Shown here piece after piece: positions 1 to 50,121 of a stretch of 50,121 nt of DNA. The notes beneath the pieces are model-generated. The model ran no database searches, was not told the origin of the DNA, and was given only the letters and a program-made list of their open reading frames with translations. Source of the DNA: Gammaproteobacteria bacterium (GTDB taxonomy: Bacteria > Pseudomonadota > Gammaproteobacteria > Steroidobacterales > Steroidobacteraceae); the NCBI GenBank assembly GCA_027307325.1, contig DAHUXE010000063.1:1-50121 (forward strand), in the 5' to 3' direction. The number at the start of each line of letters is the position of its first letter. Within the stretch, counting starts at the first letter, position 1. A program made the translations under genes and the position numbers.

Positions 1-619
1 GCTTGCGGACAGCGATCCCCGGAGTCAGCTCGGGCGCCCAGGCGCCGGTGGCATTCACGGTGATCCCGGCGGCCACCAGGGAGCCATCGTCCAGCGTGAT
101 GCCTTCGCCCCGAATCGCCACGGCGCGGCCGCGCAGCACACGAATATCGCGCAGCAGGAACTTGGCCCCGCACGGCGGATAGACCACGGAATCATCCGGC
201 ACCAGCAGCGCGCCGGCGAGCCCCGGCCGGAGGTGCGGCTCGCGGGCGCGCAGTTCACTTTCGCCGATCGCTTCGGCGCGCACCCCGATGCTGTCGTAGA
301 CGCGTTTCTTGCGGTCCACCTCCGCCATCTCTTCCGCGTCGGCCGCCACCCACAGTGTGCCGCACGGCAGATATTCCACCTCCGGCGGCAGCGCGTCGCG
401 GAGTTCCATCCATAGTTCGCGTGAGTAGCGGGTGAGCGCGATCTGCGCAGGCGAATCGTCCATCACGACGATGTGGCCCATGCCCGCGGCCGTGGCGCCG
501 CCGCCGATGGGGCCTGGCTCCACCACCACCACCTTGAGCCCTGCCGCCGCGCAGGCCGCCGCGCACGCCGCGCCGACGATGCCGCCGCCCGCGATGGCTA
601 CGTCGCAGATTGTGTGCAT
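1..619 (-). CDS. FAD-dependent amino-acid dehydrogenase (D-hydroxyproline dehydrogenase-like), 3' end outside window
   Basis: This frame is open from an ATG at 619 to the window edge, so it is missing from the ORF track; the two short track ORFs here are shadows. About 206 residues are visible. The N-terminus carries the dinucleotide-binding Rossmann motif ([14 protein letters not shown]), followed by [22 protein letters not shown], as in DAO/D-amino-acid dehydrogenases that oxidise an amine with bound FAD. Its start lies 22 bp inside the end of the epimerase gene, so the two are probably translationally coupled. The neighbours (epimerase, DHDPS-like deaminase) suggest it oxidises cis-4-hydroxy-D-proline to pyrroline-4-hydroxy-2-carboxylate. 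Another D-amino acid or sarcosine-type substrate cannot be excluded from half a protein. Confidence 0.85.
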
Positions 620-1542
620 GTGCGGCGAATTCCGAAGCAGAAGGGGTCGCGCTCGTCGAGGATCAAATCGGCCTCGGCGTTGACGTAGGCGAACCCCGTG
701 ATGTGCGGATAAACTTGCCCGTCCGCCACCGAGATGGTGCCTTCGAACACGCTGCCGACGATGCTTTCCTGGCGCCATACCTGGCCCGGCTGGAGCTTGC
801 CGTCGGCGTAGAGACAGGCGAGCTTGGCGCTGGTGCCGGTGCCGCATGGCGAGCGATCGTACGCATTGCCCGGGCAGAGCACGAAGTTACGCGCATCGGC
901 GCCGGGAACTGTCGCCGGCCCGAAGAGCTCGACGTGGTCGACCGCGGGGTAGCCCTGGGCATTGACCGCGGCCCGCACCCGTCTGCAGTAGTCGGTGAGG
1001 GCGGCGACGTTGGCGAGCGCGAGCTCCTGGCCGTGGGACTCGACGAGGAAGAACCAATTGCCGCCCCAGGCGACATCCCCGGTCACGACACCGATGCCGG
1101 GAACCTCGACCCGCACGGCGCGCGCCTCGCGGTGACTCGCCACGTTCGTGACCGACACCGAGAGATCCGCGTGCAGTACCGCGGTCACCACCCCCACGGG
1201 CGTCTCGATGCGATGCACGCCGGGTGCGATGCGGCCGAGGTAAGCGAGCGTCACCGCGAGCCCGATCGTGCCGTGGCCGCACATGCCGAGGTAGTCCGCG
1301 TTGTTGAAGAAGATCACGCCCGCAGCGCAGGACGACTCGGTGGGAGGCACGAGCCAGGCGCCGACGATCGCATCCGAGCCGCGCGGCTCGTTGACCACGG
1401 CCGAACGGAACTGGTCGTAGACATCGCGCAGCAGCTCGAGCCGCTCGCTCAAGGGGCCTTTACCCAGATCCGGGCCGCCCTCGACGACCACGCGCGTCGG
1501 CTCGCCGCCGGTGTGCGAATCGATGATGCGGATCCGTCTCAT
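598..1542 (-). CDS. lhpA: 4-hydroxyproline 2-epimerase (proline racemase family)
   Basis: This 314-residue protein is the full length usual for the proline racemase fold. Both catalytic cysteines are present: C88 in GMCGHGTIG and C233 in [11 protein letters not shown]. That fits a two-base epimerase/racemase and argues against the related trans-3-hydroxyproline dehydratases, which lack one of the two. In the family the two thiols invert C-alpha of trans-4-hydroxy-L-proline to cis-4-hydroxy-D-proline. The ATG overlaps the upstream deaminase gene by 4 bp (ATGA), and the 3' end overlaps the flavoprotein gene by 22 bp, so the three form one operon. Proline racemase itself is the main alternative; the neighbours favour the hydroxyproline enzyme. 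Confidence 0.88.
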
Positions 1543-2444
1543 GCCGGGCGCGTGGCGCGCGCTTTCTCGACCAGGGCGGTGACCTGCGCGCGGCGCTCGC
1601 CCGCGAGCGGCAGCCGCGGCGGGCGCACCCGCTCGGAGCCGCGGCCGAGGATCTGCTCGGCGAGCTTGATCGACTGCACCAGGTCGTGCTCGGCATCGAG
1701 GTGCAGGAGCGGCATGAACCAGCGATAGATGCGCCGGGCGCGCTCGATGTCGCCCGCCCGCAGTGCCGCGAACAGCGCGAGCGACTCGGCGGGAAAGGCG
1801 TTGGTGAGCCCCGAGACCCAGCCGCGCGCCCCGAGCGTCACGGCTTCGAACACCACGTCATCGAGGCCCGCGAACAGCACGAAGCGGTCGCCGAAGGCAT
1901 TGAAGAGATCGGTGAAGCGGCGCGGGTCGGGCGCCGATTCCTTGATGGAGACGATGTTGGGTACCTCGGCCAGGCGCGCCAGCGTCCCGATCTCGATGTT
2001 GACGCGATACGACGGCGGGTTGTTGTAGAGCATGATGGGGAGCCCGGTCGCCCCCGCCACCGCGCGGAAGTGCTGCTCGAGCTCGGCCGCCGTCGGCACG
2101 TACACCATGCCCGGGAGCACCATGAAGCCGCTGGCGCCGAGCGCTTCCGCGTCGCGCACGAAGGTGACCGCCGTGGCGGTGGTGAACTCCGACACCCCGA
2201 CGATGATCGGCACCCGGCCCTCGGTCACTTCGACCGCGCCGCGCAGCACCGTGCGCTTCTCCGCGGCCGACAGCGAATTGCCCTCGCCCACCGTGCCCAT
2301 GAGCACGAGCCCGTGCACCCCGTCACGCAGCAGCGCCGCCTGCACCGCCTGCGTGGCCCTGAGGTCGAGCTCGAGCGCCGGATCGAATTGGGTGGTAGCC
2401 GCCGGGTACACCCCGGACCAGTCGCAGGCGAGGTGAGCTGGCAT
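1539..2444 (-). CDS. lhpC: DHDPS/NAL-family lyase, probable pyrroline-4-hydroxy-2-carboxylate deaminase
   Basis: This is a TIM-barrel class I aldolase-type enzyme of about 301 residues. The Schiff-base lysine is K168 in VSIKES, the catalytic tyrosine is Y140 in MLYNNP, and the [10 protein letters not shown] loop replaces the GTTGE motif of dihydrodipicolinate synthase. The track ORF begins at a TTG at 2486; I chose the ATG at 2444 because family homology begins there ([20 protein letters not shown]). In hydroxyproline operons this family deaminates and dehydrates pyrroline-4-hydroxy-2-carboxylate to 2-oxoglutarate semialdehyde. It is first in the operon, and a 16-bp palindrome lies 6-21 bp upstream of the start. 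Other members cleave N-acetylneuraminate or 2-keto-3-deoxy sugar acids, so the substrate is inferred from context. Confidence 0.85.
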
Positions 2445-2449
2445 GCGGG

Positions 2450-2465
2450 CGATCGTATACGATCG
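2450..2465. promoter_or_regulatory. Perfect 16-bp palindrome, probable GntR-type operator
   Basis: CGATCGTATACGATCG is an exact inverted repeat centred on GTATAC. It lies in the 83-bp divergent gap between the hydroxyproline operon (start 2444) and the VOC gene (start 2528). FCD/FadR-type GntR repressors commonly bind palindromes with a GTATAC core. Its place next to the start codon suggests repression or control of initiation. No GntR gene is present in the window. Confidence 0.5.
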
Positions 2466-2527
2466 GCGAATGGGCCGGCAACGCAAGGGCCCATTCGTCA
2501 GCTCGCCACGCCCGCGCAGGTGCCCAC

Positions 2528-2959
2528 GTGACGCTCACGCCATTCCACGTCGCCATACAGGTGAGGGATATCGCCGAGGCGCGCCGCTTCTACGGCGAAG
2601 TGCTCGGCTGCGCCGAGGGACGCAGCGACACCGACTGGGTCGATTTCAACCTCTACGGCCATCAGCTCGTGTGTCACCTGAATCCGCGTCTCGGGCGTGA
2701 GGGGCGCATCACACAGCTCTACAACCCGGTGGACGGTCACGGCGTTCCGGTTCCGCACTGTGGCGTGGTGCTCGAGAGCGCGCAGTGGAAGGCGCTCGCC
2801 GCGCGGCTCAGGGAGCAGGCCGTGGAGTGGGTGATCGAGCCCTGCACCCGCTTCGCCGGCGCGCCCGGCGAGCAATCGACGCTCTTTATCCTCGACCCCT
2901 CCGGGAACGCGCTCGAGTTCAAATCCTTCCGCGACCTCGGCCAGCTGTTTGCTCGTTAA
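2528..2959 (+). CDS. VOC-family (glyoxalase/dioxygenase-like) protein
   Basis: This 143-residue protein starts at GTG. Its vicinal-oxygen-chelate pattern opens with [24 protein letters not shown], where the His is the first metal ligand, and ends with [15 protein letters not shown], where the Glu is the last ligand. One paired beta-alpha-beta-beta-beta module set is present, enough for a dimeric glyoxalase-like enzyme. VOC members are metal-dependent isomerases, dioxygenases or resistance proteins, and the substrate cannot be read from this sequence. It diverges from the hydroxyproline operon and may share its operator region. A strong hairpin follows the stop codon. Confidence 0.8.
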
Positions 2960-2970
2960 AGCTGATGTCC

Positions 2971-2998
2971 GGCGAAAGCGCCGCAGGCGACTTTCGCC
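2971..2998. terminator. Bidirectional terminator hairpin between convergent genes
   Basis: GGCGAAAG-CGCC-GCA-GGCG-A-CTTTCGCC folds into a 12-bp stem with a 3-nt loop and a single bulged A. It fills the 39-bp gap between the VOC gene and the M28 peptidase stop codons. The GAAAG/CTTTC arms give A/T content on both sides, but there is no long U tract. Confidence 0.7.
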
Positions 2999-5332
2999 CT
3001 AATGTAACAGCGCGGTCGCTTCATCGAGCGCAGCGCAATAGCGCGTCAGCACCGCCGCGGTGATCGGGATATACGCCGCGGCCTCCGCCCAGCGGTCCGC
3101 GTCGATCGCCTCGCGCACGCCCGGCAGTGTCTTTACGCCGTAGCCGGTCAGCATGCCCGGCGCATAGACGAAATGCCGATACCATGGGCGCCCGGGCAGG
3201 CCGCGCTCATCGGTGAGCCTGCGCTCCATGCCCTGCAGCAGCGCGTTCAGGCGCGTGCGCTCTGCGCCCTCGAGCCTCGGGCCTCCGGCGAGCAGCTTCC
3301 CGTAGGCCTCGTCATAGGCGCGCGCGCTCGCCCTGAGCCGCGCGACCGCGCGGTCGAGCGGCACGAAGTCGAGCTGCGGAACCGGCGGCTCGCGCGCCGG
3401 CGGTGCCACGGCCCGCGTCGGGTCCGCGGCCAGCGCGAAGGCGTTCTCCTCGAGCAGGCGCGCGAGCTCGACGCTCTTCCTGCGCTTCTCGTCCGCGAGC
3501 GTGTGCAGCTCTTCGGTGTACGCGCCGATCGTGTCCGCGAGGCCCGTGAACTCGAACGGCAGCACGTCCGCGTCGGCCATGCGCAGCACGACGTGCCCGG
3601 CGGTCTCGGCCTCGGCGACACCGTAGGCGAAGGTCGGATCGCCGAAACGCACGTAATGGTCGAATGAGTCGTAGCTCGAGTGGTACACACCCAGCTGCTC
3701 GTCCTCGCCGTGGTATTCGATGTTGAGTGCCGTGAGTCCCAGGTGCTGCAGGAAGGGCGTGTAATCGGAGCCCGAGCCGAGCGCGCGGATCGGCAGATCA
3801 CCGCCGGCCTCGGCGAGGCGCGTTTCGCGCCGCATGGCTTCCGCGTCCTCCTCGTCCCCGGGCTCGCGCCCGTAGCCCTGCGCGAGGATACGTGCACGCA
3901 GCCGCGCCTGCGTACTTACCCCGGTCTCCGGGTCCCTGACGCCGGAGGCGACCTCGTTCACGAGGTGCTGCAGCGAGTGGCTGCCGCTGGTGGCCAGAAA
4001 GCCGCGCGTGTTGGTGTCGGAGTTGAGGTAGAGCACGGCGTCGCGCTCGAGCTCCGCCGCGTGCGTCTCGGCCCACTCGGTCGAGCCGAGGAGCCCGGGC
4101 TCCTCGCCGTCCCAGCTGGCGTAGACCAGGGTGCGCTTCGGCCGCCAGCCGCTCTTCACCAGAGCGCCGATCGCCTTCGCCTCCGCGAGCATCGCAACCT
4201 GCCCGGACAACGGATCCCAGGCACCGAATACCCAGCCGTCGCGGTGATTGCCGCGCACCACCCACGCGTCGGGGCTCTCGCGCCCCGGCACCCTCGCGAT
4301 GACGTCGTAGAGCGGCTTCAGGCTCCAGTCCGAACGGATCACGAGATGCACTCTGGCGGGTCCGGGCCCGAGGTGATAGGTGATGGGGAGCGCGCCGCGC
4401 CACTTCGGCGGGGCAACGGGGCCCGCGAGCGCGGCGAGCAGTGGCTGCGCGTCGGCGTAGGAGATCGGCATCACCGGGATCTTGAGAATCGTCGGGGCGT
4501 CCGCGAGCGCGAGCCGCTTCGCGTCCTTGGTGGCCCCCACCCCGGGGGTGAGCGGATCGCCGCTGTAGAGCGTCAGGTCGAGTACCGAGCCGCGCTGCAC
4601 GCCCTGCGGCGGACGCCACCCGCCCCTCGGGTACACCTCGCCCTGCGCGTAGCCGTCGTCGTGCGGGTCCGAATAAATGATGCAGGCGAGCGCACCGTGC
4701 TCCTGCGCGAGCTTCGGTTTCAATCCGCGCCAGCCCGAGCCATAGCGCGTGATGACGATCTTGCCTTTGACGTCGATGCCGCGGCGCGCAAGCTCGGAAT
4801 AGTCCTTCGCCATTCCGTAGTTGAGGTAGACGAGCTCGCCCGTGACGTCGCCGTCGGCGCCATAGACGTTGTAAGGCGGCATGATGCCGGCGACGCCCGA
4901 AGTCGCGTCCCCCGCGACCGGCGGCTCGGTGAGGCTCGCGGTGAACTGCGCGGGCGCCACCAGCTCGAGGCTGTGCTCCTTGAGCGTCGGATAGAGAACC
5001 TCGAACACCTCGATCTGCGCCTGCCAGCCCCATTGCCTGAATAGGTCGCGGACGAACTCCGCGTTGGCCTTGTCGTGGGGCGAGCCCACCTGATTGGGGG
5101 CGGAGGCCAGATTCTTCATCCACTCGCGCAGCTCCGCGGGATTGAGGCCGGCGTCGAAGCGCTGCTCGAGCGAGCGCTGCGCTACGGCCTCCTGCACCGT
5201 GAAACCGAACATGGCCGGCGCGCCCTCGCCGGCCGCGGAAGCCGCGAGCGGCATGAGCGCCGCGAGAAGCGCGAGCCACGCGCGTGGCACGCGCGGGCGC
5301 GGGTCCCTGGTAGTCTCGTCGCTGGCTTGCAT
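2999..5332 (-). CDS. Exported M28 metallopeptidase, glutamate carboxypeptidase II (PSMA)/transferrin-receptor-like
   Basis: This 777-residue exported zinc peptidase begins with a signal peptide (WLALLAALMPLAASAAG). A protease-associated domain occupies about residues 150-270, followed by the M28 catalytic core and a C-terminal TFR-like dimerisation domain. Zinc ligands are visible in the expected order: H363 (GNHRDGW), D373 (AWDPLSG), E410/E411 (DGEEPGLLGSTEW), D439 (NSDTN) and H551 (YHSSYDSFDHY). The family removes C-terminal acidic residues from peptides or acts as an aminopeptidase in the periplasm. The ATG at 5332 has an AGAGGG ribosome site. It has no obvious operon partner. Confidence 0.93.
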   Translation of the reverse strand: MQASDETTRDPRPRVPRAWLALLAALMPLAASAAGEGAPAMFGFTVQEAVAQRSLEQRFDAGLNPAELREWMKNLASAPNQVGSPHDKANAEFVRDLFRQWGWQAQIEVFEVLYPTLKEHSLELVAPAQFTASLTEPPVAGDATSGVAGIMPPYNVYGADGDVTGELVYLNYGMAKDYSELARRGIDVKGKIVITRYGSGWRGLKPKLAQEHGALACIIYSDPHDDGYAQGEVYPRGGWRPPQGVQRGSVLDLTLYSGDPLTPGVGATKDAKRLALADAPTILKIPVMPISYADAQPLLAALAGPVAPPKWRGALPITYHLGPGPARVHLVIRSDWSLKPLYDVIARVPGRESPDAWVVRGNHRDGWVFGAWDPLSGQVAMLAEAKAIGALVKSGWRPKRTLVYASWDGEEPGLLGSTEWAETHAAELERDAVLYLNSDTNTRGFLATSGSHSLQHLVNEVASGVRDPETGVSTQARLRARILAQGYGREPGDEEDAEAMRRETRLAEAGGDLPIRALGSGSDYTPFLQHLGLTALNIEYHGEDEQLGVYHSSYDSFDHYVRFGDPTFAYGVAEAETAGHVVLRMADADVLPFEFTGLADTIGAYTEELHTLADEKRRKSVELARLLEENAFALAADPTRAVAPPAREPPVPQLDFVPLDRAVARLRASARAYDEAYGKLLAGGPRLEGAERTRLNALLQGMERRLTDERGLPGRPWYRHFVYAPGMLTGYGVKTLPGVREAIDADRWAEAAAYIPITAAVLTRYCAALDEATALLH

Positions 5333-5459
5333 GTCGGCCCTCTGATGTAGCGAGGCCCGCGATCATACCGGGCACGGCGGGCCCGGTGCGCCCGGCCGGC
5401 CATACGAGGCAGAATGCCTTAGAATTCCCGCAGCGGCACACGCCGCGATTCGAGCTCTG

Positions 5460-6485
5460 GTGAACCGAGAATTTCTTTCGCGCCGGCAGGTACTGCGCGG
5501 CCTGGCCGCGACGCTGCCGCTCGCAGCCTTCGGCTGCAGCCGGACCGACCCGAACTCCCTGACGGTCGGCGGCCTCGCCGTAACCTGCAATCTCACGCTC
5601 CCCGTCGCGTGCGTGGGGAAAAGCGCGGCGAATCACTCCGCGCCCCCCGGCGCGACGCGCTTCCACTACGAGTACGCGAAATTCAACGGCTGGCCGGAGA
5701 TCAAGGAATCGCTGATGGCGGGCCGCATTCAGGCCGGCTACATGCTGGCGCCGCTCGTCATGGACCTCGCCGACCAGGGCATCCCCATGAAGATCGTCTC
5801 GCTGGGACACCGCTCCGGCGCGGTCATCATGGTGCGCACCGAGTCGCCCTATCAGAGCTTCCGTCAGCTCGCCGGCAAGCGCATCGCCGTTCCGAGCCGG
5901 TTCGCGGTGGACTACCTGTTTCTGCGCCGCATGCTGGCGAAGGAGAGCATGCGCATCGAGGACGTCGAGGTCGTCGAGATGGCGCCGGCTGACATGCCGG
6001 CTGCGTTATACGCCAACGCCGTCGATGCCTACTGCACCGGCGAGCCGTTCGGCGCCGCCGCGCAGGTCGCGGGCTACGCGCGGCCGTTGCGCATGACGCG
6101 CGATGAGTGGCCGAAGTACATCTGCTGCGTCCTGACCGTGCGCGAGGAGCTGATCGCCGCCAATGCACCTCTGGTGCAGGATCTCGTGAACCAGATCCTG
6201 GGCGCGGGCCTGTGGCTGGATCAGGGCCCCGCCCACCGCGAGAAGGCCGTGCAGATTGCGGCGGGCCCGCAGTTCTTCAACCAGGACCCGAAGATCATCC
6301 GTTTCGTGATGCAGAACCCGAGCGACCGCGTGACCTACGGCGACCTGCGCATGATCCGCTCGGAGTTCGACGATCTCATGCAGCTGTCGCTGGCAGCGGG
6401 AACGATCAGGCACCCGATCGCGTACCAGGAGTACGTCGACGAGCGGTTTGCGCGCAACGCGCGTCCGGCGCAAATCCGCCTGTGA
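5460..6485 (+). CDS. NMT1/TauT-type ABC transporter substrate-binding lipoprotein, probable Tat export
   Basis: This 341-residue binding protein starts at GTG. The leader holds a twin-arginine motif (SRRQVLRG), a short hydrophobic stretch and a lipobox (LAAFGC), so it should be a Tat-exported lipoprotein. The body matches the SsuA/TauA/NMT1 fold, with LAGKRIAVPSRFAVDYLFLRRML and DAYCTGEPFGAAAQ typical of the second lobe. The mature chain is rich in cysteine for this family: TCNLTLPVAC near the N-terminus, YC in the second lobe and a CC pair in YICCVL. It opens a five-gene operon with SCO1, a cupredoxin, a permease and an ATPase. The substrate is unknown; a copper ligand or other metal chelate is an inference from the neighbours. 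Confidence 0.85.
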   Translation: MNREFLSRRQVLRGLAATLPLAAFGCSRTDPNSLTVGGLAVTCNLTLPVACVGKSAANHSAPPGATRFHYEYAKFNGWPEIKESLMAGRIQAGYMLAPLVMDLADQGIPMKIVSLGHRSGAVIMVRTESPYQSFRQLAGKRIAVPSRFAVDYLFLRRMLAKESMRIEDVEVVEMAPADMPAALYANAVDAYCTGEPFGAAAQVAGYARPLRMTRDEWPKYICCVLTVREELIAANAPLVQDLVNQILGAGLWLDQGPAHREKAVQIAAGPQFFNQDPKIIRFVMQNPSDRVTYGDLRMIRSEFDDLMQLSLAAGTIRHPIAYQEYVDERFARNARPAQIRL

Positions 6486-6511
6486 CCGGCGTACGCTCAG
6501 CGGCAGGGTCG

Positions 6512-7093
6512 ATGGCACGTCGCGCTCTGGTGACGGCGGCATTATCGCTGCTGCTTGCCGGAGCTTCCGCAGCCGGTGCAACACCGGCCTTCAAGGCCGG
6601 CACCTTCGACCCGCCGCGGCTCGCGCCGGACTTTTCGCTCCCGGGCTCCGACGGACACGAGCTGCGCCTCGACCGCTTCCGCGGCAAGGTCGTGTTGCTC
6701 GCCTTCGGTTACTCCTCGTGCACGGAGGTCTGCCCAGTGACGCTCGCGACGTTCGCCGCCGCCCGCCGCAAGCTCGGGGCCGCGGCCGCCGACGTGCAGG
6801 TGGTGTACGTGACGGTCGACCCGCAGCGCGACGTGCCCGAGCGCCTGAAGAAGTTCCTGGGAAGCTTCGACAAGACCTTCATCGGCGGCACCGGCACCGA
6901 GGCACAGCTCGCGGCGGTGCGCAAGGAATACGGAGTGACCGCAAAGAGGATCCCCTATGGCGACAGCTACACCTACAGCCACTCTTCTTTCACTTATCTG
7001 ATCGATCGCGGAGGCCGGATTCGGGCGCTGATGCCTTACGGACACAGCCCTGACGACTACGTCAATGACCTGACCATTCTGCTCGGCGAGTAG
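6512..7093 (+). CDS. SCO1/SenC/PrrC-family copper chaperone
   Basis: The real gene is the last 193 codons of the track ORF 6107-7093. I start it at the ATG at 6512, 26 bp after the binding-protein stop; a GTG at 6482 is possible. A signal peptide or N-terminal anchor (ALVTAALSLLLAGASAAG) precedes a thioredoxin-like domain. The copper ligands of SCO proteins are intact: C70 and C74 in CTEVC, and H157 in YSHSSF. SCO proteins deliver copper to, or reduce, the CuA site of cytochrome oxidase or nitrous oxide reductase. No oxidase gene is nearby; the gene lies inside an ABC transporter operon instead. Confidence 0.92.
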   Translation: MARRALVTAALSLLLAGASAAGATPAFKAGTFDPPRLAPDFSLPGSDGHELRLDRFRGKVVLLAFGYSSCTEVCPVTLATFAAARRKLGAAAADVQVVYVTVDPQRDVPERLKKFLGSFDKTFIGGTGTEAQLAAVRKEYGVTAKRIPYGDSYTYSHSSFTYLIDRGGRIRALMPYGHSPDDYVNDLTILLGE

Positions 7094-7096
7094 ACG

Positions 7097-7558
7097 GTGC
7101 GCGCGCGCTCACTCGTGTTGGCGGTGGTGTCGGGAAGCGCGCTCGCGCTCCTCGCCTGGAGCGCACTGGCGCCGGTCGAGAGCGCCTCGCGCGCTCAGAT
7201 CTTCGAGATCCCCCATGGGACCTGGGCGCGCCGCATGTCCGGGGACAAGGTCGACATTCTGCCGGATCACATTCGCCTGACACTGGGAATACGCGACATC
7301 CTGGTGCTGCGCAACCACGACGCCGTCCCGCAGATCTTCGGCCCGACACTGATGATGCCGGGACAGAGCCTGCGGCTGCCGTTCGAGCAGGCAGCGGTGT
7401 ATACGTTCTCCTGCACCGCGCACGCCAGCGGACAGATGATCATCAGCGTCCAGCCCTATCCGGGCACACCCTGGGCGAAGATCGGCTGGCGGGCGCACGA
7501 ATTGGGGTGGCGGCTGCGCCTGCTGAGCGCGCATATCTGGTACCGTTACCGCTTCTGA
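7097..7558 (+). CDS. Membrane-anchored cupredoxin-like copper protein
   Basis: This 153-residue protein starts at GTG, 3 bp after the SCO1 stop. An uncleaved or cleavable N-terminal hydrophobic helix (LVLAVVSGSALALLAWSALA) is followed by a short cupredoxin-like domain. The likely type 1 copper ligands are H74 (LRNHDAV), C106, H109 and M114 in SCTAHASGQM. The C-x2-H-x4-M spacing equals that of plastocyanin. The C-terminal tail is basic and rich in Trp and Arg. It could pass electrons or copper to or from the SCO protein or the transporter. Family-level similarity is weak outside the ligand pattern, so the name rests on that pattern and its position. Confidence 0.72.
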   Translation: MRARSLVLAVVSGSALALLAWSALAPVESASRAQIFEIPHGTWARRMSGDKVDILPDHIRLTLGIRDILVLRNHDAVPQIFGPTLMMPGQSLRLPFEQAAVYTFSCTAHASGQMIISVQPYPGTPWAKIGWRAHELGWRLRLLSAHIWYRYRF

Positions 7559-7577
7559 CCCGCACCGACCGGAGATC

Positions 7578-8336
7578 ATGCATCGCCTCAGGGCAGCCCT
7601 GCCGTCGCTGGCCGTCATCGCCGTGCTCATCGCCGTATGGTGGGCGGCTGTCATAGCCACCGGCAGCCTGATCTTCCCCACGCCCTGGGCAGTCGTCACC
7701 GGAACCTGGGAGCTGATAGAGAACGGCACGCTCTGGCAGCACATCAGCGCCTCGCTCATGAGGGTCCTCATCGGCTTCGGGCTTGCCGCGTGCGTCGCCG
7801 TGCCGCTCGGCCTGTGGATGGGCTGGGTGCGCGGCGCCTACCGGATGCTGAATCCGCTCTTCCAGATCCTGCGGCCCATCTCCCCCATCGCTTGGATTCC
7901 GATCGCGATTCTCTGGTTCGGTGTCGGCGATGCCTCGCCCATCTACCTCATCTTCATCTCGTCCGTGTTTCCCATGGTGGTGCAGACCACCGTGGGCGTG
8001 CACACGATCGAGAAGCGCTATCTGCGCGCCGCCGAGAATTTCGGCGTCTCCCGCCGCACGTTGTTCACGCGCGTCGTGATCCCGGCGGTGCTGCCGCAAA
8101 TCGTGGTGGGGATGCGCATCGGACTCGGTGTTGCCTGGCTGGTCGTAGTGGCCGCGGAAATGATCGCCCTGCATTCCGGGCTCGGCTACATGATCATGGA
8201 TTCGCGCAACGCCGGGAACCGCTACGACCTGGTAGTCGCCGGCATGATCATCATCGGTCTGATCGGGCTGTCGCTCGACGGGTTGATGCGCCTGCTCGAA
8301 GGGATGCGGTGGGTCAGGTGGCGCTATGCGCACTAA
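7578..8336 (+). CDS. NitT/TauT-family ABC transporter permease
   Basis: This 252-residue inner-membrane protein has about six hydrophobic helices and the SsuC/TauC-type coupling motif (ENFGVSRRTLFTRVVIPAVLPQIVVGMRIGLGVAWL), which docks the ATPase. The ATG is preceded by GGAG. The 3' end overlaps the ATPase gene by 11 bp. It would form the channel for whatever the upstream lipoprotein binds. Sequence resemblance is to aliphatic-sulfonate, taurine and nitrate permeases, but these relatives also carry many other small ligands. Confidence 0.92.
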   Translation: MHRLRAALPSLAVIAVLIAVWWAAVIATGSLIFPTPWAVVTGTWELIENGTLWQHISASLMRVLIGFGLAACVAVPLGLWMGWVRGAYRMLNPLFQILRPISPIAWIPIAILWFGVGDASPIYLIFISSVFPMVVQTTVGVHTIEKRYLRAAENFGVSRRTLFTRVVIPAVLPQIVVGMRIGLGVAWLVVVAAEMIALHSGLGYMIMDSRNAGNRYDLVVAGMIIIGLIGLSLDGLMRLLEGMRWVRWRYAH

Positions 8337-9081
8337 GATCGAGGTCCGCGAGGTCGCCAAGGGCTTCGCCTCGGACCAGGGACGCCTGGACGTCATCGAG
8401 AGTGTCAGTTTCAGCGTGCGTGAGGGCGAATTCGTCGCCATCGTCGGGCCTTCCGGCTGCGGCAAGACCACGCTGCTCAACCTGCTGGCCGGCTTCCTGC
8501 GCCCCGATGCCGGCGTCGTGTTGATCGACGGTGCACCCCGCCCGCGGCCCGACGCCCGCGGGATCCTCATCTCCCAGCAGGGCTCGGTATTTCCCTGGCT
8601 CACCGTGCGCGAGAACCTGATGTTCGGCCTCAACGGGCGTGCACCAGCCAAGACCGCCGCGATCGCGGACCATTACGCCGATATCGTGGGACTCAAGGGC
8701 TTCGAGGACAGCTACCCGCACGAGCTGTCCGGCGGCATGTTGAAGCGCGCGGAGCTCGCGCGCGCACTGGTCGTCAAGCCGGAGACTCTCTACATGGACG
8801 AGCCGTTCTCGGCGCTCGACGCCCTCCTGAGCCTGCGCATGCGCAGCGAGCTGCTGCGAATTCTGGCGCAGGAGCGCCACACCGTGCTGCTGATCACCCA
8901 CGACGTCGAGGAAGCCATTCATCTGGCCGACCGGATCCTGGTCCTGTCTGAGCGACCCGCCCGCGTGAGGGCAGCGTTCGATGTGCCGCTCTCTCACCCG
9001 CGCCGGCTCGCGAGCGCCGCCGCTCAGGAACTACGCATTGCCGTTCTGCGGGAGCTGGGCGTGGATGAGGCCGCCGGCTGA
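8326..9081 (+). CDS. NitT/TauT-family ABC transporter ATP-binding protein
   Basis: This 251-residue ATPase has all the ABC signatures in order: Walker A GPSGCGKTT, Q-loop SQQGSVFPW, signature LSGGMLKRAELARAL, Walker B LYMDEPFSALD and switch His LLITHD. The signature loop reads LSGGM rather than the more usual LSGGQ or LSGGM/Q of SsuB/TauB. It is last in the operon with the binding lipoprotein, SCO1, cupredoxin and permease, and a hairpin shared with the convergent OsmC gene lies about 100 bp downstream. Confidence 0.95.
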   Translation: MRTKIEVREVAKGFASDQGRLDVIESVSFSVREGEFVAIVGPSGCGKTTLLNLLAGFLRPDAGVVLIDGAPRPRPDARGILISQQGSVFPWLTVRENLMFGLNGRAPAKTAAIADHYADIVGLKGFEDSYPHELSGGMLKRAELARALVVKPETLYMDEPFSALDALLSLRMRSELLRILAQERHTVLLITHDVEEAIHLADRILVLSERPARVRAAFDVPLSHPRRLASAAAQELRIAVLRELGVDEAAG

Positions 9082-9183
9082 CCGGATACCAACTCAACTT
9101 AATCATCGGCCCAGGACCTGAGGATCGCTGCGAGCCTCAAGAAGCGCGCCGTCCGGACCATCATCGTGACCGTGAACTATTAG

Positions 9184-9212
9184 GTGAGGCGGCGGAGGCG
9201 CCGCCCCCTCAC
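9184..9212. terminator. GC-rich hairpin between convergent operons
   Basis: GGCGGCG-GAGG-CGCCGCC gives a 7-bp stem with a 4-nt loop, and outer GTGA/TCAC arms extend it by four pairs across a three-C bulge. The hairpin overlaps the stop codon of the OsmC-like gene and ends the ABC operon from the other side. It has no U tract, so factor-independent termination is plausible but not certain. Confidence 0.5.
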
Positions 9213-9598
9213 TCGACCACCGATGACTGGATGCGGATCCCCGCACGCAGCACGCCGGTCACCGGTGTCTCCTCGGCGATCTCGAGGAGCCGCTCCTTCT
9301 GGGCGGCGGTGAGCGGCCTGGCGAAGGAAAGGCGCCGCTCGATGTGCTCCCGACCCTCGGCGTCGCGCGACCAGCGCACGCCGACGGTGATCTTGCCCAG
9401 CATCCAGTCGTTCTGTGCCGCGTGCCTGCGCAGCGCCACCGCAGTGCAGGTGCCGAGGCTCGCGAGCAGCAGCTCGCGCGGCGCGAAGCCGGCATCGCTG
9501 CCCCCGGCGCCGACTGCCTCGTCGGCCGTCAGGTGGTGATGTCCGGAGACAACCTGCTGTACGTGCTGGTGCTCATTGATTACCGTGACGTAGGCCAT
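9209..9598 (-). CDS. OsmC-family protein lacking the second redox cysteine
   Basis: This 129-residue protein has the OsmC/YhfA fold pattern: PRELLLASLGTCTAVALRRHA holds the peroxidatic-type Cys (C51), and a basic strand pair follows. The usual second cysteine (CPVH-type motif) is replaced in AEETPVTGVL, where Thr occupies the site. A classical thiol peroxidase cycle with an intramolecular disulfide is therefore unlikely. It may act as a one-Cys thiol enzyme or binding protein. The gene overlaps the upstream flavoprotein gene by 26 bp, and these sit behind cyclopropane fatty acid synthase, which suggests a membrane-lipid or oxidative-stress role. Confidence 0.85.
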   Translation of the reverse strand: MAYVTVINEHQHVQQVVSGHHHLTADEAVGAGGSDAGFAPRELLLASLGTCTAVALRRHAAQNDWMLGKITVGVRWSRDAEGREHIERRLSFARPLTAAQKERLLEIAEETPVTGVLRAGIRIQSSVVE

Positions 9599-10607
9599 GC
9601 GCCGCTCCTCCGTTGCCCGCGCGCCGCCGCCCGTGCGGGCCGAGCGGACGCGCCGCGCGGCTCAGCATACTCCTGGCGATGCTCGACACACTCATGCCGG
9701 TCACGTCGTCGAGACGGTAGGCCGCACCCTCGAGGATCGCCGCCGCGGCGCGCAGGCCGCTGCGGATCGCCGGCCCGATCCCCTCGCCGAGATCCCGGCT
9801 CGCGAGCCCGGCCGCATCGCCGGTGATGAAGGCGTTGTCGCGCCGCACGACGTCGACGCGTCCGCGCAGAAAGTAGCTGTAGCCGGCCGGATCGTAGCGC
9901 GCACCGCGCGTCAGCCCGCCGTCGAGCTTCGCGGCGAACTGCGCCCAGTGCGCCTTGATGTCCTGACCGGCGCTCTTGATGCGCTCGGCAAAGCCGCCGA
10001 CGCCGACGTTGAGCCAGCCGCTCTCCTTGGGCACGTACCACGAGTATCCCGGCAACCCCTGCTCGCAGAACCACAGGTGACAGTCGCGGTCCTGCCAGTC
10101 GTACTCGATCTCGTGCTCGAGCGTCACGATCTGCAGCTCGTGCGCGCGTGGGTTCAGCTCGCGGAACAGGTTCCGGTACACCGGGCAGCGCGTGCCGCCG
10201 GCGCCGATGAGGTAGCGGCAGCGGTAAGCGCCGTCGATCACGTAACCGGCGCCGTCCGCGACGATCTCGCGCACGTTGTGCTGCTCGACCGGGGCGCCCG
10301 CGCGCTCGAGCAGCCACGCGTCCCACTCGAAGCGACGGATCGAATGCTGGACGCACGGCACCGGCACGCTGAGGCGCCCGTAGTGCACCCGCAGGCGCGG
10401 AAAGGTGAGGAGGCGATGCGGATAGTCGTCGAGGTCCATCTCGAGCTCGCGCACCACCTCGGGGGTGATCCAGCCCGCGCATAGCTTGAGGCGCGGGAAG
10501 CGCTCGCGGTCGAGCACCAGCACGTCGGCGCCCGCGCGCTTCAGCCGCCAGGCCGCGCTCGAGCCCGCGGGCCCGCCGCCGACGATGATGACCTCGCAGG
10601 AGCGCAT
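9573..10607 (-). CDS. Geranylgeranyl-reductase-like FAD-dependent oxidoreductase
   Basis: This 344-residue flavoprotein begins with an FAD Rossmann motif (EVIIVGGGPAGSSAAWRL). CAGWITPEV and the second FAD motif NAFITGDAAGLASRDLGEGIGPAIRSG match the geranylgeranyl reductase/halogenase-like group that reduces or oxidises lipid chains. The last ~35 residues overlap the OsmC gene and look low-complexity and basic. It lies 7 bp after the cyclopropane synthase gene in the same direction. A role in modifying membrane lipids or polyprenyl chains is inferred from this pairing; the substrate is not visible. Confidence 0.82.
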   Translation of the reverse strand: MRSCEVIIVGGGPAGSSAAWRLKRAGADVLVLDRERFPRLKLCAGWITPEVVRELEMDLDDYPHRLLTFPRLRVHYGRLSVPVPCVQHSIRRFEWDAWLLERAGAPVEQHNVREIVADGAGYVIDGAYRCRYLIGAGGTRCPVYRNLFRELNPRAHELQIVTLEHEIEYDWQDRDCHLWFCEQGLPGYSWYVPKESGWLNVGVGGFAERIKSAGQDIKAHWAQFAAKLDGGLTRGARYDPAGYSYFLRGRVDVVRRDNAFITGDAAGLASRDLGEGIGPAIRSGLRAAAAILEGAAYRLDDVTGMSVSSIARSMLSRAARPLGPHGRRRAGNGGAAHGLRHGNQ

Positions 10608-10614
10608 GGGCCGG

Positions 10615-11901
10615 TCAGGTGTACAAGTGCGCGCGCGTCCAGGGAAGGTCGTTGTTGTCGGCGGTCGCGAACACCACCTGAAACAGCTGCAGCGTGCCGG
10701 TGGAGAACCCCGCGATCGAGCCCGCGAGATACAGCCGCCACATGCGCACGAACTTCTCGTCGAACATCGCCCGCACCCGCTCGGCCGCCGACTCGTACAG
10801 GGCCAGCCAGTGACGCAGCGTCTGCGCGTAGTGCAGGCGCAGGTTCTCGACGTCCAGCACCGACAGGTCCGAGGGCTCGAAGATCTGCGCCATCTCGCTC
10901 AGGGCCGGCGGGTGGGCGCCGGGGAAGATGCGCTTCTCGATCCAGGGCTGCAGCCGTGCCGGCTGGTTGCGGCCGATCGAATGAATGAGGCCGCGCCCGT
11001 TGCTCCCGAGGCAGCGCCGCGCGAGCGAGCCGAGGGTCGGGTAGTTCTTCACGCCGACGTGCTCGAGCATGCCGACCGAGATGAACGCGTCGTAGTGTCC
11101 GGAGATGTTGCGGTAGTCGTCCTCGACGTATTCGACCTGGCCGGCGAGCCCTTCGCGCGCGGCCCGCGCGCGCGCATAGGCCACCTGCTCGTGCGAGATG
11201 TTGAAGGCGCGCACGCGCACGCCGTAGTGGCGCGCCATGTGCAGCGCCAGCGTCCCCCAGCCGCAGCCCGCCTCGACCACGCTCTCGCCGCTCCTCAGTC
11301 GCACCTTGCGGCACACGTGGTGCATCTTGGCGGTCTGCGCCTCATCGAGCGTGGCCGCGGGCGTGGGGTAGTAGGCGCAGGTATAGGCCATGGTGCTGCC
11401 GAGCCACAGCGCGTAGAAATCGTTGCCGATATCGTAGTGGCGATGGATGTTGTCGCGCGAGCCGGCGAGCGTGTTGACGTGCGGCCGGTGCGCCAGGTCC
11501 GCAGCGCGCCGCAGCCACGAGGGTTTGTCGGCGGCGGCACTCGCCCGGTACACGACCTCGAGCAGCTCCACCAGATCGCCCTCGACCGTGACGCTGCCGT
11601 CGCTGTAGGCATCGCCGATGCGCACCCACGGGTCCGCCAGGATGGAGAGCAGCAGGGCGCGGCTCGCGAAGGTGACGCGCGCCACGGGCGCCGAGGCGGC
11701 GCGCACGCGCGCCCCGCCGCGTACCGCGAACTCCACCGGCGGGTCGCCGAGGAACGAGGAGACGCGCTTGAGCAGCCAGCGGTCGGTCTTGCGCACCTCG
11801 GCCGCCTCTGCGGCTTGCGTTTCCGCAGCGCCCGCCGTGACGGCGCGCGGGATCTCGGTGTGCTTGCGGCCGGAAATCAGGCTCTCGTCGGTGGCGCTCA
11901 C
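10615..11901 (-). CDS. cfa: Cyclopropane-fatty-acyl-phospholipid synthase
   Basis: This is a SAM-dependent enzyme that methylenates the double bond of unsaturated phospholipid acyl chains. The track ORF starts at 11967; I moved the start to the GTG at 11901 because AAGGAG lies 8 bp before it, giving 428 residues. The N-terminal lipid-binding domain is followed by SAM motif I (VVEAGCGWGTLALHMARHYG), ISVGMLEHVG with the catalytic Glu, and MAYTCAYYPTP with the conserved active-site Cys. It is the first gene of a three-gene operon with the flavoprotein and the OsmC-like protein. Confidence 0.92.
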   Translation of the reverse strand: MSATDESLISGRKHTEIPRAVTAGAAETQAAEAAEVRKTDRWLLKRVSSFLGDPPVEFAVRGGARVRAASAPVARVTFASRALLLSILADPWVRIGDAYSDGSVTVEGDLVELLEVVYRASAAADKPSWLRRAADLAHRPHVNTLAGSRDNIHRHYDIGNDFYALWLGSTMAYTCAYYPTPAATLDEAQTAKMHHVCRKVRLRSGESVVEAGCGWGTLALHMARHYGVRVRAFNISHEQVAYARARAAREGLAGQVEYVEDDYRNISGHYDAFISVGMLEHVGVKNYPTLGSLARRCLGSNGRGLIHSIGRNQPARLQPWIEKRIFPGAHPPALSEMAQIFEPSDLSVLDVENLRLHYAQTLRHWLALYESAAERVRAMFDEKFVRMWRLYLAGSIAGFSTGTLQLFQVVFATADNNDLPWTRAHLYT

Positions 11902-12247
11902 GACTTTGTCTCCTTGTTCTGGAACGTTAAATTTAGCATGCCCTCCGCACCCCCGGAGCGGGGGCACGGAATATCAGCTTGGTCAGCGCTTTACGAGGAT
12001 ATCGTCAGGAAAATTCGCAAGGCAACTACCGCAGCCAGGCACGGCGGATGTGCCCGCCGCCACAGCGGCGGACGGCGCGCCGAAACCCGTGCGCCGAGCC
12101 TTGCCACGATGTGCTCGGCTGCTGAGGTGATCGGGACTAGTGCGTATCGAGCCCCGCTTTTGGCGCGCCGCCGCGAGCAGCGTGACAGAATGTCCGATGC
12201 CAGCTTACTGCTATAGACTCCGCGCCCTGCCGGCTTCCGGGAACGTC
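11902..12247. other. 346-bp divergent intergenic region
   Basis: The region separates the cfa operon (minus) from the M13 peptidase (plus). It contains an AT-rich patch around 11930-11938 and a small hairpin, CCCCCG-GAG-CGGGGG (11950-11964), inside what should be the cfa leader. A second AT-rich stretch lies at 12000-12020. The track ORFs crossing it have no recognisable protein. I see no convincing sigma-70 pair. Confidence 0.4.
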
Positions 12248-14296
12248 ATGACGCACATTGCTCCCTGGCTCCTCAGCGCGGCCGCCATGGTGACCGGGAC
12301 GCCCGCGGCCGGGACTGCTCCGAGCGCTCACGGCATCGATCTCGCGGGTCTCGACCGCGCGGACCTGCCCGGCGACGATTTCTTCCGCTACGCCAACGGC
12401 GCCTGGCTGAAGAGCACCGAGATCCCGGCCGACCGCAGCAGCTACGGTACCGGGGCGGTGCTCGCCGAGCTCAACACCCGGCGCACTGCCGCGCTGATCA
12501 AAGGCGCCGCCGCGCACGCTCCCGCCGGCTCCGACGCACGCAAGATCGGCGACTACTACGCGAGCTTCATGGACCAGTCGCGCATCGAGACGCTCGGGCT
12601 CGAGCCGCTGCGCGCCGCGCTCGCGCGCATCGCGAGAATCGCGGACCGCGGGGAGCTCGCGCAGGCGCTCGGGGCTCAGCTGCGCGCCGACGTGGACGTG
12701 CTCAACAACACCGACCTCCACACCCCGAACCTCTTCGGCCTGTGGGTCGCGCAGGATCTCGACGAGCCGACGTCCTACTCGCCGTTCCTGCTGCAGGGCG
12801 GACTCGGGATGCCGGATCGCGACTACTACCTGAGCGCCTCGGCCCCCATGGCGGCCATCCGCGAGAAATACCAGGCGCACATCGCCCGGGTGCTCGAGCT
12901 CGCCGGCGTGGACGAGGCGCGCACCAGGGCCGCACGGATCTTCGCCCTCGAAGAGCGCATCGCGCAGGCGCACCTGAGCCGCGCGGACTCTGAGGACGTG
13001 AAGAAGGGCAACAATCACTGGTCGAGCCGCGACTTCACCGAGCGGGCGCCGGGGCTCGACTGGCAGGCATTCTTCGCCGCCGCGGGTCTTGCGCAGCAGC
13101 CGCGCTTCGTCGTCTGGCAGCCGGGCGCCGTCACCGGGATCTCGGCGCTGGTCGCTTCCGAGCCGCTCGAGACCTGGATGGATTATCTGCGCTTCCATCT
13201 CCTCGAGTGGGCCTCGCCCTACCTGCCGCAGGCGTTCGTCGCGGAGAATTTCGAGTTCAACGGCCATGTGCTGTCCGGCACGCCGCAGCTGCGTGAGCGC
13301 TGGAAGCGCGCGGTCGACGCCACCAACGCCGCCCTCGGGGAGGCCGTCGGCAAGCTGTACGTCGAGCGCTATTTTCCGGCTGCGGAGAAGGCGCGCGCCG
13401 AGCAGATGGTGGGCAATCTGATCGCCGCCTTTGCGACGCGCATCGACCGCATCGATTGGATGGCGCCCGAGACCCGGCGCCAGGCGAAGGCCAAGCTCGC
13501 GACCCTGAGGGTCGGGCTCGGCTACCCGGACAGGTGGCGCGACTACTCCGGGCTCGAGGTAGTCCGCGGCGACGCCCTGGGCAACGCCCAACGCGCCGAG
13601 CTGTCCGACTACCGGCGTAACCTCGCCAAGCTCGGGTCGCCGGTCGATCGCTCCGAGTGGTGCATGACGCCGCAGACCGTCAACGCGGTCAACCTGCCGG
13701 CGATGAATGCCCTGAATTTCCCGGCCGCGATCCTGCAGCCGCCGTTCTTCGACCCGCGGCGCGATCCGGTGCTCGACTACGGCGCGATCGGCGCGGTGAT
13801 CGGGCACGAGATCAGCCACAGCTTCGACGACCAGGGCGCGCTCTTCGACGCCGACGGGCGGCTGCGCAACTGGTGGACGGCGGATGACTTCGCACACTTC
13901 GAGGCGGCAGGCAAGCGTCTCGCCGAGCAGTTCGACCGCTACCGGCCGTTTCCGGACGTTGCGGTCAACGGCCGCCAGACCCTGAGTGAGAACATCGCCG
14001 ACGTGGCGGGGCTCGCCGACTCGCTCGACGCGTGGCGCCTCCAGCTCGCCGGCAAGCCGGCGGCAGGCGCCGCCGGCTTCTGCGCCGAGCAGCTCTTCTT
14101 CCTCAGCTTCGCCCAATCCTGGCGGCAGAAGATCCGCGAGCCGGCGCTGCGCCAGCGCCTGGTCACCGACGGCCACGCGCCGGCCGAATACCGCGCCGAC
14201 ACGGTGCGCAATCTCGACGCCTGGTACGACGCCTTCGGCGTCAAGCCCGGCGGGAAGCTCTATCTCGCGCCGGCGGACCGGGTGCGGGTATGGTAG
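12248..14296 (+). CDS. Exported M13-family metallopeptidase (neprilysin/PepO-like)
   Basis: This is a zinc endopeptidase of 682 residues, the usual M13 length. I start it at the ATG at 12248 rather than the track start at 12140, because a signal peptide ([25 protein letters not shown]) begins there. [11 protein letters not shown] is the conserved M13 N-terminal motif. The zinc site is HEISH at residues 520-524, with the third ligand E581 in [14 protein letters not shown] and the C-terminal GGKLYLAP match the substrate-binding and C-terminal signatures. It should act in the periplasm on short peptides. YceH follows 22 bp downstream. Confidence 0.94.
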
Positions 14297-14318
14297 CGGC
14301 GAAGGAGCGGACACCCGC

Positions 14319-14978
14319 ATGAAGATCGAGCTCTCGGCGCTCGAGGCGCGCGTCATCGGCTGTCTCATCGAGAAGCAGATCACTACGCCCGACCAGTACC
14401 CGCTCTCGCTCAATGCCCTGGTCGCCGCGTGTAATCAAAAGAGCAATCGCGATCCGGTCATGGAGCTCGACGACGCGACGGTGCAGAACACCCTCGATCA
14501 GCTTGCCCGGCGGCATCTGGTGATCGAGAAGTCGGGCTTCGGCAGCCGCGTGATGAAATACCAGCATCGCTTCTGCAACACCGAGTTCGGTACCTTCAAG
14601 CTCACCGCGCACGAGCTCGCGATCGTGTGCGAGCTGCTGCTGCGCGGGCCGCAAACGCCGGGCGAGCTGCGCGCGCGCGCGAGCCGCATGACGCCGTTCT
14701 CCGACGTCGGCCAGGCGGAGGGCGTGCTCGAGGGGCTGCGCACACGCGAGGACGGGCCCTTCGTCGAACGGCTGCCGCGCGAGAGCGGCCGCCGCGATGC
14801 GCGCTATGCACAGCTCTTCAGCGGCCCGGTGGCGCTGCCGCCGCCGGCCGTGGAGCCCCCGGGCGCCGCGACGGCGCAGGCCGCGCCGAGTGACGCGCGG
14901 CTCGAGCGTCTCGAGGAGGAGCTGCGGCAGCTGCGCGCGGAGCTCGAGGAGCTGAAGAGGCGCGTGGCCCAGTCATAA
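14319..14978 (+). CDS. yceH: YceH family protein (DUF480)
   Basis: This 219-residue protein starts at an ATG preceded by GAAGGAG; the longer track ORF begins inside the peptidase gene. The opening [43 protein letters not shown] is the highly conserved DUF480 signature. It folds as two winged-helix domains in solved family members. The C-terminus carries a short coiled coil ([22 protein letters not shown]). The cellular role of the family is not established. Confidence 0.93.
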
Positions 14979-14993
14979 GCCGCCTTCGGCGGC
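14979..14993. terminator. Short GC hairpin after yceH
   Basis: GCCGCC-TTC-GGCGGC is a 6-bp stem with a 3-nt loop, starting at the base after the yceH stop. The gap to the convergent regulator gene is 92 bp. There is no U tract, so termination is only likely. Confidence 0.45.
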
Positions 14994-15070
14994 GGGCCCG
15001 GCTAAAGGGTTTCACTACGGGCGCTACCCAATCACTGGAATTCCCGTCCGCATACTTTGACGGAGCCCGA

Positions 15071-17146
15071 TCAGTCCGGAAACTTCAATTCCCGCAAGAC
15101 CGCCTGAAAGCGCGGCTCGTTGCGCAAGGGGTCCATCATCGGATCGGTCTTCAGGAAGGACAGCCCCGCGTCGCGCACGCGCACCGCCTTTTCAAGCAAC
15201 TCGAGCGCCTTGGTGCGATCGCCCCACTGCGCGTAGACCATTGCGTACGCGTAAGCGTAGTCCTCGCCTAGGGCCGCCTTGAATTTTGTCAACGCTGCCT
15301 CGGCATCCGAATGCCGCCCGAGCTTGTCGTAAACGATCGGCAAACACTGCTGGCTTGCCCAGTAGTCCGGGTGGGTCTCGCAGGACGCGCGGGCGCTTTG
15401 CAGGTCACCGAGCGCATAGAGGGCGAGGCCACGCCCCCCGTAAGAGAACTTGTAGTCGGGTGCAAGCCGGATGGCTTCCGTGAAGGCCGCGACCGCTTGC
15501 TCGTAGCGACGCGCAAGGTAGAGTGCATCGCCGAGCACGATCTGGCTTCTGTAATCGAGCGGGTCCAGCACGGCTGCGTATCGGAGTGCGGTAAGACTCT
15601 CTGCGGCCTTGCCCATCATCGCGGCAAAATGACCGCTCATCTGCAACACTCGCGCCGTGCCCGGCGCAAGTGCCCGGGCGCGCTCGTATTCTTGACTCGC
15701 TCTCTTGAGGTCAAGGCGACCTTCGAACACGTATGCGAGTGCTGAGTGCGCTTGGGAGAGCTCGGGCGCAAGCGCAATCGCCTGGCGGGCATCTGCCTCG
15801 GCTCTTTCCAGGCCTGCGCGAGCCGCAGCTCCGGTGGTCAACTCTTGTGTGTATTGGCTCAGGGCTTCGGCTCGGCCCGCGTAGGCGAGCGCGAAGTTCG
15901 GGTCCAGGCGAATCGCCTCCGTGTACGCTGAAATCGCCGTGGGAATCCCCGTAGCGTCCCGTCTGGAAATGTACGCCTTTGAAGCGCGTAAGTAAGTATC
16001 AAATGCGGCCGGGTTGTTGGTGCCGCCGAGCTCGATTCTGGCGGCTTCACTCCCGAGCAGCGTGATCTTGAGTGCACTCGCCACGGCGCTGGCGATCTCG
16101 GTCTGGAGCTTGAGCACATCGCTGATATCTCGGTCGTAGGTTTGCGACCACAGGTGGAAGCCGGTAACCGCGCTGTTCAGCTGCGCGGTGATGCGCATCC
16201 GATGGCCCGACCGCCGTACGCTTCCTTCTAGCACCGTAGCGACGTTCAGCTTATGGGCGACGTCCGCGATATCCGGATGCTCCCTGAATGAGAACGACGA
16301 CGTCCGGGCCGCGACCTGCAGTCCGTCGATGTGCGCAAGGGAATTGAGCAATTCTTCCGTGAGTCCGTCGGAGAAATACTCCTGCTCCCTGTCTCCGCTG
16401 ATATTCACGAACGGCAGTACGGCAATGGAGTGCGGCGGCGGGGAGAAGACAGTCGCAGCAGTGGGCGCGCCGCTCGCAGGGAGCGTCGACTGCAGAGGCG
16501 CTTCCACACGGACACTGGTGAGGCCCGGTCCCGAGCGTGCGCGCCAGAGCGCATAGACGCCTGTGAGCAGCGTCGCCGCGGCGAGCGCAGCGATCAGGGC
16601 CAGGGTTGACAACCGCGGACGCTGAACCGCAGCAGTCGCACTGGCTGTGGATGAAGTCGCCCCGTCCCGGACGGGCGGTTCGTGCCCGCTCGCTATCGGC
16701 TTGGGCGCAACGAGAGCGGCTTCCGGCGGCGCCGTCGGCTCAGTGCGCGAAGGGGGCGCGGGTGCTGGCGACACCTCAGCGGCGGACGCTGGCACGGCAG
16801 CCGACGCGGCTGAGGCAGCTTCAGGGTCGGGGTCGAGCGCTCCGATGAAGCGGTAGCCGCGTCTCGGGAGCGTCTCGATATAGCGTGGCGTCTCGGACGT
16901 GTCCCCGAGGGCGCTGCGCAGCTTGCGGATCACGGTATTGAGGCCGGTGTCGAAGTCGACCACGCCCCGGGGCCAGAGGAGCCCGATCAGCTGCTCGCGC
17001 GTCACGACGCTGCCGGGGTGAGCGATCAGCTCCCGCAGCACCTGCACCGGCTGCTCTTGCAGACGGATTCGGGTGCCGCCGCGCTCGAGATCCCCCGACT
17101 CCGGGTCGAGAACCCACCCATCGAAGCGGAGTTTCCTGCTGCTCAC
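15071..17146 (-). CDS. CadC-like membrane transcriptional regulator with winged helix, TolB-like domain and TPR repeats
   Basis: This 691-residue protein starts at GTG. Residues ~5-105 form an OmpR/PhoB-type winged helix (VLRELIAHPGSVVTREQLIGLLWP, RKLRSALGD, ETLPRRGYRF). A Pro/Ala-rich linker and a single membrane segment (LALIAALAAATLLTGVYALW, about residue 180-200) follow. The C-terminal part holds a TolB/adenylate-cyclase-associated module (SIAVLPFVNISGDREQEYFSDGLTEELLNSLA) and roughly six TPR repeats. This architecture senses envelope or cytosolic signals and binds DNA directly from the membrane. It diverges from an urcA gene, and 11-bp-phased direct repeats lie immediately upstream of its start. 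Confidence 0.9.
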   Translation of the reverse strand: MSSRKLRFDGWVLDPESGDLERGGTRIRLQEQPVQVLRELIAHPGSVVTREQLIGLLWPRGVVDFDTGLNTVIRKLRSALGDTSETPRYIETLPRRGYRFIGALDPDPEAASAASAAVPASAAEVSPAPAPPSRTEPTAPPEAALVAPKPIASGHEPPVRDGATSSTASATAAVQRPRLSTLALIAALAAATLLTGVYALWRARSGPGLTSVRVEAPLQSTLPASGAPTAATVFSPPPHSIAVLPFVNISGDREQEYFSDGLTEELLNSLAHIDGLQVAARTSSFSFREHPDIADVAHKLNVATVLEGSVRRSGHRMRITAQLNSAVTGFHLWSQTYDRDISDVLKLQTEIASAVASALKITLLGSEAARIELGGTNNPAAFDTYLRASKAYISRRDATGIPTAISAYTEAIRLDPNFALAYAGRAEALSQYTQELTTGAAARAGLERAEADARQAIALAPELSQAHSALAYVFEGRLDLKRASQEYERARALAPGTARVLQMSGHFAAMMGKAAESLTALRYAAVLDPLDYRSQIVLGDALYLARRYEQAVAAFTEAIRLAPDYKFSYGGRGLALYALGDLQSARASCETHPDYWASQQCLPIVYDKLGRHSDAEAALTKFKAALGEDYAYAYAMVYAQWGDRTKALELLEKAVRVRDAGLSFLKTDPMMDPLRNEPRFQAVLRELKFPD

Positions 17147-17147
17147 G

Positions 17148-17196
17148 CCAGATCAGCACCAGATCAGAGTTAATTCAGCAATAGGTCAGCGATCAG
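17148..17196. promoter_or_regulatory. 11-bp-phased TCAG direct repeats, probable winged-helix operator
   Basis: TCAG occurs at 17153, 17164, 17175 and 17186, exactly 11 bp apart, and again at 17193. The first two units are identical over CCAGATCAG. OmpR/PhoB-family winged-helix proteins characteristically bind head-to-tail direct repeats with an 11-bp period. The array begins 2 bp upstream of the CadC-like regulator's GTG and lies about 85 bp upstream of urcA, so it could serve autoregulation and control of urcA. Confidence 0.6.
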
Positions 17197-17280
17197 CCAT
17201 GGAGTGGGGGCGGCCCCCCGGCGATTCTGCACCCCGCACAGAACTCGGAACCGAAACCCGATACACACCAGGAGACCGCC

Positions 17281-17628
17281 ATGAATCGCTTCACGACCAC
17301 GATGATGATCTCTGCGCTGGCATTCGGCTATCAGTTGGCCAACGCCGCTCCTTCCCAGGATGCGCCTTCCGTCATTGTCCACTTCGCTGATCTTGATCTT
17401 GCGCACGCCGACGGCGTCGCGGTGCTCTACCGGCGCCTGAAAGGTGCCGCGGAGTCGGTCTGCGCTGCCCAGGACCGTCGCGATCTCGGCAGCCAGATGC
17501 GCTTCAGAACGTGCTGGCAAAGCGCCCTCGGCGCGGCGGTGACCAAGGTCGACCGGCCCGCGTTGGCCGCATACTACCGAGCGGAGCTCAAAGGCCGCAA
17601 TGCAACAATTCAGATCGCTCAGAAGTAG
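17281..17628 (+). CDS. UrcA family secreted protein
   Basis: This 115-residue protein starts at an ATG with AGGAGA upstream. It has a signal peptide (MISALAFGYQLANAAP) and the UrcA pattern: VHFADLDLAHADGVAVLYRRLKGAAESVC, then a second Cys in RTCWQSALGAAV and a conserved VDRPALAAYYRA. The two cysteines probably form a disulfide in the periplasm. The family is widespread in sphingomonads, caulobacters and xanthomonad-like bacteria; its function is unknown. It is divergent from the CadC-like regulator and followed by a terminator, so it is a single-gene unit. Confidence 0.88.
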   Translation: MNRFTTTMMISALAFGYQLANAAPSQDAPSVIVHFADLDLAHADGVAVLYRRLKGAAESVCAAQDRRDLGSQMRFRTCWQSALGAAVTKVDRPALAAYYRAELKGRNATIQIAQK

Positions 17629-17650
17629 ATTGAGTGCTCTCCTTTATGCC

Positions 17651-17675
17651 AGGGCGGCTGCCCCCGAGCCGCCCT
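17651..17675. terminator. Terminator after urcA
   Basis: AGGGCGGCT-GCCCCCG-AGCCGCCCT is a perfect 9-bp stem with a 7-nt loop, followed by GCTTCGTT. It lies 22 bp after the urcA stop and between convergent genes, so it may also serve the yceI gene on the other strand. Confidence 0.75.
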
Positions 17676-17724
17676 GCTTCGTTGGCCCAGTTGGGTGTCA
17701 CAGCGATGGCATTACCTGTTACGC

Positions 17725-18405
17725 TCAATGCGTCTGAGCGGCCGGCGTTGCCAGCGGCGGTCCAGTGAACTCCGCTTCGATCGAGAAATCGATCAAGTCA
17801 CCAACGCCCAGCGTCGTACCTGGAGCAGGCACTCCATAGACGATGCCAAAATCTGAGCGCTTGAGCGAACCGTGCACGGAAAAGCCTACGCGCGCCTGCG
17901 GATCCATGTTGGGCATGCCGGCATAGCCACCGTTATAGGTCGCCATGAGCACCATCGGCCGCATGACGCCATGGAGCGTGAGAGTGCCGGATATCTCCAT
18001 CGACTTCGCTCCTGTCACCCGGATCTCTTCAGACTTGAAGACGATCTGTGGAAACTTCGCGGTGTCGAGCATCTGCGGTCCCTTCATGATGTCGAGACAC
18101 ATCTGCGGCGCGGCGTCCATCTCGAATGACGAAGCGTCGATGGCCGTCACCACCTTGGAGGCGGATAGATTGCGAGGGTCGAACGTCAAGTCGGCATCGA
18201 AACGGCTGAAGCGCGTCGTATAGGTGGAGAAACCCATGTGACTGGCGCGCAGAACCAGGCTGGCGTGGGACTTGTCGAGTTTGTACGCCCCGGCCGGGGG
18301 TGCTGCCATCGGCGCCATCGCAGGCGGCCCAGCCGATTCGGCCACCTGCGACAAGCCGGCATGCAGACCCAAGGTTGCAGCAACCAGAGCTACGGTCATT
18401 TTCAC
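17725..18405 (-). CDS. YceI-family periplasmic lipid-binding protein
   Basis: This is a lipocalin-like beta barrel of 226 residues with a signal peptide (VALVAATLGLHAGLSQVAESA). AYKLDKSHASLVLRASHMGFSTYTTRFSRFDADLTFD and SGTLTLHGVMRPMVL are the conserved YceI strands. The track ORF extends to 18627, but AAGGAG lies 7 bp before the GTG at 18405 and the signal peptide starts there. YceI proteins bind polyisoprenoids or amphiphiles in the periplasm. The upstream in-frame stretch is a truncated acetyltransferase, not part of this protein. Confidence 0.9.
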   Translation of the reverse strand: MKMTVALVAATLGLHAGLSQVAESAGPPAMAPMAAPPAGAYKLDKSHASLVLRASHMGFSTYTTRFSRFDADLTFDPRNLSASKVVTAIDASSFEMDAAPQMCLDIMKGPQMLDTAKFPQIVFKSEEIRVTGAKSMEISGTLTLHGVMRPMVLMATYNGGYAGMPNMDPQARVGFSVHGSLKRSDFGIVYGVPAPGTTLGVGDLIDFSIEAEFTGPPLATPAAQTH

Positions 18406-18501
18406 GAGGGGGCTCCTTGAGGTGCAGGGATGACTATTGGAACGACGAACCGGGATCTCGGAAATCGACATCGTCCCGCCGCGTGTTCGTCTAGAGGTCG
18501 A

Positions 18502-18627
18502 TAGCTCGCCCTCGCAGTCCTGGAAGCAAAGGTCAACGCCCAAGGCGTCCGCGTACTCGCGGAATAGCCCGCGAACCTCGGCGAGGTCCCGGGGAACTTC
18601 GGCATACCGTATAGTCAATCGGTGCAC
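18502..18627 (-). pseudogene. N-terminal remnant of a GNAT acetyltransferase
   Basis: The first ~42 residues of the track ORF (IRYAEVPRDLAEVRGLFREYADALGVDLCFQDCEGEL) match the opening of a common GNAT N-acetyltransferase family. Homology stops after this, and the acetyl-CoA-binding half is missing. The frame then runs on without a stop into yceI, so a fused product is formally possible. It sits 18 bp after the methyltransferase gene. This is a deletion remnant rather than a working enzyme. Confidence 0.6.
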
Positions 18628-18645
18628 CGCGCTTTCAACGACCGC

Positions 18646-19407
18646 TCAGGCGGCGCGCAGCGGCGCGAAGTACACCAGCGTGCTGTAGGGCATGGTGATG
18701 CGGCCGTCGCGCTCGTGACGGGCAAACACCTCGCGCAGCATCCCGATCATGGGCTCGTAGTCGGCGGATCCCGGCTCGGGCGCGTAGGAGGAGGACATCA
18801 GCCGTCCCCTGAGTCCCTCGAAATCGAGTATCTGCTGATTGGCGAAGGCTCTGACCTCCATCGCCGCGCCGAGGAACCCGCGCATCGCGCCGACGTCGGC
18901 GCGGCTGGCGGTGATGCGCGTGTACTCGGGCGCGTGGCGTTTGAGGAGCGCTTCGTAATCGGCGAGGAACGGCGTCGCCTCGGGCGGCCGCTCGTTCCAG
19001 AGGAGCGCGGCCCACGCCCCGGGGCGCAGTACCCGCAGCGCCTCGAGCCGCGCCCGCTGCGGGTCGAACCAGTGAAAAGCCTGCCCCGCGACCAGGAGGT
19101 CGACGCTGCCGGATGCGAGCGTGGTGGCCTCGGCGCTGCCCGCGATGCTGCGAAAGCGCGGCTCCTGGCTGAGCTGCGCTTCCGCCGCCGCGCGCATGTG
19201 CTCGTTCGGCTCGACCGCGAACACCTGCGCACCGCGCTCGAGGAGCAGCTCCGTCAGAATGCCGGTCCCGGAACCGAGATCGGCGACCACCGCGCCGGGG
19301 GCGAGTCCGCAGCGTTCCCTCAGCAGCTCGAGTGCCGGCGGCGGATAGCTCGGGCGGTAGCGCGCGTAGTCGTCCACCCGGGAGCTGAAGCGATCGGTCG
19401 GTTGCAT
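18646..19407 (-). CDS. Class I SAM-dependent methyltransferase
   Basis: This protein has about 253 residues. I start it at the ATG at 19407 (MQPTDRFSSRVDDYARYRPSYP), where family homology begins; the track start is a GTG eight codons upstream. SAM-binding motif I is VVADLGSGTGILTELLLERGAQVFAVEPNEHM, and GSVDLLVAGQAFHWFDP is the motif II/III region typical of the UbiE/Tam-like small-molecule methyltransferases. The substrate cannot be told. The GNAT remnant and yceI follow in the same direction. Confidence 0.85.
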   Translation of the reverse strand: MQPTDRFSSRVDDYARYRPSYPPPALELLRERCGLAPGAVVADLGSGTGILTELLLERGAQVFAVEPNEHMRAAAEAQLSQEPRFRSIAGSAEATTLASGSVDLLVAGQAFHWFDPQRARLEALRVLRPGAWAALLWNERPPEATPFLADYEALLKRHAPEYTRITASRADVGAMRGFLGAAMEVRAFANQQILDFEGLRGRLMSSSYAPEPGSADYEPMIGMLREVFARHERDGRITMPYSTLVYFAPLRAA

Positions 19408-19534
19408 GCTGTACTGGCGGCGTCGCGACACAGTGTGTGCTCAGGTCGCGCGGCGCGCCTCTCCATAAAGATATGGGGACACGGTGACTTAGAGGCGTGA
19501 CAATGGCGTCACGCCCTGGTCTGGAGTATGAGCG

Positions 19535-20689
19535 ATGTCCGGCCCCTACAAGCGCCTCGAGACCAAACTGGTGCATGCCGGGGAGCCGCGCCCGCGCATC
19601 GACGGCGCCGTGGAGATGCCCATCTTCCAGTCCGCTACCTTCGAGTACCGCGGCGAGCGCCGTTACGACGATGTGCGTTACCTGCGCCTCAACAACACGC
19701 CGAACCACCTCGCGCTGCACGCCAAGCTGGCCGACCTCGAGGGATCCGAGGCTGCGCTGGTCACCGCGAGCGGCATGGCCGCAATCAGCACCACGCTCCT
19801 CACGGTGCTGTCGGCCGGCGATCATCTGCTGGCGCAGAGCTGCCTGTACGGCGGCACCCACGACTTCGTGACCCGCGAGTTCGCGGGCCTCGGCCTGTCG
19901 GTGGACTTCATCGACGCCGACCGGCGCGACACCTGGCGCGCCCAGCTGAAACCCAACACGCGTGCCGTGTACGTCGAGGCGATGACCAACCCGCTGCTCG
20001 AGGTGGCAGACCTGCGAGCCGTCGCGGAGTTCGCGCGCGCGCATCGCCTGGTATCCATCATCGACAACACCTTCGCGAGCCCGGTCAACTTCCGTCCCAT
20101 CGAGGCGGGCTTCGACCTGGTACTGCACAGCGCCACCAAGTATCTCAACGGGCACTCCGACATCGTCGCGGGTGCGGTCGCCGGGAGCAGCGCGCTGATC
20201 GAGCGCATCCGCCACAAGGCCAACCACCTGGGCGGCTCACTCGATCCGCATGCGGCGTTCCTCCTCAGCCGCGGGCTGAAGACGCTGGCGCTGCGCGTGC
20301 GCTACCAGAACGAGAGCGCGCTCAAGCTCGCGCAATTCCTCGAGTCGCACCCGGCCGTCGCGCGCGTGCACTACGCGGGTCTCGAGAGTCACCCGCGGCA
20401 TGCGCGCGCCGCGAGTCTGTTCGCGGGCTTCGGCGGTGTGTTGAGCTTCGAGCTCAAGGGCCCGCCCGAGCGGGCGGATGAGCTCGCGGGCCGCGTCCGC
20501 ATCCCGGCGGTCGCGCCGAGCCTCGGCGGAGTGCACACGCTGCTGACGCGCCCCGCCACCACCTCGCATTCGGGCCTGGCGCGCGAGGATCGCGAGCGCC
20601 TCGGGATCAGCGACGGGCTGCTGCGCCTCTCGGTCGGCATCGAGGCCACCGAGGACCTGCTCGAGGACTTCGCGCAGGCGCTCGGTTGA
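19535..20689 (+). CDS. metC: Cystathionine beta-lyase / Cys-Met metabolism PLP enzyme
   Basis: This 384-residue enzyme has the full-length fold I trans-sulfuration pattern. The PLP lysine is K202 in HSATKYLNGHSD, and the phosphate-binding loop is TASGMAAISTTLL. The C-terminal SLGGVHTLLTRPATTSHS and LLRLSVGIE signatures match cystathionine beta/gamma-lyases. It most likely cleaves cystathionine to homocysteine, pyruvate and ammonia. A gamma-lyase or sulfhydrylase role cannot be separated from sequence alone. It is monocistronic or leads a short run with the EamA transporter 84 bp downstream. Confidence 0.85.
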   Translation: MSGPYKRLETKLVHAGEPRPRIDGAVEMPIFQSATFEYRGERRYDDVRYLRLNNTPNHLALHAKLADLEGSEAALVTASGMAAISTTLLTVLSAGDHLLAQSCLYGGTHDFVTREFAGLGLSVDFIDADRRDTWRAQLKPNTRAVYVEAMTNPLLEVADLRAVAEFARAHRLVSIIDNTFASPVNFRPIEAGFDLVLHSATKYLNGHSDIVAGAVAGSSALIERIRHKANHLGGSLDPHAAFLLSRGLKTLALRVRYQNESALKLAQFLESHPAVARVHYAGLESHPRHARAASLFAGFGGVLSFELKGPPERADELAGRVRIPAVAPSLGGVHTLLTRPATTSHSGLAREDRERLGISDGLLRLSVGIEATEDLLEDFAQALG

Positions 20690-20773
20690 GACGCCCGGCC
20701 GCAAGTTCCGGGTGGCGATGCTGCCGCCCCGCCCTCACCATGCACAGGTCATGCAGCCCGATGTACGCGATCC

Positions 20774-21718
20774 ATGTCTACTGATGCCACCACCGCGCGC
20801 TTGACTGCCGCCAGCGGGAGCACGCCGCTACCTGCCGCCTTGCCGGCAGAGCTCCCCGCCGCGGCCTGGCGCACGCCGGTCGAGCTCACGCTCCTCGGCG
20901 CGATCTGGGGCGGCTCCTTTCTCTTCATGAGAGTCTCCGCCGCGGACTTCGGCCCGCTGCCGCTGGTCGAGGCGCGCCTGGCGCTCGGCGGGCTCGTCCT
21001 GACGCCATTTCTGTGGCGGGCGCGGGCGCAGTTCACCCTCGGGCTGTGGCTGCGGATCGCGGCCATCGCGGCGATCAACTCCGTCGTCCCGTTCGCGCTC
21101 TTTGCCTGGGGCGCGGAGCGCGCGCCGGCCGGCATCGGCGCCATCACCAACGCAATGACGGTGATGTTCACCTATCTGGTCGCTCATTTCTTCTTCGGCG
21201 AGCGCATCGGCGCGCGGCGCCTCATTGGCCTCACCGCCGGATTCGTCGGCGTCGCGATCCTCGCGAGCGGCAGGACCGCGGGCGATGGCGTCTGGCAGGC
21301 AGCGCTCGCGGGCACGGCGGCCGCGGTCTGCTACGGCTTCGGCATCAATCTGATGCGTCGTTACCTCACCGGCTACCCCGCAGCGGCGGTGGCGGCTGCC
21401 AATCTCGTCACGGGCGCGCTGCTCCTGGCCCCGCTGGCGGCGTACAGCTGGCCGTCGCGAGCGATTCCGGCGGCGTCCTGGGCGAGCGCGGTACTGCTCG
21501 GCGTGCTGTGCACCGGGGCGGCGTTCGTCCTCTATTACCGCCTCATCGCGCGCGTCGGCGGGCCGCGCGCCTCCACGGTGACCTATCTCATTCCACTGTT
21601 CGGCGTCATCTGGGCGTGGCTCCTGCTCGGTGAGCCGCTCACGGTGAGCATGGCGCTCGCCGGAGCCCTGATTCTCTCGGGTGTCGCGCTCAGCCAGCAG
21701 CGTGCTACAAGGAAGTAG
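20774..21718 (+). CDS. EamA/DMT-family transporter
   Basis: This 314-residue inner-membrane protein has about ten hydrophobic helices in two EamA repeats, the first opening with LTLLGAIWGGSFLFMRVSA and the second with AALAGTAAAVCYGFGINLMRR. The C-terminal PLFGVIWAWLLLGEPLTVSMALAGALILSGVAL is a strong family signature. Members export amino acids or other metabolites. The ~30 residues before the first helix are Ala/Pro-rich. The stop overlaps the GTG of the phosphatase by one base, so the two are probably co-translated. Confidence 0.9.
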   Translation: MSTDATTARLTAASGSTPLPAALPAELPAAAWRTPVELTLLGAIWGGSFLFMRVSAADFGPLPLVEARLALGGLVLTPFLWRARAQFTLGLWLRIAAIAAINSVVPFALFAWGAERAPAGIGAITNAMTVMFTYLVAHFFFGERIGARRLIGLTAGFVGVAILASGRTAGDGVWQAALAGTAAAVCYGFGINLMRRYLTGYPAAAVAAANLVTGALLLAPLAAYSWPSRAIPAASWASAVLLGVLCTGAAFVLYYRLIARVGGPRASTVTYLIPLFGVIWAWLLLGEPLTVSMALAGALILSGVALSQQRATRK

Positions 21719-22476
21719 TGGCAGGCCGAGGGCGGATGACGAGCGGGGACCTGTCGGCGGACCCGCGGCGCCGGCTCACATTTCCGCGGCTCCTCAACGC
21801 GCGTGACCTGGGCGGCTGCCCGACGCTCGATGGCGCACTTACGCGCCGGCGCTCGCTGGTGCGGGCCGACGATCTCGCGCAGCTCGACGCCGCGGGCCTC
21901 GAGGCACTCACGGATTTTGGCATAGAGACGGTCATCGACCTGCGCTGGCGCGCGGAAGCCGAGCGGCACCCCAGCCCGATCCCCGCCGCTCTCCCTCACG
22001 TCCACTACCGTCAGGTCTCGCTCCTCACGCCTACCGAGGACGAGTGGCGCGAGCGCAGCGCCGCTGCTGCCAAGGAGCTGTGGAACTGCGTGGTGCTCGA
22101 GCAGGTGCAGCTCGAGCTGCGCGGGGTGCTCGCGGCGATCGCCGCCGCCGCGCCCGGCCCGCTGCTCTTTCACTGCATCGCCGGCAAGGACCGCACCGGG
22201 CTGGTGGCGGCGCTGCTGCTCGCGCTCGCGGGCGTAGTTCCCGAGGCCATCGCGCACGACTACGCTCTGAGCAGCGCCAATCTGCGTGACGGCTATCTCG
22301 AGCGCTACGCACACCGCGATCCGGGGGAGATCCTCGCGGCCTTACATTGCCCCGAAGAAGGTGCGCACAACATGTTGAAATTCCTCGCCCGCGCGGGCGG
22401 CGTACGTGCCTACCTCGCAGGAATCGGTCTGAGCGGCGGCGAGATCGCCGCACTCCACGCGCGGCTGCGCGAGTAA
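21718..22476 (+). CDS. Tyrosine-protein phosphatase (dual-specificity/Y_phosphatase3 type)
   Basis: This 252-residue protein has the CX5R P-loop at C153-R159 in LLFHCIAGKDRTGLVAALLL, and the N-terminal LLNARDLGG motif of bacterial tyrosine/inositol phosphatases. The GTG at 21718 has AAGGAA just before it and overlaps the transporter stop; an ATG at 21736 is an alternative. HCxAGKDRTG enzymes of this group dephosphorylate phosphotyrosine or phosphoinositides. Substrates are unknown. Confidence 0.88.
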   Translation: MAGRGRMTSGDLSADPRRRLTFPRLLNARDLGGCPTLDGALTRRRSLVRADDLAQLDAAGLEALTDFGIETVIDLRWRAEAERHPSPIPAALPHVHYRQVSLLTPTEDEWRERSAAAAKELWNCVVLEQVQLELRGVLAAIAAAAPGPLLFHCIAGKDRTGLVAALLLALAGVVPEAIAHDYALSSANLRDGYLERYAHRDPGEILAALHCPEEGAHNMLKFLARAGGVRAYLAGIGLSGGEIAALHARLRE

Positions 22477-22749
22477 CGGCTCACCTTTCGGCGTGCGCGG
22501 ACTGTGACTTCCGCAGCACGGCGCCGCCGGCGATCCGTGCCGCCATTCACGGCAGGTTCAGCCGTTCGGCAAGATACTTACACTCGCACCGGTTGCGCGT
22601 GCTCCCGAGCCGCCCATACATTGCAAGCGCGGGCACCATTCAAGCAGGCACGGATTTGAGTACGCGGCACACCGGTGCTTCCCTTTTCCCGCTCCCCGCC
22701 GCTTCCGCTATCCTCCCTCGCTCATCTTCGGCTTGTTGAGGAGGCTCAC

Positions 22750-23163
22750 GTGCAGGTTACCGGAGGGTGTCTGTGCCGGGCGGTACGCTATACGATCCGC
22801 GCCGCTCCCATCGTGACGCGCACCTGCTGGTGCCGCGTGTGCCAGTACCTCGGCGCCGGCAGCGCCACCGTCAACACGTGCTTCCCGAGCGAAGCGCTCG
22901 AGGTGACGGGTGAGCTGCGCGACTACCGCATGGTCGCCGACAGCGGCAACGCCGCGCACCGGCGCTTCTGCCCGGCCTGTGGCACGCACCTGTTCAGCGC
23001 CTCCGAGGCGCGCCCGCACCTGGTGTTCGTGCGCGCAGGTACGCTCGATGACCCCGAGATCGCCCGCCCCTCGCTCACGATCTGGACGGCGAGCGCCCCG
23101 AGCTGGGCGTGCATCGACGAGCGCTTGCCCAAGGTCGAGCGGCAACCGCCGCCCGCCGCCTAG
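22750..23163 (+). CDS. GFA/CENP-V family zinc protein
   Basis: This 137-residue protein has the eight-cysteine zinc pattern of glutathione-dependent formaldehyde-activating enzymes: CLC, CWCRVC and CPACGTHLF. I start it at the GTG at 22750, which follows GAGGAGG; the track start at 22675 lies in a non-conserved Pro/Ser-rich stretch. Most members are of unknown activity despite the family name. The stop is 3 bp from the stop of the convergent oxidoreductase. Confidence 0.88.
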   Translation: MQVTGGCLCRAVRYTIRAAPIVTRTCWCRVCQYLGAGSATVNTCFPSEALEVTGELRDYRMVADSGNAAHRRFCPACGTHLFSASEARPHLVFVRAGTLDDPEIARPSLTIWTASAPSWACIDERLPKVERQPPPAA

Positions 23164-23165
23164 TA

Positions 23166-23915
23166 CTATTTCAGGCCGAGGGCCTGCCGCAGCTGGGACG
23201 CGGTCATGAGGCGCGTGTACACCGGCGTGCCGACGTCGAACTCGCGCGCCCGCGACAGCGGGCCGACCACGACCGGAGCGAACCCGGCATCCCGCACCAG
23301 CCGCTCGGCCACCGCGAGCGCTTGAGCGTCATCGCCCGCGAGGGGGATGGCGATCGGCTCTCCGGCGCGATGCGCCTTGCCCGAGAGGTCGCCGGAATTG
23401 ATGGCGTTGAAGGCGCGCACCAAGCGCACTCCGGGCAGGAACTTCGGATCGGCCACGCCGGTGCTCAGCCGGCGCGCTTCGACGGCCATCTCGCCGTCAC
23501 GTGACGGATAGGGATTACAGGTGTCGAGCACGACCTTGCCGGCGAGCTCCGCCCTGAGGTCGCGGCCGACCTGGGGCAGCGCGCCGTACGGTACCGACAC
23601 CACCACCACCTCGCCGAACTGCGCCGCCTCGCGCGGCGTGCCGACCCGCGCCCGCGGCCCGAGCGAGGCAGCCAGGGCCTTGAGCCGATCGGGATGGCGC
23701 GACGACATGAGCACCTCGTGGCCTGCCGCCACCCAGAGCCGCGCGAGCGTGCCGCCGATCTCACCGGTGCCGATGATGCCGATCCGCAGCGGTGTCATGG
23801 GCGGAGCCGCGGCGGGCGGCACCGGGCCGGCGGCGCCGACGGCGCTCGCGGCAAGGGATGCGCCGAGGACTGCGAGAGCCGCCAGGCCCGCGCGGCGCGC
23901 TGCGGCGGATGTCAC
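23166..23915 (-). CDS. NADP-dependent F420-reductase-like oxidoreductase with signal peptide
   Basis: The catalytic part begins at MTPLRIGIIGTGEIGGTLARLWVAAGHEVLMSSRHPDRL, a GxGxxG Rossmann motif with an NADP-type SSR after strand 2, as in the NPD-dependent F420 reductase/ProC-like group (PF03807). The in-frame GTG at 23915 adds ~39 residues forming a credible Ala-rich signal peptide (LAALAVLGASLAASAVGAAG), and it overlaps the upstream lipoprotein stop as GTGA. That coupling supports the longer form. An exported NADP-binding enzyme is odd, because free NADP is scarce in the periplasm. The ATG at 23798 would give a cytosolic protein. Confidence 0.78.
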   Translation of the reverse strand: MTSAAARRAGLAALAVLGASLAASAVGAAGPVPPAAAPPMTPLRIGIIGTGEIGGTLARLWVAAGHEVLMSSRHPDRLKALAASLGPRARVGTPREAAQFGEVVVVSVPYGALPQVGRDLRAELAGKVVLDTCNPYPSRDGEMAVEARRLSTGVADPKFLPGVRLVRAFNAINSGDLSGKAHRAGEPIAIPLAGDDAQALAVAERLVRDAGFAPVVVGPLSRAREFDVGTPVYTRLMTASQLRQALGLK

Positions 23916-24637
23916 TTGGGCGAGAACTCCACGTAGGTCTGCCAGCGCGGCATACCCGGATTGTCCGTGTCGATAACCAGCGTGCCGTGGGCGCGCTGCG
24001 CGGTCGACGCGAGGCGCAGTTGCGCGTTCTCGCCGCACACGGCCTGCAGTGGCAGGGGCGTCTTCACCGAGATGGCGCGCGCGGCAGCGACATCCTCGGC
24101 GGAAGCGCCCGAGGGCTCGATGTGGGCCGCGGCGATCTGCGTCACGGGCACAGTAGCGAAGCGGTAGTTGACCGTACCCTCCCAGTCGCCCTTACCGCCC
24201 TTGCCCCTGGCACCCTTGCCCTCGGTGGGCTTGCCGGCCGTGTCGAATCCTTCCTGCTTGCTGAGCGGCGGCTCCGCCAGCTTGATCTGACGCGGCTGCG
24301 GCGGCAGCACGATGTGGCGCGTGGCGAGCCCCTGCAGGCGCCACACGGCGAGGAGCTGCAGCGGAAAGCTGCTCTGGCAGCGCACCGAGTACAGGCCGTG
24401 CCAGCCTGAGCCGTCGGAGTTGGGGCTGAGCTGGACTTTCTGGCTGTCGCCGATCGCAAACAACACCAGCGAGCCCGGCGTCACCAGCGCGCCCTCCGAG
24501 GAGGTCGCGGTGATCTCGTACATGCCGATGTCGTTGTTGGCCTCGAACTGGGCCGGAGTCGTGTCGTTCACCTGCACGTTGCAGGCGCTCAGGCAGAGCG
24601 CGACCGGAATCCACGAGAGCCGGATGAGCTTGTACAT
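23912..24637 (-). CDS. Putative lipoprotein of unknown function
   Basis: This 241-residue protein starts with a lipoprotein signal (LSWIPVALCLSACN, lipobox LSAC). The body has two cysteines likely to pair (VRCQSS and AVCGEN), a Gly/Lys-rich spacer (GKGARGKGGKGDWEG) and predicted beta strands. I do not recognise the family. It is directly coupled to the downstream signal-peptide-bearing NADP oxidoreductase by a 4-bp overlap. Confidence 0.7.
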   Translation of the reverse strand: MYKLIRLSWIPVALCLSACNVQVNDTTPAQFEANNDIGMYEITATSSEGALVTPGSLVLFAIGDSQKVQLSPNSDGSGWHGLYSVRCQSSFPLQLLAVWRLQGLATRHIVLPPQPRQIKLAEPPLSKQEGFDTAGKPTEGKGARGKGGKGDWEGTVNYRFATVPVTQIAAAHIEPSGASAEDVAAARAISVKTPLPLQAVCGENAQLRLASTAQRAHGTLVIDTDNPGMPRWQTYVEFSPK

Positions 24638-24730
24638 ACTGCCCCCGTCGCAAACGGCTGGGAGGGTGCGCCGGGCGGCGCGCCTCAGCGCGGCCCGGGA
24701 CTTGGGAAAACCTTGGCCTGGATCCGCGCC

Positions 24731-24934
24731 CTACTTCTTTCTCCGGGCGCCGGAGCGTTTCGCCGCTCTGAAGGAGATTCCGCAGCGCATGGCCTTCTGC
24801 TGAACCGCCGCCGCCGTGCGCCCGAGCTTCTTCGCGACCTGACTGGTGGGAGTTCCCGCCTTCGCGAGGGCCTTGAGGGTCTTCAGTTCACGGGCGCTCC
24901 AGGAAGCGCCGTCGTTCGGTGGACGTCTTGCCAT
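24731..24934 (-). CDS. Small Myb/SANT-like DNA-binding protein
   Basis: This 67-residue basic protein has the single helix-turn-helix WSARELKTLKALAKAGTPTSQVAKKLGRTAAAVQQKAMRCGISF, a pattern found in many short proteobacterial proteins of the SANT/Myb-like type. The tail is Lys/Arg-rich. It is monocistronic, and no targets can be named. Confidence 0.75.
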   Translation of the reverse strand: MARRPPNDGASWSARELKTLKALAKAGTPTSQVAKKLGRTAAAVQQKAMRCGISFRAAKRSGARRKK

Positions 24935-25141
24935 CTCGGTACTCCGCTAATTACCCAACTCGAGGGCCGGACTGGGGATCATACACCGATTGCCTCGAGA
25001 AGCGCGCGTCCAACACGATCCGTAACATGTTGGAAGAGCCGCGGGGCGGCGAAGCCCAGGCGGGATGTTGCCGTGGCGCCGTGCGGCGACACTAACTCAT
25101 AACTGCGGTGCAACCGCGTGCGCCGCAGCGCGATGGCCCGG

Positions 25142-25519
25142 CTACCGGACCACGATCGTTCCCACCATGCGCGGGTGAATCGAGCAGGCATAGTGGTAGG
25201 TGCCGGGCCTGTCGAATCGGAACGTGAAGCTCTCGCTGGTGTCGAGCGCGCCCGAGCGGAACAGCCCCGTTTCGCTCACTACCGAGTGGGGCTCGTCGTC
25301 GGCGTTCTTCCAGGTGACGGTAGATCCGGCTTTGACCGTGATCGTCGCGGGGGCAAACATGAAGTCCCTGGCGATCACGATGGGGGGCGCCGCATCGGTC
25401 CGGGCGGCCACAGCGGGAGAGGTTGCCACCGCTGCCGCCGGAATTTGCGCCGATGCGGCGCCCGAGCTCGCGGCCACGAACAGTGCGCCCGTAAGTACAA
25501 ACACGTAACGGCGGCGCAT
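25142..25519 (-). CDS. Amicyanin/plastocyanin-like cupredoxin
   Basis: This 125-residue exported blue-copper protein has a signal peptide (RRRYVFVLTGALFVAASSGAASA). Copper ligands are H78 (DEPHSV), C112, H115 and M118 in ACSIHPRM; the C-x2-H-x2-M loop is the short amicyanin type. I chose the ATG at 25519, 1 bp after the stop of the reconstructed phosphoesterase frame (TGACATG), although the ATG at 25537 also works. It is last in the ECF-controlled operon with the metallophosphoesterase. It may act as a periplasmic electron carrier or copper buffer. Confidence 0.87.
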   Translation of the reverse strand: MRRRYVFVLTGALFVAASSGAASAQIPAAAVATSPAVAARTDAAPPIVIARDFMFAPATITVKAGSTVTWKNADDEPHSVVSETGLFRSGALDTSESFTFRFDRPGTYHYACSIHPRMVGTIVVR

Positions 25520-25520
25520 G

Positions 25521-26462
25521 TCAGGCGAGGCTTGCATCGGCGAGCGCCAGTGAGCGTGGGTGCTTCACCACCGAGACGCTGGTGATGCCCAGCATCCCGG
25601 CAAGCTGATCCGGCGCAACCTTCAGGGGGCCCGGGCCCGTGCCAACACCCGCCGCGGGCTGCGGGTAGGCCGTGGAGCGCGCGGTGTGGAAGGTCACGTA
25701 GCCCTCGACCTACTGCACGATCTGATGGATATGCCCGTTCAGCACCGTCACCGAGCCAAAGCGGCGCAGCTGCTCCATGAGCTGCGGCGCATCGCCCGTT
25801 CCCCAGCCCCACGGCTCGTAGATGGTCCACAGTGGCATGTGGGCGAAGACGACGATCGGAGTGCTCGCAGAGCGGCCCTTGAGGTCATCGGCGACCCAGG
25901 CGAGCTGCGCGGGGCCGAGCGTGCCCAAGCCCCCCGGCTTGAACTCGAGCACGTTGACGAGCGCGACGAAATGCACGCCGGCGTGATCGAAGCTGTAGTA
26001 GCCGCGGTTGCCCGAGGCCTTGCCGAAACGGTTGAAGTACTCGCTGACCGTGGCGTCGGTGGTGTCGTGCTCGCCGGGCACGGTGTGCATCTCGGTGACC
26101 CGCAGTCGCGAGAAGAGCTGCGCGGCAAGGTCGAATTCCGCGGGCTTCGACAGATGGGTGATGTCCCCGGTATGAATGATCAGCTCCGGCTGCTGCGCCA
26201 GGCCGTTCATCAGGCCGATGCTGCGGATGAGGGTCGCAGTCACATCGGGATTCGCCTCCTTGCTGAAGCCGAGGTGAGTGTCGCTGATCTGCACGAACAG
26301 GGGCTTGCCGAGCCGCGCCGCGCCCCTGGGATCCGCTGCGGCGGCGGCCAGGGCGGTCGGCGTCAGCACCCCGCCCGCGAGCGCAAACAGCGTACCGGCC
26401 CCGCCGAACGCCAGGCACTTAAGCGCATGGCGGCGCGCTGCGACAGGAATCTCGTCCGGCAT
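25521..26462 (-). pseudogene. Metallophosphoesterase interrupted by an in-frame amber codon
   Basis: The ATG at 26462 has GAGGAG upstream. A Tat-like leader (ARRHALKCLAFGGAGTLFALAGG) precedes the calcineurin-like core: QISDTHLGF, HTGDITHL, VPGEHD, VFAHMPLW and LNGHIHQIVQ, giving the full set of metal ligands. A TAG at 25710-25712 stops the frame after HIHQIVQ. The same frame then continues for 62 residues (VEGYVTFHTARSTAYPQP...) to a TGA abutting the cupredoxin start, and that tail reads as a normal family C-terminus. One base change (to AAG or CAG) would restore it. All catalytic motifs precede the stop, so a truncated product might still fold. A sequencing error is also possible. Confidence 0.8.
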
Positions 26463-26496
26463 GTTGGGTCTCCTCACTACACGTTCTGTGTGGAGG

Positions 26497-26526
26497 AGAC
26501 TCGTCGCGCGTGCGGTTTATTCCCGC
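26497..26526 (-). promoter_or_regulatory. ECF-type promoter of the metallophosphoesterase-cupredoxin operon
   Basis: Read on the minus strand, GCGGGAATAAAC (26526-26515), 14 bp, then GTCT (26500-26497). The same two blocks with identical spacing lie upstream of the ECF sigma gene. The leader then runs about 30 bp to the ribosome site and the ATG at 26462. Confidence 0.75.
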
Positions 26527-26542
26527 GAGGGCCCTTGAGTCC

Positions 26543-27319
26543 TCAGCGCGTCTCTCGCGCGGCGAGGTCCTCGAGCAGCTGCCGCAGAGCCGTGAGCTCC
26601 TCCCAGCCGGCGTCGGAAACCGCGCAGTAGCCGAGATCGCCGCCGCGCCAGCAGGAGACGTGATAGCCGCGCCGGGTGGCCTCGGCCGGCAGGATCCCGC
26701 GGCCCGGCAGGAACGCGAATACATTGATGACGTGAGCGCCGTGCTCGTAGACCAGCACCGCCATGCGCTGGCGGTCGAGGTAGTCCGCGCGTCCCCCGAC
26801 CAGGCGGTAACCCTGCGCGCCGAAGTCGCCGACCGCCGGGGAGACGTCCGCGCGCCCCGCAAACCAGGGTTTGACGGTGTGCCGGTCGGTCGAGACCACC
26901 GCGGTGAGCCGCCCCGGCACCAGCGAGCGCAGGTGGGCGGCGACCAGCTCGTCGGGCAGGCGTGCGGAGAAGAGCGGCGCGAGCAGGACGACGGCGACGC
27001 TCGCCGCGAGTGCCGTTGCCGCGCCCGCCGCCGTTCCGAGCCAGAAGGGGCGCGACCGCCACGCCGGCCGTGGCTGCGCCGCACGCCGCCCGGCGGCCTC
27101 CTCCGCATCCAGCATGTGCGCGATGCGCCCCCGTAACTCCGGCGAGGCCTGGCCATAATCGAGATCGCGGCGCAGCCGCGCGCGCGTGCGTCCGAGATGC
27201 TCGAGCAGCGCGCGACACTCGGAGCAGTGCCCGGCGTGACGCTCGGCGGCGGCCGCCGACACGGCGTCGAGCTCGCCGTCGAACGCCGCCTGGACCCTCA
27301 GGCTCTCAGCGCACTGCAC
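26543..27319 (-). CDS. Transmembrane zinc-finger anti-sigma factor
   Basis: This 258-residue protein has the ZAS anti-sigma motif HAGHCSECR at its N-terminus, one membrane segment (LGTAAGAATALAASVAVVLLAPLF, about residue 94-117) and a ~140-residue periplasmic domain with VSCWRGGDLGYCAV, a possible disulfide. It should hold the adjacent sigma factor at the membrane until released. It overlaps the sigma gene by 14 bp. Confidence 0.9.
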   Translation of the reverse strand: MQCAESLRVQAAFDGELDAVSAAAAERHAGHCSECRALLEHLGRTRARLRRDLDYGQASPELRGRIAHMLDAEEAAGRRAAQPRPAWRSRPFWLGTAAGAATALAASVAVVLLAPLFSARLPDELVAAHLRSLVPGRLTAVVSTDRHTVKPWFAGRADVSPAVGDFGAQGYRLVGGRADYLDRQRMAVLVYEHGAHVINVFAFLPGRGILPAEATRRGYHVSCWRGGDLGYCAVSDAGWEELTALRQLLEDLAARETR

Positions 27320-27857
27320 GCGGCTCTCCTTCAGCCTCGGGCCAGGTCGCCTTGAGCGCGGCGCGCGCCCGCGCCAGGCGTGACATCACCGTGCCGATGG
27401 GCACGGCCGCCACTGCGGCAATCTCGCGGTAGCTCAGGTCCTCGAGCTCGCGTAACAGCAGCACCTCGCGCTGCTCCTCGGGCAAGGCGGCGATGAGCCG
27501 CGCGAGCGTGCGCCGCTCATCGCGCTCGATGGAGGCGCTCTCCGGGTCGGGCAGCGCGGCTCCGGCGCCGGCGGCCGGCCGCGTCTCGTGCTCCTCGGTG
27601 AGCGGCTCGCAGGCGCGCCGCCGCCGCTCGGCGAGCGCGGTCAGATGGCAGTTGCGCACGATCGAGAGCAGCCAGGGGCGCGCGTCGGGACCCCGCAGGG
27701 TGTCGAAGGCGCGGTACGCGCGCATGAACGCCTCCTGCGCGATGTCGTCGGCGTCGCCCGCAGAACGGCTGAGCCACCGCGCCAGCCGATGCGCGGCATC
27801 GAGGTGCGGCAGGACCAGCGCTTCGAAGCGACTGCGTTTGTCATCCACGCCTGACAC
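27306..27857 (-). CDS. ECF-type RNA polymerase sigma factor
   Basis: This 183-residue sigma factor has region 2 (AAHRLARWLSRSAGDADDIAQEAFMRAYRAFDTLRGPDARPWLLSIVRN) and region 4 (LPEEQREVLLLRELEDLSYREIAAVAAVPIGTVMSRLARARAAL). The track start is a GTG at 27857, but the predicted -10 element ends one base upstream, so the real start may be the in-frame GTG at 27848 on a nearly leaderless mRNA. It probably drives its own gene and the phosphoesterase-cupredoxin operon. Confidence 0.93.
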   Translation of the reverse strand: MSGVDDKRSRFEALVLPHLDAAHRLARWLSRSAGDADDIAQEAFMRAYRAFDTLRGPDARPWLLSIVRNCHLTALAERRRRACEPLTEEHETRPAAGAGAALPDPESASIERDERRTLARLIAALPEEQREVLLLRELEDLSYREIAAVAAVPIGTVMSRLARARAALKATWPEAEGEPRAVR

Positions 27858-27887
27858 AGACCGTGCGAGGGGTGAGTTTATTCCCGC
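27858..27887 (-). promoter_or_regulatory. ECF-type autoregulatory promoter
   Basis: On the minus strand GCGGGAATAAAC (27887-27876) is followed after 14 bp by GTCT (27861-27858). It is the only sequence in the 33-bp gap between folD and the sigma gene and matches the copy at 26497-26526 in both blocks and spacing. GGAAT/GTCT fits the general ECF -35/-10 form. Confidence 0.75.
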
Positions 27888-27890
27888 AAC

Positions 27891-28741
27891 TCAGGCCCGC
27901 AGCGTTGCGGCATCGACGGTATTGGAAAGGAGCATGGCGATGGTCATGGGACCCAGGCCCCCCGGCACCGGCGTGATCCACGCGGCACGCTCCGCGGCGC
28001 GCTCGAAGCCGACGTCGCCGACCAGCTTGCCGGAGGCGGTGCGGTTGATGCCGACGTCGAATACCGCCGCACCCGGACGCACCCATTCCCCGGGAATGAA
28101 CCCGGCCTTGCCGACCGCCGCGACCAGCACTTCGGCGCGCTCCACCTCGGCGCGCAGGTCGCGCGTTCCGGTATGGCACACGGTCACGGTCGAGCGCGCC
28201 AGCAGCAGCTCGAGCGCCATCGGCCGGCCGACGATGTTGGAGGCGCCGACGACGGTGGCGCGCAGGCCCGTGAGCGCGATGCCGTAAGCCTCCGCCAGCT
28301 TGATCACGCCGAACGGCGTGCACGGGCGCAGCCGCGGGCGCTTCTGCGCCAGCAGCCCCGTGTTGACCGGGTGGAAACCGTCGACGTCCTTGGCCGGATC
28401 GACCGCGTCCATCACACGGTCGGCGTTCACGCCCTTCGGCAGCGGCAGCTGGATGAGAATGCCGTCGACGCGCTCATCGTGATTGAGCGCGTGCACCAGC
28501 GCGAGAATCTGCGCTTCGGGAGTCGAGGCCGGCAGATCGTGCGCGAAGGATTCGATGCCGGCCTCGACCGAGGACTTGCGCTTGTTGCGCACGTAGACGC
28601 TCGAGGCCGGATCCTCGCCCACCTGCACCACCGCGAGCCCGGGCGCGCGCCCGTGCCGCGCCGCGAACCCGGCCGCACGCTGCGCAACGCCGGCACGCAC
28701 CCGCGCGGCCACCGCCTTGCCGTCGAGCAGGATGGCACCCA

Positions 28742-28742
<1 letters not shown>
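27891..28742 (-). CDS. folD: Bifunctional methylene-THF dehydrogenase/methenyl-THF cyclohydrolase
   Basis: This 283-residue protein starts at the ATG at 28742, sharing one base with the ahcY stop (TGATG); the longer track ORF is artefactual. YVRNKRKSSVEAGI carries the catalytic Tyr/Lys, and VDGILIQLPLP, KDVDGFHPVN, VVGASNIVGRPMA and TPVPGGLGPMT are the FolD signatures. It interconverts 5,10-methylene- and 10-formyl-tetrahydrofolate with NADP. Coupling to ahcY and metK links one-carbon supply with the methyl cycle. Confidence 0.97.
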
Positions 28743-30163
<1,421 letters not shown>

Positions 30164-30186
30164 ACTCGGTACTCCATGGTCAGAGC

Positions 30187-30275
30187 GAGCGCCGTGTTGT
30201 ATGACAGCGGCCGCCGAGCCTGGCAGGCGCGGTGGCACCCTTGCGTGCCGCCCGCCCGTCGCAACGCTCCTCGGC
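30187..30275 (-). promoter_or_regulatory. SAH riboswitch upstream of ahcY
   Basis: On the minus strand GCCGAGGAGCGTTGCGACGG (from 30275) pairs through GCCGAG with CTCGGC in GCCAGGCTCGGC (30218-30213). A downstream ACGGCGCTC (30195-30187) can form the pseudoknot with GAGCG. These conserved blocks and their order match the proteobacterial SAH riboswitch, which turns ahcY on when S-adenosylhomocysteine accumulates. The ahcY ATG follows 24 bp later, close enough for control of translation. Confidence 0.88.
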
Positions 30276-30286
30276 GTGCCGTGTGC

Positions 30287-30302
30287 GCCGCAGTGCTGCG
30301 GC
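30287..30302 (-). terminator. Hairpin after metK, ahead of the SAH riboswitch
   Basis: GCCGCAG-CA-CTGCGGC is an exact inverted repeat 12 bp past the metK stop. There is no U tract. It may weaken read-through from metK, leaving ahcY to its own riboswitch-controlled transcript. Confidence 0.4.
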
Positions 30303-30314
30303 TTGAATCTCACC

Positions 30315-31487
30315 TCAGGCGGCGCGTGCTCCCTTGGCCTCCTCGGCCAGCGTCGCCGCCCGATCGGTGCGCTCCCAGGTGAACTCCGGCTCGGTGCGGC
30401 CGAAGTGCCCGTAGGCGGCGGTCTTCTGGTAGATCGGGCGCACCAGATCCAGCATCTCGCGCAGCCCGTAGGGCGTCAGGTCGAAATGCTTGCGCACCAG
30501 CTGCGTCAGATGCTCGCGCGACAGACGCGAGGTGCAGAACGTCTCCACCATGATCGAGGTTGGCTCGGCCACCCCGATGGCGTACGACACCTGCACCTCG
30601 CAGCGCTCGGCCAGGCCCGCGGCGACGATGTTCTTGGCGACGTAGCGCGCCGCATAAGCCGCGGAGCGGTCGACCTTGGAGGGGTCCTTGCCGGAGAAGG
30701 CGCCGCCGCCGTGCCGCGCGTAGCCGCCGTAGGTGTCGACGATGATCTTGCGGCCAGTGAGCCCGCAGTCGCCGACCGGTCCGCCGATCACGAAGCGCCC
30801 GGTGGGGTTGATGTGGAAACGCGTGCGCTTGTCGACCCATTTCGCGGGCAGCACGGGCTTCAGGATCTCCTCCATCACCGCCTCGCGCAGCACCTTGGTC
30901 GACACCTCGTCGCTGTGCTGCGTCGACAGCACCACGGCCTCGAGGCCGACCGGCTCGTGGTCCTCGTAACGCAGCGTCACCTGGCTCTTGGCATCCGGGC
31001 GCAGCCAGGTGAGCTTGCCGGTCTTGCGCACCTGCGCCTGGCGCTTCACCAGGCGGTGCGCCAGCGTGATGGGCGCCGGCATCAGCACGTCGGTCTCGTT
31101 GGTGGCGTAGCCGAACATCAGCCCCTGGTCGCCGGCGCCCTGCTTGCGCTCGTCCTTGCGGTCGACGCCCTGGGCGATGTCCGGCGACTGCTTGCCGATG
31201 ATGTTGAGAACGCCGCAGCTCGCGCCGTCGAAGCCCATCTCCGAGGAGTCGTAGCCGATGTCGAGCACCGTCTTGCGCACCAGGGCCTCGACGTCGACCC
31301 AGGCGGAGGTCGTGACCTCGCCCGCCACGATGACCACCCCGGTCTTGACGAGCGTCTCGCAGGCGACGCGGCCGCGCGGGTCCTCCCCGATGATCGCATC
31401 GAGGACCGCATCCGAGATCTGATCTGCGACCTTGTCCGGATGGCCCTCGGAGACCGACTCGGAGGTGAAGACGTAAGCGTTCGACAT
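30315..31487 (-). CDS. metK: S-adenosylmethionine synthetase
   Basis: This 390-residue enzyme makes SAM from methionine and [59 protein letters not shown] and [24 protein letters not shown]-type signatures are all present and intact. The ATG lies 31 bp after the adenosine kinase stop. With adenosine kinase, ahcY and folD it forms a complete salvage loop for the methyl cycle, lacking only methionine synthase here. Confidence 0.98.
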
Positions 31488-31518
31488 CTGCTTTCCTGTG
31501 GGCGCCGTGGGAAAGTAA

Positions 31519-32496
31519 TCAGTTTAACCCAGGTCGGCCGGCTCCTGCTGCCGCCATGACTTCCGCGAGCCGCTGCTCGAACCCCGCACGCGTGAACTGG
31601 TGGTTCTGCGTGCCGCGCGACTCGATCTTGATGGCCCCCATGAGCGAGGCAATATGTCCGGTGGTGCGCCAGTCGAGGCCGTGCAGCAGGCCATGGATGA
31701 GGCCGGCGCGGTAGGCATCGCCGCAGCCGGTGGGATCGGTGACGGCGCGCACTGGTGCGCTCGGGATCTCGATCACTCCGTCGCGCGTATGGATCGTCGA
31801 GCCGGCGGCGCCGTGCGTGACTATCAGTGCGGCGAGCCGCCCGGCGAGCTCGCCGGCCGTCCAGCCGGTCTTCTGCTGCACGAGCTGCCATTCGTAGTCG
31901 TTCAGCGTCACCCACTTCGCCTGGGCGACGAAGCGCTCGAGATCCTCGCCGCCGAACATGGGCAGCCCCTGCCCGGGATCGAAGATGAAGGGAATGCCCG
32001 CCGCCGCAAACTGCTCGGCGTGCCGGATCATGCCCTCGCGCCCGTCGGGGGCCACGATGCCGATGGCCACGTCGCGCGCGTCGGCCACCTGGTTGAGGTG
32101 CGAGTGCTGCATGGCACCGGGGTGAAACGCCGTGATCTGGTTGTCATCGAGGTCGGTGGTGATGAAGGCCTGGGCGGTGAGCTCGGAGTCGACGGTACGC
32201 ACGTGATCGACCGGCACCCCCGACTTCTTCAGCCACTCGTAGTAGGGGCCGAAGTCGCGCCCGACGGTCGCCATCGGGTAGCCGCGGTCGCCGAGCAGCG
32301 CAAGGTTGTAGGCGATGTTGCCGGCACAGCCGCCGTACTCGCGGCGCAGCTGCGGCACCAGGAACGAGACACTCAGCATGTGGATCCTGTCGGGAAGGAT
32401 GTGGTTGGCGAAGCGGTCGCCGAACACCATGATGGTGTCGTAGGCGAGCGAGCCGCAGATCAGCGCCCGGCCCCGGGCCGGGGACGTCACGTTCAT
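31519..32496 (-). CDS. Adenosine kinase, PfkB family
   Basis: This 325-residue sugar-kinase-fold protein starts at the ATG at 32496; the track ORF runs further into fdhD by chance. [19 protein letters not shown] is the PfkB N-terminal signature, and [18 protein letters not shown] holds the anion hole and catalytic Asp. Placement directly upstream of metK and ahcY fits a role in phosphorylating the adenosine released by AhcY, which pulls that reversible reaction forward. Ribokinase-like activity on another nucleoside is the alternative. Confidence 0.88.
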
Positions 32497-32501
32497 GGTT
32501 T

Positions 32502-33323
32502 CTATGGCTTCAACCGCTGTGGGTGCGCGTAGACCACATGCCGGTCGCGCCGCGCGAAGGCGACCAGCGTGATGCCAGAGCGCTCGGCGAGGCGCACGGC
32601 GAAGGCCGTGGGCGCCGACAGCGCCGCGAGAAACGGAATTCCGACGGTGGCGCACTTCTGCACCAGCTCGTAGCTCGCGCGGCTGGTCATCAACATCCAG
32701 CCACCCCCCAAGTCGGCGCCACTGCGAGTGAGTGCGCCGATCGCCTTGTCGAGCGCGTTGTGCCGGCCGACATCCTCGCGCACCAGTTGAATCCCCTGCC
32801 CCGGAACCACCCACGCGGCCGCGTGCACGCTGCCGGTGCGGGCGTTGATCGGCTGCATACCGCCGAGCTGCTCGATTGCGGCATGGAGCTCCGCGCTCGT
32901 CACCTCGGTGCCACGCGGAGCGGGGCCGGTCTCGCGAATGGCGTCGGCGGCGGTCTCCGCGCCGCACAGGCCGCAGCCGGTGCGACCGGTGAGATTGCGC
33001 CGGCGCTGCAGCAGCTGCGTGAAGCGCTCCCAGGCGACCGTGACGTGCACATCGACCGACTCGGCGCCGCGGCGCACCTCGACGCCGCGGATCTCGTCGG
33101 CACGCGCCACCAGGGCCTCGCTCAAAGTGAAGCCGGTGGCGAAGTCCTCGAGATCGGCCGGCGTCGCGAGCATCACGACGTGCGGCACTTCGTGATAGAC
33201 GAGCGCCACCGGCCGTTCCTCGGCCACCTGGTCCGTGGCATGCTCGGTCGCACCACGCACCCAGCGGTCGACACTGACCTCGGCGCTCACCGGGGCGGCG
33301 GCTTCCGCGGGCTCGGCGCTCAC
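32502..33323 (-). CDS. fdhD: Formate dehydrogenase accessory sulfurtransferase FdhD
   Basis: This 273-residue protein starts at the GTG at 33323. The conserved pair GRTGCGLCG carries the CxxC that moves sulfur from a cysteine desulfurase to the bis-MGD cofactor. VGRHNALDKAIGA and SRASYELVQKCATVGIPFLAALSAPTAFAV are diagnostic. An ATG at 33458 in frame would add 45 atypical residues. It supports the formate dehydrogenase encoded about 9 kb downstream. The adenosine kinase gene starts 5 bp after its stop. Confidence 0.93.
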   Translation of the reverse strand: MSAEPAEAAAPVSAEVSVDRWVRGATEHATDQVAEERPVALVYHEVPHVVMLATPADLEDFATGFTLSEALVARADEIRGVEVRRGAESVDVHVTVAWERFTQLLQRRRNLTGRTGCGLCGAETAADAIRETGPAPRGTEVTSAELHAAIEQLGGMQPINARTGSVHAAAWVVPGQGIQLVREDVGRHNALDKAIGALTRSGADLGGGWMLMTSRASYELVQKCATVGIPFLAALSAPTAFAVRLAERSGITLVAFARRDRHVVYAHPQRLKP

Positions 33324-33476
33324 GGAGTCACGGGGGTCTTCCCCCCGGAAACGATGCGCCGCACGGTCGTGCTGTCGCCCGGATTCAACGTCTGCATAAT
33401 TGAGACCGCCAGTATACGTCCGCCATCCGCAGGACGCCCTATAGGCCTTAGTCCGCATGGTTGAGCAGAAGCAAAC

Positions 33477-34283
33477 TTGAACGGCGCACCCAGGCAGCTC
33501 GCCGCACCGCGACGCGTATGTGCCTGCGCGCTGGCGCTGCTCGCGCCGCAGGCGGCAAGCGCGCAGGCCGAGCCCGGCCTGCTCGGCGGCAGTCTCGCCG
33601 CTACCAGCGACTACATCTACCGCGGCGCGTCCCAAAGCGACGGCCACGGCGCGGTGCAGGCGGACCTGCACGCGAGCAGCCCGGCGGGGACGTTTGCCGG
33701 CATCTGGGCCTCGACGCGGGACAAGAGCCTGCAGCCGGGCACCGATGCGCAGCTACAGGTCTACCTCGGCCAGCACTTCAACCTGAGCGGCGACTGGAGC
33801 GCCACGGTGAGCGGTCGCGCCGACTATTTCGTCGGCGGGCCTGCGCACCACTCGGATGACTATGAGGAGATCTCCGCCGCCCTGAGCTGGCTCGACCGCT
33901 ACACCGTGTCTTTCACCGCCATCCCCAACGCGGTGCGTTATTCGACCGTGGTGTACCAGTACCAGGGGTACCCGCTGGAGTACTACGAGGTGTACCGCAG
34001 CCGCGCGCTCGTGGCGGATGCGTCCGGTCAGTGGCTGCTGCTTGATCGGCTCTTGGGCGGCGGGCTCTATCTCACGGCGGCGGTCGGTTACTACTACGCG
34101 AGCCGGCCCGATCACCGCCCGGCGCCGGCGGTCGACTACCTCTACGGCAACGCGGGACTTGCTCTCGAGTGGCGGCGCTGGCGCGTCGACCTCGGATATT
34201 TCGCGGCCCAGCGGCAGGCCAACGAGCTCTTCCCCTACCCGGTCGCGAAGCGCCTCGCCGGCACGGTCAGCTGGCAGTTCTGA
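33477..34283 (+). CDS. TorF-family putative porin
   Basis: This 268-residue outer-membrane protein has a signal peptide (VCACALALLAPQAASAQA) and the family opening GSLAATSDYIYRGASQSDGHGAVQADL. Alternating aromatic strands run to a terminal VSWQF, the C-terminal Phe expected for barrel insertion. The only usable start in frame is TTG at 33477, divergent from fdhD. It could pass small anions such as formate or molybdate, by context only. Confidence 0.82.
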   Translation: MNGAPRQLAAPRRVCACALALLAPQAASAQAEPGLLGGSLAATSDYIYRGASQSDGHGAVQADLHASSPAGTFAGIWASTRDKSLQPGTDAQLQVYLGQHFNLSGDWSATVSGRADYFVGGPAHHSDDYEEISAALSWLDRYTVSFTAIPNAVRYSTVVYQYQGYPLEYYEVYRSRALVADASGQWLLLDRLLGGGLYLTAAVGYYYASRPDHRPAPAVDYLYGNAGLALEWRRWRVDLGYFAAQRQANELFPYPVAKRLAGTVSWQF

Positions 34284-34291
34284 AGTCGCGG

Positions 34292-35449
34292 CTACAGGCG
34301 CAGCCAGCCGCGCCGCAGGATGAATGCGAGCCCGAGGCCCACCAGGAACGCGACGCCGACGTTCCACATGGAGAAGGCGGCGACCGCGAGCGTGATGAAT
34401 CGCTCGCCCTTTTGCCTGCTGAAGTCACACGAGCCGAGCGCGAGCTGCGCGCCGGTGAGGAACAGGATCACGCCGAGCACCGGTCGCGCGAAGAGTCCGA
34501 GGAGAGCGCTCACCGAGCCGCTGAAGAAGAACGCCAGCGCGACCAGCAGTGTCCCGAGGATGATCGGCGCGCCGCCGGTGCGTGCGCCGAAGGCGATGTG
34601 CCCGGCCATGCCGCCCGCGCCGTGACACATGGGGACTCCGCCGAGCGCTGCGCTCGCGAGGTTCATGAGCCCGGTCGAGATCGCGAGCGTGTTCTCGCTC
34701 ACGGCCTTGTCGGGGAACAGCCGGTTATTTTCCTCGCGGATCGCGATGATGGCGTTGCCGAGAGTCAGGGGCAGCTGCGGCAGCGCCAGGAACGTGGTGC
34801 CGATCAGCAGGTCATGCCAGGTGACGCCGCGGAGCGCGAAGTCCGGCAGCCGCAGCGTCGGCCGCGCGGCCAGGAGATTTTGCAGCAGCCCGGGATTGCG
34901 CAGCGATCCGCAGACGACGCCGAAAAGCAGCAGCAGGAACATCGCGGGCAGGCCGCGGTTGCTGAGCAGCAGCACCGTGCCTAAGAGCCCCACGGCGGCG
35001 ATGATCCAGCCGTCGCTCATGGTTCGGACTCCCTGGAGCATGAAGCCCATGCCGAGTCCGAGCACGATGCCGACAACTACGAAGCGCGGCACGAGGCGGG
35101 CGAGGTACCGGGCCGTGCCGGTGAGCCCCAGGCCGAGCCAGACGATGCCCGTCGCGAGGCTCGCGCCGCAGACCGTCGCCGCGGTGATGGTGGCGGTCTG
35201 CGCGGCCTGGGTGGCCGCTACGGCGCCGATCGCCTTCATGGGCTGAACCGGGAAAGGAGTCTGATAGTAGAGGCCGCAGGCGATCATCGCCGCGCCGAAC
35301 GAAAGCAGTATGCCGAACGGGTCGACCTTCACCACGGCGATATAGGCGACCACGAAGGGAATGAAGGTCCCCAGGTCGCCGAACGACCCGGCCCACTCCA
35401 TGCGATCGAAGCGTATCAACTGTGCGCGGGCCTCGGGCAGTGCCTCCAC
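34292..35449 (-). CDS. MOT1-family molybdate/sulfate transporter
   Basis: This 385-residue membrane protein has about eleven helices and the MOT1/SLC26-like signatures: RFDRMEWAGSFGDLGTFIPFVVAY, PFPVQPMKAIGAVA and ALPQLPLTLGNAIIA. MOT1 proteins are high-affinity molybdate transporters in plants and bacteria. The GTG at 35449 overlaps the ModE-like regulator by 34 bp; an ATG at 35401 would cut into the conserved N-terminus. Co-transcription with a ModE-type regulator and nearby moeA, mobA and formate dehydrogenase support molybdate or tungstate as substrate. Confidence 0.87.
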   Translation of the reverse strand: MEALPEARAQLIRFDRMEWAGSFGDLGTFIPFVVAYIAVVKVDPFGILLSFGAAMIACGLYYQTPFPVQPMKAIGAVAATQAAQTATITAATVCGASLATGIVWLGLGLTGTARYLARLVPRFVVVGIVLGLGMGFMLQGVRTMSDGWIIAAVGLLGTVLLLSNRGLPAMFLLLLFGVVCGSLRNPGLLQNLLAARPTLRLPDFALRGVTWHDLLIGTTFLALPQLPLTLGNAIIAIREENNRLFPDKAVSENTLAISTGLMNLASAALGGVPMCHGAGGMAGHIAFGARTGGAPIILGTLLVALAFFFSGSVSALLGLFARPVLGVILFLTGAQLALGSCDFSRQKGERFITLAVAAFSMWNVGVAFLVGLGLAFILRRGWLRL

Positions 35450-36600
35450 CAGGGTAGCGCGTCCTCGATCACCAGGAGACTCCCCGCCGCCGTGGCCGGC
35501 TGGTAACCGGGGAGGCTGGCGAGAATCTCGCGCCAGCGGGGACCGGCGAGCACCTCGCGCAGCCGCTCAACCGCCGGGTGCTGCAGGCTGGCATCGAGGC
35601 AGGCGAGGAAATAGTTCTCTTCCACGAGCGGCACGAAATGCAGCCCGAACTGCAGCGCCGCCGCCTCGACGCCGACACCGGCATCCGCCACGCCGCTCGC
35701 TACGCACAGGGCCACAGCGCCGTGCGAGTGCTCGATGTGCCCGGCATAGCCCGCCAGGGCCTCGGCCGCGATGCCGTGCTCGCTCATGAGATGGTCGATG
35801 AGCATCCGGGTGCCGGATCCGCCCTGGCGGTTGACGAAGCGCAGCCGCCGCGCCACGAGGTCGGGAAAGGTGCGCACCGCGACCGCGTGCTCGCGGCGCA
35901 GCATCACCCCCTGCATGCGGCGCGAGCAGGCGATCAGCTGATGCAGGCCGGGCTTGAGCAGCGGCTTCAGCGCGCGGGCGAAGACGGGAGCCGCGCCGCG
36001 CAGCGGCGGCACGTGAAAGCCCGCCACCTGGCACTCGCCGGAATTCAGCGCGCGCAGCGCCTCGACGCTCCCCTGAAAGCCGAGGTCGAGGTGCAAATCG
36101 GAGCTCACCGCGACGTGCTTCTGCAGCACCGGCAGGGCCAGGTCGTGGCTGGCCCGGACGCTGAGCAGCTGATGGCGCTCGTCGTGAGCGTCGCGCAGCA
36201 CACGCCCGAGATCGGCACGCAGCGTCTCGATCTCGGGCTGCATGCGCAGGCGCACCCGCCGCTCGGCCCACAACAGCTTGAGCGCGAAAGGGGTCGCTCG
36301 TGCGCGGCGCCCCTGCGCCCAGTCGATCAACGGCTCACGGAGTACTCGCTCCCACCTGCGCAGCGAGTCCCAGACGTAGCGATAGGACATGCCGAGGGTG
36401 CGCGCGGCATGGCGTATCGAGCCCGCCTCGACCACCGCCGCCAGCAGCTCGAACAGCGGGTTGCCGAGCGTGGCGCCATGCTGCTCGTCGCCTTCGTAGG
36501 AGTAGCGCAGGTGTACGCGCGGCGCCGCAGGCTCCTCGCGGTCTGCGTCGGCCACGGGGGAAACCGCCTGCGGCGCTGCCGCGACCTTATCGGGCTGCAT
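35416..36600 (-). CDS. ModE-like regulator with periplasmic-binding-protein-like sensor domain
   Basis: This 394-residue protein has a ModE-type winged helix at about residues 45-110 (LFELLAAVVEAGSIRHAARTLGMSYRYVWDSLRRWER) joined to a ~230-residue domain like an oxyanion-binding protein (RASHDLALPVLQKHV, FVNRQGGSGTRMLIDHLM, HSHGAVALCVASGVADAGVGVEAAA). In relatives this domain senses molybdate, tungstate or a cofactor precursor in the cytosol. It is the first gene of a unit with the MOT1 transporter. Targets probably include the divergent or nearby cofactor genes; I could not find a clear ModE box. Confidence 0.88.
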   Translation of the reverse strand: MQPDKVAAAPQAVSPVADADREEPAAPRVHLRYSYEGDEQHGATLGNPLFELLAAVVEAGSIRHAARTLGMSYRYVWDSLRRWERVLREPLIDWAQGRRARATPFALKLLWAERRVRLRMQPEIETLRADLGRVLRDAHDERHQLLSVRASHDLALPVLQKHVAVSSDLHLDLGFQGSVEALRALNSGECQVAGFHVPPLRGAAPVFARALKPLLKPGLHQLIACSRRMQGVMLRREHAVAVRTFPDLVARRLRFVNRQGGSGTRMLIDHLMSEHGIAAEALAGYAGHIEHSHGAVALCVASGVADAGVGVEAAALQFGLHFVPLVEENYFLACLDASLQHPAVERLREVLAGPRWREILASLPGYQPATAAGSLLVIEDALPWWRHCPRPAHS

Positions 36601-36665
36601 CGGCGCACTCTAGCGTGTTCGCGCCGGCGCCGCAGCAGGGCGGACCTTGTTCGGGAAAGATGCTG

Positions 36666-38834
36666 TCAGAGAAGGACGCTCACCGAGGCGAGCACCGTGC
36701 GCGGGGCTCCGAGGTGCCCGATGAGGCTGCCGGTGTTGGCCCCACTCAGGTTGCTCGGCGCGACCGTGCTCCAGTAGAAGCGGTCGGTCACGTTGTCCAC
36801 CGCCAGCCGCCAGGTAACCTTGCCGCGCACGTAGCGCACTCCGAGGTCGAAGAGGTTGTAGCCTGCCACGATCAGTGAGTTGGTGTCGTTGCCGGCGCGG
36901 TCGGTTGAGAACTGGTAGTCGAAAGTCGCGACCAGCCCGGGGACCGCGGCGATGCCGTACTCGAGCAGCACGTTGCCCTTGACCTTGGGCGCGCCCACGT
37001 AGAGCTGATCGTTGGTGCTGGCGAGCGGGGTGTGCTGCATGCGCGCATCGAGCAGCGTCATGCCGCCGTACACCGTGAGTCCGTCCACCACCTGCCCTAC
37101 GGCCGAGAACTCCAGGCCCTTGTTGACCTGGTCACCGGTAATCTTGAAGAAGTTGTCGGTCGGGTCGATGTTGGCAAACGGCCTCTCGATGCGAAACACG
37201 GCGGCCCCGAGATCGATGCCGGCGAGGGAGACCTTGTAGCCGAGCTCGTACTCGGTGCTGCGGTACGGCGGCAGGCTGTCGCCGGCGTTGGCGGCGGTGC
37301 CGGGCGCGAGGTCGCCGGCCTGCAGGCTGCTCGCGTAGGTAATGTAGGCCGTCATGTCGGCACGCGGCTTGTACATGAGGCTCGCGGTCGGGCTCAGGCC
37401 GTGCTCGCTGTACTCGGTGGTCCGCACGCGGCGGGTGTTGTAGTTATCGGTGCTGAACCAGTCCTGACTGGCACCGAGCCGCGCCAGCCACCGCTCGCTG
37501 AAGCGCAGCGTGTCGCCGACGTTGAAACCCTGCTGGTAGTTGTCGGAGGAGTCGTAGTTGATGAGGGTATCCGGCGGCCCCTGCGGCGGCTCCGGGAAGA
37601 TCGCCGGATCCGCGATGCTCGCGCTGCCGAGCAGTACGCTCGCGGCGCTCGCCCTGGTGAGAGGCACGAAGGTGCGCGCCTTGTAGCCGGCGGTACCGAG
37701 GGTCAGGTCGTTGCCGACGCCGAAGGCGCTGAAGCTGCGATCGAGGTAAGCGGTGTCGCTGGTGATGATGAAGCGCGGCGCGAAGCCGTTGGCGAATGAG
37801 GAGGTATAGGCGCCGGTATTGTTGGCGTTCAGGTTATTGACTGGCGTGTTGATTTCGCGCGCCGCGTCCTGGCTGAGGACACCCGCCACCAGGCTCCAGC
37901 CGGAGCCGAGTTCCTGCTTGAAGCGGGCGGTCGCGATCTGGGTGGTGAGGTCGACGCCGGCGTACGACTGTCCATAGCCGACGCGCGTCGGATCGGGAGC
38001 CGGCGGCAGCAGGATTTTCTCGCCGTAGGTGAACCAGCCGGGGTAACCGTAGGTATCGAGGGAGTAGCTCGAGTAGTTGAGCTCGAGCACCCCGTGCTCC
38101 CAGGGGTGGATGTCAAGGCCGAGGTCCCCGAGGGCACGGCGCTGGTGGCTGTGGTCGACGAAGCCGTCGCCCTGCCCGTAGAGCGCGTTCAGCCGGTAGC
38201 GGAACACGCCATTGCTGTCGATGTGGCCGCCGAGATCGAGCTTGGCGGTGCCGATGCCGTCGCTGTCGTAGCTCGCCGTGACTTCCCGCAGGTCGTAGTC
38301 GGTCGGGCGCTTGGAGACGAAGTTGAACATGCCCGCGGGATTGGCGGGCCCGTACAGCGAGGACGACAGGCCGTTGAGAACCTCGATCTGCTGGAACTGC
38401 TCCATCGCCGTCGCCACGGTGATGAACATCGTCATGCCGTCGAGCTTGGTGTTCTGAAAGTTGCCGCCCTGCATGCCGCGCGTCTGCGGTCGCAGGATGT
38501 CCGGCCCCTGCTGCTCCTGGTAGGCGACCAGCGGCAGGTACTTCGACACATCCCTGAAATCGACCGCCTGCGAATTCTCGATCATGTCGTGGGTCAGGAT
38601 GCCGATCGCGTAGGGCGTGTCGAGCACCGGCGTGGTGCCGAGCGGACCCAGGGAATCGAGGCTCGGCGCGCGGTAGTTCTGCTGCGGTATGCGCTCCGCA
38701 GTCACCACCACGCGCTTGAGGGTCGACTGTTCGGCGGAAGTTTCCGCCGGCGGCACCTCATCCGCCCCGGCACGAGCAGCGGAACCTGCCAACACGAGCG
38801 CGAGCAGCAGGTAACCATCGAGTCGATTCTTCAT
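36666..38834 (-). CDS. TonB-dependent receptor, siderophore-receptor type
   Basis: This 722-residue outer-membrane receptor has a signal peptide (LLALVLAGSAARA), a plug domain (TPYAIGILTHDMIENSQAVDFRDVSKYLP, then IEVLNGLSSSLYGPANPAGMFNFVSKRP) and a barrel ending in VSVLL. It matches the FhuA/FpvA-like siderophore subgroup. It lies between the ModE-like regulator and divergent moeA, within molybdenum genes, which raises the possibility that its ligand is a molybdenum or tungsten chelate. An iron siderophore remains the default reading. A 15-bp inverted repeat lies just upstream of its start. Confidence 0.9.
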   Translation of the reverse strand: MKNRLDGYLLLALVLAGSAARAGADEVPPAETSAEQSTLKRVVVTAERIPQQNYRAPSLDSLGPLGTTPVLDTPYAIGILTHDMIENSQAVDFRDVSKYLPLVAYQEQQGPDILRPQTRGMQGGNFQNTKLDGMTMFITVATAMEQFQQIEVLNGLSSSLYGPANPAGMFNFVSKRPTDYDLREVTASYDSDGIGTAKLDLGGHIDSNGVFRYRLNALYGQGDGFVDHSHQRRALGDLGLDIHPWEHGVLELNYSSYSLDTYGYPGWFTYGEKILLPPAPDPTRVGYGQSYAGVDLTTQIATARFKQELGSGWSLVAGVLSQDAAREINTPVNNLNANNTGAYTSSFANGFAPRFIITSDTAYLDRSFSAFGVGNDLTLGTAGYKARTFVPLTRASAASVLLGSASIADPAIFPEPPQGPPDTLINYDSSDNYQQGFNVGDTLRFSERWLARLGASQDWFSTDNYNTRRVRTTEYSEHGLSPTASLMYKPRADMTAYITYASSLQAGDLAPGTAANAGDSLPPYRSTEYELGYKVSLAGIDLGAAVFRIERPFANIDPTDNFFKITGDQVNKGLEFSAVGQVVDGLTVYGGMTLLDARMQHTPLASTNDQLYVGAPKVKGNVLLEYGIAAVPGLVATFDYQFSTDRAGNDTNSLIVAGYNLFDLGVRYVRGKVTWRLAVDNVTDRFYWSTVAPSNLSGANTGSLIGHLGAPRTVLASVSVLL

Positions 38835-38846
38835 GCGTCAAAGTAC

Positions 38847-38861
38847 CACGCAGCCTGCGTG
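38847..38861. promoter_or_regulatory. Inverted repeat upstream of the TonB receptor
   Basis: CACGCA-GCC-TGCGTG is an exact 6-bp inverted repeat with a 3-bp spacer, 12 bp upstream of the receptor ATG and about 80 bp upstream of moeA. It does not resemble a Fur box. It could be an operator or a leader hairpin. Confidence 0.35.
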
Positions 38862-38941
38862 CCAACGATATGAACGCGCACGCATAGGTCACGGTCATAT
38901 AAGATGGATTTCCACCGAGCTCACGCCGCCGGCATCCCTTC

Positions 38942-40162
38942 ATGAACAGGCAACAGGTGACGCCGCCCACCCCACGAGAGGCGCAGGAGGCGATCGAGGC
39001 GCGCATGAGCGCCCTGCCGAGCGAAGCGCGGCCGCTCGAGGAGTGCAGCGGACAGACGCTGCGCGAGGATGTCTACGCCGAGCGCGACAACCCGCCGTTC
39101 GATCGTGTCTGCATGGATGGCATCGCGATCGACAGCCGTGCCTTCCGGCGCGGCGTGCGGCGCTTCGCTCTCGAGGCGATGCAGCCCGCCGGCGCACCGG
39201 CGCTGACGTTGAGGGGCGCCGACGATGCGATCGAAGTGATGACCGGCGCGGTCATGCCGCAGGGCACCGACAGCGTGATACCGCTGGAAGAGTACGACCT
39301 CGCCGACGGCTGCGTGGTGCTGAAGGCCGAAGCCAGCGGGACGCAGTACCGCAACGTGCAGCGGCGCGGCACCGACAGTCAGCCCGGCGTCCCGATGCTC
39401 CGCAGCGGCATCCGCCTCGGTGCCGCTGAAGTCGCGGTGGCGGCCTCGGCGGGACTGGCCCGCGTGCGCGTCACGCGCCAGCCGGACATCATGGTCATCT
39501 CCACCGGGGATGAGCTCGTCGAGCCGGGACAGCCGATCGCCGCTCACCAGGTGCGCCGCTCCAACGCCTACGCGCTCATCGCGGCGTTACGCGAGCACGG
39601 CCTCAGCCAGGTGGCCAACGATCACCTGCGTGACGATGAGCATGAGCTCACCGAGCGTCTCAAGCGCCATCTCGAAGCGCGCGATGTGTTGATCCTGAGC
39701 GGCGGCATCTCCAAGGGGAAATTCGACCTGGTGCCGAAGGTGTTGAAGAATCTCGGCGTCGGCGAAGTGTTCCACCAGGTGGCGCAGCGGCCCGGCATGC
39801 CGATGTGGTTCGGCGTCGCTGCACGCGGGCAGGCAGTCTTCGGCCTGCCGGGCAATCCGGTCTCGACGCTGCTGTGCCTGATTCGCTATGTCGTGCCGGC
39901 CATCGCCCACTCGATGGGCGCAACACGCAAGGCGCCCGAGCCGATCGCACTGGCGGCAGCGGTGAAGCTCGGCCGCTCGGTCACTTCCTTCCTGCCGGTG
40001 TCCGTGGAGTACGACGCCCGCGGCCAGGCCCAGGCGGTGCCGCGGTCGCCGAAGGGCTCCGGGGATTTTCTCGCGCTCGCCGGCACCCAGGGATTCGTCG
40101 AGCTGCCGCCGCGGGCCGGGGAGTTCCCCGCCGGCTACGTCGCGAGCCTCTACCGCTGGTAG
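38942..40162 (+). CDS. moeA: Molybdopterin molybdenumtransferase MoeA
   Basis: This 406-residue enzyme inserts molybdate (or tungstate) into adenylated molybdopterin. DNPPFDRVCMDGIAID, MTGAVMPQGTDSVIPLEEY, MVISTGDELV, LSGGISKGKFDLVP and FGLPGNPVSTLLC are the MoeA signatures in order. RVCMDGIA replaces the usual S-x-MDGYA (Ser to Cys/Ile changes), a variation seen in the MoeA group. Its 3' end overlaps the convergent mobA gene by 13 bp. Confidence 0.94.
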   Translation: MNRQQVTPPTPREAQEAIEARMSALPSEARPLEECSGQTLREDVYAERDNPPFDRVCMDGIAIDSRAFRRGVRRFALEAMQPAGAPALTLRGADDAIEVMTGAVMPQGTDSVIPLEEYDLADGCVVLKAEASGTQYRNVQRRGTDSQPGVPMLRSGIRLGAAEVAVAASAGLARVRVTRQPDIMVISTGDELVEPGQPIAAHQVRRSNAYALIAALREHGLSQVANDHLRDDEHELTERLKRHLEARDVLILSGGISKGKFDLVPKVLKNLGVGEVFHQVAQRPGMPMWFGVAARGQAVFGLPGNPVSTLLCLIRYVVPAIAHSMGATRKAPEPIALAAAVKLGRSVTSFLPVSVEYDARGQAQAVPRSPKGSGDFLALAGTQGFVELPPRAGEFPAGYVASLYRW

Positions 40163-40773
40163 CGCTGCGCGAGCGAATCCAGCTCGGCGCGGGTGTTGAG
40201 ATTGGCGAAGGCCGCCGCGTCCTCGAAGCGTACGCGCCGCGCGCCGATGCTCTCGAGCATGCGCCAGGTGGCCGGATGGGCCCCGCCGGCGAGGGCTGCG
40301 GCGAGCGTGCCGAGCGCGCTCACGGGCCACAACGCGCAAAGCGGCTGCGGGCCATCGCGGGTCTCGGCCAACGCCGCACCCTCACCCGCCGCCACGACCA
40401 GGCGCCGGTAGAGGTCATCCGGCAACAGCGGGGCATCGCAGGGGCTCACCGCGAGGGCGCTGGCACCGAGCCCTGCGGCCCACTCGAGGCCCACCCGCAC
40501 CCCCGCGAGCGGACCCGCGGCGTCGCCGGGCGCATCGTGGAGCACGGCGAGGCCGGCGGCTCGCGCCAACGCCTCGGCTTCGCTTCCGGGGCGTGCATTG
40601 ACGGCGACCGCCGTGCAAACCGATCGCAGCCGCTCGACCGCCCACATGAGGAGCGGCTTGCCGCCGAGCACAGCGCTCGCCTTCTCTCCGCCGAAGCGCA
40701 CCGAGCGGCCGCCCGCGAGTACCACACCGGAGATCTTGCGGCTCGGCAGGTCAGGTTGGGCGTCGGGCTGCAC
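40150..40773 (-). CDS. mobA: Molybdenum cofactor guanylyltransferase MobA
   Basis: This protein adds GMP to Mo-molybdopterin to form bis-MGD, the cofactor of formate dehydrogenase. GVVLAGGRSVRFGGEKASAVLGGKPL is the nucleotide-binding signature, and SPCDAPLLP carries the metal-binding Asp. The GTG at 40773 has GGAG six bases upstream and gives 207 residues, the usual MobA length; the track start at 40863 overlaps the divergent modA start. It points towards moeA, with overlapping 3' ends. Confidence 0.92.
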   Translation of the reverse strand: MQPDAQPDLPSRKISGVVLAGGRSVRFGGEKASAVLGGKPLLMWAVERLRSVCTAVAVNARPGSEAEALARAAGLAVLHDAPGDAAGPLAGVRVGLEWAAGLGASALAVSPCDAPLLPDDLYRRLVVAAGEGAALAETRDGPQPLCALWPVSALGTLAAALAGGAHPATWRMLESIGARRVRFEDAAAFANLNTRAELDSLAQRYQR

Positions 40774-40853
40774 GCGCCACTCCGCGTTGGCTCTTAGGTG
40801 AGGATGCCGCACTATATAGCAGCCACCCACCAGCGCTGCGATCGGAGTGAGCG

Positions 40854-41699
40854 ATGAATTCACCGCGACCAGGCTTGCGCCGCGACACCGGCCTCGCGGC
40901 GTTGGCGTGCGCTGCCTTCGCGGCAGCCGCGTTCGCGGCTCCGGCTCCGGAGACGGTCGAGATCTTCTCCGCCGGGAGCCTGCGCGGTGTGGTGAACGAT
41001 CTGGCGACCGAAGTCGCGCCGGGCCTCAACATCGAGGTGAAGTCGACCTTCGGTGGCTCGGGGTTGCTGCGCGAGCGCATCGAGAAAGGTGAGAGACCCG
41101 ATCTCTTCATGTCCGCCGACTTGAGGAATCCGCGAAAGCTCGAGGCCGCAGGACGCACCGTCGTGCCGGCGATCGAGATCGCGAAGAATCGTATGTGCGT
41201 CGTCGCACGCCGCAGCGCCGGCGTCACCGCCGGGAATCTGATCGATCGCCTGCTCGATAAGAAGATCCGCGTGAAGACGTCCACGCCGATAGCCGATCCG
41301 GCCGGAGACTATGCCTGGGCGATCTTCGAGCGGATCGAGTCGCTCCGGCCGGGCGCGGGAGCCGTGCTCAAGGAGAAAGCACAGGCTCTCATGGACCTAA
41401 AGGCGCCGGCGCAGCCGGGCCAGCATCCTTACGCGGCGCTGTTCGAGGCCGGCCTCATCGATCTCTCGATCACCTATTGCAGCGGGATCGCCGCCCTCGA
41501 GAAGGACACTCCGGACCTTGCGAGCTTCCCCGTCCCGCCCCCGCTCGACCCGCACCCGGTCGACGGCCTTGCGGTCCTCTCGGCCAAACCCGCCGCGATG
41601 CGGCTCGCGCTCTACCTGCTGTCGGAGAAGGGCCAGGCCCTGGTCGCGCGCGAGGGACTGGTTCCGGTTACGGCGCCGGACTCACCCGCTCCTCCATGA
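40854..41699 (+). CDS. modA: ModA-like molybdate/tungstate-binding periplasmic protein
   Basis: This 281-residue binding protein has a signal peptide (AALACAAFAAAAFAAPA). The ModA pattern is clear: VEIFSAGSLRGVVNDLATE, TFGGSGLLRERIEKGERPDLFMSADLR and AKNRMCVVARR, with the oxyanion-binding serines in the first two. It is followed with a 4-bp overlap by mobB rather than by modB and modC, which do not occur anywhere in the window. It may use permease genes elsewhere or serve as a sensor or scavenger. Confidence 0.87.
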   Translation: MNSPRPGLRRDTGLAALACAAFAAAAFAAPAPETVEIFSAGSLRGVVNDLATEVAPGLNIEVKSTFGGSGLLRERIEKGERPDLFMSADLRNPRKLEAAGRTVVPAIEIAKNRMCVVARRSAGVTAGNLIDRLLDKKIRVKTSTPIADPAGDYAWAIFERIESLRPGAGAVLKEKAQALMDLKAPAQPGQHPYAALFEAGLIDLSITYCSGIAALEKDTPDLASFPVPPPLDPHPVDGLAVLSAKPAAMRLALYLLSEKGQALVAREGLVPVTAPDSPAPP

Positions 41700-42235
41700 G
41701 CGGGACACGCGTACTCGGCATCGCCGGCTGGAGCGGCTCCGGCAAGACGACGCTCATAACGCGGCTCATCCCACTGCTCGTGCGCGGCGGCTTGGCGGTT
41801 GCGGCGCTCAAGCACGCCCATCATTCCTTCGAGGTCGATCATCCGGGCAAAGACTCTTACGAGTTTCGCGCGGCCGGCGCGGCCGAGGTGATCGTGTCGT
41901 CGTCGCGCCGCTGGGCGCAGCTGCACGAGCTCGGCGCCGAGGCCGAAGCGACGCTCGCCGCCCTGCTGCGCCGCGTCTCGCCCTGTGATCTGGTGCTGGT
42001 CGAGGGATTCAAGCGGCAGGGGCATCCGAAGCTCGAGGTGTTCCGGCGCGCGCTGGGCCTCGCACCGCTGCACCCCGACGACCCGCGCATCGTCGCGGTC
42101 GCCGCGGACCAGGCCTTCCCGGAGGCCCGGGTGCCGGTCGTCGCCCTCGACGACCTGGCGGCCATCGCCGCATTGGTGCGCACGCACTCCGAGCCGCTCG
42201 ATGCGGTGATCGGCGCTCTCGAGCGCGGCCGCTAG
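41696..42235 (+). CDS. mobB: Molybdopterin-guanine dinucleotide biosynthesis GTPase MobB
   Basis: This is a P-loop protein of 179 residues starting at the ATG at 41696, overlapping modA as ATGA. VLGIAGWSGSGKTTLITRLIPLL is Walker A, ALKHAHHSFEVDHPGKDSYEFRAAGA is the MobB signature, and LVLVEGFKRQGHPKLEVFR the conserved GTPase segment. MobB assists MobA in making bis-MGD. Its TAG stop and the fdsA stop share a CTAG on opposite strands. Confidence 0.95.
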   Translation: MSGTRVLGIAGWSGSGKTTLITRLIPLLVRGGLAVAALKHAHHSFEVDHPGKDSYEFRAAGAAEVIVSSSRRWAQLHELGAEAEATLAALLRRVSPCDLVLVEGFKRQGHPKLEVFRRALGLAPLHPDDPRIVAVAADQAFPEARVPVVALDDLAAIAALVRTHSEPLDAVIGALERGR

Positions 42236-45075
42236 CTCTCCACGTCCGCGAGGCGCTGCGGCGCCGCTTCCGCCGGCGGCAGTTTGGCGGCAGGCGCGAC
42301 GCGTGCGGCGCAGAACTTGAACTCGGGGATCTTGCCGGCCGGATCGAGCGCCGGATTGGTCAGCAGGTTCGCCGCCGCCTCTGCATAGCAGAAGGGCACG
42401 AAGACCATGCCGACGGGAACGTCGCCGTCGGCGCGCACTTTGAGCTCGACGGCGCCGCGGCGTGTCTCGAGCCGCAGCATATCGCCGGGCGCGAGGTTCA
42501 GCCGGCCGAGCTCACGCGGCGACATGAAGGCAACCGCCTCGGGCTCGAGGTCATCGAGCACCGCGGCGCGGCGCGTCATTGCACCGGTGTGCCAGTGCTC
42601 GAGCACCCGGCCGGTCGAGAGGACCATCGGGTACTCCGCGTCCGGCAGCTCATCGGGCGGACGGATGCGCGCCGGCACGATCTTTCCGCGGCCGTTCGCG
42701 GTCGGGAAGCCCGCGGTGAAGATGACGGCGTTCCCCGGCTGATCCGGGCCGTCGACGGGATAGGTCACCGCGCCTTCACGCTCGAGGCGCTCCCAGGTGA
42801 TGTTGTCGAGTGAGGGCATGACCTTCGCCATCTCGGCGAAGACCTCCGGCGGCCCCGAGTAGTGCCAGTCGAGCCCGACCCGCCGCGCGACCTCCTGGAT
42901 GATCCACCAGTCCTGGCGCGCATCGCCCGGCAAGGCGACCACCGGCCGGGCGAGCTGCACGCGCCGGTCGGTGTTGGTGAAGGTGCCGGTCTTCTCGGCG
43001 AAGGCCGAGGCCGGCAACACCACGTCAGCGTGAAAGGCGGTTTCGGTGAGGAACAGATCCTGCACCACGAGGTGCTCGAGCCTGGCGAGCGCCTCGCGGG
43101 CGTGATTGAGATCCGGGTCCGACATCGCCGGGTTCTCGCCTTCGACGTACATGCCGCGGATCTCGCCGGCGTGGACGGCGTTCATGATCTCGACCACCGT
43201 GAGGCCGGCCTTCGGATCCAGCGGCTGGCCCCAGAAGGTCTCGAAGAGCCTGCGCACCTCGTCCTTCTGCACCGACTGGTAGTCGGGGTAGACCATGGGA
43301 ATCAGCCCCGCATCGGACGCCCCCTGCACGTTGTTCTGACCGCGCAGCGGGTGCAGGCCCGTGCCCTTGCGCCCCACCTGGCCGGTGATGAGGGCCAGCG
43401 CGATCAGGCAGCGGGCGTTGTCGGTGCCGTGTACGTGCTGGCTGATGCCCATGCCCCAGAAAATGATCGCGGCGCGCGACTTCGCGTAGAGCCGCGCGAC
43501 CTGGCGCAGCGTCGCAGCGTCCACCCCGCAGACCTCCGCCATGCGCTCGGGCGTGAAGCCGACGATGTTCGCCTCGAGCGCTTCGAAGTTCTCCGTGTAG
43601 GCCGCGATGTACCCCTCGTTGTAGAGCTTCTCGGTGATGATCACGTTGAGCAATGCGTTCAGCAGCGCGACGTCCGAGCCGGGCTTGAACGTGAGGTTGA
43701 GGTACGCATGCCGCGAAAGCCCGTGACGGCGCGGATCGATCACGATGAGCTTCGCGCCATTCTGCTTGACCGCGTTCTTGATGAACGTGGCCGCCACCGG
43801 GTGATTCACCGTCGGGTTGGCGCCGATCACGATGATCAGCTCCGCATCGAGCGCCGCCTCGAAGGGCGCCGACACGGCGCCTGAGTTCAGGCCCTCCATC
43901 AGTGCCGCGACCGACGAGGCGTGGCACAGCCGCGTGCAGTGATCGACATTGTTGGAGCCGAAGCCGGTGCGCACCAGCTTCTGGAAGAGGTAGGCCTCCT
44001 CGTTCGAGCCCTTGGCGGAGCCGAAGCCGGCGAGCGCTCTAGACCCGTACTTGTCGCGGATCGCCTTGAGGCCGAGGCCGGCGCGATCGAGCGCCTCCTC
44101 CCAGGTCGCCTCGCGGAAGTGCGTCCAGGGCTTGCCCGGGTCGACTTGGCTGTTGGCGTCCTTGCCGACGTGCTCGAGCCGCACGAGCGGCTTGGTCAGC
44201 CGGTCCCGGTGATACAGGTAGTCGAAGCCGAAGCGCCCCTTGACGCACAGCCGGTTGTGATTGGCGGGGCCGTCGCGCCCCTCGGCATAGACGATCTTCT
44301 CGTCCTTCACCTTGTAGGTGACCTGGCAGCCGACCCCGCAATAGGGGCAGAGCGAATCCACTTCGCGGTCGGGGTAGACGACCCGGGTTTGCTTCTCGTC
44401 GAGGTAGGCCGAGGGCATCAGGGCGCCGGTGGGGCAGGCCTGCACGCACTCTCCGCACGCCACGCAGGTCGACTCGCCCATCGGGTCGTCGAAGTCGAAC
44501 ACCACCTTGGCGTGATGCGAGCGGTACGCCATGCCGATGACGTCGTTGACCTGCACCTCGCGGCAGGCGCGCACGCACAGGTTGCACTGGATGCAGGCGC
44601 CGAGATTGACGCGCATCGCCGGGTGGCTCGGATCCGGTCCCCAGCGCTCGGCGGCCGGGAAGCGGCTGCTCGCGACCCGAACGAAGTCGGCCTGGCTCCA
44701 GAAGTGCGACGTGGGATCGGGCGAGGTAGCGCGCTCGGGCTGGTCCGCGACCAGCAGCTCGAGCACCATGGCGCGCGCCTTCACCGCGCGGTCGGTGGCG
44801 GTCTGCACCTTCATGCCCGCGACCGGCTCACGCTTGCAGGAGGGGGCGAGCACACGCTCGCCCTCGACCTCGACCATGCAGGCACGGCAGTTGCCGTCGG
44901 GGCGGTAGCCGGGCGCGGGCTTGTGGCACAGGTGCGGCAGATGAGTGCCGAGGCGCTTGGCGACCGCCCAGATCGTCTCCCCGGGCTGCGCGCTCACCTG
45001 CCGCCCGTCGAGCTCGAAGCTGACGGTTGCCGGTGCGGGAGCGTGGCTGCCGTTACTGCCGTTGCCGCTGCTCAT
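42232..45075 (-). CDS. fdsA: NAD-dependent formate dehydrogenase, catalytic alpha subunit (Mo/W-bis-MGD)
   Basis: This 947-residue subunit oxidises formate to CO2. The N-terminus binds a 2Fe-2S cluster (C50, C63, C66, C80; GNCRACMVEVEG). Four 4Fe-4S motifs follow (GACIQCNLCVRACREV, CVACGECVQACPTG, CPYCGVGC). The metal ligand is C384 in VDHCTRLCHASS, so this is the Cys rather than the selenocysteine form. RGQNNVQGASDAG and the C-terminal molybdopterin-dinucleotide-binding domain (MVLSTGRVLEHWHTGAMTRR) complete it. The ATG at 45075 lies 21 bp after the partner subunit. Molybdenum or tungsten cannot be told apart by sequence. Confidence 0.95.
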   Translation of the reverse strand: MSSGNGSNGSHAPAPATVSFELDGRQVSAQPGETIWAVAKRLGTHLPHLCHKPAPGYRPDGNCRACMVEVEGERVLAPSCKREPVAGMKVQTATDRAVKARAMVLELLVADQPERATSPDPTSHFWSQADFVRVASSRFPAAERWGPDPSHPAMRVNLGACIQCNLCVRACREVQVNDVIGMAYRSHHAKVVFDFDDPMGESTCVACGECVQACPTGALMPSAYLDEKQTRVVYPDREVDSLCPYCGVGCQVTYKVKDEKIVYAEGRDGPANHNRLCVKGRFGFDYLYHRDRLTKPLVRLEHVGKDANSQVDPGKPWTHFREATWEEALDRAGLGLKAIRDKYGSRALAGFGSAKGSNEEAYLFQKLVRTGFGSNNVDHCTRLCHASSVAALMEGLNSGAVSAPFEAALDAELIIVIGANPTVNHPVAATFIKNAVKQNGAKLIVIDPRRHGLSRHAYLNLTFKPGSDVALLNALLNVIITEKLYNEGYIAAYTENFEALEANIVGFTPERMAEVCGVDAATLRQVARLYAKSRAAIIFWGMGISQHVHGTDNARCLIALALITGQVGRKGTGLHPLRGQNNVQGASDAGLIPMVYPDYQSVQKDEVRRLFETFWGQPLDPKAGLTVVEIMNAVHAGEIRGMYVEGENPAMSDPDLNHAREALARLEHLVVQDLFLTETAFHADVVLPASAFAEKTGTFTNTDRRVQLARPVVALPGDARQDWWIIQEVARRVGLDWHYSGPPEVFAEMAKVMPSLDNITWERLEREGAVTYPVDGPDQPGNAVIFTAGFPTANGRGKIVPARIRPPDELPDAEYPMVLSTGRVLEHWHTGAMTRRAAVLDDLEPEAVAFMSPRELGRLNLAPGDMLRLETRRGAVELKVRADGDVPVGMVFVPFCYAEAAANLLTNPALDPAGKIPEFKFCAARVAPAAKLPPAEAAPQRLADVES

Positions 45076-45096
45076 GTGCTTTGCACCCACCTCTCG

Positions 45097-46827
45097 CTAC
45101 TTCGCCGCCGCGGGCCGCGCCGCCGGGAACAGCTCGGGGAAATACTTGATGACGCTGATGAGGGGATTTGCGGCCGCCTGGCCGAGGCCGCAGATCGAGG
45201 CATCGCGCATGCATTGCGACAGCTCTGCGAGCAGCGCCGTGTCCCACACGCTGCGCTCCATCAGCACCACTGCCTTCTGCGTGCCGACCCGGCAGGGCGT
45301 GCACTGCCCGCACGACTCGTCCTCGAAGAAGCGCATCAGGTTGAGCGCGGCGGCGCGCACGTCGTCCTTGTCGGAGAGGATGACCACCGCCGCGGAGCCG
45401 ATGAAGCAGCCGTACTTCTCCAGCGTGCCGAAATCGAGCGGAATATCGGCCATCGATGCGGGGAGGATGCCGCCCGAGGCGCCGCCGGGCAGATAGGCGG
45501 CGAACGTGTGTCCCTCGCTGATGCCGCCGCAGAATTCCTCGATCAGCTCCCGCACGGTGATTCCCGCGGGTGCCAACTTCATGCCGGGCTGCCTGACGCG
45601 TCCGGACACCGAGAAGGACCGCAACCCGGTTCGGCCGTTGCGGCCGTGGCTCTTCCACCAGCCGACACCCCGCTCGATGAGATCGCGGACCCAGTAGAGC
45701 GTCTCGACATTATTGATGAGTGTCGGACGGCCGAAGAGGCCGACCTGGAACGGCAACGGCGGCCTGTGCCGTGGCAGCCCGCGCTTGCCTTCGATGGACT
45801 CGAGCATCGAAGACTCCTCGCCGCAGATGTACGCCCCGGCGCCGCGGCGCAGGTGGACCTTCGGCCCCCCCGGCGGAAGCTTAAGTATCTCGTTCGCCAG
45901 GATCCGCCGCGCAATCGGGTATTCGTCGCGCACGTAGATATAGATGTCGGTCGCCTCGACCACATGGGCAGCGATCAGCATCCCCTCGAGGAATCGGTGG
46001 GGATCACCGTTGAGGTAATACTGATCCTTGAAAGTTCCGGGCTCGCCCTCGTCGGCATTCACCGCCATCAGCCGCGGCCCTGGCTCGCCGCGCACGGAAC
46101 GCCACTTGCGCCCCGTGGGAAATCCCGCGCCCCCGAGGCCGCGCAGCCCGACGTCGTCCAGCACCTTGAGCACCTCCTCGACGGCGAGCGCGCCCGAGCG
46201 CAGCCGCTCGAGCGTGCGGTAGCCGCCAGCGGCGCGATAGGCGTCGTAGTCGATGTAATCCGGGACGTGCGGGTGCGTGTCCTTGTGGCCGACCGCCGCC
46301 TTGACGCTCGCCACGGTGGCGCGCGGCACGAAGTTGTGTCCGACCTCGACGGCCGGTGCCTGATCGCAGAGTCCGACGCACGGGGCGCGCACCACGCGCA
46401 CGCCGGGACCGAGCTCCCGCGCGAGCTTCCCGAGCAGCGCCTCGGAGCCGAACAGGGCGCAGGTGAGGCTGTCGCAGACCCGTACCGTGAGAGTCGGGAT
46501 GTCCTTGCCGTCCTCCTTCACGACATCGAAGTGAGCGTAGAAAGTCGCCGTCTCGAAGACTTCCGCGAAGGAGAGACGCATCGCTTCGGCGAGGGCTGCG
46601 AGGTTCGCGCCCGAGATCTGCCCGTACTTGTCCTGGATGCGGTGAAGGTATTCGATCAGCAGGTCGCGATCGCGCGGCGCGTCCCCCAGCAACGCCCGGA
46701 TGGCGTCCGCCGCGCGGGGGTCGACCTGGCGCCCTTTCGGAACAGGCCGTACGCGCACGCGGCCGCGACCGGGATGTTCGAACCTGCGGACTTTAGCTGC
46801 GTCGCGGGAGCGGTCGTGATCGGCCAT
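45097..46827 (-). CDS. fdsB: Formate dehydrogenase beta subunit, fused NuoE-like and NuoF-like modules
   Basis: This 576-residue protein passes electrons from the catalytic subunit to NAD. Residues ~35-175 are a NuoE/FdsG-like thioredoxin fold with four 2Fe-2S cysteines (VRVCDSLTC ... APCVGLC). Residues ~205-570 are NuoF/FdsB-like: GLRGLGGAGFPTGRKW binds NADH, MAVNADEGEPGTFKD binds FMN, and ESCGQCTPCR with a fourth Cys in ASICGLG binds 4Fe-4S. Many NAD-linked formate dehydrogenases encode these as two genes; the fused form resembles the two-subunit Methylobacterium Fdh1 (tungsten) type. It is the first gene of the operon. Confidence 0.94.
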   Translation of the reverse strand: MADHDRSRDAAKVRRFEHPGRGRVRVRPVPKGRQVDPRAADAIRALLGDAPRDRDLLIEYLHRIQDKYGQISGANLAALAEAMRLSFAEVFETATFYAHFDVVKEDGKDIPTLTVRVCDSLTCALFGSEALLGKLARELGPGVRVVRAPCVGLCDQAPAVEVGHNFVPRATVASVKAAVGHKDTHPHVPDYIDYDAYRAAGGYRTLERLRSGALAVEEVLKVLDDVGLRGLGGAGFPTGRKWRSVRGEPGPRLMAVNADEGEPGTFKDQYYLNGDPHRFLEGMLIAAHVVEATDIYIYVRDEYPIARRILANEILKLPPGGPKVHLRRGAGAYICGEESSMLESIEGKRGLPRHRPPLPFQVGLFGRPTLINNVETLYWVRDLIERGVGWWKSHGRNGRTGLRSFSVSGRVRQPGMKLAPAGITVRELIEEFCGGISEGHTFAAYLPGGASGGILPASMADIPLDFGTLEKYGCFIGSAAVVILSDKDDVRAAALNLMRFFEDESCGQCTPCRVGTQKAVVLMERSVWDTALLAELSQCMRDASICGLGQAAANPLISVIKYFPELFPAARPAAAK

Positions 46828-47092
46828 GAGTGCATCGTAGCGGAACGGCGCCGCGAGGGGGCAGCGCGGGTAAGCGAATGATCAATGGTATCAACAATCT
46901 GCCGGCCGCCCTTGCTGACACCCGTGTAGCGCCTCCAATCCGTGAAGCTCCATAAGTAAAACTAATCTCCAACCTTGTGGTTTCCATTATCGTAGCTCAG
47001 ACGCGACCGAAGCCCCCGCGGGTTGAACCTGGCTCCGGAGCGTGGGCACTTACCGCTGTGAGCGTGTAATCAAGTTGAGTAGCTACAACGAC

Positions 47093-47695
47093 ATGGCAGA
47101 GGTAACCCCACGCGGCGGCAGCTCAGCGGCACGCGAGCTCGAACTCATCGCGCGGGTGGCGCGCCACGACCGGCGCGCATTCGAGGAGCTCTACAACCTC
47201 TATCACCGCCGTCTGGCGCGCTTCCTCATGCGGCTCACGCGCCGTTACGACCTCGCCGAGGAGATCATCAACGATACCTTCTGGGTGGTGTGGCGCAACG
47301 CCGGGAGTTTTCGCGGCGACTCGCAGCCCTCGACCTGGATACTCGGAATCGCCTACCGCAAGGCACGCAATGCGTTCCGCAGCGCAGCGCGGGCCCGTGC
47401 CCGGGAGAACCTGAGCCCGCCCTCGTTCCCACTCACGACCGAGGCACCGGCACGTGCCGAGGAACTGCGCGACTGGCTTGCCGCGGCCCTGAGCGAGCTG
47501 CCCGTCGAGCAGCGACTGGCGGTCGAGCTGTGCTACGAGCTCGGGCATTCGTGCGAGGAGATATCGAAGATCATGGGATGTCCGGTGAACACCGTTAAGA
47601 CCCGGTTGTTTCATGCGCGTGCGAAGCTGCAGAAACGCCTGCCGGAGCTGTCCGGCGTGCCTGGCGGCGCCGCCGCGGGGAGCGAGGGATCATGA
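47093..47695 (+). CDS. ECF-type RNA polymerase sigma factor
   Basis: This sigma factor has about 200 residues from the ATG at 47093; a GTG at 47042 is the track start but has a poor ribosome site. Region 2 is FEELYNLYHRRLARFLMRLTRRYDLAEEIINDTFWVVWRNAGSFRGDSQPSTWILGIAYRKA, and region 4 is LPVEQRLAVELCYELGHSCEEISKIMGCPVNTVKTRLFHARAKLQKRL. It is coupled by a 4-bp overlap to an anti-sigma gene and followed by a subtilase. No copy of the GGGAATAAAC promoter of the other ECF system is present here, so the two regulons are separate. Confidence 0.92.
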   Translation: MAEVTPRGGSSAARELELIARVARHDRRAFEELYNLYHRRLARFLMRLTRRYDLAEEIINDTFWVVWRNAGSFRGDSQPSTWILGIAYRKARNAFRSAARARARENLSPPSFPLTTEAPARAEELRDWLAAALSELPVEQRLAVELCYELGHSCEEISKIMGCPVNTVKTRLFHARAKLQKRLPELSGVPGGAAAGSEGS

Positions 47696-48420
47696 GTGCA
47701 GATCCGGCTTTCTCCCACGAAGAGTCCTGGCTGCTGCTGCCGTGGCTCGCCAACGGGCGGCTCGGCGGCGCCGAGCGGACCCGCCTCGAGCAGCACCTGC
47801 GCAGCTGCGCCGAGTGCGCGCGCGAGATGGCGGTGCAGCGCCTCTGGTGCAGCACGCTGACGGAGCCCGAGCGGGTGACGTACGCCCCGGGACCCTCGTT
47901 CCGCAAGCTCATGGAGCGTATCGACGCGGAGCCGCCGCTGCGGGGCAGCTCTGCGGGGCTCCCGGTCGTGCGCGCGGCGCGCGCGCGCGCTGCGTGGCGG
48001 CCGCCCGGTCTCGCGTGGGCGGCGAGTTTCGTGCTGTGCGTCGGGCTCGGCACCTTCGCGCTCACCGCGTATCGCTGGTCGCAGCCGCTCTACGTCACGC
48101 ACACCGCGCCCGCGGCCGCGCATGTGAGCGTGCTGCACATCGCCTTCGAGCGCTCACTCACCGTCGGCCAGGCCGAGCGGCTGCTCATCTCTGCGGGCGC
48201 ACGCGTGGTCGAGGGGCCTGATGCGAGCGGGGTATTCGGCGTCGCGCCGGTCACCGTGGCGGCCACGCCCGGCGATGGCGCAGCCGCGCTGCGGGCGCTC
48301 GCGGACCGTCTGCGCAGTGAGTCCGAGGTGCGCTGGGTCGAGCCTCTGCCGGGTACCGAGCCGTCCCGGGGCCCATCCGCCTCGCGCGGCCCGCCCGGGC
48401 CGCCGCCGCCGAGCCCCTAG
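47692..48420 (+). CDS. Transmembrane zf-HC2 anti-sigma factor with subtilisin-propeptide-like periplasmic domain
   Basis: This 242-residue protein has an N-terminal zinc motif H35-x3-C39-x2-C42 (HLRSCAEC), a single helix at ~105-128 (GLAWAASFVLCVGLGTFALTAY) and a periplasmic segment at ~145-219. That segment (HVSVLHIAFERSLTVGQAERLLISAGARVVEGPDASGVFGV ... LRSESEVRWVEPLP) has the length and closing V-x-x-x-EP pattern of peptidase S8 propeptides. The adjacent subtilase has its own version, LARDPRVVLAEPL. A Pro-rich tail follows. It should restrain the upstream sigma factor, and the subtilase could bind or cleave its periplasmic part. Confidence 0.83.
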   Translation: MSADPAFSHEESWLLLPWLANGRLGGAERTRLEQHLRSCAECAREMAVQRLWCSTLTEPERVTYAPGPSFRKLMERIDAEPPLRGSSAGLPVVRAARARAAWRPPGLAWAASFVLCVGLGTFALTAYRWSQPLYVTHTAPAAAHVSVLHIAFERSLTVGQAERLLISAGARVVEGPDASGVFGVAPVTVAATPGDGAAALRALADRLRSESEVRWVEPLPGTEPSRGPSASRGPPGPPPPSP

Positions 48421-48431
48421 AGAAGTCGCGC

Positions 48432-49817
48432 ATGCGTGCCTGCGCCGGGCTGCTTTCGATCGCGCTCGCCTGCGCGGCGGGCGTCCCGGATGCACGCAGC
48501 GCCGAGCCCGCCGCCGGTGCGAGCGCCGCCGTCCCGGCTTCCAGCGCCCTTCCCCGCATCGTCGTCGCCTTCGCCAACGAGCCGGGCAACGCCCCGGGAC
48601 CAGCCGGCTCGACCGGACGGCGCTACGGCGGGGACGGTTACCGCGTGTCGCAGAGCGCCGCGCAGCGAGCCGCGCGCGTGGCATCCGAATATGCGCTGCG
48701 CGAGGTGGCGAGCTGGCCCATCCGCGAGCTCGAGATGCATTGCGTCGTCTACGAAATCGTGAGCGGCCGGCCGGCGGCGGATGTGCTCGCCGCGCTCGCG
48801 CGCGACCCACGGGTGGTCCTGGCGGAGCCGCTGCACGAGTTTCACACGCTCACCGCCCCACCGTCGGGCGCCTCGCAACCGGGCGCGTCGCAACCGGGCG
48901 CGTCGCCTTACAACGATCCGCTCTACGACCTGCAAACGAGCCTGCCGACGCTCGGCGTTCCCGACGCGCACCATCGCGCCCGGGGTGCCGGAGTGCGCAT
49001 CGCGCTCATCGATACCGCAGTCGATACGCACCATCCGGACCTCGCCGGCCGCATCGTCCGCAGCCGCTCCTTCATCGGAGCGAACCGTGGCGCGGGTGGC
49101 TCGCAGCGTCACGGCACCGCCATGGCGGGCATCATTGCGGCGGTGGCCAACAACAACATCGGCATCGTCGGCATCGCCCCGCTCGCGCAGCTCGAGGTGT
49201 TCGAGGCCTGCTGGCAGCTCGAGCCGGACAGCGACGCTGCGGCCTGCAACACCTTCACGCTCGCCAAAGCGCTGGCCGCGGCTCTCGAGTCCGGCTTGCC
49301 GCTCGTGAATCTGAGCGTCACCGGCCCCTCCGACCCGCTGCTCTCCGCGCTCATCGAGACCGGCTCGAGGCGCGGCGTGGTCTTCGTCGGCGCGGTCGAC
49401 GCCGGCAGCGATTTTCCCGCGGGCGTCCCGGGAGTCATAGGGGCCGCGGGCAGCGAGAGTGCCGTCCCCCCCGGCGCCCTCGCTGCCCCGGCCCGGCACG
49501 TGCTGACCCTGCGGCCGGGCGGGCAGTACGACTTCGAGTCCGGAAGCTCGGTGGCCGCCGCCGAGGTCACCGGCGTGATCGCGCTGCTCATGTCGGCCAC
49601 GCCGGTGCGCCTCGGGAGCGAGGCCATCGTGTCACTGCTCAAGCCGGCGCCCACTGCGGCGTCGGTCACCGCCGCGGACACGGAAGTGGTGAATGCGGCC
49701 GCGGCGCTCGCACGCCTCGATCTCGGGCGGCGCCAGGCCTGCAGCGCCGTGCGCGGCGGCGCCGGCGTCGCGGCGGGCTGTGCGGCGCTCGCCGGGCGTA
49801 CGCTTGACGGGCTGTAA
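48432..49817 (+). CDS. Exported S8-family serine peptidase (subtilase)
   Basis: This 461-residue protein has a signal peptide (LLSIALACAAGVPDARSA), a prodomain ending near LARDPRVVLAEPLHEF, and a catalytic domain from ~165. The triad is D194 (ALIDTAVDTHHPDL), H227 (RHGTAMAGI) and S373 (SGSSVAAAEVTG, in place of GTSxAxP). The oxyanion Asn of the AGN motif appears to be Asp in GAVDAGS, so activity may be altered. A tandem 15-bp repeat encodes GASQPGASQPGAS in the linker before the catalytic domain. It lies 11 bp after the anti-sigma gene in the same operon, which suggests a shared regulatory role. Confidence 0.87.
   Translation: MRACAGLLSIALACAAGVPDARSAEPAAGASAAVPASSALPRIVVAFANEPGNAPGPAGSTGRRYGGDGYRVSQSAAQRAARVASEYALREVASWPIRELEMHCVVYEIVSGRPAADVLAALARDPRVVLAEPLHEFHTLTAPPSGASQPGASQPGASPYNDPLYDLQTSLPTLGVPDAHHRARGAGVRIALIDTAVDTHHPDLAGRIVRSRSFIGANRGAGGSQRHGTAMAGIIAAVANNNIGIVGIAPLAQLEVFEACWQLEPDSDAAACNTFTLAKALAAALESGLPLVNLSVTGPSDPLLSALIETGSRRGVVFVGAVDAGSDFPAGVPGVIGAAGSESAVPPGALAAPARHVLTLRPGGQYDFESGSSVAAAEVTGVIALLMSATPVRLGSEAIVSLLKPAPTAASVTAADTEVVNAAAALARLDLGRRQACSAVRGGAGVAAGCAALAGRTLDGL
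48868..48906. repeat. Tandem 15-bp repeat in the subtilase linker
   Basis: Two full copies of GCGC(C/G)TCGCAACCGG and a third partial copy run head to tail. Each full unit encodes five linker residues (GASQP) between propeptide and catalytic domain. Such in-frame repeats can change linker length by slippage without breaking the protein. Confidence 0.75.
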
Positions 49818-49841
49818 GGGCGTGCCCATGCTGGCGCGGGC

Positions 49842-50121
49842 ATGGGCAGCAACCCACCCGGCCTCAGCTGGACGCTGATCGAGGAGGCGCGCGCGCGCAT
49901 CGCGCCGCTCATCCGCCCGACTCCGGTGCTCACCAGCGCGACTCTCGACGAGGAGTCGGGTGCGCACCTCTTCTTCAAGTGCGAGAACTTCCAGAAGGGC
50001 GGCGCCTTCAAGGCGCGCGGCGCCTCGAACGCCGTGTTCAGCCTCCCCGAGGCGCAGGTGCGCCACGGGGTCGCCACCCACTCCTCGGGCCACCACGCGG
50101 CCGCGCTGGCGCGCGCGGCCC
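49842..50121 (+). CDS. Threonine/serine dehydratase-like PLP enzyme, 5' part only
   Basis: Only the first 93 codons are present. IEEARARIAPLIRPTPVLTS and FFKCENFQKGGAFKARGASNAV, with the PLP lysine, match fold II threonine/serine ammonia-lyases and serine racemases. The asparagine loop, usually SSGNH, reads SSGHH here. The frame runs to the window edge, so the track does not list it. Whether it is biosynthetic, catabolic or a 3-hydroxyaspartate lyase depends on the missing part. Confidence 0.85.
   Translation, partial: MGSNPPGLSWTLIEEARARIAPLIRPTPVLTSATLDEESGAHLFFKCENFQKGGAFKARGASNAVFSLPEAQVRHGVATHSSGHHAAALARAA

Follow-up and report, generated by a model that had tools for sequence, protein, structure and literature searches.

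In the gap between a gene encoding a winged-helix regulator and a divergent gene of the UrcA family, an array of direct repeats with an exact 11-bp period is predicted, with a probability of roughly 0.78, to be the operator of the adjacent, apparently membrane-anchored regulator, through which this protein would regulate its own gene and control urcA. This is the best explanation of the sequence, and binding, stoichiometry, sign of control and signal are all inferred in it. The array lies in the window, by which the whole analysed stretch of 50,121 nucleotides is meant, and the genome of the window is referred to as G000. CadC-like one-component membrane regulators number ten or more in some genomes of the order and their targets are mostly unknown; the UrcA protein, for its part, has no known function. 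From an array that goes with the DNA-binding domain one obtains a definite candidate site, a putative target gene (urcA) and, for several subfamilies of these regulators at once, a recognition code open to testing.

The array and its two flanking genes

The original prediction spoke of four TCAG repeats, and direct reading of the window finds them at 17153, 17164, 17175 and 17186, with exactly the 11-bp spacing that had been claimed. The count, however, has to be raised, since an in-register fifth unit (CCAT on the forward strand, ATGG on that of the regulator) makes this an array of five (Table 1). Read on the regulator strand, from 17200 to 17146, it comprises ATGG followed by four CTGA at an exact 11-bp period, in the order ATGGCTGATCG CTGACCTATTG CTGAATTAACT CTGATCTGGTG CTGATCTGGCG, and runs into the GTG start codon (17146-17144, minus strand), from which the nearest TCAG repeat is 6 bp away. 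The claim that the array abuts this codon in a gap common to the regulator and urcA holds as well: the last unit touches the GTG, and the array ends about 80 bp short of the urcA start codon. The ATGG of the first unit is kept in register in six related loci (G028, G265, G329, G331, G283 and G146). Another TCAG, at 17193, does not keep the register (+7) and, being probably incidental, was discarded as a unit of the array.

Table 1. Positions of the array, its units and the neighbouring genes in the window
Feature	Position	Strand	Remarks
Operator-like array, five 11-bp direct-repeat units, half-site NTGR	17146..17200	-	Reads toward regulator gene
Unit 1, ATGGCTGATCG	17190..17200	-	In-register ATGG (CCAT at 17197-17200, forward strand)
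Unit 2, CTGACCTATTG	17179..17189	-	TCAG at 17186
Unit 3, CTGAATTAACT	17168..17178	-	TCAG at 17175
Unit 4, CTGATCTGGTG	17157..17167	-	TCAG at 17164
Unit 5, CTGATCTGGCG	17146..17156	-	TCAG at 17153; final base is the first base of GTG
Regulator, 691 aa	15071..17146	-	N-terminal OmpR/PhoB-type winged helix, C-terminal TPR repeats
Winged-helix DNA-binding domain (PF00486), aa 24-100	16847..17077	-	E 1.7e-15
UrcA family gene, 115 aa, divergent	17281..17628	+	TIGR04433; apparent signal peptide

As had been anticipated, the regulator carries an OmpR/PhoB-type winged helix, whose nearest solved structures are those of CadC (5ju7, E 3.7e-12) and ToxR (8b4b, E 9e-10), followed by response regulators that include PhoB (1gxp, E 2e-7). 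A hydrophobic stretch at about aa 180-200, noticed on reading the translation by eye, gives the protein one apparent transmembrane helix, and neither a receiver domain nor a BTA domain (the criterion for SARPs) occurs among its Pfam hits. Against the CadC equivalog NF007540 it scores 81.6 bits, below the 400-bit cut-off, with the best stretch at aa 1-149. The divergent gene is assigned to the UrcA family with 71 bits (cut-off 25; E 6.7e-20). UrcA family genes amount to six in G000 (with contigs C117, C143, C184 and C27 among their locations) and, among the four examined, only the copy in the window combines an array with an adjacent N-terminal winged-helix gene; no clear array was seen at C128, where the other N-terminal winged-helix paralogue of this genome is encoded. 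The genome also encodes nine other proteins with a winged helix, 226-270 aa in length, the majority of which are presumably response regulators.

The array stands out from its background. The pattern TCAG-N7-TCAG-N7-TCAG gives two overlapping matches within the window, against 0.02 expected from shuffles, and elsewhere in the 2,984,702-bp genome it is absent from both strands. Extended to four copies (CTGA/TCAG), it has its sole exact match in the genome here, and the next-best sites carry two mismatches, a level at which our own estimate of the chance expectation is about 1-2 sites. Three of these, C37:6804 (apparently between two genes), C54:13252 (at a gene end) and C165:23880 (inside a long ORF), were accordingly rejected as further arrays, being at chance level. 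On contig C37, degenerate CTGA arrays with 2-3 mismatches, at 6804-6840 and 7946-7993 (L309 and L313), flank an apparent lipoprotein gene; they are perhaps further targets, or chance.

In the proposed mechanism, several cytoplasmic winged-helix domains would sit head to tail on the array, one per 11-bp turn, each with its recognition helix on an NTGA half-site. The array runs up to the start codon of the regulator and lies in the gap shared with urcA, so that autoregulation by the occupied array and control of urcA would be expected, with urcA as the likeliest second target. The sign of this control is not readable from the sequence, because a scan of 17050-17320 found no sigma-70-like promoter in the gap; for this reason, and because unit 5 reaches into the GTG, autorepression is favoured, in which the bound protein would cover the promoter or the start. 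Inspection by eye for a leaderless promoter, with its -10 element in unit 4 or 5, led to the rejection of this option, since no TATAAT-like hexamer fits both G000 and G028.

Conservation of the array and of its divergent neighbour

The original prediction was to fall if the repeats were not conserved where regulator and urcA occur together, and on this count it stands. Six further divergent loci were found, and all of them carry TGA units in 11-bp register (7 of 7 with that of the window, from several genera and two families); four (G034, G146:C9, G256 and G278) came from crossing the UrcA and winged-helix searches. Among periods of 7-16, 11 is the best, and in one locus tied best, at the seven loci (shuffle p 0.003-0.027 each), for a half-site, TGA, that was picked after the window had been seen, and with near-relative pairs (G000/G028 and G146/G256) that bring the independent urcA loci to about five rather than seven. 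In G028, of the same genus, the regulator has a winged helix 77% identical to that of G000, its gene and urcA are divergently oriented, and between them stands ATGGACCCGGT ATGAACCCTTG CTGACTTATCT CTGACTTGAGC, after which the last unit is one base out of step. In G111, which belongs to another family, the winged helix is 47% identical, UrcA is again divergent and four CTGA units follow one another at exactly 11 bp. The remaining four loci show CTGA/TGA units that are 11 or 22 bp apart, the latter spacing being present in G146 and G256, with one 10-bp step in G278.

The array is kept while the sensor part of the regulator varies: TPR repeats in the window, a PD40 beta-propeller in the C-terminal part of the G028 protein, and no large sensor in the 245-aa protein of G111. 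In all, three of the seven urcA-locus regulators have unrelated sensor parts. A 245-aa regulator divergent from urcA (L113:1474-2210) consists of the winged helix, one hydrophobic segment and almost no sensor part. The divergent gene may vary too, since G265 and G329 have the array beside a gene other than urcA; the array therefore goes with the DNA-binding domain, and not with urcA or with the sensor. Could it, then, serve the autoregulation of the regulator only, urcA being a neighbour and not a target? The units read toward the regulator, abut its start and stop about 80 bp before the urcA start codon, and arrays without urcA alongside are what would be expected of such a site. The divergent urcA layout nevertheless recurs at the seven loci, across winged helices whose identity falls to 47% or less, which makes this a possible but doubtful account, and the control of both genes the preferred one.

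In the reverse search, four exact CTGA at 11 bp were found in 17 of 396 genomes from the order. A winged-helix regulator on the same strand follows directly in three cases (G000, G111 and G198); the remaining matches are simple repeats, several of them near-perfect, or come from a family f7 set where no winged-helix gene was detected alongside, so that four CTGA copies alone are insufficient to call such an operator. The f7 set (L373, L375-L379 and L382) consists of arrays of four to five CTGA at 11 bp, and is possibly the regulon of another OmpR-type protein. In one of these f7 genomes, G179, two such arrays lie 1.2 kb from each other, one on each strand.

Short tandem repeats do arise neutrally, and the simple repeats just mentioned are a reminder of it, so the units in the window might be thought a product of chance or of neutral duplication, devoid of function. 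At the four loci that are closest (G000, G028, G265 and G329), however, 14-16 of 16 half-site positions agree (88-100%), compared with 9-14 of 28 spacer positions (32-50%), and unit columns 2-4 are identical in all four; tandem duplication was rejected on these grounds, as the spacers are dissimilar and show no duplication, whereas the half-sites are shared between species. Together with the 0.02 matches expected per window, the recurrence at seven urcA loci and an enrichment of the 11-bp spacing across the regulator class that is replicated in held-out proteins, this renders a functionless origin highly improbable.

Arrays and half-sites across the regulator class

The survey covered 153 N-terminal winged-helix regulators, reduced to 111 by clustering at 75% identity, with identity required in at least 5 of 7 columns for a strict three-copy upstream repeat. 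Such repeats were found at 11 bp in 21 regulators, at 10 bp in six and at 22 bp in three, with 0-1 at each of the other spacings from 7 to 24; about 80% of the regulators have no strict array. A 4-mer test gave 15 in the 130 bp adjoining the gene, against 0-3 in farther 130-bp windows, and repeats were scarce in the controls (3 of 431 far-upstream stretches and 1 of 29 response-regulator promoters). Among 29 non-redundant held-out regulators, fetched once the criterion had been fixed, five have repeats at 11 bp and at most one at each other spacing. Self-adjacent arrays are thus the mark of a sizeable minority of a little-studied class of regulators.

In other subfamilies the array lies 30-100 bp before the start, where activation may be as plausible as repression. 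The divergent neighbours of arrays, judged by eye, are often exported proteins, as would be expected for a membrane sensor. A subfamily of regulators of about 960-1035 aa (L081, L082, L085, L088, L089, L096 and L097) shares the block CTGGCATTTTT CTGGCAAACTT CCTGCCG, an 11-bp direct repeat located about 45 bp before the start. The three-copy repeats at 10 bp (L090, L199, L217, L224, L238 and L255), for example CTGAAACGGT CTGAAATCTC CTGAAGCGAG, resemble the spacing of OmpR.

The half-site changes with the recognition helix. The helix DALV-C-QELRKAL is paired with CCGGG (L086, L202 and the held-out L326), ALASR-KSARR with C-TGGAG-like units (L205, L226, L230 and L262), ALTRA-MKARRAV with TGAC or GACC (L256, L268 and the held-out L332 and L342), and the GLN--RKLR group, to which the window belongs, with CTGA. 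Array similarity tracks winged-helix identity (rho 0.22, p 0.003), and pairs at 60-75% identity have a mean array similarity of 4.0 with arrays versus 1.0 without them. For pairs of less than 60% identity significance is lost (p 0.14), and a weak positive correlation (p 0.025) is seen in the no-array control too; the covariation therefore rests on pairs of 50-75% identity and on the held-out subfamily match. It is put at even odds that the class of N-terminal winged-helix membrane regulators has an operator of its own immediately before the gene, with three to six half-sites spaced by 11 bp, or in some cases by 10 or 22 bp, and with a half-site that follows the recognition helix, which would make the targets of very many orphan regulators predictable from sequence.

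This covariation also bears on the possibility that the array is the operator of a different OmpR-family protein, such as a response regulator, with the adjacent regulator merely one of its targets. Candidates do exist, given the nine further winged-helix proteins of the genome, and the control of urcA in Caulobacter by the two-component system UzcRS (PMC8963506), as well as the f7 genomes with CTGA arrays at genes lacking a winged-helix neighbour, would fit such a scheme. Nevertheless, the site of a global regulator should recur, and the genome has a single exact copy of this array; moreover, the half-sites vary in step with the recognition helix of the neighbouring regulator, held-out loci included, and the arrays go with its winged-helix domain even beside genes other than urcA (G265 and G329). 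A foreign regulator is therefore quite unlikely, and the adjacent protein remains the preferred owner of the site.

Relation to known regulatory systems

PhoB binds pho boxes as head-to-tail direct repeats with an 11-bp period, and the pho half-site is CTGTCA. The winged-helix fold and the head-to-tail 11-bp repeats are common to PhoB and the system of the window, and CTGTCA resembles the CTGA(C) found here; PhoB, however, is a soluble, phosphorylated response regulator, whereas the protein of the window has its winged helix at the N-terminus, is apparently anchored in the membrane and has no receiver domain. As an operator the array is of a known kind, and the useful part is the class-wide link. 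In the open literature searched, no description was found of self-adjacent 11-bp arrays for the TPR/CadC-type class, only work on SARPs and on CadC.

CadC and ToxR, the best solved winged-helix relatives of the protein, have a cytoplasmic winged helix, a transmembrane helix and a periplasmic sensor, a succession that the protein itself, with its apparent transmembrane helix, would share. The original label "CadC-like" suits it even though it misses the CadC equivalog cut-off. The label does not extend to the operator, which is PhoB/SARP-like: for E. coli CadC two head-to-head TTAxxxxT sites have been reported (PMC5430869), compared with the 11-bp direct repeats described here. The direct repeats to which SARPs bind are spaced at 11 or 22 bp (PMC10936776), and both spacings are seen at urcA loci; members such as AfsR have an N-terminal OmpR-type DNA-binding domain and, when large, TPR repeats; they are nonetheless soluble and possess a BTA domain, while the present regulator appears to be membrane-anchored and gives no BTA match. 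Lastly, the urcA gene of Caulobacter, which is controlled by UzcRS, offers a parallel in that a gene of the UrcA family has a dedicated regulator (here a proposed one) and repeated upstream sites (PMC8963506), but UzcRS is of the two-component type and its motif is CATTAC-N6-TTAA, in contrast to the one-component regulator and the CTGA repeats of the window.

Follow-up and report, generated by a model that had tools for sequence, protein, structure and literature searches.

What signal frees the sigma factor encoded at this locus, and does the subtilase gene lying next to it take part in that signal? To our knowledge, the signal is unknown for most of the many pairs of ECF sigma and anti-sigma factors. 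Here, the outer domain of the anti-sigma factor itself names a likely partner, the neighbouring protease, which makes the signal directly testable. The locus is located in a stretch of DNA of 50,121 nucleotides, hereafter called the window. We give about an even chance to the reading that it is a self-contained protease-sensing operon, in which the subtilase encoded beside the anti-sigma factor would dock, in trans, on the propeptide-like domain of the latter, leading to sigma release.

The initial annotation had placed three genes on the forward strand in this region, and they are indeed found there, Pfam assigning Sigma70_r2 and Sigma70_r4_2, zf-HC2 and Peptidase_S8 to their respective products (Table 1). 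The first protein contains sigma-70 regions 2 and 4 only, over about 200 residues, as is characteristic of ECF sigma factors. The genes had also been described as overlapping. This is correct for the sigma and anti-sigma genes, which share 4 nt (ATGA), but not for the anti-sigma and subtilase genes, which are separated by 11 nt. Judged by their arrangement in the sequence, the sigma factor, the anti-sigma factor and the S8 subtilase form one operon.

Table 1. Features of the operon in the window (coordinates in nt; each of the three genes is given from its ATG to the end of its stop codon).
Feature	Position	Strand	Basis
Putative ECF-type promoter, TGAACC-N17-CACTTACC	47024..47054	+	conserved upstream of sigma in close loci
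ECF sigma factor, 200 aa	47093..47695	+	Sigma70_r2 1.5e-11, Sigma70_r4_2 5.6e-17 (Pfam)
Membrane anti-sigma factor, 242 aa, with zf-HC2, a single transmembrane helix and a C-terminal domain of propeptide-like fold (predicted)	47692..48420	+	zf-HC2 3.1e-6 (Pfam)
zf-HC2 anti-sigma domain, residues 14-43	47731..47820	+	Pfam
Predicted transmembrane helix, residues ~106-125	48007..48066	+	hydropathy peak at residues 106-124
Propeptide-like periplasmic domain, residues about 147-219, beta-alpha-beta-beta-alpha-beta	48130..48348	+	AF2, Foldseek, hhalign, PF22148 in relative L044
S8 subtilase, 461 aa, signal-peptide-like N-terminus	48432..49817	+	Peptidase_S8 7.4e-22 (Pfam)
Cis prodomain of the subtilase itself, residues ~42-138, with VVLAEPLHEF at its end	48555..48845	+	AF2 strand/helix order (moderate confidence), conservation, hhalign
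S8 catalytic domain	48984..49622	+	Pfam, alignments
Catalytic triad D194, H227, S373	49011; 49110; 49548	+	D/H/S present
D323, at the oxyanion Asn position	49398-49400	+	placement agrees with thermitase alignment

The anti-sigma factor, encoded beside the ECF sigma gene, carries the HxxxCxxC zinc motif. Pfam recognized zf-HC2 in 32/32 relatives, and H35, C39 and C42 are invariant in these sequences. Hydropathy predicts a single transmembrane helix, followed by a short linker and by some 73 residues that make up the C-terminal domain, and the presumed membrane orientation would place this C-terminus in the periplasm. One locus (L120, 570-1307) encodes a protein that resembles an anti-sigma factor and has a similar domain at its C-terminus, but in which no zinc motif can be recognised; its gene still lies between sigma and S8. 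Also, the window contains a second zf-HC2 anti-sigma factor with its own ECF sigma factor (at about 27212, minus strand; L085), without a propeptide-like domain.

According to its predicted fold, the outer domain is built like a subtilisin propeptide. Residues 130-226 were modelled by AF2 from an alignment of 19 sequences, which gave a core with a pLDDT of about 85 and the element order E19-23 H29-38 E41-45 E52-57 H64-79 E84-89. The best PDB match to this model in Foldseek was the prosegment of subtilisin BPN' (1spb_P; prob 1.00, TMt 0.72), followed by the Tk-subtilisin propeptides, pro-subtilisin E and POIA1; the E-values were weak (the best was 0.03), and further down the list came RRM and ribosomal plait proteins. 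As the anti-sigma factor of the window alone gave no match to a propeptide family in Pfam (even at E 10) or NCBIfam, the likeness was demonstrated through its relatives. The domain of relative L044 reached 26.7 bits against PF22148 (Fervidolysin_NPro-like), the cut-off of which is 21, and weak matches to this family in 4 of the 32 relatives made it the second commonest Pfam match after zf-HC2. The best PDB sequence match of the domain profile, which was weak (E 0.07), was Sb3, a plait protein obtained by design and related to an engineered inhibitor of subtilisin (PMC9879998).

The initial annotation had noticed that this domain and the prodomain of the adjacent subtilase close with the same pattern. 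Both of the strings that it quoted are present, and their likeness is more than a chance match of short strings. Two profiles, one built from the anti-sigma domains of 67 loci and the other from the prodomains of the module's own S8 subtilases, were aligned by hhalign across the closing alpha2-beta4 with a probability of 74% and P = 2.8e-5; control profiles built from the S8 catalytic domain and from the N-terminal part of the anti-sigma factor reached a probability of 0.3% at most. The structure prediction against subtilisin propeptides, proposed as a check at that stage, gave a propeptide-like fold with both AF2 and Foldseek, backed by PF22148 in the relative and by the prodomain profile. 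In the relatives, the domain sits at the C-terminus of the anti-sigma factor, with a median of 8 residues past the beta4 glutamate; in the window, this glutamate is followed by 25 Pro/Gly-rich residues, a length exceeding that of propeptide tails. Prodomain inhibitors insert their nine C-terminal residues into the cleft of the protease (PMC9879998). The domain is not N-terminal to an S8 catalytic domain in one chain, the S8 being a separate gene, and a comparison of the reading frames of the relatives revealed no in-frame arrangement of anti-sigma factor and subtilase.

The alpha/beta plait of the propeptides is a common fold among proteins (PMC9879998), as the RRM and ribosomal proteins in the Foldseek results also illustrate. 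The domain could thus be a generic plait sensor of something else, the subtilase being a member of the regulon kept in the operon for co-expression only. However, subtilisin propeptides specifically head the list of folds, and the PF22148 cut-off is passed in a relative. The distribution of the S8 gene across genomes bears on the same alternative, in both directions.

Close relatives on contigs of sufficient length, from Steroidobacteraceae and other gammaproteobacterial MAGs, all present sigma, anti-sigma and S8 genes in the same order. The search was extended to 369 genomes of Gammaproteobacteria and to 399 from across the phylum, which added more distant loci; outside Gammaproteobacteria, the latter genomes would be largely Alphaproteobacteria, Methylocapsa being a named example. 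An S8 gene adjoins the propeptide-bearing anti-sigma gene in 62 of the 65 distinct testable loci, window included. An unbiased sample comprised 23 zf-HC2 loci, 3 with the domain and 20 without, and the S8 neighbour was found in 3/3 of the former versus 1/20 of the latter. Comparison of 62/65 with 1/20 gives a Fisher p of 7e-15, with the reservations that some of the control contigs have a short length and that full independence cannot be assumed for the relatives. The reciprocal search from the S8 side gave 18 loci, 3 of which were cut by contig ends; 14 of the 15 others adjoin a sigma gene and/or a domain-bearing anti-sigma gene, six of these 14 being too divergent for detection from the anti-sigma side. 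The remaining locus, L128, has an S8 of another kind and a different genomic context. A usual absence of the peptidase from homologous operons had been named by the initial annotation as an argument against its own reading; the survey shows that the peptidase is nearly always present. Neither this outcome nor the other one that it had named, a fold unlike that of a propeptide, was observed, and its reading, a tethered inhibitor that would dock the subtilase, is supported in part. In two loci (L049, L050) and on a plasmid of Methylocapsa polymorpha, the S8 gene is located upstream of sigma instead, so the linkage survives an altered gene order. As far as gene neighbourhoods can tell, this trio of genes stays together in many Proteobacteria.

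The three loci without an adjacent S8 gene (L027, L032 and L038, equal to L096-L098) belong to one family and have a sigma factor and a domain-bearing anti-sigma factor. In two genomes of this clade (G314 and G091), no S8 gene was detected anywhere. An S8 gene is therefore not required for the domain to be retained, and in these genomes the domain may have a different partner. This observation favours the generic sensor, as does a pair in the genome of the window itself. On contig C9 (L092, 4646-7296), a second S8 gene, with a canonical AGN motif, is divergent from another ECF sigma/anti-sigma pair, and the outer domain of that anti-sigma factor is different and not propeptide-like. Nevertheless, the S8 linkage tracks the domain in the unbiased zf-HC2 sample, and together with the fold results this leads us to regard a sensor of something else as improbable. 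In L096, the propeptide-bearing anti-sigma gene is placed between dnaJ/dapB and carAB. A mirror-tree analysis gave partial correlations with S8 of 0.25 for the periplasmic domain and 0.26 for the cytoplasmic domain, that is, no extra signal of co-evolution.

Subtilisins are the top PDB matches of the subtilase both by sequence and by fold. The AF2 model of the whole protein was only moderate (mean pLDDT 62), the subtilisin fold being confirmed by Foldseek; PADLOC matches were set aside as generic S8. In S8s of the window's type (32 loci, among relatives L001-L046), the catalytic triad is kept wherever the sequence covers it and the AGN motif of the oxyanion hole is absent. This motif is kept in 25 other partner S8s, outside the window's type. 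Because the subtilase of the window is devoid of the oxyanion motif, a lack that the initial annotation had overlooked, its protease activity may be low, and for the same reason subtilases of this type may be poor site-1 proteases; their catalysis could be slow or one-shot. Partner S8s of a second type (L028, L042, L082, L086) have long N-terminal extensions, often Pro/Gly-rich, with an apparent Ig-like (CARDB/IPT) domain before the prodomain, as recognized by eye.

Subtilisin propeptides are folding chaperones and inhibitors of S8 proteases. By the same token, the outer domain of the anti-sigma factor could act in trans as a folding chaperone or inhibitor that retains the subtilase at the membrane just after its secretion and contributes little to signalling. 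We consider this very unlikely: subtilases of the window's type carry their own cis prodomain, and the fusion of a further propeptide-like domain to an anti-sigma factor would be left unexplained.

Of 23 close loci, 17 have the putative promoter motif some 40-70 nt before the sigma domain, and nowhere else in the 2.98-Mb genome is the motif of the window matched exactly. This conservation and the lack of another exact match indicate that the operon is probably the main target of the sigma factor. The operon would then be autoregulated, and the subtilase would be both a product of the circuit and a possible input to it. The sole site with one mismatch elsewhere in the genome (contig C125) falls within a TonB-receptor-like open reading frame and was not counted as a target. 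A second motif-like match in the loci was discarded as it lies within the sigma coding sequence, and a first promoter guess, CCAACC-N16-CGTA, was dropped as not conserved.

A circuit of opposite sign has to be weighed at this point. RseB shields RseA, and the docked subtilase could similarly protect the anti-sigma factor; when the subtilase is lost or titrated, another site-1 protease would cut, sigma would be freed and more subtilase would be produced. Since the operon appears to be the main target of sigma, such a homeostat would control the level of the subtilase itself, and the window's type of subtilase, having lost its oxyanion motif, looks more like a binding partner than a cutter. On the other hand, no readable sequence lacks the triad, and the canonical AGN is found in the partners that do not belong to the window's type. 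We thus hold this reversed circuit to be unlikely, although it deserves attention.

To the operon, its domain architecture, the predicted propeptide-like fold, the reciprocal linkage and the conserved promoter, the protease-sensing reading that we prefer adds docking, cleavage and a direction of response, which we infer. The zf-HC2 anti-sigma factor would hold the ECF sigma factor at the membrane, and its propeptide-like domain would dock the subtilase in trans on the outer side, in addition to the subtilase's cis propeptide. It is the mature subtilase, once free of this cis propeptide, that would dock. As a result of docking, the anti-sigma factor would be cleaved on the outer side of the membrane; the cut would be made by the subtilase or by a different protease gaining access, in the manner of RsiV and lysozyme. 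Subsequent intramembrane cleavage of the RseP type would free sigma, which would transcribe its own operon. The genome encodes one M50 site-2 protease. It is conceivable, although we lean somewhat against it, that these loci represent a widespread class of switch in which an anti-sigma factor senses the protease of its own operon via a captured subtilisin propeptide, and in which the protease of the window's type, having lost the oxyanion motif, would be mainly a slow or one-shot signalling ligand.

Among known systems, RsiV and lysozyme may be regarded as the closest functional analogue. In Bacillus subtilis, the outer domain of RsiV, the anti-sigma factor of sigmaV, binds the active site of lysozyme, inhibits this enzyme and thereby triggers its own cleavage (PMC5014341). 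Likewise, the operon of the window would combine a membrane anti-sigma factor, an outer domain acting as an inhibitor-type enzyme receptor and regulated intramembrane proteolysis, this likeness being a predicted one. However, the ligand of RsiV is lysozyme and not a protease of the same operon, its site-1 cleavage is carried out by signal peptidase, and Pfam gave no match to an RsiV-type outer domain among the 32 relatives. The RseA-DegS-RseP system of sigmaE shares with the present one an ECF sigma factor, a membrane anti-sigma factor with a periplasmic C-terminus, a candidate serine site-1 protease and a site-2 protease in the genome; here, in contrast, the candidate protease belongs to family S8, its gene lies in the same operon, and it has a counterpart in the propeptide-like domain. 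The subtilisin propeptides and their relatives (Inhibitor_I9, PF22148, POIA1) resemble the domain in predicted fold, in the order of strands and helices and, for most relatives, in the short tail after beta4, whereas the domain of the anti-sigma factor is provided in trans, at the C-terminal end of a membrane protein. ECF54 also has a conserved subtilase neighbour, together with a carboxypeptidase, and has been proposed to work without an anti-sigma factor (PMC8999054); in the window and its relatives, an anti-sigma factor is present, which sets these loci apart from ECF54.

In the literature searched, from which most subscription papers were absent, we found no anti-sigma factor described as carrying a domain of the subtilisin-propeptide kind; the main ECF reclassification (Nucleic Acids Res. 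2021) may already list this sigma group. If the preferred reading is true, an inhibitory propeptide would have been reused as a receptor, linking the status of a secreted protease to transcription in Gamma- and probably Alphaproteobacteria, and this receptor would be a second one of the enzyme-inhibitor type among anti-sigma factors, beside RsiV. Finally, in one genome (G323), the whole sigma/anti-sigma/S8 module occurs twice, the copies being nearly identical (L033 and L037).
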